From: Planctomycetaceae bacterium
GTDB taxonomy: Bacteria; Planctomycetota; Planctomycetia; Planctomycetales; Planctomycetaceae
Direction of reading: 5' to 3'
DNA: 48,620 bases
Assembly: GCA_019636285.1 (NCBI GenBank)
Contig: JAHBXV010000045.1
Coordinates: 1 to 48,620 of the forward strand
Shown here: piece after piece, positions 1 through 48,620 of the stretch
Position numbering within the stretch: position 1 is the stretch's first letter
How the letters are laid out: each line of letters begins with the position of its first letter
Translations under genes and position numbers: made by a program
Notes under the pieces: generated by a model
Told to the model about the DNA's origin: nothing
The model's database searches: none
Seen by the model: only the letters and a program-made list of their open reading frames with translations

Positions 1-278
1 TCGAACGGCGGGAAGATCTGGCAAAGGATTCCGGCTGGCATGAGGTAAACTCCCAGCAGAAGCGTCATGTAGGAATTACCCTCAAACAAGCCAGCCAGGT
101 AAGCAAGTCCATAAACCGGGCCCAGGCTCAGCAGGTAGACGAAGGGGCTCAATAGAACGGACGCAACGAGCCAGGTCATCAGACGTGGGCGCAATCGCAG
201 CCGCCATCGCCCCACGCGGATGCGGATGTCGATCCATGGTCGATGACTTGCCGGGGCGAACAGACCTGTTGTCGACAT
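1..278 (-). CDS. Membrane protein, C-terminus cut by window edge
   Basis: Reading leftward, an open frame starts at ATG 278 behind a strong AGGAGG ribosome site (about 6 bases upstream) and runs without a stop off position 1, giving 92 visible residues. A short polar, Arg-rich N-terminus (residues 1-33) precedes two hydrophobic stretches at about 34-66 and 72-90, so it is an integral membrane protein with its N-terminus probably in the cytoplasm. I do not recognise a family. The frame is open to the edge, so it is a real partial gene and not a chance frame. It is divergent from the dioxygenase gene at 473, and the 194-bp gap probably holds promoters for both. Confidence 0.7.
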   Translation of the reverse strand, partial: MSTTGLFAPASHRPWIDIRIRVGRWRLRLRPRLMTWLVASVLLSPFVYLLSLGPVYGLAYLAGLFEGNSYMTLLLGVYLMPAGILCQIFPPF

Positions 279-472
279 CGCGGTTCCTCCTTGATGGGCG
301 TGCGACGCAAAAAGCGGGTCGTTTGGACGACACTTCCTGAAGGGAAGATTGTAGCTCGGTCCACGTCGACTGTCTGCCGCGACGTAGGTTGCTTCCCGCT
401 ATCCCCATCCTGGCAGGTTGTTATTGTGTGCAAGAATCTACTCGTCTCGATACAGCAGGGAGGCTCGAAACG

Positions 473-1213
473 ATGATCGTGGTCCCGGAAACTTGCGAAA
501 CCATCGCGGGGGAAGATCTCGCGCGAACCGGCTGTTGCTTACTTTCCAACGTGTTGTCGGCCGATCGCGTTCGGGAAATCCTCGTGTACCTTCAAGTGGG
601 GCTGGCACGCCACGCCGACGATGTCTGCACGTCGCGCGGGACAGTCTACGCCGCCAGGAATGTGCTGGAATTCGCCCCCGAGGTCGCATCAGCGTGGCGA
701 ATTCCCGTGCTGGAAGGCTTCCTCCAAGAATCCCTCGGACCCGACTTTGGTCTTGTGCGCGGTTTGTTTTTTGACAAGCCGCCCGGCCAATCGTGGGCAC
801 TTCCGTGGCACAAAGATCTGTCGATTGCCGTCGCCGGGCCGGACGCGCCGCAGCCCGAGTATTCCGTGCCTCGACTCAAGCGCGGCGTCTGGCATTGCGA
901 GCCGCCGCTCGAAGTTCTCGAACGGATGCTCACTCTGCGGATTCATCTCGACGACATGACTCCCACGAACGGCCCGCTGGAAGTCTTCGTCGGTTCCCAT
1001 CGAACCGGCAAGGAGTTGCGAATGGAGGGATGTCCCGCACGGACCATCCTGGGGCAGGCGGGCGACGTCTTCGTGATGCGGCCTCTCTTGATCCATCGGA
1101 GCGGCCGTTCTCATCCCGATTCGCTTGAGCACCGCCGGATTCTGCACCTCGAGTTCGCCGCGTCGGCAGATTTGCCGAGAGGCGTACGCTGGCACGCGTT
1201 TCTACGCGGATGA
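473..1213 (+). CDS. Phytanoyl-CoA dioxygenase (PhyH) family protein
   Basis: A 246-residue protein of the PhyH class of Fe(II)/2-oxoglutarate-dependent oxygenases. The iron-binding facial triad is visible as H113-x-D115 in PWHKD and H208 in LLIHRSGRS, with R212 placed to hold 2-oxoglutarate. TNGPLEVFVGSHRTG is the usual core beta-strand segment of the family. The frame is open upstream, but ATG 473 is chosen because AGGGAGG lies about 9 bases before it and family similarity begins there. The substrate cannot be told from sequence; members hydroxylate lipids, amino acids or small metabolites. It stands alone between two genes on the other strand. Confidence 0.85.
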   Translation: MIVVPETCETIAGEDLARTGCCLLSNVLSADRVREILVYLQVGLARHADDVCTSRGTVYAARNVLEFAPEVASAWRIPVLEGFLQESLGPDFGLVRGLFFDKPPGQSWALPWHKDLSIAVAGPDAPQPEYSVPRLKRGVWHCEPPLEVLERMLTLRIHLDDMTPTNGPLEVFVGSHRTGKELRMEGCPARTILGQAGDVFVMRPLLIHRSGRSHPDSLEHRRILHLEFAASADLPRGVRWHAFLRG

Positions 1214-1229
1214 TCTCGCGAGAAAACGA

Positions 1230-2132
1230 TCAGTCTTGGCCATTCGACCGGTTTGGCGCGCCGTCGACGGGCTCCATGTGAACGAGCACGTCCAGAACCT
1301 CGGGAACCTGTTCGCGCAGCGTGCCTCTCAGGGCGCCGGCCAGATCGTGAGCGGCACGCAAGCTCAGGTTGCCGTCCGCCTGGGCGTGAATGTCGACCTG
1401 ATACTGCGTGCCCATGCGCCGGAGCCTCAGTTTTTCGATCCGCTCGATGCCGGGAACGCCTCGCGCGACGGCTTCGATCTGTGCGGAAAATTCGCCCGGG
1501 GGCTGGCGATCCATCAGATCCCGCGCCGATTGTCGCAACAGCCGTATTCCGTTCGCGCCGATCACGAACGCCGCGAGCAGCGCCGCCCAGTCATCGGCGG
1601 CCGCCCATCCGGGACCGCCCACGAGACTCACCAGAATCCCAATGAAGGCAGCCGCCGATGTCAGGGCATCGCTGCGATGGTGCCACGCATCGGATTCAAG
1701 ACTGACGCTGCGCGTCGACTGGCTGACCTTGAAGACGGTGCGGAACAACGTCTCTTTCACGACGATGACCAACACCAGCACAACGAGAGTGAAAGGGGCC
1801 GGGCTGTGGTGCGGCGTGAGGATTTCACGAATCGAGGAAATGCCGATGCCGAGAGCGGCCACCAGCAGCATCATGGAAACCACCGAGGCCGCGAGTGATT
1901 CGGCGCGGCCGTAGCCGTACGGGTAGTCTTCATCCGGCGGTCGCGACGCGACCTGAATGGCCCGCCAAACGATCAACGAGGCGAAGACATCGAGCGACGA
2001 TTCGATCGCATCGGCAACGAGGGCATACGAGTTTCCGATCAGTCCGGCCGAGAGTTTGACGGCGACGAGCGCGGCATTGGTCAGCAGTCCCGCCGCTGCC
2101 ATGCGGCTCATTTTCTGGTGGGCTGTCGACAT
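1230..2132 (-). CDS. Cation diffusion facilitator family transporter
   Basis: A 300-residue inner-membrane metal/proton antiporter of the CDF family, which exports divalent cations such as Zn, Fe, Co or Mn. The N-terminal half has six predicted transmembrane helices. The metal site is seen as D-x-x-x-D-like residues in ADAIESSLD (TM2) and HHRSDALTS (TM5). A cytoplasmic ferredoxin-like domain follows, with QYQVDIHAQADGNLSLRAAH typical of the dimerising C-terminal domain. The TM2 site carries Asp where zinc transporters often have His, which leans toward Fe/Mn-type specificity but does not prove it. ATG 2132 is chosen because the transporter fold starts directly after it. The frame is open further back to 2237 and no strong ribosome site decides. 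It is divergent from dnaX. Confidence 0.88.
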   Translation of the reverse strand: MSTAHQKMSRMAAAGLLTNAALVAVKLSAGLIGNSYALVADAIESSLDVFASLIVWRAIQVASRPPDEDYPYGYGRAESLAASVVSMMLLVAALGIGISSIREILTPHHSPAPFTLVVLVLVIVVKETLFRTVFKVSQSTRSVSLESDAWHHRSDALTSAAAFIGILVSLVGGPGWAAADDWAALLAAFVIGANGIRLLRQSARDLMDRQPPGEFSAQIEAVARGVPGIERIEKLRLRRMGTQYQVDIHAQADGNLSLRAAHDLAGALRGTLREQVPEVLDVLVHMEPVDGAPNRSNGQD

Positions 2133-2282
2133 GGCGTGCCGTGGCGAAAGATGAACGAAAGTCGCGGCCCTCGGGAACGTGCCGGACGGGGCGGCACTCG
2201 GTATCATCCAGAATTCGGAGGAGCCGGGCCAGTCCATGCCGGCTTACCCCGCTACGGCTGGAACGGAGTGATGGATTTCGGA

Positions 2283-4079
2283 ATGTCGACGCAATACACG
2301 GTTCTGGCCAGACGGTTTCGGCCGCAGACATTTTCGGACGTGGTCGGGCAAGACCACATCGCGCGAACGCTGCGCAACGCCATCCTGGAGAACCGCGTCG
2401 CCCACGCCTACCTGTTCACGGGAGCGCGCGGGGTCGGCAAGACGTCGATGGCCCGTATTTTCGCGAAGGCGCTCAATTGCCCGCAGGCCGTCGACGGCGT
2501 GCCCTGCAATCAGTGCGAGATCTGCACCAGCATTGCCGCCGGCCAGGATGTCGATGTCTCGGAGATCGACGGGGCCTCGAATCGCGGGATCGACGACATT
2601 CGCACGCTGCGGGCGAACGTCAACGTTCGCTCGATGCGGTCGAAATACAAAGTCTACATCATCGACGAAGTTCACATGCTCACGCGCGAGGCGTTCAATG
2701 CCTTGCTCAAGACGCTGGAAGAGCCTCCCCCGGCCGTGAAATTCGTCTTCTGCACGACCGAGCCGAACAAGGTTCCCGACACCATCCTGTCTCGGTGCCA
2801 GCGGTTTGATTTTGGGACCGTTTCAGCCCACAACATCATGTTGCGGCTGGAGCAGATCGCGATCGCGGAAGGGTTTGAACTGGAACCCGCTGCCCTGCAA
2901 CTCCTGGCTCGCCGCGCCGCCGGGTCGATGCGAGACAGCCAGAGTCTGCTCGACCAGGTGCTGGCAGGTGGTGAAAAACGCGTCACAGCGGAAGATGTCC
3001 ATCATCTTCTGGGGACGGCTCCCGACGAAGTGCTCGTTGAAGTCATGGACGCCGTCTTTGACCAGCGGCGCGATCTGGCCCTTGACCGGTTTCAAGCCGC
3101 GCTCGACGGGGGTGTCAGTGCCGACGCGTTCGTCGAACAACTGATCCTCTATTTTCGCGACTTGATGGTGCGCGGGTGCGGGGTTCGTTCCGGAACTCTC
3201 CTGGGCGTTGCAGCCGAATCGGGGGCCGAAGTCGATCGCCAGGCATCGCGTTGGCCGGTTGAGACCTTGGTCGCGGGATTGCAGATTCTGGCGGACACCA
3301 AAGCCCGCATGGCGCGAGTGACGTTTGGCCGGGCCCTCGCTGAATTAGCCCTCGTTCGACTGGCCAGTCTCGAACAACTGGTACCACTGGCGGAGTCGAT
3401 TGCGGTCTTGAAGGCAAACCCCGGTGCGGCAGTCCCGGTCGGGCGTTTAGCAACCGGTCACGAAAAAAAAAATGAATCAGCCGTAGTCGTCGGGGAATCC
3501 CGCGCCGCGCCAGTGAACTCGGCGATGCCCGAAGCGAGATCGACGCTGCCGCCGTCGGTACCCACGATCGCTCCCGATTCCCCATCGGAGAGTCAGCGTG
3601 TCGAAGTGCCGGAAACGGGTGAATCCGGGCCGCTGCGGAGCGTGTGGGACGCGGGAGATGCCTCCACGATTTTTGCGTCTCTCTGTCAGTCATTTCCGGA
3701 CATGACGGGTACGCACCTTCGTCGAGCGGTGTCAACTGCAATTTCCGGACCAAATTCACTGGATTTGTCCTACCCAGCGGGATATAATCTCGGCTGGAGA
3801 GCCTTGAGTTCTCCGGAAACTGTTTCAAAGATTGAAGATACGTTGCAGAGGCTGGTCGGAGAACGAATTCGGGTTCGTTTGGTGCCGGTTGACTCTCCAG
3901 CAACCACAGTGGTCGCTGAAGCAACTCGTGTTCCGGAACCGCCGCCCCGCCGCTGGAGCGAAATGTCCGATCCGCTGGTGGACCATGTTGCACGGTTATT
4001 GGGTGTGGAAGAGTGGAGTTGCATGCAGGCTCCTCCCGAGACCGCCAGCCGTCTGCCGGAGACTGACGAGGAGGACTGA
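2283..4079 (+). CDS. dnaX: DNA polymerase III subunit gamma/tau
   Basis: The clamp-loader ATPase that loads the beta clamp and ties the replicase together. The 598-residue tau form begins STQYTVLARRFRPQTF. It has Walker A GARGVGKT (residues 47-54), zinc-binding Cys 66, 75, 78 and 81, a DEVH Walker B and the SRC motif in ILSRCQRF. The collar domain follows, then a linker of about 130 residues and a C-terminal domain from about residue 460. ATG 2283 is chosen on family similarity; ATG 2271 directly behind GGAG is the alternative. Ten A residues at 3463-3472 lie at the start of the linker and are followed in the -1 frame by TGA at 3473. Slippage there would give a 397-residue gamma-like form. 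The stop overlaps the ybaB start (TGATG). Confidence 0.97.
   Translation: MSTQYTVLARRFRPQTFSDVVGQDHIARTLRNAILENRVAHAYLFTGARGVGKTSMARIFAKALNCPQAVDGVPCNQCEICTSIAAGQDVDVSEIDGASNRGIDDIRTLRANVNVRSMRSKYKVYIIDEVHMLTREAFNALLKTLEEPPPAVKFVFCTTEPNKVPDTILSRCQRFDFGTVSAHNIMLRLEQIAIAEGFELEPAALQLLARRAAGSMRDSQSLLDQVLAGGEKRVTAEDVHHLLGTAPDEVLVEVMDAVFDQRRDLALDRFQAALDGGVSADAFVEQLILYFRDLMVRGCGVRSGTLLGVAAESGAEVDRQASRWPVETLVAGLQILADTKARMARVTFGRALAELALVRLASLEQLVPLAESIAVLKANPGAAVPVGRLATGHEKKNESAVVVGESRAAPVNSAMPEARSTLPPSVPTIAPDSPSESQRVEVPETGESGPLRSVWDAGDASTIFASLCQSFPDMTGTHLRRAVSTAISGPNSLDLSYPAGYNLGWRALSSPETVSKIEDTLQRLVGERIRVRLVPVDSPATTVVAEATRVPEPPPRRWSEMSDPLVDHVARLLGVEEWSCMQAPPETASRLPETDEED
3463..3475 (+). promoter_or_regulatory. 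Probable slippage/frameshift site in dnaX (A10-TGA)
   Basis: The zero frame reads GAA AAA AAA AAT GAA. One extra A in the transcript, or a -1 ribosomal slip, places AAA TGA in frame and ends translation just after the collar domain. The position matches the tau/gamma switch of other bacterial dnaX genes. Downstream I see only a small 4-bp GC stem (CGGG-GAAT-CCCG near 3491). That makes polymerase slippage on the A run more likely than a structure-stimulated ribosomal shift. Confidence 0.6.
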
Positions 4080-4411
4080 TGTTTAAGGATCTAGCCCAAC
4101 TCGGCGGCCTGCTCGGCAAAGCAAAGCAGATGTCCGACGCGATCAGTGAGGCGCGGGAGCGGATTTCCCAGGCCAGGTTCACCGGCCGGTCTGCGGACGG
4201 GGCCGTCGAAATTGATGTTCTCGGGGACCAGCATGTCCTGGCCTGCCGCATCGTGAGTTCCGGTGAGTCAGATGCGGTGCTGGCACAGGACGTTGTCGAA
4301 GCCACGAACGATGCCTTACGACAACTCCAGGCATTTGCCACCGAAGAGATGCGGAAGGTCTCCGGTGGTTTGGATTTGGGCCCGCTCCAGGGACTTCTGG
4401 GCGGTCGGTAG
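4079..4411 (+). CDS. ybaB: YbaB/EbfC family nucleoid-associated protein
   Basis: A 110-residue DNA-binding protein of the YbaB/EbfC family, normally a dimer that binds DNA and sits beside dnaX and recR in many bacteria. The N-terminal helix with GLLGKAKQMSDAIS, the central strand AVEIDVLGDQHVLACRI and the C-terminal helix match the family. The start ATG shares a base with the dnaX stop (TGATG), and GAGGAGG at the end of dnaX serves as ribosome site, so the two are translationally coupled. The protein ends in a Gly/Leu-rich tail (GPLQGLLGGR). Confidence 0.93.
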   Translation: MFKDLAQLGGLLGKAKQMSDAISEARERISQARFTGRSADGAVEIDVLGDQHVLACRIVSSGESDAVLAQDVVEATNDALRQLQAFATEEMRKVSGGLDLGPLQGLLGGR

Positions 4412-4466
4412 CAGCCAAGGCTGACAGACAGTTTGACAGACAGTGGCGGCGGAGGGTCGGTGTCTC

Positions 4467-5090
4467 GTGCGGAAAGATGTGTTTGAAGAGCGGCATCCTT
4501 ACGGACCAGCGGTCGGTCGGCTCGTAGGGTGCTTGTCTGGTCTGCCGGGGATCGGTCGCAAGTCGGCTGAACGACTGGCGCATCACTTGTTGCATTGTCC
4601 GGCGGATGATGCCCTGGCTTTAGCGTCGGCGATTCAGGATGTCCGGTCTTCCGTGCATGCCTGCAAGAACTGCTTCAATCTGACGGAAGGAGACGTTTGC
4701 GGGATCTGTCGCGATTCCCGACGAGATCCCGCAGTGGTTTGCGTGGTCGAACAGCCGCGCGATTTGCTGGCGATCGAGGCCTCGGGAGCTTTTCCGGGCG
4801 TTTACCACGTGTTGGGCGGGCGAATTTCTCCGCTGAGCGGCGTCGGGCCGGATGATTTGACGATTGACGCACTGGTTTCGCGGGTCCGTCGACAGAACGT
4901 GCGGGAACTGGTGATGGCAACGAATCCAACGCTGGAAGGGGATGGAACGGCGCTGTTCATTTCTAACCTGCTGGCCGGAGATTCAGTACGGATTACCCGC
5001 CTGGCTCGGGGGATCGCTTCGGGCAGTGTGCTAGAGTTTGCCAACAAAGAGATGCTGGCGGACGCGATGCGCGGTCGGCAATCCTTTTGA
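4467..5090 (+). CDS. recR: Recombination mediator RecR
   Basis: RecR acts with RecO/RecF to load RecA at gaps. The 207-residue protein has a helix-hairpin-helix ([16 protein letters not shown], about residues 26-41), a four-Cys zinc finger (C66, C69, C78, C81), a Toprim domain opening with [11 protein letters not shown] and a C-terminal wrapping region. GTG 4467 is chosen because GGAGGG lies 10 bases upstream; the open frame continues to a GTG at 4443. The dnaX-ybaB-recR order is the usual one and supports a single operon. The stop codon lies inside a 14-bp tandem duplication. Confidence 0.95.
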
Positions 5091-5115
5091 GCGGAATGCG
5101 GTGAGCGGAATGCGG
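5088..5115 (+). repeat. 14-bp tandem duplication over the recR stop
   Basis: TGAGCGGAATGCGG occurs twice head to tail. The first copy contains the recR stop codon, so the second repeats it downstream. Confidence 0.85.
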
Positions 5116-5256
5116 AGAGCCGAAGACAGACAGGGATCCTGAGTGGCTTTCCGGGGTATTTTCTGGCGTTTTTTTCGCGATTGATGACTCGATGAGACGG
5201 GACGTTTCGTCCCCATATCGGTTGTGTCCCAGGGCCGGGGCGCGCGAAGGCTTTCC

Positions 5257-6744
<1,488 letters not shown>

Positions 6745-6963
6745 GGCGGGGTTTGAGGTCTTGGCCTAAGCGTAATAAGCGTAAGCAGCCTCGATTCAGG
6801 CGTCGAACGCCGTCCCTGGTAGATAGGCGTCCGTCTCTCGCCCTCAGCGGTTCGACAGGTTCCCGTCCCGTCCGACGGATCAGGTCCCTGTCGATTTTGC
6901 CTACTCCATGCTACTTTCGCGGGCGATGTTTCCGCGCGCTCCCGTGGCATCAAGGGGTGTCTC

Positions 6964-7782
6964 ATGAGTTGGCCGTCCGGGCAGAATGAGCCGAGTTCCC
7001 ACAGTCACGATTTTGAAGAACGACAAGCTGCGGCCCAACTTCAGTGGGAGCGCAATAAGGCGTATGAGCAATACAACGCACCTCCCGAAAAGGGGGCTGG
7101 AGATTCTGGATCCGGCGGTGGCGGTGGCGGTGGAGGAGGCAGCGGCGGCGGATGCGGTGGGTGCGGATGTCTGCTCGTCCCCATCCTGTTGATCGCGGGC
7201 TGGAACTGGTTATGGGGGCCTCGGCAACCTGCTGTCCCCCCTCCCCCCATTCGGGTTGTCGACGAGCCAGTCGACGCGCCATGGGATCCCGGGAATGCAC
7301 CGATCGCGGCTCCCGCCCAGGAGCCAGCAACCCCGGCAACGGAAAATGGGCAACCGGGGGATCCCGATCCAGAGCCGTCGCCCGATACAAAGTCGGAATC
7401 TGACCGGCTGGTGCGGACGTACCTCACGGAACTGGGAGAACTGGTGCAGGAGTATGAGGCGCGCTTACAGCCCGACTTGGAGATGCTGGACCAGTTGCGC
7501 GAAGACATGAAGGCGGGCCGCTTGTCCAAGGCTGCCTGGCTCGAACAGACAAATGCCATCAATCAGCGAATTGGTCCCGATCGTGCGGCGCTGACCGAAC
7601 TGGGCGCATCGCGCACGCGAGTCCGTTCTTCGTATTCCGCGTTCAAGGAGGGAAAGCTAACGACGACCGAAGCCGACGTCGTTCGCGACGCCACGAAGCG
7701 ACTCGAGGACTTGAGAACCTTTCGCGCGACGCGCGATCTGGCCGCCTTCAAACGAGACAATAATCAATCGGCGGAGCCATGA
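6964..7782 (+). CDS. Hypothetical single-pass membrane protein with Gly-rich Cys cluster
   Basis: A 272-residue protein I do not recognise. Residues 1-45 are polar. Residues 46-64 are almost pure Gly/Ser and lead into CGGCGC, which abuts a transmembrane segment (LLVPILLIAGWNWLWG). A Pro-rich stretch of about 60 residues follows (PPPPIR, many Pro/Ala/Asp), then a charged helical C-terminal domain of about 130 residues that looks coiled-coil. The three closely spaced Cys beside the membrane could bind metal or be lipidated, but this is inference. An AAGGGG-like site precedes the ATG. It converges on scpA with a 42-bp gap and no visible terminator. Confidence 0.75.
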   Translation: MSWPSGQNEPSSHSHDFEERQAAAQLQWERNKAYEQYNAPPEKGAGDSGSGGGGGGGGGSGGGCGGCGCLLVPILLIAGWNWLWGPRQPAVPPPPIRVVDEPVDAPWDPGNAPIAAPAQEPATPATENGQPGDPDPEPSPDTKSESDRLVRTYLTELGELVQEYEARLQPDLEMLDQLREDMKAGRLSKAAWLEQTNAINQRIGPDRAALTELGASRTRVRSSYSAFKEGKLTTTEADVVRDATKRLEDLRTFRATRDLAAFKRDNNQSAEP

Positions 7783-7824
7783 GTCTTCGGTACGCGCCGG
7801 ATCATCTTGAACGGAGGCAGCGGG

Positions 7825-8808
7825 CTATTCCATCGAGGGGGGATCGCTAGCCTCTGCTGGATCGGGGCTGGATTCGCCAACCGTTTCCACGGGCGGGAGA
7901 ATAAAGATTTCTCCAAAATCGGCGGGTTGCTCCGCGCGGAACTGGTGGTGCCGCAGAAGTTCGAGAATCGCCAGGAAGATGCCGATGATCTTGCTGCGCA
8001 GATTCGTGCCAGCGAAGAACTCGCTGAACGGCACGCGACCCGCCTCGCGGACTCGTTCGCCGATCCGTTCGACATAAATGGCGATCGGTGTTTCGTCGTA
8101 GCGAATCGCCGAGGTTTCCTCGACGATCTTCTTTTGAAGAACGCGCGAGAGCGCGCTCACCAAATCCCACAACTCGACTTCCTTGATCGGGTCGGCGGCA
8201 TGATCGCGGCCCTGAGTCGGGCGCTCGTCGGCGAGTCGCGGGAAGCGGTTCTGCCATTCGGCGGCCTGGGCATCGAGTGCCGTGGCGGCGTCTTTGTAGC
8301 GCTTGTATTCGAGCAGTTGCTGGATCAAGTCGGATCGAGGGTCGTCATCGACGATCTCCTCGACGGCCTCTTCCTCGTTTCGGGGGAGCACCAGCCGACT
8401 CTTGATCTCCACCAGCGCGCTCGCCATGACCACGAAATCGCCAATCAGGTCGAGATCGAGAAATTCGATGACCTGGAGATAGTCGAGGAATTGGCGGGTG
8501 ATTGTGGAAATCGGCAAGTCGACCAGATCGACTTCATTGCGCCGCACCAGGTACAGCAGCAGGTCGAGCGGGCCGGTGAAGGCATCGAGTTCCACGCGGT
8601 ATGCGGTGGTCACGGATTTCTTGGCCTCGCCATGTTCTTCAGACTTCCCATTTTCGTGATTGCGGGGCGCGCGCTTCTGGCGGTGCGGAGGCCCTCCCGA
8701 ATCGTTATCGTCGGATCGGACGACCGAGGTTGAGGTTGGTGGCGGCTCGGACAGTTTTGGCCTGGGAGCTTCGAGCGTGAACGACGTCGGGTTCGCAATC
8801 TGGAACAT
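7825..8808 (-). CDS. scpA: Segregation and condensation protein A
   Basis: ScpA is the kleisin subunit that bridges SMC heads with ScpB. The core runs from about residue 69, where YRVELDAFTGPLDLLLYLVR marks the SMC-binding N-terminus, through VVMASALVEIKSRLVLP to the winged C-terminal region ending near IFLAILELLRHHQ. The first 65 residues are a low-complexity polar extension not usual in the family. A GTG at 8613 would give a protein starting just before the core, so the true start is uncertain. The annotated start at 8808 overlaps the start of the divergent gene at 8807 in a shared CATG. scpB is not adjacent. Confidence 0.9.
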   Translation of the reverse strand: MFQIANPTSFTLEAPRPKLSEPPPTSTSVVRSDDNDSGGPPHRQKRAPRNHENGKSEEHGEAKKSVTTAYRVELDAFTGPLDLLLYLVRRNEVDLVDLPISTITRQFLDYLQVIEFLDLDLIGDFVVMASALVEIKSRLVLPRNEEEAVEEIVDDDPRSDLIQQLLEYKRYKDAATALDAQAAEWQNRFPRLADERPTQGRDHAADPIKEVELWDLVSALSRVLQKKIVEETSAIRYDETPIAIYVERIGERVREAGRVPFSEFFAGTNLRSKIIGIFLAILELLRHHQFRAEQPADFGEIFILPPVETVGESSPDPAEASDPPSME

Positions 8809-9172
8809 GCTGGAATCGTCAATCGCGGTAATAGCCGCATTGATGGCCTTGGTCGGGCCTTGGCTCCCGTTGATCGCCTGGGTGGCTTTCTGGGGGCTTT
8901 GCGTCGACTGGCGGAAATTCCAGCCCGTGCTTCAAAGCGGGGGATGGATTGCTCTGGTGGGGGTTGCCTTCCTTGCCGCCGCGATTTGGAGTCTCCTGGT
9001 GCCGACGGACAGCGGGCGACATCTCTTGTTCGGGCTTTCCGTCAGCAACCTGACCGGCAAAGTCGTCTATACGACTGGACTCGTTTGCCTCATCCATGGC
9101 TGCGGCGCGGCTCAATTCGCCTTGCGCGGCGATGTTGGCGAAGCGACTCAGGAAGCTGCGTCCGGGGGCTGA
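8807..9172 (+). CDS. Small hypothetical membrane protein
   Basis: A 121-residue protein with three hydrophobic segments at about residues 5-30, 43-62 and 75-100, and a polar Ala/Glu-rich tail. I do not recognise the family. The WVAFWGLCVDWRKF segment between the first two helices is the most distinctive part. Its start overlaps the upstream start of scpA on the other strand. Its stop lies 5 bp before an inverted-repeat element shared with the end of tsaE. No clear ribosome site precedes it. Confidence 0.65.
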   Translation: MLESSIAVIAALMALVGPWLPLIAWVAFWGLCVDWRKFQPVLQSGGWIALVGVAFLAAAIWSLLVPTDSGRHLLFGLSVSNLTGKVVYTTGLVCLIHGCGAAQFALRGDVGEATQEAASGG

Positions 9173-9177
9173 GAACC

Positions 9178-9255
9178 CCTAACACAACCGGTTGTGCCCG
9201 TCGGAAACCCGCGGAAACTCAGGCAAACACGTCATTGCACAGAGGTTGTGTTAGG
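9178..9255. repeat. Palindromic repeat element, copy 1
   Basis: The element is bounded by a perfect 12-bp inverted repeat, CCTAACACAACC at 9178-9189 and GGTTGTGTTAGG at 9244-9255. The left arm also forms a perfect 14-bp palindrome CACAACCGGTTGTG (9183-9196) with the next bases, so two foldings compete. A second copy lies reversed at 18605-18686; by hand 69 of 82 aligned positions agree without gaps. This copy sits between convergent genes and contains the tsaE stop codon. Confidence 0.85.
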
Positions 9256-9754
9256 ATTTCTGAGTTTCGGCCCAGCGACGGATTAGTTGTTCGAGCACGA
9301 CGATCGCGCGCGGTCCGTTGGCCGTGGCGGTCAGGGCGCGGCTGTGTTCGCTGACCGGTTGCAACGTGATCTGCAAGCGCCGGCGGGGGAGCTCGTTCTC
9401 GACGAGATTGGCCCATTCGATAATCGTGATCGCGTCGGACGAGAAGAGTTCGTCGAGTCCCAGATCGACGAACTCGGCCGGAGATCGCAAGCGGTAGGCA
9501 TCGCAGTGTCGCAGGTGTTTGCGACCGCGGTACTCGTGGATCAGTCCGAATGTCGGAGAGTGAACCTCGTCGGCCGGAACTTCCAAGGCTTCGGCCAAGG
9601 CGCGAACGAGACGGGTTTTGCCCGCCCCCAGGTCTCCCACGAGTCCGAGGACATCGCCCGGTTCGAGGAGTTCAGCCAGCAGCCTTCCCAGCCGGACCGT
9701 CTCCGCCTCGCTGGAAAGTGTCGCGCTCCATGGGGTGGTCTGCGACGAAGTCAT
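9251..9754 (-). CDS. tsaE: tRNA threonylcarbamoyladenosine biosynthesis ATPase TsaE
   Basis: TsaE drives the TsaB-TsaD-TsaE cycle that makes t6A37 in ANN-decoding tRNAs. The 167-residue protein is slightly longer than usual. It carries Walker A GDLGAGKT (residues 40-47), the switch-like SPTFGLIHEY segment, HCDAYRL and the IIEWA strand typical of the family. The stop codon lies inside the palindromic element at 9178-9255, which converges with the membrane-protein gene at 8807. tsaB and tsaD are not in the window. Confidence 0.93.
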   Translation of the reverse strand: MTSSQTTPWSATLSSEAETVRLGRLLAELLEPGDVLGLVGDLGAGKTRLVRALAEALEVPADEVHSPTFGLIHEYRGRKHLRHCDAYRLRSPAEFVDLGLDELFSSDAITIIEWANLVENELPRRRLQITLQPVSEHSRALTATANGPRAIVVLEQLIRRWAETQKS

Positions 9755-10228
9755 CGATCGAGGGGGCTTTCGTCGGCAGGGTGAAACTCGAACCGTGTGG
9801 CGTTTGTCGGTTTTTCATGGATACCAGATGTGGGATTCACAGGCTTCCCGAGGCCCTAAATGATGGATTTGCTGGAAATCCCATTTCTCGAATCGTAACG
9901 TCTTGCCTGATTGCTGGCAGGAAGCCAGATCGACGATTCAGTCTCTCCCCCTGAAAGGATTCAGGCGTGCGAAGTCTGTCACACCATGTGGTCGCGAATT
10001 CAGCGGCCAGAAGCCCGGCGCGAGGTCGTTTTCTCGGTCAGGCCGATTCCCTTGTCTCCCGGGCCGCGTCTACGGACGTGATGTTCCCGACACGCTGCCA
10101 CTCATTGTCTTGAGGGCGGTCGAATGCGTCAACGCGGCGATCACGATGATCCTCCGCACGATTTCTTAGTCCCTCTCTCCATGCGTTTGCCAGACGCAGG
10201 ACTGGCACTTTTTCAAAGGAATGAACCC
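9755..10228. other. Gene-free stretch of 474 bp
   Basis: No convincing gene. It holds the 5' regions of tsaE (leftward) and of the amidotransferase-like gene (rightward). Near its right end TGCCAG (10188-10193) and CTGGCA (10202-10207) can form a short hairpin followed by five T, about 15 bases before the next start codon. This is a weak terminator or leader hairpin. No recognised riboswitch. Confidence 0.5.
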
Positions 10229-10987
10229 ATGTCGAGCAAGCCCGTCATCGCCATCAACGGTGATTTTCGTCCCGCCAAGCGAGAAGCCGGTGCGTTGAGC
10301 TGGTTCAATGCCGGCTACTACGAGTCGCTGACCGCGGCGGGTGCGTTGCCCGTCATGATTCCGCCGTATGCTTCGGATGACGACTTGACGCAACTGCTGA
10401 GCATGGTCGACGGAATCGTTCTCGCGGGCTGCACGCAGGATCTGGATCCGGTCCGTCTGGGACTTTCCCCCCATCCGCAGACTCGCCCCATGCCGGTTCG
10501 CCGGGAAGATTTCGACCGCCGGCTGTGCAAGATGGCTCGCGAAATGAAGATTCCGACCGTCGCGATCGGCTCCGGCATGCAGACCATGAATGTCGTCTGC
10601 GGCGGAACGCTGTTTCAGCACGTCACCGAGGAGGTGCCCCGCGCCCTGCATCACCGCGACCCGGTTGAAAAGCCGAATCGTCACCTGATTGAGATCGTGG
10701 AAGGGACGCGTTGCTGGGAGATATACGGGCCCGGCGAAATCCGCGTGAACAGCGACCACCATATGGCCATCAATCACCTGGCCCCGGGTTTCCAGGTTGC
10801 GGCGACGGCTTTGGATGGAGTCATTGAAGCCTACGAGTCCACTGACGAAAACTGGTTCTGCCTGGGGGTGCAATGGCATCCGGAAGACGATACGGCTTCC
10901 GCCCTCGACCTGCAGATTTTCCAGTCGCTGCTGGACGCCTGCCGCGTCACCGAGCCGGCCGTGCTGCCGCTCCGGATTGCTGCGTAA
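10229..10987 (+). CDS. Class I glutamine-amidotransferase-like (peptidase C26/PuuD family) protein, nucleophile missing
   Basis: A 252-residue protein with the fold and motifs of gamma-glutamyl-gamma-aminobutyrate hydrolases, which hydrolyse gamma-glutamyl bonds in the cytosol. NSDHHMAI and GVQWHPEDD carry the expected His217 and Glu219. The nucleophile elbow, normally G-x-C-R-G-M-Q, reads AIGSGMQTMN here, so the catalytic Cys is Gly114 and the following Arg is Ser. The expected hydrolase activity is therefore unlikely. It may bind a gamma-glutamyl ligand or have a changed reaction. ATG 10229 has AAGGA 8 bases upstream. A strong terminator follows at 11032. Confidence 0.85.
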   Translation: MSSKPVIAINGDFRPAKREAGALSWFNAGYYESLTAAGALPVMIPPYASDDDLTQLLSMVDGIVLAGCTQDLDPVRLGLSPHPQTRPMPVRREDFDRRLCKMAREMKIPTVAIGSGMQTMNVVCGGTLFQHVTEEVPRALHHRDPVEKPNRHLIEIVEGTRCWEIYGPGEIRVNSDHHMAINHLAPGFQVAATALDGVIEAYESTDENWFCLGVQWHPEDDTASALDLQIFQSLLDACRVTEPAVLPLRIAA

Positions 10988-11031
10988 CGTACGCTCAGCG
11001 ATCAACATCTAAGACCCAGATCGATGTTCAC

Positions 11032-11059
11032 GGGGGACCATTTGGTCCCCCAATTTTTT
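11032..11059 (+). terminator. Intrinsic terminator after the C26-like gene
   Basis: Nine-bp stem GGGGGACCA / TGGTCCCCC with a minimal loop, followed after AA by six T. It ends the transcript of the gene at 10229. Confidence 0.92.
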
Positions 11060-11089
11060 GCACTCTCCGTAGATTCCCGTGCGTTCTTT

Positions 11090-11209
11090 TTATGAAGATG
11101 GCTATGATTTCCGAGGGATTTATCGTATTTTTTTATAGCGTTTAGTGAGAAAGTTTATAGTTCTGTCCAATTTGGCGTCTCGGCTTGCGTTCCCGGGAGG
11201 ACCAGCCTG
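11090..11209 (+). promoter_or_regulatory. AT-rich probable promoter region of the Rrf2 gene
   Basis: A stretch at about 11095-11165 is clearly richer in A/T than its surroundings and holds two TTTATAG copies about 20 bp apart. It lies between the terminator at 11059 and the Rrf2 start, so promoter and possible autoregulatory operator are expected here. I cannot place -35/-10 boxes with confidence. Confidence 0.4.
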
Positions 11210-11671
11210 ATGTTTACACAAACCGTTGACTACGCTCTCCGGGCCATGGTGGCCTTGGCGAGCGAGCCGGAACAAAGTAAGACGACGGAAGAGCTTGCGG
11301 AAAAGACACGAGTCCCGAAGGCGTATCTGTCTAAGGTTTTACAGTCTCTGAAGCGAAGCGGGCTGATTTTCGCGCAGCGTGGCTTGGGAGGCGGGGTGCG
11401 CCTGGCTCAATCGCCGGATGACGTCACCATTCTCGCGGTGGTGAATACCGTCGATCCGATTCGACGTATTCACACCTGTCCTCTAAAAATCGCAAGTCAC
11501 GGCACGTCGCTGTGTTCCCTGCACCGGGAAGTCGATAGCGCCTTGGCCGCGCTGGAGGCGACGTTCGCCGAGAAGACGCTTGCCCAACTCCTGCCCGACG
11601 AGGCGGGCGGCAACCCGTTTTGCGAGCCCTCAGAGACCGAACTCGAGCCCCTGGTGACACTTGGGGGTTGA
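11210..11671 (+). CDS. Rrf2 family transcriptional regulator
   Basis: A 153-residue winged-helix regulator. MFTQTVDYALRAMVALA and RVPKAYLSKVLQSLKRSGL form the HTH, and RGLGGGVRLAQ is the wing. The sensor loop has Cys90 (HTCPL) and Cys102 (SLCSLH), with His105 next to the latter; Cys138 lies in the tail. Iron-sulfur members such as IscR and NsrR use three closely spaced Cys. Here only two are in the loop, so a cluster with a His or other fourth/third ligand, or a redox switch, is possible. It is not next to isc, suf or nitrosative-stress genes, so its regulon is unknown. Confidence 0.9.
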   Translation: MFTQTVDYALRAMVALASEPEQSKTTEELAEKTRVPKAYLSKVLQSLKRSGLIFAQRGLGGGVRLAQSPDDVTILAVVNTVDPIRRIHTCPLKIASHGTSLCSLHREVDSALAALEATFAEKTLAQLLPDEAGGNPFCEPSETELEPLVTLGG

Positions 11672-11959
11672 ACGTGTCGTCCGGCTCTTGGCCGTTGGGC
11701 GCTCTGGCCGGACAAAAAACGGCTGAAGTTGGCGCATTTTGCCACGATTTCTCAAACCTAGCCCCTCCGGCCTGCGTATAACCTCTACCAGTCCTTGAAA
11801 CACTCCCGGTTCTCTGGGTGCGGCGGCACCAACCTTGGTGTCGCGACTCTGTCCCCCGATGGGGAGACGATGGGAACCTGAGTCCGACGGGACCGGGTAG
11901 ACGTTTGTGCAGAGTCGATCTGGTCTCACCGGGGCTGCCGGTCGGAGGAGGAAATCACC
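11672..11959 (+). promoter_or_regulatory. Structured leader upstream of the DksA/TraR-like gene
   Basis: A TATAAC -10-like box lies at 11777-11782. The roughly 170 bases between it and the start codon can form several stems: CGGCACCAA/TTGGTGTCG (about 11822-11845), CCCC-CGAT-GGGG, and GACTC/GAGTC enclosing it. AGGAGGA directly precedes the start. Upstream, GTCCGGC (11679-11685) and GCCGGAC (11707-11713) form a hairpin just after the Rrf2 stop, but no T run follows it. No riboswitch class I know fits. Confidence 0.4.
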
Positions 11960-12421
11960 ATGGCACGACAGCAGGCACTTGCCAAACTTCACAATCGCCT
12001 GATGGTGCAACGCGATGAGTTGTTGCGCAAAATTACCGAGGAACTCGTCGAAGTTCAGCAAACAGATACCGGCATCAACGACGTTGCCGAGCAGGCTCTC
12101 CAAGACGAGCGATCCGAGCTTCACGCGCAGCTAGCCGCTCGGGAAAGCCGGGAACTCAGGGACATCGATCATGCCCTGCGTTTGATTCGTGAAGGCCGTT
12201 ACGGGGTGTGCGAGCACTGCGGGAAGTCGATTCCGGTCGCTCGACTGGAGGCGGTCCCCTTCACGGCGACATGTGTTCAGTGTCAGTCGGATCGCGAGTT
12301 GCACGGTCCTGCCCACGAGCACTTCGAAGAACACTGGGGCTCCGCGGCGGAATTCGAGCGATCGACGAGCGATTCGGAATTGTCGCTTCAGGATCTGGAC
12401 CAGGAGCCCGATCTCGACTGA
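11960..12421 (+). CDS. TraR/DksA family zinc-finger transcription factor
   Basis: A 153-residue protein of the DksA/TraR family, which enters the secondary channel of RNA polymerase and tunes initiation with ppGpp. The N-terminal coiled coil (about residues 1-78) leads to a four-Cys zinc finger C84-x2-C87 and C105-x2-C108. The coil-tip motif, D-x-x-D-x-A in DksA, appears as GINDVA, so the first acidic residue is not in its usual place. An acidic C-terminal tail follows. GGAGGAGG precedes the ATG. The stop is inside a 19-bp tandem duplication, and a strong terminator lies 70 bp downstream. Confidence 0.9.
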   Translation: MARQQALAKLHNRLMVQRDELLRKITEELVEVQQTDTGINDVAEQALQDERSELHAQLAARESRELRDIDHALRLIREGRYGVCEHCGKSIPVARLEAVPFTATCVQCQSDRELHGPAHEHFEEHWGSAAEFERSTSDSELSLQDLDQEPDLD

Positions 12422-12444
12422 GGAACCCGATCTCGACTGAGGAA
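12407..12444 (+). repeat. 19-bp tandem duplication over the stop codon
   Basis: CCCGATCTCGACTGAGGAA is repeated exactly at 12407-12425 and 12426-12444. The first copy encodes the last residues and stop of the DksA-like protein. The copies are identical, which suggests a recent event. Confidence 0.9.
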
Positions 12445-12488
12445 ATTGCGGACGCGGGCCGACGGGTCGGAGAACAAACCGAGTGCCA

Positions 12489-12525
12489 ACGGGTGCGGGA
12501 TCAAAGATCCGGCACCCGTTTTTTT
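12489..12525 (+). terminator. Intrinsic terminator after the DksA-like gene
   Basis: ACGGGTGC and GGATC pair with GATCC and GCACCCGT across one G-G mismatch, with AAA as loop, followed by seven T. This is a strong rho-independent terminator. Confidence 0.92.
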
Positions 12526-12726
12526 CGTTTCAGAATCTGTCGATTGCGAGAACTCTGGCTCTATCGCACGATCGGCCGGTCGTGGAGAATCGTTGCAATC
12601 GGACCAACGGAAAATGTGCTACCGGCGGGCCGAAATGCGGGCGATGATTGTTTCAGGTTCCCCTCGTGGAGAGGCGGTCACTTTTTTGCCAGGAGACCAG
12701 CGGGCAGGACGCGACGCGGGACCGGG

Positions 12727-13893
12727 ATGAGGTTTGCGGATATGCAACAATACCGATCGGTCGTGCTTGTCGCGGGAACCGCGCTGTTTGTCGGTTATGG
12801 GCTGGGGGCGGGAATCGTCTCATGGCCGGCTGCACGGCAGGTCGAGGCCCTCGACTCGCTGGTTGCCGAAAAGGTTTATGCGGAACTGGCGTCCGACAAA
12901 TCTCCGCTGCTCCAGGGGAGCGACTGGCTGGCGAAAGTGGCCTCGGTCACCAGTCCGAGCGTCGTGCATATTCAGAGTCAGCACCGAACGGCGGCGCGCG
13001 GTTCCGTTGAGGAAACGGGATCCGGCGTGCTCATGTCGAGCGAAAAGACGCCCGGCGTGTTCGTGGTGACCAATCGTCACGTCATTCAGGACGCCGCTCT
13101 CGCGGACATTGAGATCGCGTTGAACGACGGTCGGTTTCTGACGCCGGAACGGGTCTGGATGGACGCCGCCACCGATGTCGCCGTCATGAAGATTTCGGCA
13201 CCGAACGTCAATCCCGCGAAATGGGGCGACAGCAACCAGGTGGAAATCGGCCACATGGTGCTGGCGATGGGCAGCCCGTTTGGCCTGAGTCGTTCGGTGA
13301 CGTTTGGCATCGTGAGCGCGAAAGGGCGTCGATCGCTCAGGCTGGGCTCGGCCGATGTCATTAACCAGGACTTTATCCAGACGGACGCGGCGATCAATCC
13401 TGGGAACAGCGGCGGACCGCTGATCGACTTGCAGGGACGCGTGGTCGGCATCAATACGGCCATCGCGAGCAGCGGCGGCGGAAACGAGGGGATTGGCTTT
13501 AGTATTCCCAGTAATCTTGCCAGCCGGGTCGTCGAAGAACTCCTCGAGTATGGCGTGGTTCGCCGCGCCTATCTGGGGGTGAAGCTCGACCCGACCTACG
13601 ATGTGCGGACGGCTCGCCGGTTACGCCTCGATCGTGTTCGCGGATCTCGCGTGACCGAGGTTTATCCCAATACGCCGGCTTCACGCGCGAATCTGCGCGT
13701 CGATGACGTGGTGCTGCAATTCGACGGCGTGGACGTCCAGGATGAGAATCATCTCATCAACCTGGTGAGCCTGACGCCGGTGGGCCGTCGAGTGCGGCTC
13801 CTGGTCTGGCGGGACGGCCGCGAAGCGAGCATCGAGATTTCGCTGGCCGACCGGACCTCGTTGAGCCAGCCCTCCGGAGCGCCGCTGGAATAG
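12727..13893 (+). CDS. Trypsin-like serine protease with PDZ domain (HtrA/Deg type)
   Basis: A 388-residue envelope protease of the Deg family. An N-terminal signal-anchor (SVVLVAGTALFVGYGLGAGI) is followed by a chymotrypsin-fold domain with the triad H118 (TNRHVIQ), D150 (ATDVAVMKI) and S228 (NPGNSGGPL). One PDZ domain follows at about 300-385 (VYPNTPASRANLRVDDVVLQF). The complete triad indicates an active quality-control protease in the periplasm. Starts at 12727 and 12742 are both possible; GAGG lies about 9 bases before the second. It converges on the nucleoside-hydrolase-like gene. Confidence 0.92.
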   Translation: MRFADMQQYRSVVLVAGTALFVGYGLGAGIVSWPAARQVEALDSLVAEKVYAELASDKSPLLQGSDWLAKVASVTSPSVVHIQSQHRTAARGSVEETGSGVLMSSEKTPGVFVVTNRHVIQDAALADIEIALNDGRFLTPERVWMDAATDVAVMKISAPNVNPAKWGDSNQVEIGHMVLAMGSPFGLSRSVTFGIVSAKGRRSLRLGSADVINQDFIQTDAAINPGNSGGPLIDLQGRVVGINTAIASSGGGNEGIGFSIPSNLASRVVEELLEYGVVRRAYLGVKLDPTYDVRTARRLRLDRVRGSRVTEVYPNTPASRANLRVDDVVLQFDGVDVQDENHLINLVSLTPVGRRVRLLVWRDGREASIEISLADRTSLSQPSGAPLE

Positions 13894-13915
13894 CGGCGAG
13901 GGCTGTCTCGGTGGA

Positions 13916-14890
13916 TCACGCACGCTCGAGTCGTTTCTGAAGTTCATCGCGCAGGCGCTGCGGCTCGGTGCCGACGAGGACGTCGATGTTGTTTCGCCAC
14001 TCCGGGCGGGGGCGACGGTCGATGACCGTCATGCCGCGTGTCAGTTCGCCTTCGGTCTCGATGTCGATCGCGCAGGTCATGCGTTCGAACAGGTCGGTGT
14101 GCGTCACCGCAAGCAGGGCGACGACCTCGGGAAGGTGGACTCCTTCCACGCCCAGCCATTCGTGATGAGCACGCAGGTAGTCAGGCAGCAGCCGCGACAT
14201 CAGCCGTCCGCCCCGTGATTCCGTCGACAGGTTCAGCCGCTGGTACTGCTCGAAGGACAGCGTCAGCTTGCGACTGATGTCGAGGGGGACAAGCGTCTTG
14301 GTAGCCGGGGACCGCAGGACAGAACGAGCCGACTGGGGGTCGAAAGCAAGATTGAGTTCGGCGACCGGAGAGACGTCCCCCGGCGCGGAATAGGTGCCGC
14401 CGAGGACTACCAACCCTTTGAGCATCGACAGGAAACCCGCGTCGCGGCTTTGTGCCAGCGCGACGTTTGTCAGCGGTCCGAGCGTGAGCAGCACGATTTC
14501 GTGCGGGTGCTGATGGACCAGTTCGACGAGGAGTTTGGCAGCGTCGCGGGGATGGTGAAGATCGGCCGCCGCCGTCTGCCAGCTTCCCAGTCCGTCTGTG
14601 CCGTGCAGCCGTTGCATCTGCCGGGCAGCTTCCCCGGGAAAGCGCGACTCCAGATGGGTCTCATCGTGGACATGGAGTTCGGGAACACCGAGACGCGGGT
14701 GCTTTGGTGGGTCGATCCACTCAAGGAGGGTTTGAAGATTGCGGCCGGCCTGCCGCGCGCTGACGCATCCGGCGACTGCCGTCACCGCGACGACGTCGAG
14801 CGCCGGGTCGGCCAGCGCCAGAGCCAGCGCGACGGCGTCGCCGATTCCGGGATCGGCGTCAATAATGATCTTCTGCGCCAAAGTGGACAT
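13916..14890 (-). CDS. Nucleoside-hydrolase-like protein with altered active site
   Basis: A 324-residue protein with the inosine/uridine-preferring nucleoside hydrolase fold. The N-terminal motif reads DADPGIGDA (residues 11-19) where active enzymes have D-x-D-P-G-x-D-D, so the first Asp of the pair is Gly17. The late metal-binding motif, His-Asp-Pro in the family, reads VHLPE (H252-L253-P254), so that Asp is Leu. The central SPVAELNLAFDP segment and LLTLGPLTN are normal. Two ligand positions are thus lost, and hydrolysis of nucleosides is doubtful. ATG 14890 is chosen as family similarity starts within ten residues; a GTG at 14923 is possible. Divergent from trpD. Confidence 0.85.
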   Translation of the reverse strand: MSTLAQKIIIDADPGIGDAVALALALADPALDVVAVTAVAGCVSARQAGRNLQTLLEWIDPPKHPRLGVPELHVHDETHLESRFPGEAARQMQRLHGTDGLGSWQTAAADLHHPRDAAKLLVELVHQHPHEIVLLTLGPLTNVALAQSRDAGFLSMLKGLVVLGGTYSAPGDVSPVAELNLAFDPQSARSVLRSPATKTLVPLDISRKLTLSFEQYQRLNLSTESRGGRLMSRLLPDYLRAHHEWLGVEGVHLPEVVALLAVTHTDLFERMTCAIDIETEGELTRGMTVIDRRPRPEWRNNIDVLVGTEPQRLRDELQKRLERA

Positions 14891-15080
14891 CCTTGACGGG
14901 GGGCGTATTCCCAATCGCCACACCCGTCATGCTAGATGCGCGGCGGCAGTGGATCAACAGGCTGTTTCCCGTTTGCCAGATTCGGTTTCCGCCCGAACCC
15001 GGGGTGTGTACGCTACGTCTGCCATGCGGCCAGACCGATCTGGCGGAACAAGAGCCTGTCTTTGCGAAGCGACGGAATTC

Positions 15081-16100
15081 ATGGACCCGGTACTCGGCGA
15101 GGTGGTGCGAAGCCTGATTCGCAAGGAACCCGTTTCGGCGGAACTCATGGAGCGAGCCGTCGGCGTGGTGATGGATGGGGTGGCCGGCGACGTGGAGATC
15201 GCCAGCCTGCTGACGGCCTGGGCCGTGCATGGCGAGACGACCGCGGCGCTCCTCGGGGCAGCCCGCGCCATGCGTGCCCGCTCGACCCGGATTCCCTGTC
15301 GAACTCCCGGATTGCTGGATACCTGCGGCACGGGCGGAGACGGGCTACACACCTTCAACATCAGCACCGCGGCGGCGATTGTCGCGTCGGCCGCGGGGGC
15401 CCCGGTCGCCAAGCATGGGAACCGTAGCGTCAGCAGTTCCAGCGGATCGGCCGACGTGCTGGAGCAGTTGGGGGTCAATCTCGATCGAACACCCGAACAG
15501 GTCGCGGAATCGATCGACGCCATCGGCCTCGGTTTCTGTTTCGCGCCCCTGTTGCATGGTGCCATGAAGCATGCCGCTCCGGTCCGAAAGGCACTGGGCT
15601 TTCGCACGCTGTTTAACCTGCTCGGGCCGTTGACGAATCCCGCGGGAGCCCGTTTTCAGATCGTGGGTGCCAGTCGTGTCGAGACGGCCGGTCAACTGGC
15701 GGCTACGCTCCATGAACTGGGGGGTGTCGACGGCCTGGTGGTTTGCGGAAACGATGAACTGGACGAAGTGAGTCTGTGGGGAACCACGACGGTGTTTCGC
15801 GTGTCCAAGAGTGGAGTCGTGAGCGAAGCATGGACGGCCGAGACGTTCGGTCTTCCAGGTTGCCTTCCGACTGACATTCGAGTGGGCAGCGCGAAAGAGA
15901 GCGCGGACGTCATTCGCGGAATTCTGGAAGGGAAGTCGGGAGCCGCCCGGAACATGGTGCTAGCCAATGCGGCGGCGGCACTCGTGGCGTGTGGAAAAGC
16001 GGGAGATCCCAAGGGAGGCGTCGAAATGGCTCGTCAGGCGATCGATCTGGGACGTGCGACGACTCGGTTGCGAGAACTGGTGGAGTCCAGCCGATCGTAG
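15081..16100 (+). CDS. trpD: Anthranilate phosphoribosyltransferase
   Basis: The second step of tryptophan synthesis: anthranilate plus PRPP gives phosphoribosyl-anthranilate in the cytosol. The 339-residue protein has the usual length. It carries the PRPP-binding DTCGTGGDGLHTFNIST and KHGNRSVSSSSGSADVLE, the anthranilate-side FAPLLHGAMKHAAPVRKALG, and NLLGPLTNPA. All motifs are intact. ATG 15081 is chosen on length and family; an in-frame ATG lies at 15024 and the ribosome site is weak. No other trp gene is adjacent, so the pathway genes are scattered. Confidence 0.95.
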   Translation: MDPVLGEVVRSLIRKEPVSAELMERAVGVVMDGVAGDVEIASLLTAWAVHGETTAALLGAARAMRARSTRIPCRTPGLLDTCGTGGDGLHTFNISTAAAIVASAAGAPVAKHGNRSVSSSSGSADVLEQLGVNLDRTPEQVAESIDAIGLGFCFAPLLHGAMKHAAPVRKALGFRTLFNLLGPLTNPAGARFQIVGASRVETAGQLAATLHELGGVDGLVVCGNDELDEVSLWGTTTVFRVSKSGVVSEAWTAETFGLPGCLPTDIRVGSAKESADVIRGILEGKSGAARNMVLANAAAALVACGKAGDPKGGVEMARQAIDLGRATTRLRELVESSRS

Positions 16101-16265
16101 CGCGTCGCGATGGCGCGGGTTGCGGGAAACGGGACGGCTCCTATAATTTGCCAGGGAGGCAGGCTCCCTGCGTCACGGATGGCGATTGATGAAGATTCTG
16201 GCCAGGTCGATTCCCAACAGGGGTCGGGATGGCTGGCGGAAACAGGATTGGGTGCAAGCCGAGTC

Positions 16266-16814
16266 ATGAGAGAGTGGTTTCGCAACTTGCGGCTGGCCGT
16301 CACGACCGTCGCCACGGGGCTGTGGACGACGTTGCTGGTCGCCTTGCGAACATTCCGGCGGCGGGCTTACACCGAAACGTTCGAGTATCCGGAACTGCCC
16401 GTAACCGTGAAGCCCCGGTATCGCGGGTTTCACCGCTTCGATCTGACGACATGCATTGGCTGCGATAAATGCGCGGCTGCTTGTCCGGTCGATTGCATCT
16501 ACATCGACAAACAAAAAGCGTCGACCGGCAAGGGATTTCGGATCGATGGCTTCACGATCGACTACAGCAAGTGCATGTTCTGCGCTTTATGTGTCGACCC
16601 CTGCCCGGTGGATTGCATCTTCATGGGCTCGAATTACGACCTGAGTTGCTTCAGCCGGGATGGTTGTTCGGTTGATTTCGCCAAGTTGCCGCTGGAGGCA
16701 GCCTGGGGGCGCGCCACGCTCAATCCGACAGTCGTCGCCGGGTCGAAGGTGTTGTACGAACCTGTTTGGCTGAAAGGTGAACCCCTCGGTGACAACACCC
16801 CCTCCCACGTCTGA
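16266..16814 (+). CDS. nuoI: NADH-quinone oxidoreductase subunit I (4Fe-4S ferredoxin type)
   Basis: The peripheral-arm subunit carrying clusters N6a and N6b near the quinone site of complex I. An amphipathic N-terminal helix ([20 protein letters not shown]) is followed by [19 protein letters not shown], typical of NuoI. Two clusters are seen: Cys 63, 66, 69, 73 plus 77, and Cys 103, 106, 109, 113 plus 117. The frame is open to 16110; ATG 16266 (182 residues) is chosen because NuoI similarity starts there, with ATG 16179 as alternative. It precedes DUF2203, nuoA, nuoC and nuoD on the same strand. Confidence 0.88.
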
Positions 16815-17322
16815 TGAACGCCCGGCGACTCCAACCGGCACGTCCCGGCGGTCCTCGGCGACGAGAGTATTTTCCGTGGCTTCCGCCAATCGGACACTGC
16901 CGCTGGTACGGGCGATCGTGCAGGATCTCGTGACCTTGAATCGCGATGTGCATGAGCGGCAGCGAGTCTTGCGGGGGCTGGGAAAATCACGGCAGAACGA
17001 TTCCTCGATGCCAGATCCTTACGCGGAAGAAGTGCAGGAATCTCGGCGGATTCTGCGGGCCGACGAACTGCGGATGAAGGATTTCGTTCGCGAACTGTCG
17101 GAACTGGGAGTTGCCCTCCACGATGCCGACGTTGGCGCGGTCAAGTTCCCCTGTGTCATCGAGGGAAATCCGGCGTGCTATTCGTGGCAGCCAGGCGAGG
17201 CCTCGATCATTTATTGGTTGGGACCGGACGACGGATTGTCGGAGCGGCGTCCTCTTCCCGCCGTCGAACTCGAACCTCCGCGCGGAGGGGGTTACGATGC
17301 CGGTTTGCAATCCAAGGCGTGA
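16777..17322 (+). CDS. DUF2203 family protein
   Basis: A cytosolic protein of about 180 residues matching the DUF2203 pattern. It has a helical N-terminal half beginning [20 protein letters not shown] and a C-terminal part with [36 protein letters not shown] and an acidic tail. Its function is unknown. The start is uncertain: GTG 16777 overlaps the end of nuoI by 38 bp, while GTG 16789 has AAAGG about 11 bases upstream. Lying inside a run of complex I genes suggests co-transcription, but the family is not a known complex I part. Confidence 0.8.
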
Positions 17323-17437
17323 CGGCAGGAGCTTCCGTCAAAATCCGGTTGGCGGCTCGGAAACTCCTGCAAATTCAGGAAGATTTCCCACGTCCAATGG
17401 ATCTTGACGGTACTGCAGGGAAATTCTCGAGAGCCTC

Positions 17438-17980
17438 ATGAATCAGCTCGCCGGCCATCTGGTCGTCTTTGTGGTCGTGGGAGTGGCCGCGCTCGCCGCG
17501 CCGTTGGTTCTTGGCGCGCTGATTCGCCCGCGTCGCCCGACTCCGCAAAAGGGAAGCGTCTACGAATGCGGCGAGCCAACCGTCGGCTCGAGCTACATTC
17601 AGTTCGATCTCCGCTTCTACGTCGTGGCGCTGTTGTTCATCGTCTTCGACGTCGAGGTGATGTTCCTCTTTCCCTGGGGCCTGGTCTTTGGCACCGCGAC
17701 CCAGTTGGCCGATCCGTCGTTGCCGCCCGAAGTTCGCATGCAATTAACCGAGCGGCTCCTGGAGCGGCCCAACGGAATGCCCTGGCAGGGAGCTCCGATC
17801 GGTCCCGAGTCAGCGTTGGTCCTGGCATGGGTCACGTTTGCCGATGTGCTGCTCTTCTTCGCGGTGCTGATCGTCGGGTTTGCTTATCTCTGGAGCCGAG
17901 GCGATCTCGACTGGGTACGGACCGCCACCAATCGGGCATTCGTGCCGCCCGATGACGCGGACAGGGCGCTGACGTCCTGA
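17438..17980 (+). CDS. nuoA: NADH-quinone oxidoreductase subunit A
   Basis: A membrane subunit of complex I near the quinone channel. Three transmembrane helices lie at about residues 7-29, 58-82 and 122-147. The first loop carries the conserved SVYECGEPTVGSSYIQFDLRFY, and TM2 the F-D-x-E motif (IVFDVEVMFLFPW). At 180 residues it is longer than typical NuoA (about 120-150). The extra length is a polar stretch between TM2 and TM3 (about 88-118) and a longer tail. GAGAG precedes the ATG. nuoB, which normally follows nuoA, is absent, and nuoC comes next. Confidence 0.93.
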   Translation: MNQLAGHLVVFVVVGVAALAAPLVLGALIRPRRPTPQKGSVYECGEPTVGSSYIQFDLRFYVVALLFIVFDVEVMFLFPWGLVFGTATQLADPSLPPEVRMQLTERLLERPNGMPWQGAPIGPESALVLAWVTFADVLLFFAVLIVGFAYLWSRGDLDWVRTATNRAFVPPDDADRALTS

Positions 17981-18054
17981 TGGCACCGATGTTCACCCGC
18001 TGACTGACATCGGATTCCGCAGTGAATTCAGCGGTGGCGAGAAAAACGGACCTC

Positions 18055-18585
18055 ATGATGACCGTTGAGGAAGTTTACCAATACTTGTGCGAGTTGCTGG
18101 GCGAAGATCGCATCCTCGGTCTGGAAGCCGGTGCGCGCGATCCGTTTGTCATCGTGGCACCCGAGTCGATCGCCGTTGTCGCGGATGTGCTGAAGAACGA
18201 CTCGCGTCTCTCATTCGATCACCTGTGCGATCTGTGCGGAGTTGACTGGCGCGCTGTTCCCGAGCGAAAGGTGGCCTGCCAGGAACCGCGAGTCGAAGTC
18301 GTTTATCAGCTCTACAGCTTTACCCATCGGCATCGGCTGACGGTGAAGGCGAAACTGCCGCGCTGGCGCGACGAGACGGAAAAAACGCTCCCGGAAATCC
18401 CGACGGTGTCCGGAGTCTGGGCGATAGCCGACTGGCACGAGCGGGAAGCGTACGACCTCGTGGGAATCCGTTTCATTGGGCACCCCGATCTGCGGCGGAT
18501 CCTCTGCGCGGAAGACTGGGTGGGTCATCCATTGCGGAAAGATTACGAGTTTCCGCTGGAATATCATGGTATTCGCGGTCGCTGA
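18055..18585 (+). CDS. nuoC: NADH-quinone oxidoreductase subunit C
   Basis: The 30-kDa-type subunit of the complex I peripheral arm. Diagnostic residues are DHLCDLCGVDW, HRLTVKAKLP, ADWHEREAYDLVGIRF, GHPDLRRIL and HPLRKDYEFPLEY. ATG 18055 gives 176 residues, close to stand-alone NuoC; a GTG at 18022 would add 11. It follows nuoA by about 75 bp. A palindromic repeat element fills the spacer to nuoD. Confidence 0.93.
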   Translation: MMTVEEVYQYLCELLGEDRILGLEAGARDPFVIVAPESIAVVADVLKNDSRLSFDHLCDLCGVDWRAVPERKVACQEPRVEVVYQLYSFTHRHRLTVKAKLPRWRDETEKTLPEIPTVSGVWAIADWHEREAYDLVGIRFIGHPDLRRILCAEDWVGHPLRKDYEFPLEYHGIRGR

Positions 18586-18604
18586 GCACGACCTTTCGCG
18601 ACAT

Positions 18605-18688
18605 AGAGATTCTCACACAACCTCTGTGCAATGAAGTGTTTGCCCGGTGATCCGCAGGTTTCTGACAGGCACAACCGGTTGTGTTGGG
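18605..18688. repeat. Palindromic repeat element, copy 2 (reversed)
   Basis: The reverse complement of copy 1 at 9178-9255, with 69 of 82 aligned positions identical by hand. ACACAACC (18615-18622) and GGTTGTGT (18677-18684) form the terminal inverted repeat, and CACAACCGGTTGTG (18670-18683) is the internal palindrome. It lies inside the nuoC-nuoD spacer and would be part of their mRNA. Confidence 0.85.
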
Positions 18689-18714
18689 TTTCTTAATCCC
18701 GAGGACTGCTGCTG

Positions 18715-19953
18715 ATGTCTCTGGCCCTGGAAGACCCCCGCGTTATCGAGTTCGACGTCAGGACGGACGAGATGCTCGTCAACATGGGGCCGCAGCATCC
18801 CAGTACGCACGGCGTGCTCAGGCTGTTACTGCGCACTGACGGGGAAATTGTTCACGAAGTCGTTCCCCACATCGGCTACCTGCACCGCTGTGCCGAAAAG
18901 ATTGGCGAAAACCTGTCGCCGCCGCAGTGGGTTCCGTATACCGACCGGATGGATTACCTCTCCGGGATGAACATGAATCTCGGTTTCTCGCTGGCGGTCG
19001 AGAAGCTGATCGGCATGGAAGTTCCCGAAAAAGCGATGACGCTTCGGGTGATTGCCGCCGAGATGGGGCGGATTGCCGGCCACCTGGTGGGAATGGGCGC
19101 GTACGGCCTCGATCTGGGGACATTCAGCCCATTCCTGTGGGCGTTCCGCGAGCGGGAGATCATTCTCGATCTGTTCGAGGAACTCTGCGGCGCTCGGCTG
19201 ACATACAGCTATGTCACGATTGGCGGCGTGACGCACGACCTGCCGCAAACGATTCAGATTCCACCGGGGCTTGCGCAACTGACCGGTCGACCGTTTGACC
19301 AGCGATTGAGTTGGATCGAGGCCTGCCGCTTGTTTCTCGACTGGATGATTCCCCGCATCCGCGAGTACCACACGCTCCTGACGACGAACCAGATCTTCGT
19401 GAAGCGAACAGCCGGTTTGGGTGTGCTGACGCGCGAGATGGCAATCAGTCACGGTTGCAGCGGGCCGGTTCTTCGCGGAAGCGGGGTCGACTTCGATCTG
19501 CGTCGCGATGGCGAGCAGATTTACACGCGCATGTACTCCGGCTACCAGTATGAGATCCCCTGCCCTCCGTTCTCTGATGCTCCACCGGAGGTCGTGCTGG
19601 GCGACAACTGGTGCCGGTTCTATGTTCGCATGAACGAGGTGGCCCAGTCGCTCCGACTGGTTTCACAGGCGCTCGACCGGTATCCCACGGCGGAAGGCGA
19701 GTATCGTTTGCCGTTTCGCATTGGCCAGAAACTCCCCCAGGACGAGTGCTACCTGGAAACGGAATGCCCGCGCGGAGCCATGGGTTTCTACATCGTGGGG
19801 GACGGTTCGCCAATTCCAGTGCGGGCGCGGGCCAAGAGCAGCAGCTTCTGCAATCTTTCGGTCACCGGCCCCCTCTGCCGCGGCATTCTCCTGGCCGACA
19901 TTCCCGCGATTGTCGGATCGCTGGATGTGGTGATGGGTGAAATCGATCGCTGA
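18715..19953 (+). CDS. nuoD: NADH-quinone oxidoreductase subunit D
   Basis: The 49-kDa-type complex I subunit that with NuoB forms the quinone-binding pocket. The 412-residue protein has the usual length and motifs: MGPQHPSTHGVLRLLL with the quinone-site His, HIGYLHRCAEKIGENL, RIAGHLVGMGAYGLDLG, and the C-terminal DIPAIVGSLDVVMGEIDR. GAGGA lies about 10 bases before the start. It is the last nuo gene in the window. It converges on a methyltransferase gene with only 19 bp between and no visible terminator. Confidence 0.96.
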   Translation: MSLALEDPRVIEFDVRTDEMLVNMGPQHPSTHGVLRLLLRTDGEIVHEVVPHIGYLHRCAEKIGENLSPPQWVPYTDRMDYLSGMNMNLGFSLAVEKLIGMEVPEKAMTLRVIAAEMGRIAGHLVGMGAYGLDLGTFSPFLWAFREREIILDLFEELCGARLTYSYVTIGGVTHDLPQTIQIPPGLAQLTGRPFDQRLSWIEACRLFLDWMIPRIREYHTLLTTNQIFVKRTAGLGVLTREMAISHGCSGPVLRGSGVDFDLRRDGEQIYTRMYSGYQYEIPCPPFSDAPPEVVLGDNWCRFYVRMNEVAQSLRLVSQALDRYPTAEGEYRLPFRIGQKLPQDECYLETECPRGAMGFYIVGDGSPIPVRARAKSSSFCNLSVTGPLCRGILLADIPAIVGSLDVVMGEIDR

Positions 19954-19972
19954 AACTGCGGATTGGCGAGGA

Positions 19973-20686
19973 TCATGTCGCGGCGGGAGTCTTTCGGGCC
20001 AGGATCCAGGACTGTGCCGGATCGTCGTCGATGACGCGTTCGACTTGCAGTCCGACGTTGTTCAACTCGCGAGTGATCCAGTCTCGCGAGAAGCCTGAGC
20101 GACGGAAGCCCGGGGTAGTCGGCCAGCCGCGCCAGGTCTTGATGCCGCAGGCAAACAGCAGGTCGCGGAAGAGATAACTCACTCGTGTCTTCCAGGTCAG
20201 CGCGTTGAAATTCATCTGAAACACGAACTCGCCGTTGTTTTTGAGCAGGCTCGCGATGTCGCGGAAGTATTGCCGCAGAGTATTGGCGTCGATGTAGTAG
20301 AGGACCTCGTACGAAAAGACCGTGTCAAATTCCCGACACGCCTGAGGATTCAGCCGCTCGCCGTCACAGCATTCGAACGTGATGGCCGGATTGGTGTTCT
20401 GCGCGCGAGCCCGTTCAATCAGCTTTTCGGCGATGTCGATGCCGACGACACGGCCAAAGTGGTTGACCAGATTCTGCGAGAGCCGACCGACGCCGCAGCC
20501 GATGTCGAGGACGGTTCGGTCCTGGCCAGTCGTCATCCCCATGGTTTCGAGCGCGGGCCGCAAGTCGTCGCGGCCCGAGGTCAGAACGTCGTTCCAGCCG
20601 GCATCGGGGGGAAGCAGCTTCTCCATTGATTGCAGGCCGACATGGTCGAGCGACTCGTTCCACCAGGTTACCGCGGCGGTTGACAT
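19973..20686 (-). CDS. Class I SAM-dependent methyltransferase
   Basis: A 237-residue cytosolic methyltransferase. Motif I is VLDIGCGVGRLS (residues 59-70), with the acidic end of strand 2 at VVGIDIAEKLIERA and motif IV-like FDTVFSYEVLYYI. A C-terminal cap (FRRSGFSRDWITRELNNVGL) follows. It belongs to the Methyltransf_11/25 type; the substrate cannot be told. ATG 20686 has GGAGA about 8 bases upstream. It has no same-strand neighbours. Confidence 0.85.
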   Translation of the reverse strand: MSTAAVTWWNESLDHVGLQSMEKLLPPDAGWNDVLTSGRDDLRPALETMGMTTGQDRTVLDIGCGVGRLSQNLVNHFGRVVGIDIAEKLIERARAQNTNPAITFECCDGERLNPQACREFDTVFSYEVLYYIDANTLRQYFRDIASLLKNNGEFVFQMNFNALTWKTRVSYLFRDLLFACGIKTWRGWPTTPGFRRSGFSRDWITRELNNVGLQVERVIDDDPAQSWILARKTPAAT

Positions 20687-21054
20687 GACGGTTCTCCGTT
20701 TTGGCATTCAGGCAGTTGGAGTTCCAGGCCGCCAGTGGGGACGGCCCGTTGAGTCAATTTTCCTTGCGGAAAGAGGCGGACTCTGAGTTCGATCCCGAAA
20801 GTGCGGTCGAATTTGCCCAACCAAACAGCAACATTTTGTCAAAATTGTTAAATTGCGAATGAGTGGAGAGATGGGTTGACGATTTGTTCATCTAGTAGTG
20901 CCGTTGTTCCGTCTTGACCATTTTCGCGAAATCGCGAGAATCCGGCATCCTGCCAGATTGTGTCCTGAATCCCTCGCTCGCCACCTCTTTCCCTCCGCGG
21001 CAGGTCTGACTCGATGGGGTGGCAAGTTTCCGGAATCGGCGCAAGGAGGCGCTG
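20687..21054. other. Gene-free stretch of 368 bp before murE
   Basis: Divergent spacer between the methyltransferase gene and the mur cluster. An AT-rich patch at about 20826-20870 contains TTGTCA (20836-20841) and probably carries a promoter, but no good -10 partner stands at the right distance. No structured RNA or small gene seen. Confidence 0.4.
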
Positions 21055-22581
21055 ATGGTGCAGGCAGCGCTCCCCTCCTCAATCGCCTCGGCGAGTCTGC
21101 GAGACGTCTTGCCGGACGCCAGCTTCGTTGGCTGTGCCGACCTGCGCGTTGGCCATCTGACCGACGACAGCCGGACGGTCGAGCCGCGTTCGGTCTTCGC
21201 CGTGATGACGGGACTTCGAGAACACGGCGCGCGATACATTGACGAGGCCGTTTCGAGGGGCGCGGCGGGGCTGTTGATCGAACGGGCCGATCCCCGCTGT
21301 CCGTTGCCGCAATGCGTGGTCTCGAACGTGCGCGAAGCCTATGCGCGCGTGAGTGCCGTGCTGGCGGGGAGACCCGACCAGACCGTGAGAATCGCGGGGG
21401 TGACGGGAACCAACGGCAAGACGACCGTGGCCTGGATGACCCGTGCAATGATGGCTGCTGGCGGGAAACCAACCGGACTCCTGGGGACGATCGAAAACCA
21501 TGACGGACGCGTGAGCGAACCGGCCACGCTGACCACTCCGGCGGCGGGATCGCTCCATCAGTGGTTGGTACGGATGCTGACTCATGACGTGACCGACGCG
21601 GCGATGGAGGTGTCGAGTCATGCCCTCGTCCAGCAGCGCCTGGCCGGTATCCGGTTGCATTCGGCGGCGGTCACGAACGTGACGCGCGACCACCTGGATT
21701 ACCACGGAACCCTCGAGGCGTACTGGTCGGCGAAGACGCAGATTCTGAAACTCATTCGCCCGGGCGGCGTCGCCGTGCTTTCACGGGATAACGAATCGAG
21801 CTGGGCGATGCGTTCGCTTGTAACCGGCGACGTCACAGTCGTTTCCAGCGGGTTAAAGTCGATTGCGGATGTTTCCGCCGAAATTCTGCGGGAATCTCGC
21901 GACGGCATGGAATTCCGCCTGAAAATTCATGGTCAATCGGCGCCCTGTCATTTGCCGATGATCGGTCGACACAACGTGGAAAACGCGCTGACGGCAGCCG
22001 CGCTGGCCTGGCATCACGGACGAACGATTGACGAGATCGTCGACGCGCTGGAGCAGTTTCGTGGGGTGCCCGGTCGCTTGCAGGCGATTGATTGCGGTCA
22101 GCCCTTTGATGTGTATGTCGACTATGCCCATACGGACGATGCGTTGCGACGGTGCCTGTCGGCCGTGCGTCGAGTGACGGGCGGCCAGTTGATTTGCGTG
22201 TTTGGCGCGGGGGGTGATCGCGATTCGGCAAAGCGACCGCTGATGGGGGCTGCTGCCGCGTTCGCCGACATCGCGGTTCTGACAAGCGACAATCCTCGCT
22301 CCGAACCTCCGGAAGACATCATGCGTCAGATCCTGGCGGGATTTCCCAGTCACTTCCGGGGCGTGGTGATCGAACCGGATCGATCGCGGGCGATCGCGCG
22401 GGCCGTGGGCATGGCGCGAACGGGCGATGCGATTGTGATCGCAGGCAAAGGGCATGAGCGCACGCAACAAATTGGTACGCGAGTGATTGTCTTTGATGAC
22501 TGCCAGGTGGCACGCGAAGCCATTCGATGCCGCGACGAAAGTTCTCGTGAAGTGTCGTTGGGAGGGATGCGCGTCGCGTGA
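21055..22581 (+). CDS. murE: UDP-N-acetylmuramoyl-tripeptide synthetase MurE
   Basis: Adds the third amino acid to UDP-MurNAc-L-Ala-D-Glu in the cytosol. The 508-residue protein has the ATP loop GVTGTNGKTT (115-124), TTPAAGSLHQWL, EVSSHAL and NVTRDHLDYHGT, the site of the carbamylated-Lys segment. It also has the DNPR motif at 412-415 (DNPRSEPPEDIM), which marks meso-diaminopimelate as substrate. ATG 21055 has AAGGAGG 5 bases upstream and is firm. It is the first gene of the murE-murF-mraY-ftsW-murG cluster and supports DAP-type peptidoglycan in this organism. Confidence 0.96.
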   Translation: MVQAALPSSIASASLRDVLPDASFVGCADLRVGHLTDDSRTVEPRSVFAVMTGLREHGARYIDEAVSRGAAGLLIERADPRCPLPQCVVSNVREAYARVSAVLAGRPDQTVRIAGVTGTNGKTTVAWMTRAMMAAGGKPTGLLGTIENHDGRVSEPATLTTPAAGSLHQWLVRMLTHDVTDAAMEVSSHALVQQRLAGIRLHSAAVTNVTRDHLDYHGTLEAYWSAKTQILKLIRPGGVAVLSRDNESSWAMRSLVTGDVTVVSSGLKSIADVSAEILRESRDGMEFRLKIHGQSAPCHLPMIGRHNVENALTAAALAWHHGRTIDEIVDALEQFRGVPGRLQAIDCGQPFDVYVDYAHTDDALRRCLSAVRRVTGGQLICVFGAGGDRDSAKRPLMGAAAAFADIAVLTSDNPRSEPPEDIMRQILAGFPSHFRGVVIEPDRSRAIARAVGMARTGDAIVIAGKGHERTQQIGTRVIVFDDCQVAREAIRCRDESSREVSLGGMRVA

Positions 22582-22653
22582 GAGATGATGTCATGACCGG
22601 GGTGGATCGGGGCATCACTGTTAAATAGCAGGTTCTGTCGCTGAAAGCCGTGG

Positions 22654-24072
22654 ATGGATCCCGTTTCGCTCCAGCGGATGGCCGAAGTGCTTGACGGCCA
22701 ATTGATCGACGTGCCCGACCCCGCGCGGTTGGCCACGGGCGTTTCGATCGATACGCGCACCCTTGATGCGGGGTCGGTCTTCTGGGCGCTTTCCGGTGGT
22801 TCGACGGATGGTCACCGGTTTTTGGCGGAGGCTTGGAACCGCGGAAGCCCGCTGGCCGTGGTGGGGTCCGATCAGGTCAACTTGCCGGCAGGGCCGAAAC
22901 TGGTGGTGCGGTCTCCGCGCGAGAGCCTGTCGACCCTGGCCGCGTGGTATCGGCGGCAGTTGGACAGTCTGGTGATCGGCGTCACGGGCAGTGTCGGCAA
23001 GACTACGACGCGCGATTTGATTTACACGGTTCTTTCCGGCGAATTCGCGGGGTGCCGAGCCGAGCGGAACTTCAATAACGAGTTGGGATTGCCTCTGTCT
23101 GTTCTGCGGATCGAAGCCGAGCATGAATTTGCCGTGCTCGAACTCGCGGCGCGCCGCGCGGGGGATATCCGCAACCTGGCCGAAATCTGCCAGCCGGAAG
23201 TCGGCGTCGTCACGGCGGTTGGTCCCGCTCACCTGGAGACGTTTGGGAGTCTCGACGGTGTCGAATGGGGCAAAGGCGAGCTGATAGAGGCATTGCCGAG
23301 CAGCGGCTTCGCCTTACTTGCCTCCGATGATCCTCGTGTGCGCCGCATGGCTCGCCGGGCACGCTGCCGAGTGATTCACGTCGGCCAATCCGACCATTGC
23401 GATCTCCGCGCGACGTCGCTGGAAATGACCAGCGAGGGTTTGGCATTTCGCGTGGATGGGCAGCAGTACCATTTGCGGGCGTTCGCCCCGCACCTCCTCT
23501 CAAACTGCCTGTGCGCGATCGCCATTGGAATCGAGGTAGGCGTCGCACCTGCTCAAATTGCCGAGGCGCTGGGCGAGTTTCAACTGCTCGACGGCCGGGG
23601 ACGAGTCCTGTCGATCGACGGTGTGACCGTCATTGATGACACCTATAACGCCAGTCTGTCCTCGGTTGAGGCGGGACTTAGACACCTGGCCTCGCTGCCG
23701 CTGATCGCGGGACGTCGGCGGATTGCCGTACTTGGCGACATGCTCGAACTGGGCAAGAACGCGATCGATATCCACGTCTTGGCCGGACGATCGTGCGTCG
23801 AACGAGGTGCCGACCTGGTACTGGCGTTTGGCGAGCACGCCGGGGCGATTATTTCGGGTGCTGCGGAACGCGGGGCGGCTGTCCATCATCTGGCGGAAGT
23901 CCACGATTACGAAGCGCTCCTGGCGATTCTGGACTGCTGGATCGAACCTGGAGATGCGGTGCTCGTGAAGGGTTCCCGAGGAATGCGGATGGAACGCGTG
24001 ATTGACTGGTTGCGCGCGCGATCCGGACATTCGGCTGAGTTGGCCGCGACGGCCCTTCCGAGGTGTGCGTAA
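22654..24072 (+). CDS. murF: UDP-N-acetylmuramoyl-tripeptide--D-alanyl-D-alanine ligase
   Basis: Completes the UDP-MurNAc-pentapeptide by adding D-Ala-D-Ala. The 472-residue protein has GVTGSVGKTTTRD (109-121), ERNFNNELGLPLSVL, GPAHLETFGSLDGVEWGKGE and DDTYNASLSSVEAGL. The C-terminal domain (GDMLELGKNAIDIH, VLVKGSRGMRMERVI) is intact. It follows murE by 72 bp and is probably co-transcribed. A strong terminator lies 330 bp downstream, before mraY. Confidence 0.95.
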   Translation: MDPVSLQRMAEVLDGQLIDVPDPARLATGVSIDTRTLDAGSVFWALSGGSTDGHRFLAEAWNRGSPLAVVGSDQVNLPAGPKLVVRSPRESLSTLAAWYRRQLDSLVIGVTGSVGKTTTRDLIYTVLSGEFAGCRAERNFNNELGLPLSVLRIEAEHEFAVLELAARRAGDIRNLAEICQPEVGVVTAVGPAHLETFGSLDGVEWGKGELIEALPSSGFALLASDDPRVRRMARRARCRVIHVGQSDHCDLRATSLEMTSEGLAFRVDGQQYHLRAFAPHLLSNCLCAIAIGIEVGVAPAQIAEALGEFQLLDGRGRVLSIDGVTVIDDTYNASLSSVEAGLRHLASLPLIAGRRRIAVLGDMLELGKNAIDIHVLAGRSCVERGADLVLAFGEHAGAIISGAAERGAAVHHLAEVHDYEALLAILDCWIEPGDAVLVKGSRGMRMERVIDWLRARSGHSAELAATALPRCA

Positions 24073-24279
24073 GTGTGAAGATTCAGCAGTCAGAACTCCG
24101 TCAGACTGGGCTTTTCTCGAAACGGGTTACGTGCTATTTCACCGCTGGGCAGGATGGTTCAGACAGAACGCCCGTCAAACAAGCTTTCCGAATGACATTC
24201 CGAGGGGTGCGAGGACGTTCGCACTCGATGACTGCCGATTCACCGATCGACAAGGATGCAACAGGAGGAGGCGCGGGCG

Positions 24280-24471
24280 ATGGGTTTGCGGGAACTCGTC
24301 GTTCGCAGTGACCGAGACGGTCTGACTTTGGTCCGTGGAGATTCACGGCACTTGGAGACTGGGTCCTCCTGGTGTTGTGCATGGTCGTGCCGAATCCTTT
24401 GCCCGAGCGTTGGGGTCGCTCCCCAACGCTCGGTTTTTTTCATCCCGCTGACAAAATCGCCGTGGGACTGA
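24280..24471 (+). CDS. Possible small protein or leader peptide (63 residues)
   Basis: ATG 24280 has AGGAGGAGG ending 8 bases upstream, the strongest ribosome site in this spacer. The 63-residue frame begins MGLRELVVRSDRDGLTLVRG and continues across the terminator at 24403-24440, ending at TGA 24469-24471. The second half has several Cys and no recognisable domain. It may be a chance frame. If translated, ribosomes would run through the terminator stem, which is the reason to record it. Confidence 0.25.
   Translation: MGLRELVVRSDRDGLTLVRGDSRHLETGSSWCCAWSCRILCPSVGVAPQRSVFFIPLTKSPWD
24403..24440 (+). terminator. Intrinsic terminator between murF and mraY
   Basis: A perfect 13-bp stem CCGAGCGTTGGGG / CCCCAACGCTCGG with loop TCGCT, followed by seven T. 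It would separate murE-murF from mraY-ftsW-murG unless bypassed. Confidence 0.93.
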
Positions 24472-24520
24472 TCACGGATTAAACGCCGAAGTTCCACGGG
24501 TATGCCAGGATAGACGGGCG

Positions 24521-25624
24521 ATGCTTTACTGGCTGATGCAGCACAATCCGAATTTGATGGAGGGGCTGCATGACGTAGCGACCGGCGACTCGCGCGTTTT
24601 TCTGACGGGACGAACAGCAGCAGCGGCGGTGGTCAGCTTTTTGACGGCTTGGCTAATGGGGCCGATCGCGATCCGCTGGCTGAAAAGTCGTTTTCGCGAA
24701 CGGATCGACAGTGCTTCTACTCGTCTCAATGAACTTCATGCGGCAAAAGCTTCCACACCCACGATGGGCGGGTTGTTCATCGTTTCGGCGATCCTGATTT
24801 CCTCGCTACTCTGGTGCGATCTTGGCAACGCGTATGTCCAGCAGGCCATCGTGCTGACGTTGGGAATGGCGGTCATCGGCGGGTACGACGACTGGATCAA
24901 GGTCTCGACGAATCGGCGCGGACTAACAGCGCGGCAGAAGCTTGTCGCGCAACTCGTGGTCGCTGGCGGCGTTTCCATCTGGTTGTGGATGGTTCAGTCT
25001 GAGAGGCCAAGCGGATTGGAAGTCGCGCTTCCGATTACCGGCTGGGCGATTGGCCTGGGCTTGTTCTTCTTGCCGTGGGCCGTGCTGGTCATTGTCGGCA
25101 GCTCCAACGGCGTCAATTTGACCGATGGACTCGATGGGCTGGCCGGCGGCTGCCTTCTTTTCAGTGGAGCTGCCTTCGCCGCGCTCAGCTATGTGGCTGG
25201 CCATCATGGCATGGCCGAGTATCTGAGTGTGCCCTACATGCCGGGCGCGGGCGAGCTGAGTGTGGTGTTCGGGGCGATGGTCGGATCGCTGCTGGGGTTC
25301 CTGTGGTACAACTGCTATCCCGCCGAAGTCTTCATGGGAGATACCGGATCGCTGCCGTTGGGCGGCCTTTTGGGCCTGGGGGCGATGGTGACTCGCCAGG
25401 AACTGCTGCTGCTGGTCATTGGCGGCGTGTTTGTCATCGAAACGCTCAGCGTGATCTTGCAAGTCACATCGTTTCGGCTGACAGGAAAACGCCTGATCCG
25501 GTGCAGCCCCCTGCACAATCACTTCGTGTTGCTCGGAGAACACGAGCTGAAAATCGTGGTTCGGTTCTGGATTGGTTCGGCGCTTCTCGCGGTGGTGGCG
25601 GTGGCCAGCTTGAAGCTGCGCTGA
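24521..25624 (+). CDS. mraY: Phospho-N-acetylmuramoyl-pentapeptide-transferase
   Basis: Makes lipid I on the inner face of the cytoplasmic membrane from UDP-MurNAc-pentapeptide and undecaprenyl phosphate. The 367-residue protein has about ten transmembrane helices. Catalytic Asp-rich segments are GGYDDWIKV, NLTDGLDGLAGG and FMGDTGSLPLGG, and the cytoplasmic loop CSPLHNHFVLLGEHELKIV is typical. KASTPTMGGLFI is the usual N-terminal signature. The start codon has only a weak GGAT ribosome site. murD, which often follows mraY, is not here. Confidence 0.96.
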   Translation: MLYWLMQHNPNLMEGLHDVATGDSRVFLTGRTAAAAVVSFLTAWLMGPIAIRWLKSRFRERIDSASTRLNELHAAKASTPTMGGLFIVSAILISSLLWCDLGNAYVQQAIVLTLGMAVIGGYDDWIKVSTNRRGLTARQKLVAQLVVAGGVSIWLWMVQSERPSGLEVALPITGWAIGLGLFFLPWAVLVIVGSSNGVNLTDGLDGLAGGCLLFSGAAFAALSYVAGHHGMAEYLSVPYMPGAGELSVVFGAMVGSLLGFLWYNCYPAEVFMGDTGSLPLGGLLGLGAMVTRQELLLLVIGGVFVIETLSVILQVTSFRLTGKRLIRCSPLHNHFVLLGEHELKIVVRFWIGSALLAVVAVASLKLR

Positions 25625-25640
25625 CGACCAGCCTGTCGCG

Positions 25641-26819
25641 ATGCCGATGGAATCGAGTAGACCCGTGACGACCACGCTGGACTGGGAACGAAACGCTTTT
25701 CTGTCGTGCGCGTGCCTGTTGGCGGGTTTGGGACTGCTGATGGTCCACTCCGCCAGCATGACGAGCTGGCCGAGCGAGTACGAACGGGTCTATGTCACCC
25801 GTCACGCCGTCTACCTGGGGCTGGGAATTCTGGGCGCGACCGCGGCCGCTCGCATTTCTCCAAACCGGTGGCGATCCCTGGCTCCCTGGCTGTACGTCTT
25901 GACGTGGCTACTGCTGCTGGCCGTACTTGTTCCCGGCATCGGCACGAAGGTCAACGGAGCGCAGCGGTGGTTGCGCTGGGGCCAGTTTTCGTTTCAACCT
26001 TCGGAACTCGCGAAGCTGGCATTGCCGCTTTACCTCGCCATGCTGTCAATACCGCGCGACGAGACGATCGGTCGCGCGACGCGTTCGCCCTGGCTGGTGC
26101 TGCCGATTGCGTTTCTCGCGCCGTTGATTCTCGTGGAGCCCGATCTGGGAACCACGCTCTTCGTCTGCGCGGGCGGAGCGTTGACGCTCTGGGTGGTTGG
26201 CTGGCCGTTGCGGCATTTCCTGACGTTCAGCGCGGTGTTGTTTCCGGCTGTCGCCGCGATGCTGGTGCTGAAGCCCTACCAGCGCGAGCGGCTGATGGAC
26301 TTTGCGCGAATGTGGTCCGACTGGAGCGAGGCCCCGTATCAGCTCAAGCAGTCACTGGTCACGCTGGGAGCAGGCGGCGTGTTCGGGGTGGGGCTCGGTA
26401 AGGGATCGCAGAAACTGAGTTTCCTGCCGGAATCGAACACGGACTTCGTCGTCGCGGTCATTGGTGAAGAACTGGGCCTGGTCGGCACGCTGGGACTTCT
26501 CGGACTGTGGGGTGCCTTGTACATCGCCGGTTTACGGCTGCTGGCGAAACTCCCCTTTGGATCGTTCCGATATGTGGCGGGCTTCGTGCTGCTGACGCAG
26601 CTTGTCGGTCAAGCGTTCGTGAATGTCGCTGTGGTAACCGGCATGGTTCCCACCAAGGGAATCCCCCATCCGCTTGTGAGCTATGGGGGGAGCAATCTGG
26701 TGGTCAACCTGCTATCGCTCGGCGTCTTCTGGAGCCTCGCGCGCCCTACCGATAATACAACCTGGAATTCGTCGGGCTTCGTGCCGTCGGCTGTTGTTGA
26801 ACCAGCGAGATCAGCATGA
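25641..26819 (+). CDS. ftsW: SEDS family peptidoglycan glycosyltransferase FtsW/RodA
   Basis: A polytopic lipid II polymerase of the SEDS family. The 392-residue protein has about ten helices, VEPDLGTTLFV, KGSQKLSFLPESNTDFVVAV and VTGMVPTKGIPHPLVSYGGS. Its place between mraY and murG indicates FtsW rather than RodA by synteny, but sequence alone does not separate them well. The final bases ATGA overlap the murG start, giving translational coupling. The gene is notable because no ftsZ, ftsA or ftsQ is seen nearby. Confidence 0.9.
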   Translation: MPMESSRPVTTTLDWERNAFLSCACLLAGLGLLMVHSASMTSWPSEYERVYVTRHAVYLGLGILGATAAARISPNRWRSLAPWLYVLTWLLLLAVLVPGIGTKVNGAQRWLRWGQFSFQPSELAKLALPLYLAMLSIPRDETIGRATRSPWLVLPIAFLAPLILVEPDLGTTLFVCAGGALTLWVVGWPLRHFLTFSAVLFPAVAAMLVLKPYQRERLMDFARMWSDWSEAPYQLKQSLVTLGAGGVFGVGLGKGSQKLSFLPESNTDFVVAVIGEELGLVGTLGLLGLWGALYIAGLRLLAKLPFGSFRYVAGFVLLTQLVGQAFVNVAVVTGMVPTKGIPHPLVSYGGSNLVVNLLSLGVFWSLARPTDNTTWNSSGFVPSAVVEPARSA

Positions 26820-27910
26820 GCGGACATCATCTGGTCTTCGCAGGAGGCGGAACCGGCGGTCATCTGACGCCTGGTTTTGCCGTCGCTGAAGAGTGGCGAC
26901 GGCGCCATCCGGACGCGGACTGCGTGTTCGTCGGATCGAGTCGACCGATCGAACGGCGGATGATGGAAGCGACGCCGTGGCGACATGTTGCCCTCGACTC
27001 GCCCAGCCTGGCGGATTTTCGACGGGGGCCGGCGCGCGCCATGTGGCGATTTCTGAGTGCGATCCGCGAGGCGAAACGAATCTTGCGGGAGATCCGTCCT
27101 GCCGCCGTTGTGGGACTGGGCGGCTTTGCCAGCGTGCCGGTCTTGCTGGCGGCCCGCCGTTGGAAACTGCCGAGAGTCCTGCTGGAACAGAATGTCTTGC
27201 CGGGGCGTGTGACGCGTTGGTTCGCGCGGAGTGCGGACTGCGTGGCAGCCTCGTTCGAAGAATCTGCCCGATGGCTGCCAAAGGGAACGCGAACACGAGT
27301 CTGCGGCAATCCGGTTCGCTCCGCGATTTTGCAGGCCGCGCGAACGAGTCTGCCGATCAGCGAGCGACGGACAATTCTGGTGCTGGGGGGAAGCCAGGGA
27401 GCCCGCGCGCTGAACGTGGCGGTGCCGACGCTCCTCGCCCGAATCTGTTCGATTTGCCCCGAATGGCATGTTGTGCATCAATGTGGCGGCGGAGATGCGA
27501 CGGCGATCAATGCGGAGTACGCGCGAGCGGGAATTTCAGTCGAGGTCCATGAGTTTCTCGCCGATCTGTCCGCCTATTATCGTGATGCAGGACTCGTTAT
27601 CAGTCGGGCGGGGGCGACGACGCTGGCGGAAATCGCTCACTTCGGATGTCCCGTGGTCCTCGTTCCGTATCCCGCTGCGGCAGATGATCATCAGCGGTTG
27701 AACGCGGAACGTTTCGCGAGCCGCAAGGCGGCTGTTGTTGTGACGGAGGAAGCCGATTCCGCGAAGTTCGTCTTGCAATTGGAAGCCACGGTCATGCCGT
27801 TGTTGACGTCATTGGATCAAAGACAGAGCTTGAGCGATGCGATCGCGATGTTGGCGCGGCCACGAGTGGCTGCCGATGTTGCAGATGTCCTTGATGAGTT
27901 GAAAACGTAA
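26816..27910 (+). CDS. murG: UDP-GlcNAc--lipid I N-acetylglucosaminyltransferase
   Basis: Converts lipid I to lipid II on the cytoplasmic face. The 364-residue GT28 enzyme has N-terminal AGGGTGGHLTPGFAVAEEW, the membrane-facing GLGGFASVPVLLAA, the C-domain start VLGGSQGARALNVAVP, and the UDP-GlcNAc site ISRAGATTLAEI with PYPAAADDHQRLNAE. All glycine-rich loops are present. The start is fixed by the 4-bp overlap with ftsW. The cluster ends here: murC, murB and ddl do not follow. Confidence 0.96.
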   Translation: MSGHHLVFAGGGTGGHLTPGFAVAEEWRRRHPDADCVFVGSSRPIERRMMEATPWRHVALDSPSLADFRRGPARAMWRFLSAIREAKRILREIRPAAVVGLGGFASVPVLLAARRWKLPRVLLEQNVLPGRVTRWFARSADCVAASFEESARWLPKGTRTRVCGNPVRSAILQAARTSLPISERRTILVLGGSQGARALNVAVPTLLARICSICPEWHVVHQCGGGDATAINAEYARAGISVEVHEFLADLSAYYRDAGLVISRAGATTLAEIAHFGCPVVLVPYPAAADDHQRLNAERFASRKAAVVVTEEADSAKFVLQLEATVMPLLTSLDQRQSLSDAIAMLARPRVAADVADVLDELKT

Positions 27911-27956
27911 AGCGCAAGAAGCGCGCGTTCGTGGAAATATCAGTCAGGAAGTGGCC

Positions 27957-28976
27957 ATGACAGCGAAGCCGGGCGAGGGAGTGTTTCTGGTCACGGGAGC
28001 CACGGGCCTCGTGGGGAGTCATGTGGTCGACCGCGCCCTTGCCGAGGGCTGGCGCGTACGGGCGCTGGTGCGGCCCGACAGTTCGATCGCGCGACTCAAG
28101 CAGGCGGGCGTGGAGCTGACGCGAGGCGACTTCGAAGATGTGAGATCACTGGAAGAGGCGGTTCAGCAGGCAGCCGTGATTGTGCATTGCGCCGCGAAAG
28201 TCGGCGACTGGGGGCCTGTGGATGGGTATCGCCGCGTGAACGTGGTGGGCCTCGGTGACCTCCTGGAAGCCGCAAGAAAGACCGGCTGCATCAAGCGCTT
28301 TGTCGACATCAGTTCGCTGGGTGTCTACCCGGCTCGCGATCATCACGGCACGGACGAGCGCACCGAACCCGCCGAGCGGTCGATCGATGCGTATACGCAG
28401 ACGAAGGTGGAAGCGGAAAAGCTCGTGCTGGACTCAATTCGTCAGCACAATCTGCCAGCCGTCGTTCTACGGCCAGGATTCATCTATGGCCCGCGCGATC
28501 GAACCGTGCTGCCGCGAATTCTGGAAAAGCTGCGGAGCGGCCAGTTCGCGTATCTCGGATCCCGTGACAAATTGATGAACAACACGTACGTCGGCAACCT
28601 GGTCGACGCGATCTTCCTCGCGATCCATCGCGAACTTCCGGAACACCGGGTGTTCAACATCACCGACGGCCGACTGGTGAGCAAGCAGGAGTTCATCGGG
28701 ACTGTCTCGCGATTGGCGGGATGCCCGGAACCGTCAAAGGTCGTACCAATGGCTGTCGCAAGACCGTTGGCCACCGTTCTCGAGAGTCTCTGGAAGCTGC
28801 TGGGAAAGACCGAAGCGCCCATTTTGTCGCAGGCACGGCTGAAGTTCCTCGCCTACAACCTGGATTACTGCATCGATCGGGTCAAGCACGAACTGGGCTA
28901 CCAACCGGCCGTCGACTTTCAGGAGGCCATGACCACCACCATGGAGTGGTTCAAGCAACAGGACGCTTCGCGTTGA
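27957..28976 (+). CDS. NAD-dependent epimerase/dehydratase family protein (3-beta-HSD-like)
   Basis: A 339-residue extended short-chain dehydrogenase. The NAD-binding TGATGLVGSHVV lies at residues 13-24 and the catalytic Y146-x3-K150 in YTQTK, with Ser in ISSLGVY. RPGFIYGPRDRTVLPRILE and NTYVGNLVDAIFLA resemble 3-beta-hydroxysteroid dehydrogenase and sterol-type decarboxylating members. The substrate is unknown. ATG 27957 has AGGAA 6 bases upstream; a GTG at 27951 is also in frame. It follows murG by 46 bp and may share its transcript. Confidence 0.85.
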   Translation: MTAKPGEGVFLVTGATGLVGSHVVDRALAEGWRVRALVRPDSSIARLKQAGVELTRGDFEDVRSLEEAVQQAAVIVHCAAKVGDWGPVDGYRRVNVVGLGDLLEAARKTGCIKRFVDISSLGVYPARDHHGTDERTEPAERSIDAYTQTKVEAEKLVLDSIRQHNLPAVVLRPGFIYGPRDRTVLPRILEKLRSGQFAYLGSRDKLMNNTYVGNLVDAIFLAIHRELPEHRVFNITDGRLVSKQEFIGTVSRLAGCPEPSKVVPMAVARPLATVLESLWKLLGKTEAPILSQARLKFLAYNLDYCIDRVKHELGYQPAVDFQEAMTTTMEWFKQQDASR

Positions 28977-29072
28977 ATGGCGCGGCGTGTTTACTTCAGT
29001 TACCTGAAATCTTGGCGTCGCCCAACTCTCGCGATTGCCGAAAGGTCGAACGGCGGACTAGGCTGATTCATT

Positions 29073-29333
29073 ATGGAGACCGATCCCGCACCCGTCAAAA
29101 ACCGCCCTACGCTCAGGCGGCGCTTCGTCCGATTTCTGGGGCGGCTGGTCATCTATTGGTCGATCTACACTCTTTCGATCGGCCCGTTCTTCTGGGACTG
29201 GTTCGAAGCCAGCCATGTCGACGGTCCGAAGTGGATCGCCCGGTTCTACGCCCCGCTCCTGTATGCGTGCGAGGTCTTTCCCTGGTTCGGAGCGATCGTC
29301 AACGCGTATGTCGACTGGTGGATTCTCAAGTAG
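29073..29333 (+). CDS. Small hypothetical membrane protein
   Basis: An 86-residue protein with a basic N-terminus (RRRFVRFLGR) followed by a hydrophobic, aromatic-rich segment (LVIYWSIYTLSIGPFFW). A second, weaker hydrophobic part lies near the end (LLYACEVFPWFGAIV). No family recognised. The ribosome site is weak. A hairpin-repeat pair lies directly downstream before the convergent M14-like gene. Confidence 0.55.
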   Translation: METDPAPVKNRPTLRRRFVRFLGRLVIYWSIYTLSIGPFFWDWFEASHVDGPKWIARFYAPLLYACEVFPWFGAIVNAYVDWWILK

Positions 29334-29356
29334 TGCTTTGTCATGGCTGAATGTTC

Positions 29357-29430
29357 GTGTGCACACTGGCTCTGCCAGTGTGCCTTTAGGAGATCCGCCA
29401 TAACAAGATGCACTGGCAGAGCCAGTGGCA
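29357..29430. repeat. Pair of inverted hairpin repeats
   Basis: The first unit, GCACACTGGC-TCT-GCCAGTGTGC (29361-29383), is a perfect 10-bp stem with a 3-base loop. The second, CACTGGC-AGA-GCCAGTG (29411-29427), has a 7-bp stem and is the inverted copy of the first with its flank GTGTGC. Lying between convergent genes, they could act as a two-way terminator or be a small dispersed repeat. Confidence 0.8.
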
Positions 29431-29462
29431 CACGCTCGTTTGTTTCTTGACTGCTGAGCCAT

Positions 29463-30938
29463 TTACCGCGAAGGGATATTCGGCAGTGGTTCGAACTCGG
29501 GGTGATCGGGCGACCGAGGCGATGCCGGGGCGCTTGGATTCGTTCCGGCTGTGCCACGAGCTTTCAGTTCAGCCGTCATGGCAACGCGCGTGAGCGCGGC
29601 GCCGATGACGGGTCGATGTCGCGAAAGATCGGATATGTCGGTCGGGCTGGCTTCAAGCTGTAGCTCCACGGTGGGCAGACCAAGGACTGTTCCGGTATAG
29701 GCGAAGAGGTTGCCCGAATCGGAAGCCTGTGGCTCCACCCGCAGACCGACGCGGTCTTTCCACGAGGCGAATGTTGGCATCGCCGCGGAGCTGACCCGCA
29801 GAGATGTCGGTTCGTTCCGCGATGTCAACAGGACGACGCGCTGGGGCTGAAAGTCGGCCAGCAGACGCATGATGGCGCGCGTCTCGGGCTCGATGGCAGG
29901 GTCTGAACCGGTGAAAGAGCCAGGCCGATAAGCGGACACGGGAAAATTCTTAGCCAAGCTGACCTGCGCTGCGTTCTCGGAAGAGTTGGTGGTCTCGCCA
30001 TCGGGGTTCAAGCTGGGGACCACGATGACGGTCTGCTGCGACAGCCAGGTGGCGTTGGCACGCCGCAGGTCATTGCACAAATCGCCGGCCCACCGAGCCG
30101 CGACACGATCGCGGCCGGAAGCTTCTCCGACGACCAGGATTCGATACTCACCCGTCCCGAACTTCGCGGCGACCATCTCGCGACCGCCCGCGGAACGTGC
30201 CAGCGGTGCTAGCGAACTCGTCAAGTCTTGCCAGCGCCGCGGAGTCTCTTCGACCGGGCGATCGACGCGGCGCGTCACCGTGGGCTGATCGACAATCGGT
30301 GCCTTCTCGGCAGGTGTCGATGCTGCCGTAGCCGGAACATCCGGCGACTTGGTGCGAAATGTCTCCGGCCATTTCTTGTCGAACGATTTGGTCGTCGTCT
30401 CGATTTTGGGGGAATCGACGGGCTTCTTGGCCGATTCGTCGGATATGGCAAATGGCCGACTCTCTTCGAGGGGATCGCGCGGCGGGCTCGATTTCGCGAG
30501 CAGGTCGGCCGGCGCTTCGCGTTTCGTGAGCAGTTTGTCAGCCAGTTCGGTCAGTGAGTCTTCTGTTTTTTCATCGAGACCGGCGACGTCCCAGGTCTGG
30601 CGAGTCATCGGAATCGGCGCGAGTTCATCGGCTTCCACGGGGCGCGGAATGGGTTTCGGTTCCGCGGCAAGAGGTAAGACCGACGGCGGGGCGGATGCGA
30701 GGTCGCGCGGCTGTTCGGGGGACTTTGGAGACACTGCTGGCGGAGCCGATGACTCGGGGAACCACGAGTCGAATCGAACCGACGGAATGGTGACGGTGAC
30801 GTCGTCGTCGAGGAAGAATTCCTCTTCGGAAGCGGGCTTCGTGTCCCGTGCGGAGGGGTTCGCGCTGAAGTGTTCGAGCGCGAACCACCCTGCCCCGAGT
30901 ATCAGGACGGCGAAAAAGGTGGATTGAAGAGTTTGCAT
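29463..30938 (-). CDS. M14 carboxypeptidase-like protein lacking zinc ligands, membrane-anchored
   Basis: A 491-residue protein with an N-terminal hydrophobic anchor (TFFAVLILGAGWFAL). A long Pro/Ser/Lys-rich region of about 260 residues without clear fold follows, then a C-terminal domain resembling MpaA-type M14 peptidases. The resemblance is in VIVVPSLNPDG, NFPVSAYRPGSFTGSDPAIE, PETRAIMRLL and GLPTVELQLE. The zinc motif H-x-x-E expected before it reads GEASGRD, the later zinc His in S-I-H is replaced (VVLLTS), and D-L-N-R-N-F reads SLAKNF. A binding or scaffold role is more likely than peptidase activity. ATG 30938 has GGGAG about 7 bases upstream. Confidence 0.65.
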   Translation of the reverse strand: MQTLQSTFFAVLILGAGWFALEHFSANPSARDTKPASEEEFFLDDDVTVTIPSVRFDSWFPESSAPPAVSPKSPEQPRDLASAPPSVLPLAAEPKPIPRPVEADELAPIPMTRQTWDVAGLDEKTEDSLTELADKLLTKREAPADLLAKSSPPRDPLEESRPFAISDESAKKPVDSPKIETTTKSFDKKWPETFRTKSPDVPATAASTPAEKAPIVDQPTVTRRVDRPVEETPRRWQDLTSSLAPLARSAGGREMVAAKFGTGEYRILVVGEASGRDRVAARWAGDLCNDLRRANATWLSQQTVIVVPSLNPDGETTNSSENAAQVSLAKNFPVSAYRPGSFTGSDPAIEPETRAIMRLLADFQPQRVVLLTSRNEPTSLRVSSAAMPTFASWKDRVGLRVEPQASDSGNLFAYTGTVLGLPTVELQLEASPTDISDLSRHRPVIGAALTRVAMTAELKARGTAGTNPSAPASPRSPDHPEFEPLPNIPSR

Positions 30939-31014
30939 TTGGCGCTCCCGGGAGGCCGGCCCGCAGGGTTTCAATAACCGTCAGGGTCTGCCAATTTTCG
31001 CTCCAGACAGCGGC

Positions 31015-31046
31015 GAAGCCCGCCTGGCATGACGCCGGCGGGCTTC
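31015..31046. other. Intergenic hairpin
   Basis: GAAGCCCGCC and GGCGGGCTTC form a 10-bp stem between two minus-strand genes. No T run follows on either strand, so it is not a standard intrinsic terminator. Confidence 0.5.
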
Positions 31047-31127
31047 CTGGATGGTTGGTGAATCAGGCGGGGGCGGTTCGAAATTAAAACTCAGGCATTC
31101 GACGAACCGCGTTGTGTCTTTGGTTAG

Positions 31128-31811
31128 CTAGTCCTCGTCTATGCCCAGGCGGTACTGCAACTGGCGAAACTCGTCGATCCGTTCCTCGGTCGAGGAGTGA
31201 ACATGCTCGGCTTCGCTGATGAACTTCATCTCCTGCCGATGCTCCACGCCGTAGTCTTCGAGGAGATCGCGGAAGTCGACGAGTTCCTGACCATACATGA
31301 CCAGCAGTTTGTGCTCGTCGAATTGCACTTCGAGCGGCATGCGGGGATTGAGCACGGCGATTCCCGTGCAGCCGTCGTTGAGCAGCAGGTCTTCAAAGTC
31401 GTACAGAATGCTCTTGAGGACCGGGAGGTCCATGTCTTCGCGATAGAGGTCACGGTGCCCGCCGTCGCGCTCGTGGCTGGTCTCCAGCACGACATCAACG
31501 ACCGGACCCAGCGGGTCGAGCATGTCGATGAAGACATCGAACAGCTTTTCCCGGCTGACGGACCCGATCAGGACGGGAATCCGAATTCCGGTTTCGCGAT
31601 CGTGGTAGGCATCGTTGCGGTAGCCCGAACTTGGGACCACCTGCAAATCGAACGACGGGCGGACGGCCTCGGTCAGATGAAAGCTGCCATAACGTGCGAC
31701 GGCCAGATGGGATTCGAGCTGTTCGTCGGACAGATTTTCAAAGCTGCTGCGACCATGCCGCGTTCCGCCGTCGCGATACGTGTTCTTGAACAGACGTTTC
31801 AAGAACCCCAT
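31128..31811 (-). CDS. Conserved-looking hypothetical protein
   Basis: A 227-residue soluble acidic protein without signal peptide or membrane segment. The start ATG 31811 has AAGGA about 9 bases upstream. Its body is well ordered in appearance (mixed helix/strand), with SREKLFDVFIDMLDPLGPVV, a DLPVLKSILYDFEDLLLNDG segment and MPLEVQFDEHKLLVMYG. I do not recognise a family and see no catalytic motif. It is divergent from the transglutaminase gene and 190 bp upstream of the M14-like gene on the same strand. Confidence 0.7.
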   Translation of the reverse strand: MGFLKRLFKNTYRDGGTRHGRSSFENLSDEQLESHLAVARYGSFHLTEAVRPSFDLQVVPSSGYRNDAYHDRETGIRIPVLIGSVSREKLFDVFIDMLDPLGPVVDVVLETSHERDGGHRDLYREDMDLPVLKSILYDFEDLLLNDGCTGIAVLNPRMPLEVQFDEHKLLVMYGQELVDFRDLLEDYGVEHRQEMKFISEAEHVHSSTEERIDEFRQLQYRLGIDED

Positions 31812-32187
31812 TTCCATTTCCTTCGCAGCAATATGGAATGCGAATCTGGCCCCTCCGTGGTCCCACATTTTCCGGCAGTCTCGCTCTTCGAGCCCGCACC
31901 TTCCTTCCGAAATCTAGCACGCGATTCCGGGGGGCAACGGTTTCTTTCAGAACGTCCTCATCCGAAATTCGCCGCGATCTTCTGCCAGGTCCGTCCAGGG
32001 GAACGACGGGCCTTCCGAAAACTGGAGAAAATTTTCCGCCTGAGCAAAAATGACTGAAGAAGTCGCTCGCGGGTTCGCAACCGAATCGGGCGCGTCGCGA
32101 CACGCTGCGGGATGCGGCGACAATTGTTTAGAATCGTTCAGCCATTCGAGCGGCTGTTCGAGATACGCCCGGCACAAGGAACGATTG
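31812..32187. other. Gene-free stretch of 376 bp
   Basis: Divergent spacer between the hypothetical gene and the transglutaminase gene. It must hold both promoters. I see no repeat, structured RNA or small gene in it. Confidence 0.4.
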
Positions 32188-33723
32188 ATGTTGCAATTTT
32201 CGCGGTCAGACCGGATGAGGCGATTCGGCAATCCGGTCACGCTTCTCCCGATTCTCCTGATTCTGCTGATTTCTGGAGTGAGTCGGCTGGGTTCGGCCGC
32301 GGATAACCCTTCGGGTACCGAAGAAAGCTGGCAGGTGATTTACCTGGGCGGCAAGCAGATCGGGTACGGATTCACGATTGTCGAGCCAACGGGAGATCAG
32401 TTCTCGGTCCGGTCGGAAACGCACCTCAAATTCCAGCGATTCGGCCAGACACTCCAGATCGTGGAGCGTCTCGAAACTCGAGAATCGGCCACCGGGGAAA
32501 TGATCGAGTTTCGCTATCGGATGGAGAACCCGCCGGCCAGCGCGAGTCTGGTTGTTGGAAAAGTCGACAAAGGGAAACTCGTGCTGACGACGACAGTCGA
32601 TGGGACCGCGCGTCGTACCACGACCGACTGGGATGCCGACCTGCGCTCGCCGGCGTGGATCGATCGCAGTCTGGCGAAGTTCGACTGGTCGAAGGAGCCC
32701 CGCCATTCGTTTCGCGCGTACGTGCCCCAGCTTCAGAGAGTCGCCACGTTCGATCTGGAAGCGGCCGGGAAATCGACAACAACGCTGCTCGATGGTTCGA
32801 CCTCGAAACCGATGCAGCAACTGAAGGTGAGCAACTCGCTGACGCCGGGAATTGTCACCGAAGCCTGGATCGAAGACGGGGCTGATGTCATGAAGACGGC
32901 GACGACTCTGTTGGGGTTGCCGATGGAGACGTTTTCAGTCGCGCGCGAACGAGCGGTGGCGGCTGTCCCGGTTGAAGACTTTGACCTTGCCGTGCAGACG
33001 CTGGTCTCCGTCGATCCGATCGAGAATCCCCATTCCACGCGGCGGATTGTGTATGAGATTCGCGACGAGCGGGCCAATCCCGCCGACATCTTTTCGCCGT
33101 CTGCGAATCAGAACGTCGAGGTTGTCGATGCCAAGACGATTCGGCTGAGTGTGTCGGCAGTTCCCATCCCTGACGACGGTCGTTCCCAGAAAGATCCTGG
33201 CGAACAATATCGTGTCGCTTCGCAGTTCCTGCAGCTCGATGACGAGGGCCTGAAGAAGCTGGCTCAGGAAGCTGCGCCTGGGTCCGAAAACCCGGAGGAG
33301 ATTGCCCGCGCCCTGGAAAAGCTGGTTTACCAGCGGCTTACCAGTAAGAATTTTTCGACCGCGATGGCCTCGGCTGCGGAAGTTGCCCGCACTTTGCAGG
33401 GCGATTGCACGGAACACGCTGTCCTGCTGGCAGCCCTGCTTCGGATTCGCGGCATCCCTTCCCGGTTGGCGGCCGGATTGGTCTATGTGCGAAACCCGAA
33501 GCCCTCATTTGGTGGGCACATGTGGACCGAAGCCTGGCTGGGGGATCGCTGGGTGCCGCTGGATGGAACCTTGGCAAGAGGCGGAATCGGCGCGGCCCAT
33601 CTGACGGTGGCGACCTCCAGCTTCGCCGACAGCGACCCGGCTCCCATGACGACGTTTCTGCCGCTGCTCTTGTCGTCCGGTGACCTCTCGATCCGGGTTC
33701 TGTCCCAAGAACCGGGAGAATAG
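32188..33723 (+). CDS. Secreted transglutaminase-like protein
   Basis: A 511-residue protein with an N-terminal signal peptide (LLPILLILLISGVSRLGSAA). A beta-rich region of about 350 residues follows, then a C-terminal transglutaminase-core domain. The papain-like triad is C407 (GDCTEHAVLL), H444 (GGHMWTEAWL) and D459 (VPLDGT). GIPSRLAAGLVY is the standard segment after the Cys helix. In bacteria such proteins are mostly proteases or peptide-bond-modifying enzymes outside the cytosol. ATG 32188 has AAGGA 7 bases upstream; the frame is open further back but lacks a better start. Confidence 0.85.
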   Translation: MLQFSRSDRMRRFGNPVTLLPILLILLISGVSRLGSAADNPSGTEESWQVIYLGGKQIGYGFTIVEPTGDQFSVRSETHLKFQRFGQTLQIVERLETRESATGEMIEFRYRMENPPASASLVVGKVDKGKLVLTTTVDGTARRTTTDWDADLRSPAWIDRSLAKFDWSKEPRHSFRAYVPQLQRVATFDLEAAGKSTTTLLDGSTSKPMQQLKVSNSLTPGIVTEAWIEDGADVMKTATTLLGLPMETFSVARERAVAAVPVEDFDLAVQTLVSVDPIENPHSTRRIVYEIRDERANPADIFSPSANQNVEVVDAKTIRLSVSAVPIPDDGRSQKDPGEQYRVASQFLQLDDEGLKKLAQEAAPGSENPEEIARALEKLVYQRLTSKNFSTAMASAAEVARTLQGDCTEHAVLLAALLRIRGIPSRLAAGLVYVRNPKPSFGGHMWTEAWLGDRWVPLDGTLARGGIGAAHLTVATSSFADSDPAPMTTFLPLLLSSGDLSIRVLSQEPGE

Positions 33724-34307
33724 GTGCACTGGGAGGGCGGTCTTGCCGTTGGCGAATTGACATTCTTGCAAGAGTTGCAATGCCCGGTCGTTGTAAAGAC
33801 TGCAAATTCAGGTTCGCCGAAAAGACGATCGAAGTTCGCATCCAGCGGACCAGACATGCCGAGTTCGCGAAACTGATGGAATGACAGCAGGTTGCGACAA
33901 GTCGCCAGACGGAGGCGAGAAAATCGTTACAATTGGACCGGTTTGGCGCGCCACCTGCTTAACCGCTCTTTCGAAGTGATCCACACTGCTGGCCAGACTG
34001 GTTCCCGCCTGGATGGTCAGCCAACGATCATGACCCGCCGGCTCGATGGGAGACGAGCCGCTACCCGCCGAATTGACACATCGAATTTCATTCCTCACAG
34101 GCCGGAACGCTTCCCGCAGCGTTCCGGCCTCTCGCCTTTTCTGGTTCCGCGAAAACTTTGCCATCTCGCAAGCTGCCCTTCGTTGAACTTCGCGACAGCG
34201 GCTGGCTATACTCGCCCGAACAAGCGAAGTGCGACGTTTTTCGTTATGAAATCACCACTTCCGACGACGTGGTTGTGGTTTCGGCAGGGCGGAAAGGGCA
34301 AAGATTC
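33724..34307. other. 584-bp stretch without a convincing gene
   Basis: Between the transglutaminase and citrate synthase genes. It holds one strong hairpin (34099-34130). The citrate synthase frame is open back to 34158, but family similarity starts after 34308. No other element recognised. Confidence 0.45.
34099..34130 (+). terminator. Hairpin, possible terminator
   Basis: AGGCCGGAACGC and GCGTTCCGGCCT form a 12-bp perfect stem with loop TTCCCGCA. The downstream tail TCTCGCCTTTTC is only weakly T-rich, so termination is likely but not certain. Confidence 0.55.
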
Positions 34308-35468
34308 ATGGCTGGCGACGGGACGCAGGACAAGGAACTGAGCGCCGAGAAGCAGGCACAGCGCGGCCTCAAGGGAGTGGTGGCCGCCGACTCGCGGATT
34401 TGCGACGTCAACGGGGAAATCGGTCAACTGATTTACCGTGGCTACGACATCGATGACCTCGCAGTGAACAGCACGTTCGAGGAAGTCGCCTATCTGCTCT
34501 TCCAGGGCGAATTGCCCAACTCGTCGCAACTGTCGGACTTTGAAAAGCAGTTGTCCGAACAGAGCGAACTGGAACCGCCGATTCTGGAGTTCCTGAAGAG
34601 CCTACCCCGCGAAACCCCGCCGATGACTGCCCTCCGCTCGGCGGTCTCGATGTCGGGCGTTTACGACCCGCAAGCGGAAGACAATTCCCCCGAGGCCAAC
34701 TTCCAGAAGTCGATCCGAATGACGGCCGAGATGGCGACGATGGTTGCCGCCATTCGACGTCTGCGGGATGGACTCGAGCCGATCGCCCCGAAGCCGGGCC
34801 TCAGCCATGCCGCGAATTTCATGTACATGCTCAACGGCGAAGTGCCGTCGGATGATGCCGCCAAGGCGATGGACCTCATCCTGATTCTGCACGCCGAGCA
34901 CGGGCTCAATGCCAGCACGTTCGCGGCACGGGTGATCGCGGCAACGCTGACCGACATATATTCGGCAATCACGGGTGCCATCGGCGCGCTCAAGGGGCCG
35001 CTCCACGGCGGGGCGAATACCGAAGTTCTGCGGACGCTTGAAGAAGTCGGCAGCGTCTCGAACGTAAAGGGTTGGGTCGACGGTGTTCGTGCCCGTAAGG
35101 GCAAGTTCATGGGATTCGGCCACGCAGTTTATTTGGTGGAAGATCCTCGGGCCAAGCATCTCAAGGAATTGTCGCGTCGACTGAGTGTCGAGACGGGCGA
35201 TGCCCGCTGGTACGAGATTTCGGTGGAAATGGAAAAGGACGTCCGAGCCCTGATCAACAAGCCGGTCAACGTCGACTTCTATTCGGCGAGCCTGCAACAC
35301 TACATGGGCATTCCGGGCGACCTCTTCACCTGCGTGTTCGCGGCCAGTCGAATTGTTGGCTGGTGTGCCCACGTGCTGGAGCAGGTGGCCGACAACAAGA
35401 TCATTCGTCCGTCATCGAATTACGTGGGGCCGGCCCTGCGCAAGACGGTGCCGCTGGCGTCCCGATGA
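34308..35468 (+). CDS. gltA: Citrate synthase
   Basis: Condenses acetyl-CoA and oxaloacetate in the TCA cycle. The 386-residue protein is of the short type shared with methylcitrate synthases. Active-site segments are LHAEHGLNASTFAAR, GPLHGGANTEV, GFGHAVY and VNVDFYSASL with the catalytic Asp. Citrate versus methylcitrate activity cannot be separated by eye. ATG 34308 follows GGAAAGGG by about 11 bases and fits family length; the frame is open to 34158. It stands alone and is followed 240 bp later by the superoxide dismutase gene. Confidence 0.92.
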   Translation: MAGDGTQDKELSAEKQAQRGLKGVVAADSRICDVNGEIGQLIYRGYDIDDLAVNSTFEEVAYLLFQGELPNSSQLSDFEKQLSEQSELEPPILEFLKSLPRETPPMTALRSAVSMSGVYDPQAEDNSPEANFQKSIRMTAEMATMVAAIRRLRDGLEPIAPKPGLSHAANFMYMLNGEVPSDDAAKAMDLILILHAEHGLNASTFAARVIAATLTDIYSAITGAIGALKGPLHGGANTEVLRTLEEVGSVSNVKGWVDGVRARKGKFMGFGHAVYLVEDPRAKHLKELSRRLSVETGDARWYEISVEMEKDVRALINKPVNVDFYSASLQHYMGIPGDLFTCVFAASRIVGWCAHVLEQVADNKIIRPSSNYVGPALRKTVPLASR

Positions 35469-35708
35469 GCGTGTGTTGAAGCGAGGGTTCGATCGCGAAA
35501 CCGCGTGCCACGCTCGAGGATCGGCACGGTAGCAAGCGGTCCTTCGTGAACGACGACGGTTGCCATTGGGCCGCGGATGGCGACAATTCACAGTGGAAAT
35601 CGGTTTCACGGACCGGCCGAGAATTTGAACCTGAGGTGTCTGCAACGAACCGCGTCCGTCCGAATAGGGGCGCATCGTCGGTGGCACGTTTCCTGAAAGG
35701 GACAGATC

Positions 35709-36323
35709 ATGGCATTTGAACTTCCGAAGCTTCCCTACGCGTACGACGCGCTGGAACCGCATATCGATGCCCGGACGATGGAAATCCATTACACAAAGCA
35801 TCACCAGGCCTACATCAACAACGCCAACAACGCGTTGAAGGATCATCCGACCCTGGCGGCGAAGTCGGTCGAAGACCTGGTGAAAAATCTGGGCGAGGTT
35901 CCTGAGAACATCCGCACGACTGTTCGTAACAACGCTGGCGGCCATGCGAACCATTCGCTGTTCTGGACGGTTCTGGCCCCGAACGCCGGTGGCGAACCAA
36001 GTGGCGATCTGGCTGCCGCGATTACCTCGACATTTGGTGGCTTCAGTGAATTCAAGGAAAAGTTCAACGCGGCCGCGACGAGTCGGTTCGGCAGCGGCTG
36101 GGCCTGGCTGAGCGTTGATGCCTCGGGCAAGCTGATCGTGGAGAGCACTGCCAACCAAGATTCGCCGCTCATGGAAGGGCGAACGCCGATCCTGGGCCTC
36201 GACGTCTGGGAACACGCGTATTACCTGAACTACCAGAACCGCCGCCCCGACTACATTTCGGCGTTCTGGAACGTCGTGAACTGGCCGGAAGTGGCCAAGC
36301 GCTACGCCGCCTGCTCGAAGTAG
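35709..36323 (+). CDS. sodA: Superoxide dismutase (Fe/Mn family)
   Basis: Dismutates superoxide to oxygen and hydrogen peroxide in the cytosol. The 204-residue protein has metal ligands H27, H82 (NHSLFW), D165 and H169 ([11 protein letters not shown]). Gln150 in STANQDSPL and the GGHANH context point to the manganese-type active site, although cambialistic use is possible. AAAGGGA precedes the start. A strong intrinsic terminator follows the gene, so it is probably transcribed alone. Confidence 0.95.
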
Positions 36324-36348
36324 CCTTCCTAGACTGTGTAGACTCGCG

Positions 36349-36392
36349 ATCCCGGCTTCATGGCCTTTAGGCAATGAAGCCGGGATTTTTTT
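36349..36392 (+). terminator. Intrinsic terminator after sodA
   Basis: A 12-bp stem ATCCCGGCTTCA / TGAAGCCGGGAT with a 14-base loop that can itself pair, followed by a run of seven T. Confidence 0.93.
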
Positions 36393-36472
36393 GTGATCTT
36401 TGGCCGAGCTTCGTGTGGTTGACGCTGCATCGAACCGCTTGAGTTTTCCGATAATGACGATCAGGCGAACTT

Positions 36473-36751
36473 GTGGCAGCCAGCTATTCAGTGCGATCGT
36501 CCGGACACGGTTTTGTGACTTCCATCCTTCTCAGCTTGCGATTCGGAGCCCTTTGCGTGCTGGCGATTAGCGTCGGCTGCGTGATTCCGACCTATCACAT
36601 GCCCGCCGGTTTCAGCAGCACATACCACGACGCCGTCGAAAAGTCGCAGGAAGCTGCCGAATTCGTGGTTGAGATGCCGGCCGGGTCGGCTGCTCCCGTC
36701 GAAGCTGTGCCGAAGAGCTGGACCTCGCGGTTTTCACGACGCGGAGGGTAA
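36473..36751 (+). CDS. Small putative lipoprotein
   Basis: A 92-residue protein starting at GTG 36473. A hydrophobic segment (LRFGALCVLAISVGC) ends in a Cys that could be lipidated, although the lipobox SVGC has Ser at the -3 position. The rest is short and polar, with a Pro/Ala-rich end and a basic tail. Family unknown. It lies directly after the sod terminator, so it probably has its own promoter. Confidence 0.5.
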   Translation: MAASYSVRSSGHGFVTSILLSLRFGALCVLAISVGCVIPTYHMPAGFSSTYHDAVEKSQEAAEFVVEMPAGSAAPVEAVPKSWTSRFSRRGG

Positions 36752-36891
36752 GTCGCCCAACGTCGGCCATTTCGGCGCGTCAGCGACAGGACCGAACAAC
36801 GGTTGTCGCCTCTGCCTTCGGATTGACGCGTTCGCTAACGATTCCCTATATCGTCGCTGAAAATGACCGTTCGACGAGAAGGGAATCTCTG

Positions 36892-37548
36892 ATGCGGCCT
36901 TGCGCGACGACCTGGGATGCGGAGATGTCCGCCGCCGAGCATGGCCTCTTGTGCCGACTGCTCCGCGAGGGTGACTGGCATGATCGGCACCTGGAGGTCG
37001 GGACCGCCGCGGGCGGAACGCTGGCCGCGATGATGAACTGCTATGAGCCGGGCAAGCGGCCGCAGTTCGTGGTGGTCGATCCCATGGCCTATTTTCCCGA
37101 TCAACCGGCCATCGTGCGACAGAACCTGACGCGGCACGGTCTGACAGCCGACGATGTCGACTTTCGCGTCGGGACGACCGTCGAACTTCTTCCGGCGGCC
37201 GCATCAGCGCGACAGACCTTCGACTTCATGCTGATTGACGGCTGTCACCGGCTGTCGTGGGTCATGCAGGATCTCAAGTGGACGCGGCTGCTCAACGTCG
37301 GCGGCGTGGTCTGCCTGCACGACTATGCGCCCAAGCATCAAGGCGTCGTTTGTGCGGTGGACCGCTTCCTCGCACGGCATCCGCATTATTCCGAGATCGC
37401 CCGGGCGGACTCGCTGATCGCGATTCGCAAAGACCGGGAAGCTTCCCAACTGGAAGTGGGGTGGTCGGACGAATGGTACGCCCGGCTGCGATCGGTGCCA
37501 CTGGCGATCGAGCGGAAGTGGAACCGCCTCAAGCGAAACGCTGCCTGA
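36892..37548 (+). CDS. Class I SAM-dependent methyltransferase (Methyltransf_24 type)
   Basis: A 218-residue protein. HLEVGTAAGGTLAAM is motif I and FVVVDPMAYF follows at strand 2. DFMLIDGCHRLSWVMQDL, GGVVCLHDYAPKHQGV and a helical tail match the Methyltransf_24 group often linked to sugar or glycan modification. ATG 36892 has AAGGGA 7 bases upstream. It converges on the CBS gene, and a perfect 7-bp hairpin (37549-37565) directly follows the stop codon. Confidence 0.8.
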   Translation: MRPCATTWDAEMSAAEHGLLCRLLREGDWHDRHLEVGTAAGGTLAAMMNCYEPGKRPQFVVVDPMAYFPDQPAIVRQNLTRHGLTADDVDFRVGTTVELLPAAASARQTFDFMLIDGCHRLSWVMQDLKWTRLLNVGGVVCLHDYAPKHQGVVCAVDRFLARHPHYSEIARADSLIAIRKDREASQLEVGWSDEWYARLRSVPLAIERKWNRLKRNAA

Positions 37549-37565
37549 GGCGGTGATCCACCGCC
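37549..37565. other. Hairpin between convergent genes
   Basis: GGCGGTG-ATC-CACCGCC is a perfect 7-bp stem with a 3-base loop directly after the methyltransferase stop. It lacks a T run. Confidence 0.5.
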
Positions 37566-37604
37566 AAGACGCGGACGAGCGTCCGAAGGCCTCGACCTCG
37601 AATC

Positions 37605-38042
37605 TCAAACGCGACCGTACAGGTACTCGTGAAGCTGGAAGATCTCGACTTCCTGCGAGGCGCACTGGTGAGCATTCAGGTCGCCGATCGACACCATGCC
37701 GATGACCGTGCCATCGGTCCTGACGACAGGGAGATGGCGAATCCGGCGATGCTTCATCACGCAGCGGGCTTCTTCCAGGGACATCTCAACGGGCGCGGCA
37801 ATCACCTCGCTCGTCATGACGGCGGCGACACGTGTGCTGGACGGGGATCTTCCCGCGGCTACGACGCGACGCAGGACATCGCGTTCCGTAAAAATGCCGG
37901 CCAGCTGAGTTCCTTCAACCACGACGAGCGCGCCGATGGCGTGTTCGTTCATGATTTGCGTGGCTTCCAGCACGGAGAGTCCCGATGGAATGCTATGCAG
38001 ATGCGCCTGTTTTTCGATCAACAGATCAGCGACGGTTGTCAT
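37605..38042 (-). CDS. CBS-domain pair protein
   Basis: A 145-residue protein made of two tandem CBS domains, which together bind adenine nucleotides. The first holds VLEATQIMNEHAIGALVVVE and GIFTERDVLRRV; the second holds SLEEARCVMKHRRIRHLPVV and GMVSIGDLNAH. No effector domain is attached, so it is a stand-alone regulator or ligand sensor of unknown target. ATG 38042 has GGAG about 8 bases upstream. Confidence 0.9.
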   Translation of the reverse strand: MTTVADLLIEKQAHLHSIPSGLSVLEATQIMNEHAIGALVVVEGTQLAGIFTERDVLRRVVAAGRSPSSTRVAAVMTSEVIAAPVEMSLEEARCVMKHRRIRHLPVVRTDGTVIGMVSIGDLNAHQCASQEVEIFQLHEYLYGRV

Positions 38043-38385
38043 GAGTGGGCTCCATTCAAAGGGCACGGACAGGTGAGCCACGAGGACTCGAAAGAAGAGA
38101 CTCGGGAACCAAATGCGCGCGGCAACGAAGCCTGATGCGACGAATGCCGCTGGGCCTGACTGGAAGAACTCTCAATGAATGTCAACGGGCGGACAGATTG
38201 AGCAATTCGATCGAAACTCGAATTGCAGGTCTCAAGACTGGCAAACTGAAAATGTAAGACGGGTACGTTCTGATCAACCTCCGACGAGTCGGGAAACGAC
38301 CCAATCCGCCGGATTGAGTTCAAGGCTAGACCGAACGTTTCACGCGATCAACAACTTTTTTTGAAATGCTTCGTGAAAGTCCTGC
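38043..38385. other. Gene-free stretch of 343 bp
   Basis: Divergent spacer between the CBS gene and the membrane-protein gene. It should hold both promoters. No repeat or structured element seen. Confidence 0.4.
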
Positions 38386-38796
38386 ATGACAGCACCAAAC
38401 CTCTTTGCCCGCCGGGTTTTTCGTTATGCGGGCTGGTACGGAATTCTGGTACTGACGCCCCAGTATTTTCTCGAAAAGGAAATCGCGCGGATGGGACAGC
38501 CGCCGGTCGCGCACCCCGAGTTTTATTACGGGTTCGTCGGCGTGGCGCTTGCCTGGCAAGTGGCGTTCCTGATCATTGCGAGCGAGCCGGCGCGTTATCG
38601 GCCGCTGATGCTGCCAGCCATTCTGGAGAAGCTGTCGTTTGGAATCGCGGCAATCATTCTGGTGGCGTTGGGACGAACCGCGCCGATGGTGATTCCGTTT
38701 GCCACCATTGATCTGACACTTGGGGGCCTGTTCGCGGCGGCATGGTGGCGGTTAGGGGGCGAGGCCAACGCTGTCGTGCCAGATAGCCGCCCCTGA
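38386..38796 (+). CDS. Hypothetical four-helix membrane protein
   Basis: A 136-residue protein with four hydrophobic segments (about residues 14-28, 48-66, 80-97 and 102-120), typical of small integral membrane proteins. No family recognised. LTPQYFLEKEIARMG follows the first helix. GAAAG stands before the ATG. It is 93 bp upstream of a methyltransferase gene on the same strand and may share its transcript. Confidence 0.65.
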   Translation: MTAPNLFARRVFRYAGWYGILVLTPQYFLEKEIARMGQPPVAHPEFYYGFVGVALAWQVAFLIIASEPARYRPLMLPAILEKLSFGIAAIILVALGRTAPMVIPFATIDLTLGGLFAAAWWRLGGEANAVVPDSRP

Positions 38797-38888
38797 TCCG
38801 GCCTTTACCGATGTCGGCAGGCTGAACTATAGACGGGGGCTTTCGAAGCGGCGCGGTTTGCGATTTGGCTTGTGAAGGACGAGGCGGA

Positions 38889-39539
38889 ATGCAGGAACAT
38901 CCTGGTCTTCAGGAAGAATGGCAGACCGAGACGACGTTGTACCAGCGTCCGCACCCTCGACTCGCGCGGATGGCGGCCCTCTTGAAAGAGTGCCAGCCCA
39001 CGGCAGTGCTTGATATCGGCTGTTCGACCGCGACGCTGGCGAGCCTGTTGCCGTCCGATGTCGAATATTTTGGCTGCGACGTCACGGACCATGCCGCACG
39101 ATTGTTGCCGCCAGCTCACTTTCAGCAGCGAGATTTGAATGCGGACTGCGATCTGTCCTGGTTCGCGGACCGTTCGATCGACGCTCTGCACATCGGCGGC
39201 GTCTTCGAATACCTGCATGAACCCGGCGCGACGCTTGCGGAAGCTCGGCGGCTCTTGAAGCCGGGGCAACCGCTGGTCACGAGCATCACGAATTTCGCGG
39301 CTGCCCGTTATCGCAACCGCAACGATCAACATCGCTGGTGGATCTATCGACCGTCATTGGCGGAGTTCCAGAACCTGCTCGCCGAGAATGGCTGGAGAGT
39401 CCGCCACACCGAGGCGTTTCTCGATCGCCGAGGGCCGAGGCAGTGGATCTTCGACGCGCGGCGGCGCTGGTATAACCCAGAGCATCCGTCGCTGCTCAAT
39501 ACGGCGCTACAGTACCTGTTTGTCGCGGAAGCGGCGTAA
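38889..39539 (+). CDS. Class I SAM-dependent methyltransferase
   Basis: A 216-residue protein with motif I VLDIGCSTATLASLL, strand-2 YFGCDVTDHAARLL and a motif-IV-like SIDALHIGGVFEYLHEPG. The post-motif helix AEARRLLKPGQPLVTSITNF also fits the Methyltransf_11/23 type. The C-terminal part is Arg/Trp-rich (HRWWIYRPSLAEFQNLL). Substrate unknown. ATG 38889 has GAGGCGGA just upstream. The minus-strand SRP RNA gene lies directly downstream and converges on it. Confidence 0.8.
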   Translation: MQEHPGLQEEWQTETTLYQRPHPRLARMAALLKECQPTAVLDIGCSTATLASLLPSDVEYFGCDVTDHAARLLPPAHFQQRDLNADCDLSWFADRSIDALHIGGVFEYLHEPGATLAEARRLLKPGQPLVTSITNFAAARYRNRNDQHRWWIYRPSLAEFQNLLAENGWRVRHTEAFLDRRGPRQWIFDARRRWYNPEHPSLLNTALQYLFVAEAA

Positions 39540-39605
39540 CGTGGCGAATGAGCGCGACGTTTTGACGAGTGTGTTGCCGAGGGAGTCGCAGGCGACCTCC
39601 CCCCA

Positions 39606-39722
39606 CACCCGAGAACCAAGTGCTTAGGGCTGCTTCAGTTACGACCTGACCCGGTTCGCACGGCCCCGCCGCGAAGAGAGGCCGCCTGTGACCCCCAGCG
39701 GGAGCCCGAACAGCCAAGACCT
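39606..39722 (-). ncRNA. ffs: Signal recognition particle RNA (4.5S type)
   Basis: On the minus strand the conserved domain IV is at 39652-39627. The 5' arm GGGUCAGG and 3' arm AGCAGCCC form the asymmetric Ffh-binding loop, capped by UCG-UAAC-UGA. The tetraloop UAAC fits the URRC class rather than the GGAA of E. coli. GUGC (39661-39658) and GCAC (39623-39620) extend the stem below. The ends are estimated; a short bacterial type without an Alu domain is likely. The RNA joins Ffh to target membrane and secreted proteins. Confidence 0.85.
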
Positions 39723-39793
39723 GTAGTTTCGCCGATTCCGCCGCGAAAACAAGGGATCGCGGGGGGAATTTCGCGGGGAGAGCCCGAGAAAGG

Positions 39794-39824
39794 CAGCGCT
39801 CCCCGGTGGGTCGCGGCTAAGGGG
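39794..39824. repeat. Dispersed repeat motif, copy A
   Basis: AGCGCTCCCCGG followed by TGGGTCGCGGCTAAGGGG. The ends AGCGC and GCGCT can pair to form a hairpin. It contains the stop codon of the 1671-residue gene. Copy B lies at 45999-46031. Confidence 0.7.
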
Positions 39825-42800
39825 CGCTCTCGGTGAGTTTCTCGCGGACGGCTGGGGGAACATCGGCTTCAGGGATTTGTCCGGTCCGTACCGCCTCTTG
39901 CAGCGCCATGCGGCGGGACGTTGATCGCAACAGGGCTTCGAGGGCAAGCTTGCGATTGTTGGCCTTCAATCCAGGCCAGGCCTTAATGAGGGCTTCCGTC
40001 GCGAGAGGATCGGGGACATCACCAGTTCCGCTGACGGCCCCCATCTGGAGTTCCGCATCAACGTCAGCCGCAAGATAGCGGGAGAGTGTTTTGTCAGCCG
40101 ATGACCAACCTGCCATGGCGACCATGCGGAGCGCGTCGTAGCGGGTGCCGTTGCGGACATTCGTGTTGTCGGACATGACAAACGATTCACGGATGGAATG
40201 CTCCCAGCGCGCTTTCAGCTCGCGGTCGTTGCCGATGACTTCCAGAATCCGTTCGTGCGGCCAGGCTCCGGCCTGCGTGATGCCGTTGATGAGGCCGCCG
40301 CCAATGACGACCGCCTGCCAGTCCCGCAGCGGCTGTCCGGGCTGCGGCAGACTGACGCGGAGGAGGCGATCGAGTTCCTCCTTCTGATCGCGTTTTCCGG
40401 CCGCAATGGTGACGCGCCAGATCCACGGAATTCGGCGGTATTCTTCGGCCTCGTTCCCGGCCGGTAAATCGCGCGTCATCGCTTCGAGGAGTTCAGCGGA
40501 TTGAGCGGCAGCTTTGGCGATCAAGGCCTCGCGCTCGGGGCCGGGTCGGGCATCATCCAGAATCTGCCCGGCGATTTCCGCCGCCGCCGGGGCATCTTCC
40601 GCGCGGTCCCGCTGCGTCACCAGGGCAAAGATGTCGGCGAGATCTTGCGGTGAAAGGTCGCGTTCGAAGCCCTCGGGCATCAGCGAGCGGTTACTGGAAA
40701 CGAGGTCGTCGAGGTTGGACCGCTCGATGCGGACGGACTTGGCCTCAGCGGCCAACAAGGTGATTGCGTCGTCGGCTTCGTCGGTCAATAGACCCTGATG
40801 CGTCAACCCGTCGCCGGTTGCCGCGGCGTAGGCAATGTACCGCTGGTCGACGGCCTGATTGGGGTCGAGAACCGCATTGAGGAGTGCCTGCCACGGCTTG
40901 TTGCGCGATTCGCCCAGATTGGGGCCGACGGCGTGGCCCTTCCCTTCCCACTGATGGCAGTTCGCGCACCGTTTGTCGTAGAGTTGACGGCCCCGCTCCG
41001 TGTCGCCGACTTGAGTCAGGACCGATGCGTACGATGCCAGAATCTCGCCGCGTCCCGGCTGATTGCTGTCGCGCAACAGGGTTCCCGCGCGCTCTCGGAT
41101 GTCGGCGTCGGGATGATTGAGGAATCGTTCACGCAACGCGGCATCGAACTGATTGGCGGGGAGTCGCTTTTCGGCAATGGCATCGAGCACCAGCCGTGTG
41201 TCCGCGGGACGTGTCAGCCAGCGCTCGACGAGATGGCGTCGAAACTGCGGCGTGAAGCCGACCCAGCGTTCAACAAGTTGAGAAAAGAGTTCCGGTGTGG
41301 AGTGACGAGATAGAACGTCGACGATGCGTTCCTGGAGCCTCTGCGAGGATCGTGGCGACAGTCGTTCGAGCAACTGGCTGCGGTCGGTAGAAAGTTCACG
41401 GGGTTCTGTTGTGAGCAGTCCGGCAACCTGGATTCGTAGCGGTTCGGCGGTGTCATCCGCGACGAAGAGATCGCGAGCCTGACCGACTTTCTCGCGGACC
41501 AGTGCTGCCAGTTCCGCGTTTTCGGAAGCGTCTATCTTCCAGCGGTTGCGGGAGACAGCCAGCGATTCCACCAGCGACCAGTTGACGTTGTTTTCATTCG
41601 CGGCACGCAATTGCGGCAGAGTCAGTTCGCGGATCGCGGCGGCATTACCTGAGGCGAGCGATATTTGGAAGACGGGCTGCCACAGCGTGGGAGTCTCGGC
41701 AAGCGCCGGGGCCAGTTGCGTGACGAAGTCGTTCCAGTTTGGTTCCCGGATGCCGCGCAGGATGAGAAACGCCAGATCGGCATTCTCGCCATGCGCGCGA
41801 TACCAGTGCCGCACCAGTTCCGCGATGGCGGGTTGGTCGAGTCGATGAGCGGCGGCGATGACCTCGGCGAGGACACGGTCGTCGGTCTCATTGCGCAGCG
41901 TCAGCAAGAGCGATTCGGCAAAGGGCGGGATTTCCGCGCTTCGTGCGAGAATGCGAGCCGCCTGTTGCCGCAAGAAGGAAGAAGGGCTGGTGATCGCGGC
42001 TTGCAGGGACGATTCCTCGAGACGATTGGCGATGGCCAACGACCAGAACGCGGCGGATCGGCCAGCCGGGTGGCCATCGGGATTCCTGGCATAGTCCAGG
42101 AGGAGCGGCGCGAGGACGTCGATGTCGCGTCGCAGAATCTGCTGTTGGGCCAGATCGCGAACAATCCCATTCGGAGAATTGAGCGCTGCGATGAGTTCCG
42201 CATCGGTTGCGGTTTCGAGTTTCGGCACCTGGCGCGTTTCGCCATTTGTCGGGCGAACGCGATAGATTCGACCGCGGCGGTCGCCAGCTCGGATATCGAG
42301 GGTCTCGCGGACTTCTTCGGGAATCCATCGCGGGTGCTCGATGACACCGCGCGACATGTCGACGATCCAGAGGCAGCCATCGGGACCGGTGCGGGCTTGA
42401 ACGGGCCGGAAGTAATTGTCGGTGGAACGCAGGAATTCGGAACTGGCCTCTTCGGAGGCGCGATGGGCGGCGAACGACAGGCCGCTCGGCGAAAGCTGCC
42501 GTCGGTGGACGAGCAGATTGACCGGCTCGCAGGTGAATGAGTTGCCACCGAAGGCGGCGCCGAGCCAGTCATCGCGATAGATTCCCAGGCCGCAAGCCGC
42601 GGTCAAACGTCCTGCCGGGCCCGAGAGCTTAAACAATTGGAAGTCGCTACGAATCGGAAAGATCTGGTAGGGATCATCACCCGATGCGATCGACCGTGTC
42701 GTCGGGGGGAGCGACAATCCGGGGCGTGTGGAAACATCCTGGAAAGGATAATGGAGAATCGCGTTGCCATTGTGGCAGCCCAGGCGGTCTCCGGCATCGG

Positions 42801-44832
42801 TCAGGGCGAGTCCCTGCTGCGTGCGGCCAGGCATTGGTTCCAGCAGACCTTCATCGGGCTTGAGGCGGAAGTCCCGGTGGCCCAGCGCGATCGTCTCGTT
42901 CCGTTTGGGAGAATGAATGTCGCCGCCGAAGAGGCCGCAGGAACCGTAGTACCAGCCATCCATGCCCCACGTGAGGCTGTTGACGCGGGCCTGGTAGTTC
43001 TCGGTCCCAAAGCCGGTGACGACGACTTCACGACGATCGGCCACGCCGTCACCGTCGGTGTCCTCGGCGTAAAGAATATCCGGGGCCGCACAGATGAGGA
43101 CTCCCTTGCCGTGCGCGGTGACGCCTGTGGGAAAAGGCAGGTCGCGCAGAAAGATTGTCGAACGGTCATAGATGCCGTCGCCATTGTCGTCGATGAGATG
43201 GCGGACGCGGCCGCCGGCTTCAAAGTTGCCCTTGAGACCCGAAGGATAGTCGTTCATCTCGCAGACCCAGAGAGATCCATCGGCGGCGAAGTCGATCGCG
43301 ACGGGGTCCGCGATCAACGGCTCGGCTGCGACCAGTTGCAGGTCCACGGGTGTCGAGAACTCGATACGCCGCATTGACTGTCGGGGCGAGAGTCCGTCGT
43401 TGGTGTTGTCTTTAGCGGCCGGACTGCGTTGAAGCGACGCTGGCGTTTGCCGCAGGACGGCGGCAACGATGGTCTCTTCCAAACCTGCTGCAAACGGTGC
43501 CGGCCAGTTGTAGTAGGTCATGGCGCTGGCTCCTTCGTAGCCTCCTTCTTTCAGGACGCGCTCGGACGGGATATAGCACGGCGTGTCGTTCGCGTAAGCG
43601 TGGACCCACAAGCGGTCGGGGTCGATCTTTCGACGCAGATGCAGCGCGTAGTCGACAACGACTTCGCCGGGGAGGAAGACCATGTGGAGGTCGTCGCCGA
43701 AGGACCACCTCTGGACGGAATAATCGACCTCGGTCGGCAACGCTTCGCCGCGGTCGAGTTGCTCCAATTGAACGGTCGCGTGATAGCCGATGTAACTTCC
43801 AGTCTTCTGCCGTTCGACCCAGTGCTCGCGCGATGGCACCGGCGCGAGTGGCAGTGCGAATGATTCGCTGGAGGCCGTGACGGGACCGCGAACGGGGGCG
43901 AGATAACCCTTCAGCAATCGCAGCACTTCATCAGCCAGTTCCAGGCCCTGCATGCGGGCGACATCGACCTTGTCGCCGGTCACGCCGGACAGCGGATTCT
44001 GATCGGCCCCGCAGCCGATGGAGACCATGGCGATGCAGCCGGGAATCGCGCGTTCGAGGGCATCGCAGGCAAAGCCCGGCCAGTCGCCGCCGATGAGATT
44101 GTGCGACAAGGTGACGGCGTGGCAGGCATACGTGGCGAGGACGCCGCGAACGGCACCTTCGGAACTGCGAATCAACAGGACCGGCAGGCCATGGTCGCGC
44201 GGGCCGTCGACAGCGCGGCGGTTCTTCGCGAAGGTCGCTTCACCACGGCCCCACGAAAGGGTCGCGGGTTGGCGATCCGCCAGCGCGGCGAGGCAGACCT
44301 GTTCCAGATCGTCGAGCAGCTTCACGGTGTACTGCTGAATGTGCTCGCGGTGGGCGGGTGGAATGGGTTCGCCGAACAATGTCGGCAGGACGTCATCGAT
44401 CATCGGGGCCGTGTGGGTATGTGTTGTCGTGACCGCGAGACGTTCCGGCGAGATTCCCCGTGGCTTCAATCGCGCGGCGAGTTGATTGACCAGGTTGCGC
44501 GACACGCCCGTCGAGTCGATCGTCAGCAGAATCGCCGGTGATTCGAAGTCGCTTCCTATCGCAATCGCGCGGGCATAGATCGGAATCAGAACTCCTTCCG
44601 ACTCCTCACGGCGGAATCCAAAGCCGCTGAGGCGGATGGGGTGATCGGGGGTAATGTCGCGTTTGGCGATCCCGACAAGGCGAGATTCCGGGGCGACGGC
44701 GTCTTCGGCGATTACCGGAAGCGATGCCGACACGGCGAACGCGGCAAGCAGACTCCACAGACGCGCGACGGGCGTGATGCTCGAGACATGAGTGGAAAGG
44801 AACCGACACGAACAACGGAACGACAGCGACAT
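39817..44832 (-). CDS. Ceramidase-like / PVC-type dehydrogenase / HEAT / cytochrome c fusion protein
   Basis: A 1671-residue exported protein with an N-terminal signal sequence (LWSLLAAFAVSASLPVIA). Residues about 50-460 resemble the neutral ceramidase N-terminal domain (GIAKRDITPDHPI, THTHTAP near 135, YACHAVTLSHN, FLPGEVVVDYA). Residues about 490-860 are the PVC-type membrane-bound dehydrogenase beta-propeller (VDLQLVAAEPLIADPVAI, GSLWVCEMNDYP, DDNGDGIYD). Helical HEAT-like repeats fill 870-1260. A c-type cytochrome domain follows, with C1289-A-N-C1292-H1293 and a Met ligand candidate in LMPEGFERDL. The last 250 residues are unassigned. It probably acts in the periplasm on an amide- or sugar-containing polymer with electron transfer, but this is inference. 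The neutral-ceramidase fusion makes it longer than usual PVC-type proteins. Confidence 0.85.
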   Translation of the reverse strand: MSLSFRCSCRFLSTHVSSITPVARLWSLLAAFAVSASLPVIAEDAVAPESRLVGIAKRDITPDHPIRLSGFGFRREESEGVLIPIYARAIAIGSDFESPAILLTIDSTGVSRNLVNQLAARLKPRGISPERLAVTTTHTHTAPMIDDVLPTLFGEPIPPAHREHIQQYTVKLLDDLEQVCLAALADRQPATLSWGRGEATFAKNRRAVDGPRDHGLPVLLIRSSEGAVRGVLATYACHAVTLSHNLIGGDWPGFACDALERAIPGCIAMVSIGCGADQNPLSGVTGDKVDVARMQGLELADEVLRLLKGYLAPVRGPVTASSESFALPLAPVPSREHWVERQKTGSYIGYHATVQLEQLDRGEALPTEVDYSVQRWSFGDDLHMVFLPGEVVVDYALHLRRKIDPDRLWVHAYANDTPCYIPSERVLKEGGYEGASAMTYYNWPAPFAAGLEETIVAAVLRQTPASLQRSPAAKDNTNDGLSPRQSMRRIEFSTPVDLQLVAAEPLIADPVAIDFAADGSLWVCEMNDYPSGLKGNFEAGGRVRHLIDDNGDGIYDRSTIFLRDLPFPTGVTAHGKGVLICAAPDILYAEDTDGDGVADRREVVVTGFGTENYQARVNSLTWGMDGWYYGSCGLFGGDIHSPKRNETIALGHRDFRLKPDEGLLEPMPGRTQQGLALTDAGDRLGCHNGNAILHYPFQDVSTRPGLSLPPTTRSIASGDDPYQIFPIRSDFQLFKLSGPAGRLTAACGLGIYRDDWLGAAFGGNSFTCEPVNLLVHRRQLSPSGLSFAAHRASEEASSEFLRSTDNYFRPVQARTGPDGCLWIVDMSRGVIEHPRWIPEEVRETLDIRAGDRRGRIYRVRPTNGETRQVPKLETATDAELIAALNSPNGIVRDLAQQQILRRDIDVLAPLLLDYARNPDGHPAGRSAAFWSLAIANRLEESSLQAAITSPSSFLRQQAARILARSAEIPPFAESLLLTLRNETDDRVLAEVIAAAHRLDQPAIAELVRHWYRAHGENADLAFLILRGIREPNWNDFVTQLAPALAETPTLWQPVFQISLASGNAAAIRELTLPQLRAANENNVNWSLVESLAVSRNRWKIDASENAELAALVREKVGQARDLFVADDTAEPLRIQVAGLLTTEPRELSTDRSQLLERLSPRSSQRLQERIVDVLSRHSTPELFSQLVERWVGFTPQFRRHLVERWLTRPADTRLVLDAIAEKRLPANQFDAALRERFLNHPDADIRERAGTLLRDSNQPGRGEILASYASVLTQVGDTERGRQLYDKRCANCHQWEGKGHAVGPNLGESRNKPWQALLNAVLDPNQAVDQRYIAYAAATGDGLTHQGLLTDEADDAITLLAAEAKSVRIERSNLDDLVSSNRSLMPEGFERDLSPQDLADIFALVTQRDRAEDAPAAAEIAGQILDDARPGPEREALIAKAAAQSAELLEAMTRDLPAGNEAEEYRRIPWIWRVTIAAGKRDQKEELDRLLRVSLPQPGQPLRDWQAVVIGGGLINGITQAGAWPHERILEVIGNDRELKARWEHSIRESFVMSDNTNVRNGTRYDALRMVAMAGWSSADKTLSRYLAADVDAELQMGAVSGTGDVPDPLATEALIKAWPGLKANNRKLALEALLRSTSRRMALQEAVRTGQIPEADVPPAVREKLTESAP

Positions 44833-44910
44833 GCTCGTGTTCTCGCAACATGAGAAGAAAAGGATTACGCTCCGACGCGGAAAACGGTATCAGTGTGCGT
44901 CCATGAGATG

Positions 44911-45990
44911 ATGTCGACAAGGGTCAACGATCGGTTGTTGAAAACGATCGGCGAAGGCGATCTTCGGGAGCGTGGGTCAGCCGTGAATGAATTGAGTTCC
45001 GAGAATGTTGTGCCGTGGCTGGTCGATCGCGGCCTGCTGGCTCCGGGCACGCCCGCGACGGCCAAGGCACTTTCGTGGGGCGTGTCGAACGCGGTCATCC
45101 GGATTGACATCGATGGCGGGCGATCGCTGGTCGTCAAGCAGTCGCGGCCGCAGTTGCGAACTCAGGCCGAGTGGTTCAGCCAGATCGAGCGGGTCTATCG
45201 CGAAGTTGAAGCACAGCGGGCACTCGATGAGCGATTGCCGGAACGGACGGTTCCGACGGTCCTGTTCGAAGACCGCAGCGACTTCGCCTATGTGATGACG
45301 GCTGTCTCAGCCGAGCATTCCGTCTGGAAAGGCGACTTGCTCGCGGGTCGCTTTGACGCCGACATTGCCGCGCAGGCAGGGCGACTGCTGGGGCAGATTC
45401 ATGTGCGGACATTCGGGCAGCCGGATGTCTTCGCGGAGCCGATGAATCGCACGGTGTTCGACGAGTTGCGGCTGGACCCGTTCTATCGACGAATTGCGGC
45501 GGTTCATCCCGAGATCGCGCCGGCGGTGCACGCGCTCATTGACGAAACGCTGCGTGACCCGATTTGTCTGGTCCACGCTGACTTCAGCCCGAAGAACCTT
45601 CTGGTGCATGAAGGGCGGTTAACGCTGGTCGACTTCGAGACTTGTCATTGGGGCGATCCGGCCTTCGATCTGGGGTTTTTCTTTGCCCACCTGTGCCTGA
45701 AGGTCATTCGGCATGAGCGATATCCGGACATGGTGGCGGTGCTGCGAACGGCGTGGGACGCCTATTGCCGCGAGACGGCTGCCAGTGGGCTGGCGGCGCT
45801 TCGTCCCGAAGTGGTGGGGCATCGCGGGGTGCTTCACCTGGCGGGCAATATGCTGGCGCGGGTGGACGGCAAGAGTCTGGTTGATTATTTGAGTGTCGGG
45901 CAGCAGCAGGTGGTGCGGGAGTTGACGCTGCGTTGGTGGCGCGAGCGGCCGGGGGGAATGGGCGAGTGCTTTGATGATGTTGTCGATTAA
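44911..45990 (+). CDS. Aminoglycoside-phosphotransferase-fold small-molecule kinase
   Basis: A protein of about 359 residues with the APH/choline-kinase fold. N-lobe GGRSLVVKQSRPQL holds the ATP-binding Lys. The catalytic loop is HADFSPKN (H222, D224, N229) and the metal-binding motif LVDFETCHWGDP (D241, E243). WGDPAFDLGFFFAHLC resembles methylthioribose kinase and related metabolite kinases, so a sugar or nucleoside-derived substrate is possible. Resistance is not implied. The start is uncertain: 44893, 44908, 44911 and GTG 44983 (GGGAG 12 bases upstream) are all in frame. It is divergent from the giant gene. Confidence 0.82.
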   Translation: MSTRVNDRLLKTIGEGDLRERGSAVNELSSENVVPWLVDRGLLAPGTPATAKALSWGVSNAVIRIDIDGGRSLVVKQSRPQLRTQAEWFSQIERVYREVEAQRALDERLPERTVPTVLFEDRSDFAYVMTAVSAEHSVWKGDLLAGRFDADIAAQAGRLLGQIHVRTFGQPDVFAEPMNRTVFDELRLDPFYRRIAAVHPEIAPAVHALIDETLRDPICLVHADFSPKNLLVHEGRLTLVDFETCHWGDPAFDLGFFFAHLCLKVIRHERYPDMVAVLRTAWDAYCRETAASGLAALRPEVVGHRGVLHLAGNMLARVDGKSLVDYLSVGQQQVVRELTLRWWRERPGGMGECFDDVVD

Positions 45991-45998
45991 TTGAAAAG

Positions 45999-46031
45999 AA
46001 GCGCTCCTCGATGGGTCGCGGCTAGGTGGGG
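45999..46031. repeat. Dispersed repeat motif, copy B
   Basis: AAGCGCTCCTCGATGGG followed by TCGCGGCTAGGTGGGG, matching copy A at 39794-39824 in about 25 of 28 core positions. It lies 9 bp after the kinase stop codon and just before the start of the next gene. Confidence 0.7.
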
Positions 46032-46039
46032 AATTGCTG

Positions 46040-47533
46040 ATGAGTGATGAGCGTGACGTTTCGGCTGGTGGCGAGTTGGCGAATCCGTCGCCGGTGACCG
46101 AGGCGGAATTGGCTCCGTTCGAGCCGCCAGACGATTTCGACCACGGTGACGCATTCGCTGGCGATCCACCGCGGGCGATACCGCCGTCAGCCCGGAAGAG
46201 TCGCTTTGTCGCCGGACGGCGGACCGTCGTCTGGACGCTGCTCACGCTGGCGGCGGCCTGCTGGGTGACGGCTCCCCTGCCCTTTGTGCGGACGTTGAGC
46301 TGGTATCTGTTACCGCTCGGTTACCTGGACTGGTGCGGGCTTGGGCTGGCGGTCCTTGCCGGGTTCATCTGGTTGCGGAATGCTACGACCGTCGGGCGGC
46401 TCGAATACTACAAACATGGCGAGGCGCTCGTCGGACGCGTAGTTGCCTGGGGCATCAATGCCGAGGGGACGAACGACGCACCGCAGGGACGCTTTGTGGC
46501 GAACGTTGAGTTCCGGCACCCGGAAACCAACCAACTTGAAACGCGGCTGGTTGCGGACGATGACGCATTTCCTTTGGGGGAAGCCGCCAAGCGATCGTGC
46601 GGAGTGGAACGCGGGGACTATCTGACTCTGGTTTACCTGCCGCGCGACTTTGACAAGACGCTGCGTATTCATGGCTGGCAGGGGATTGACCCTGATAAAG
46701 AGCTGATGTCGAAGAACGGCAAGCAGCTCAAGCCAATGTCGCCGGTCGCCGCGCTGCTGATCGTGCTGGCGATAACGGCAGCATTCTGGTGCCTCTTGAG
46801 TTTCATCTATGTGATTGGACGATACGAGCCGCTGGATGTGGTCTGGCAGCCGTACGCGATTGGCATCGCACTGGCATCCATTCCGTTCATCATTTTGATG
46901 CAGTTCGGAATCGACCGGAAGGCCGAGACGAAGTGGCCCATGTTCGCGCGGCGGTTTGGCCTCGGCTTGCTCGGCGTCTTCGGCGGGTTCATGGTCGGGT
47001 TTCCGACGGTCGGCTTTCTGAACGGTTGGCTCGACAAGAGTCCGCCGCAGTTCGAGCCGATTCGCGTGGTGCAGTTATGGCACACCACGTGGAACTTCAT
47101 CGTGCGGAACTACGAACTGGAGTACACCCCCTACCTCGGCGGCGACGCCAAGAAGAAGACGGTTTCGGTCGAGACGATTGACCAGTTTGCCAACGACAGC
47201 CTGGGCGTGATCAACGTGGGTCAAGGGGCGCTGGGGATGCGTTGGATTCGCGGGTTTCATCCCATTATTTGGGAAGCGCTCGGGGCAAACGCTGAGTCGG
47301 TCGCGGGAGAAGTTCGCATGAAGTTTAAGGACGACGACGAAATCACCCGCGTCGCGCCTCGGATTCTCTACTCCGAGCAGGATCTCAGGCCATTGCCCGA
47401 AGTCATGCTTACCGATGCGCGTCAACGGCTGATTGCGCAATTGGGGGGACAAGGAGAGATCGAGATCCTTCCAGACGACGCAGTCAAGGTGGACAATGAG
47501 CCCATTGCCGATGATGGTGCGGCGGCGAAGTGA
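46040..47533 (+). CDS. DUF3592-type multi-pass membrane protein
   Basis: A 497-residue protein with an acidic, Pro-rich N-terminal cytoplasmic part (residues 1-58). Two transmembrane helices follow (about 60-80 and 88-108), then a soluble beta-rich segment of about 120 residues resembling DUF3592 (GEALVGRVVAWGINAEG, GDYLTLVYLPRDFDKTLRI). Three more helices lie at about 233-255, 268-286 and 300-322, and a C-terminal soluble domain ends it. Function unknown. ATG 46040 has GGTGGGG about 8 bases upstream and directly follows repeat copy B. Confidence 0.75.
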   Translation: MSDERDVSAGGELANPSPVTEAELAPFEPPDDFDHGDAFAGDPPRAIPPSARKSRFVAGRRTVVWTLLTLAAACWVTAPLPFVRTLSWYLLPLGYLDWCGLGLAVLAGFIWLRNATTVGRLEYYKHGEALVGRVVAWGINAEGTNDAPQGRFVANVEFRHPETNQLETRLVADDDAFPLGEAAKRSCGVERGDYLTLVYLPRDFDKTLRIHGWQGIDPDKELMSKNGKQLKPMSPVAALLIVLAITAAFWCLLSFIYVIGRYEPLDVVWQPYAIGIALASIPFIILMQFGIDRKAETKWPMFARRFGLGLLGVFGGFMVGFPTVGFLNGWLDKSPPQFEPIRVVQLWHTTWNFIVRNYELEYTPYLGGDAKKKTVSVETIDQFANDSLGVINVGQGALGMRWIRGFHPIIWEALGANAESVAGEVRMKFKDDDEITRVAPRILYSEQDLRPLPEVMLTDARQRLIAQLGGQGEIEILPDDAVKVDNEPIADDGAAAK

Positions 47534-47598
47534 GTTCGAAATTGACCGGCAATTGAAATGACGAGCCGGTCGAACGACTGGCTTTGCGGATGACCGAT

Positions 47599-48620
47599 CT
47601 ACTTCCGCTTGAAAACCGCCTCGACGGGGAAGTGATCGCTGACGGCGGCACCGGGTTCAAAGCGGCGAATCGGGTTGTCCCACTCGCGAGAGTCGGCTCG
47701 CGGAACACCGCGCGTGGGGGTGGCGACACGGACAGAATCGAGCTTCCATTTCGGGCCGTTGGCCAGGCTGAGGCTGGCGGCGATGCGGTCGAGTTCGCGA
47801 TTGGTGCCGTGGGTGCCGCGACCATTCGCGGGGAGTTTTGCGTGCAGGTCGATCAGGTCGTCTTCGGTGCCCGGGGAATCGAGACCCGTTAACACGCCCA
47901 TGCCGTTCTGCGGTGTTGTTCGGTCGTAGGGTTCACTGGCGTTGAAGTCGCCCAATGCCACGACATGCCAGCCTTGTTCCATCATCAGGGTCGCATATTC
48001 GTTGATGACGCGGGCCTGACGGATGCGCTGTTCTTCATCGCTGCGGTTGGGGCCGGCTTTGAGGTGAGCTGTGATGACCACCAGTGGGCCGATACCCAGC
48101 TTCCCGTCACGATCGATCTTCACGGCGAGGTGTTTTGACGGCCACTGGTAGCGGTCCCGGTCGCGAAAGCGATTGGGCTCGGCTTCTTCGATGCGTTCCG
48201 CGTTCACTCGTCCGAGCGACTCGGCGACCAGCACGCCCACATCCTGCTCGGTCGCGCGATCGCGGCCCTGGATGAAAACGACGCGGTACGGTTTTCCGCC
48301 CGCCTTCTTGATGGCATCAGCAAGTTGCTCCAGGACTGATCGATTCTCGATTTCCTGCACGGCGAGAATATCGGGGGCGATCGCCACAATTTCGGCGGCA
48401 GCCGCCGCGAGTCGCTGCTGATACGCCTTGTTGGAAACGGCCGATTGCTCCCGCGCGAGGTCCGATTCGTTGTCCTCGCGGTTGGCGTCATAGAACCATT
48501 CGAGGTTCCAGGTGACGATCTTGAGGGGTGGCGCCTCGGCGGATCGGGCCGGAGGTGATTGGGCATCACAGCCGGTTGCGGCGAGGAACAGGCCGAGGAC
48601 GAGGGTTATCCAAGGGGTGT
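47599..48620 (-). CDS. Endonuclease/exonuclease/phosphatase family lipoprotein, N-terminus cut by window edge
   Basis: The frame is open from the right edge to the stop at 47599, with 340 visible residues. The visible start has a signal peptide ending in a lipobox (LVLGLFLAATGC), so the protein is a lipoprotein outside the cytoplasm. Only a few residues before position 48620 are missing. The EEP fold is shown by IVTWNLEWFYD, ILAVQEIEN, VVITAHLKAG, VVALGDFNASEPYD, HGTNRELDRIAASL and SDHFPVEAVF, which carry the metal and catalytic residues. It is likely an exported metal-dependent nuclease or phosphodiesterase. An internal GTG at 48387 is not the true start. Confidence 0.9.
   Translation of the reverse strand, partial: TPWITLVLGLFLAATGCDAQSPPARSAEAPPLKIVTWNLEWFYDANREDNESDLAREQSAVSNKAYQQRLAAAAAEIVAIAPDILAVQEIENRSVLEQLADAIKKAGGKPYRVVFIQGRDRATEQDVGVLVAESLGRVNAERIEEAEPNRFRDRDRYQWPSKHLAVKIDRDGKLGIGPLVVITAHLKAGPNRSDEEQRIRQARVINEYATLMMEQGWHVVALGDFNASEPYDRTTPQNGMGVLTGLDSPGTEDDLIDLHAKLPANGRGTHGTNRELDRIAASLSLANGPKWKLDSVRVATPTRGVPRADSREWDNPIRRFEPGAAVSDHFPVEAVFKRK

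Follow-up and report, generated by a model that had tools for sequence, protein, structure and literature searches.

The 88-bp repeat that occurs twice in the window (the whole stretch of 48,620 nucleotides of Planctomycetaceae DNA analysed here) belongs to an IS5-type MITE family, ordinary in kind and unnamed in the libraries and literature searched. From its sequence we consider it very probable (about 0.92) that the element is a non-autonomous MITE that depends for its mobility on an IS5-family transposase (NF033580 type) acting on its ends in trans. In the proposed mechanism, the two 17-bp ends would be bound in trans by such a transposase (NF033580; DUF4096 plus DDE_Tnp_1), which would mobilise the MITE and insert it into a TNA triplet that is duplicated on both sides.

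The first-pass annotation had described the pair as a miniature mobile repeat or an RNA processing/termination element that fits no named family. The mobile part of this interpretation is borne out by the ends, the TNA duplications, the large number of scattered copies, paralogous sites that are empty, one nested insertion and complete IS5 elements, in genomes of the same class, whose ends are nearly the same. The RNA part finds no support. The assignment accounts for at least 108 unexplained hairpins in the genome of the window and for similar ones in relatives, which are now linked to a definite transposase type. Such hairpins should not be taken for RNA genes or terminators without evidence.

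The element and its copies

The observation from which the analysis started was real but incomplete. Both copies are present, a genome search with copy 1 recovers copy 2 (86% over 77 bases, E 2.7e-19), and both contain the palindrome CACAACCGGTTGTG; the identity given at first, 69 of 82 positions, comes close to the 67 identical columns of 85 in a global alignment of the same intervals. The interval 9178-9255 proved too short, and an alignment of 30 copies extends the element to 88 bp (Table 1). The element is thus short and without coding capacity, and the consensus of the 100 best of 108 copies ends in 17-bp terminal inverted repeats. Copy 2 lies within the spacer between the ORFs 18022-18585 and 18715-19953, putatively named nuoC and nuoD in the first-pass annotation. 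The insertion site of copy 1 coincides with a stop codon, and the duplicated TGA still terminates the plus-strand ORF; the stop and final codons of the opposing ORF 9251-9754 are supplied by the end of copy 1 (9251-9263).

Table 1. Positions, in window coordinates, of the two MITE copies and their parts
Feature	Positions	Strand	Remark
MITE copy 1, 88 bp	9173-9260	+	model match 9169-9263, 111 bits
Left target-site duplication TGA	9170-9172	+	doubles as stop codon of ORF 8660-9172 (+)
Right target-site duplication TGA	9261-9263	+	
Left terminal inverted repeat GAACCCCTAACACAACC	9173-9189	+	
Right terminal inverted repeat GAAATCCTAACACAACC, minus-strand reading	9244-9260	-	
Conserved core, left part CCGGTTGTG	9188-9196	+	
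Conserved core, right part CAGAGG	9240-9245	+	
MITE copy 2, 87 bp, CCCTAAC short of one T	18606-18692	-	
Copy 2, 5' flanking triplet TAA	18693-18695	-	hand-placed, missing T allowed for
Copy 2, 3' flanking triplet TAT, differs from TAA	18603-18605	-	

That the element occurs twice holds within the window only. A covariance model (R1) built from 30 aligned genome copies was searched against the genome of the window (6.37 Mb, 113 contigs; G000) and gave 128 matches at E up to 1, which, with opposite-strand echoes and three weak partial matches left out, correspond to 112 separate places. Four of these (on contigs C57, C63, C2 and C38) represent a second MITE family, and the other 108 are copies of the present one, family 1, all with E 1.9e-5 or better and a few of them truncated. 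The figure is to be read as at least 108, with 150 of 2342 first-look candidates scored. These copies are dispersed over 52 contigs in both orientations (53 plus, 55 minus) and include four head-to-tail dimers. The genome is not limited to two copies, relatives carry the element as well and no named family matches it; the opposite outcomes, which the first-pass annotation had set against its own idea, all failed to occur. Once the element is taken out, the site lies within an open frame of 200 codons or more in 78 of 110 copies (the 112 places, family 2 included, minus two with short flanks); for randomly chosen points of these loci the figure is 351 of 394. These counts agree with an intergenic bias, the measure being crude in a GC-rich genome.

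The second MITE family has the arms CCGTCAAAACCC/GGGTTTTGACGG and is found in this genome at C57:3231, C63:8860, C2:75772 and C38:74407.

Target duplications, empty sites and a nested insertion

Identical triplets flank 29 of the 108 copies of the genome, a number reached in none of 20000 permutations, and the remaining 79 lack them. TNA stands on either side of 32 copies, and in 25 of these the two triplets agree (again 0 of 20000 permutations), comprising TAA/TAA in 13 cases, TTA/TTA in 8, and TGA/TGA and TCA/TCA in 2 each. Control triplets taken 3, 4, 6 and 9 bases farther outward match in 0, 2, 2 and 3 of 108. Since the triplets are repeated directly and not inverted, and TTA never stands opposite TAA in these copies, they are read as target duplications lying outside the inverted repeat. 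In g30, a genus of the same family, identical triplets flank 20 of 61 distinct elements (67 before reduction, with one place lacking a right arm removed), a value that 21 of 20000 permutations reach; TNA stands on either side of 32 g30 copies, and in 14 of these the two triplets differ, TTA facing TAA in five cases.

Empty sites were sought among paralogous repeat copies, tandem-pair members being excluded from the comparison. Three copies (r0, r11 and r25) are clearly inserted in another repeat (CCACTGGC...GCCAGTG), whose unoccupied copies lack both the element and the second duplication and show a single TTA/TAA; for r25 this is true of one of the two best matches. The comparison was partial for r15 and r58 and gave no clear reading for r10, r13 and r95. 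A nested insertion is found on contig C63 (r109), where a family-1 copy is interrupted by a family-2 MITE; the flanks, once joined, can be aligned with other copies of family 1 at 82% and 89%. The nested family-2 copy carries CTTG on both edges.

A second repeat family, at 29364-29427 of the window and also, for example, at C2:26400-26530 and C2:75088, consists of paired palindromes CACTGGCTCTGCCAGTG/CACTGGCAGAGCCAGTG that lie 30 bp apart. By our reading it is REPIN-like, and it serves as a target of MITE insertion.

IS5 elements with similar ends

Two scans for the ends led to full-length insertion sequences. The first, with an 18-base left-end pattern, covered a named genome collection, from which the genome of the window and very near ones may be absent, and returned 63 stretches, of which 56 come from a trio of Planctomycetaceae MAGs (CAMAVF01, JAKFVC01, JAQGHS01) and 7 from elsewhere. 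Six of these seven have, as judged by eye, no right arm within 110 bases, and the seventh (L223, from a Hyphomonadaceae MAG) forms the left terminus of an insertion sequence that has the ends GAGCGTCTAACAAAACC and TTA/TTA flanks and contains two frames with matches to DUF4096, to DDE_Tnp_1 and to NF033580, the IS5 model of NCBI. In the second scan, the pattern TNAGAGNNNCTRACAMAACC was matched in 33 of 397 genomes of the class, the reversed control pattern giving single matches in 8 table rows. Thirty of its loci were examined. In 12, one of them from the genome of the window (L329), a partner end lies at MITE distance (66-130 bp); two (L309, L321) are of insertion-sequence size with a DUF4096 motif; two more (L313, L316) are of that size with matching TTA/TTA or TAA/TAA flanks and no DUF4096 motif seen; and 14 fell in no class.

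The cleanest example, L321, is an insertion sequence of 918 bp flanked by TAA/TAA, with the ends GAGACCCTAACACAACC / GAGACTCTAACACAACT and a single transposase ORF of 268 aa that scores 256.5 bits with NF033580 (cut-off 110). A search with its protein found L334, in a genome (G201) selected because it already carried such ends; the transposase is 52-54% identical and the ends GAAGCTCTAACAAAACC / GAACCTCTAACAAAACC were located by an inverted-repeat scan without the pattern. The two flanks of L334 read TAA and TTA, those of L309 TTC and TTA. Because L321, L309 and L223 were located by searching for the ends, their end match exists by construction; the informative point, and the test, is that matches of an end search proved to be IS5 termini. 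Compared with the MITE consensus, the left end of L321 agrees with either end at 15 of 17 positions and its right end at 13-15, and the ends of L334 agree at 13-15 of 17; for IS5 elements with other ends (C59 of the genome of the window, L258, L338 and L340) the values are 6-10 of 17. The ends of the MITE are thus nearly those of autonomous IS5 elements (L321, L334). At the left end of L223 and the right ends of L309 and L321, a partial inverse of the terminal repeat comes after the repeat itself (AACCGGTTGTG, AACCAGGTTTGG, AACTCGGTTTTGG), an arrangement also seen at the MITE left end.

The MITE shares with insertion sequences of the NF033580 (transpos_IS5_3) type the 17-bp ends and the TNA target. 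Unlike L321 and L334, whose ends are almost those of the MITE and enclose an open transposase frame, it is 88 bp long, gene-less and not self-mobile. We take insertion sequences of the NF033580 type to be the IS1031 and IS427 groups, and a TNA target is the label of the IS1031 group. Recognition of three nucleotides by ISLxx6 is described in PMC2516522 as a trait common to the IS1031 group of IS5.

A transposase tree of 11 rows, in which several forks are open and two rows are less than half filled (L340 gave no usable match), supports the pairing of the transposases with TTTCAAAACC ends (C59 of the genome of the window, and G018), the pairing of L223 with L309, and a 7-row group formed by the CTAACAMAACC transposases, a fragment from the MITE-rich genome G115 and the TTTCAAAACC pair. 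Taken alone, the CTAACAMAACC transposases form no supported clade.

In the genome of the window, no insertion sequence with family-1 ends (GARNYYCTAACACAACC) was found by a search that would miss diverged ends, and in an assembly of 113 contigs this absence of a cognate element is unproven. The exact end pattern occurs at 60 places, 59 of them in element copies and one apparently inside a coding sequence. Among the three PF13340 places of this genome, C59 has other ends and none were found at C25 and C37, nor at the DDE-only place C61. In G115, among 100 of 153 end matches listed, paired ends span 75-77 bp and neither unpaired ends at insertion-sequence spacing nor an insertion sequence with family-1 ends occur; the closest transposase piece in G115 lies at the edge of a contig and has no visible right end. 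The IS5-type transposases of G000, G029, G114 and G115 were rejected as partners, their ends being different or not found. The driver of the copies in the genome of the window may have been lost, may have diverged or may be unassembled. We infer that such a transposase moved these copies, be it by cut-and-paste or copy-out, and that the cognate insertion sequence was lost or missed.

The IS5-type element at C59:23544-24301 (L246:1059-1950) has the ends TAGAGGCGGTTTCAAAAC(C), which resemble those of the MITEs of G018, G023, G175 and G176, and its transposase is divided between two frames that overlap, a layout known from elements that use programmed frameshifting.

Relatives, the conserved core and alternative readings

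Of the 170 family genomes searched, 4 contain the left-end pattern YTNACAMAACCGGTTGYG, namely that of the window (60 places) and three of the four g30 species covered (7, 8 and 78 places). The g30 arms read CAAAACC/GGTTTTG, a change present on both sides. With a wider model (R2) and an E limit of 0.001, matches extend to 34 of the 170 genomes and 17 of 58 genera, eight of the 34 having a single match. Elements were read from 13 of these 34 genomes, and their arms differ by lineage: TATCCGAAAACC in G110, ATCCTAAAACCC in G126, TTTCAAAACCC in G018, G023, G175 and G176, GTCCCAAAATCC in G116 and CCGACAAAACC in G123, G119 having the same type as the window. While the terminal arms differ, the inner motif CCGGTTG...CAGAGG is mostly retained across the lineages read. 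Both of its parts are present in 35 of 39 relatives fetched by place; in the genome of the window, exact CCGGTTG is found in 82 and exact CAGAGG in 71 of 108 copies. Seven MITEs of the class with similar ends and a length of 66-68 bp have CCGGTTG in no case and CAGAGG in two (L305, L317). Because CCGGTTG is absent from these short MITEs, the ends are apparently sufficient for mobility, with the left core as a mark of the present lineage.

This conserved asymmetric core is the one puzzling feature of the family. Conceivably, one MITE backbone (about 88-95 bp in total, with the core CCGGTTG...CAGAGG) spread through the family while its arms were repeatedly switched to match different IS5 transposases (CTAACAMAACC, TTTCAAAACCC, TATCCGAAAACC, ATCCTAAAACCC and others), the core being kept for a structural job. 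We regard this as an unlikely conjecture, with a matching insertion-sequence end shown for just two arm types, and our odds on it were lowered slightly because the tree gives the CTAACAMAACC transposases no supported clade of their own. If true, it would be a clean case of a passenger transposon swapping drivers.

The core common to lineages with different arms also bears on the idea that the repeat is maintained as structured RNA or DNA because of a function (a transcript 3' end, an RNase site or regulation), with mobility secondary, which we consider improbable. Arm pairing is retained in the lineages read, and in g30, 60 elements of equal length hold 47 double compensated cells of 1800, as compared with a shuffle mean of 9.3 and a maximum of 20; the inverted ends of transposons co-vary anyway, however, and kinship of copies inflates such counts. 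For the inner stem (26 sequences, 10 lineages), pairing within a lineage exceeds pairing between lineages only slightly (846 of 20000 permutations), a weak signal, and MITEs with similar ends exist that lack the left core motif, as in the seven short ones above. Copy 1 is predicted to fold far better than its shuffles (z -5.3 plus, -3.4 minus), and copy 2, folded over 18604-18688, no better than its own (predicted z -0.6, -0.8). Two exclusive folds, as first proposed, can be drawn on paper, but the predicted minimum-energy fold of both copies, on both strands, includes arm-to-arm pairing. The exact left palindrome occurs in 65 of the 108 copies and is broken in relatives with a different left arm (e.g. 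CAAAACCGGTTGTG), where arm-to-arm pairing is kept. Neither copy has a terminator-like site. Rfam gave no element match above the gathering score in the whole window, and nothing overlapping an element in the loci L001, L061, L062 and L147 down to E 10.

The one Rfam match in the window is the bacterial small SRP RNA at 39588-39686 (-), with 42 bits against a gathering score of 40. In L061 (G029), another long hairpin-like stretch near the MITE, at 442-565, has sub-threshold microRNA matches in Rfam and is perhaps one more foldback element.

Even less probable is a REP/REPIN-like element or a TIR element that would owe its mobility to RAYT or TIRYT enzymes, which are Y1 (HUH) tyrosine transposases. 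A variable, matched 3-bp target duplication, as found here, is unexpected of HUH single-strand transposition. The copies resemble such repeats in being palindromic, of high copy number and, in four cases, head-to-tail dimers, and PMC3733652 reports high-copy palindromes in planctomycetes too, with GTAG repeats in the PVC superphylum and many tyrosine transposase genes with flanking repeats in R. baltica. The same paper gives REPs a length of 20-40 bp (PMC3733652), whereas the present element measures 88 bp, carries 17-bp ends near those of IS5 and is flanked by matched TNA duplications. In the 30-copy alignment, the 88-bp element does not fit the pattern of a 20-40 bp palindrome with a GTAG or CGTC tag that marks REP/RAYT repeats.

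An attC-like recombination site of an integron, suggested by the imperfect palindrome with its asymmetric inner part, is contradicted by the target duplication and by dispersal in both orientations, and we give it practically no credence. attC sites require GTT, and the outer bases here alternate between GTTAG and GTCAG.

The IS5-type MITE reading also finds parallels beyond the phylum. The transposons of the PIF/Harbinger group are related to IS5. The eukaryotic MITEs derived from them likewise have a 3-bp target duplication (PMC2213677). As outlined in PMC10969869, prokaryotic MITEs such as Correia/NEMIS, ERIC and QMITE are short and hairpin-forming, with terminal inverted and direct repeats, as the present element is; an intergenic bias is also shared, for this element as a tentative feature based on the crude count above. 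It differs from them in sequence, in host phylum and in a mostly conserved asymmetric core across lineages with different ends.
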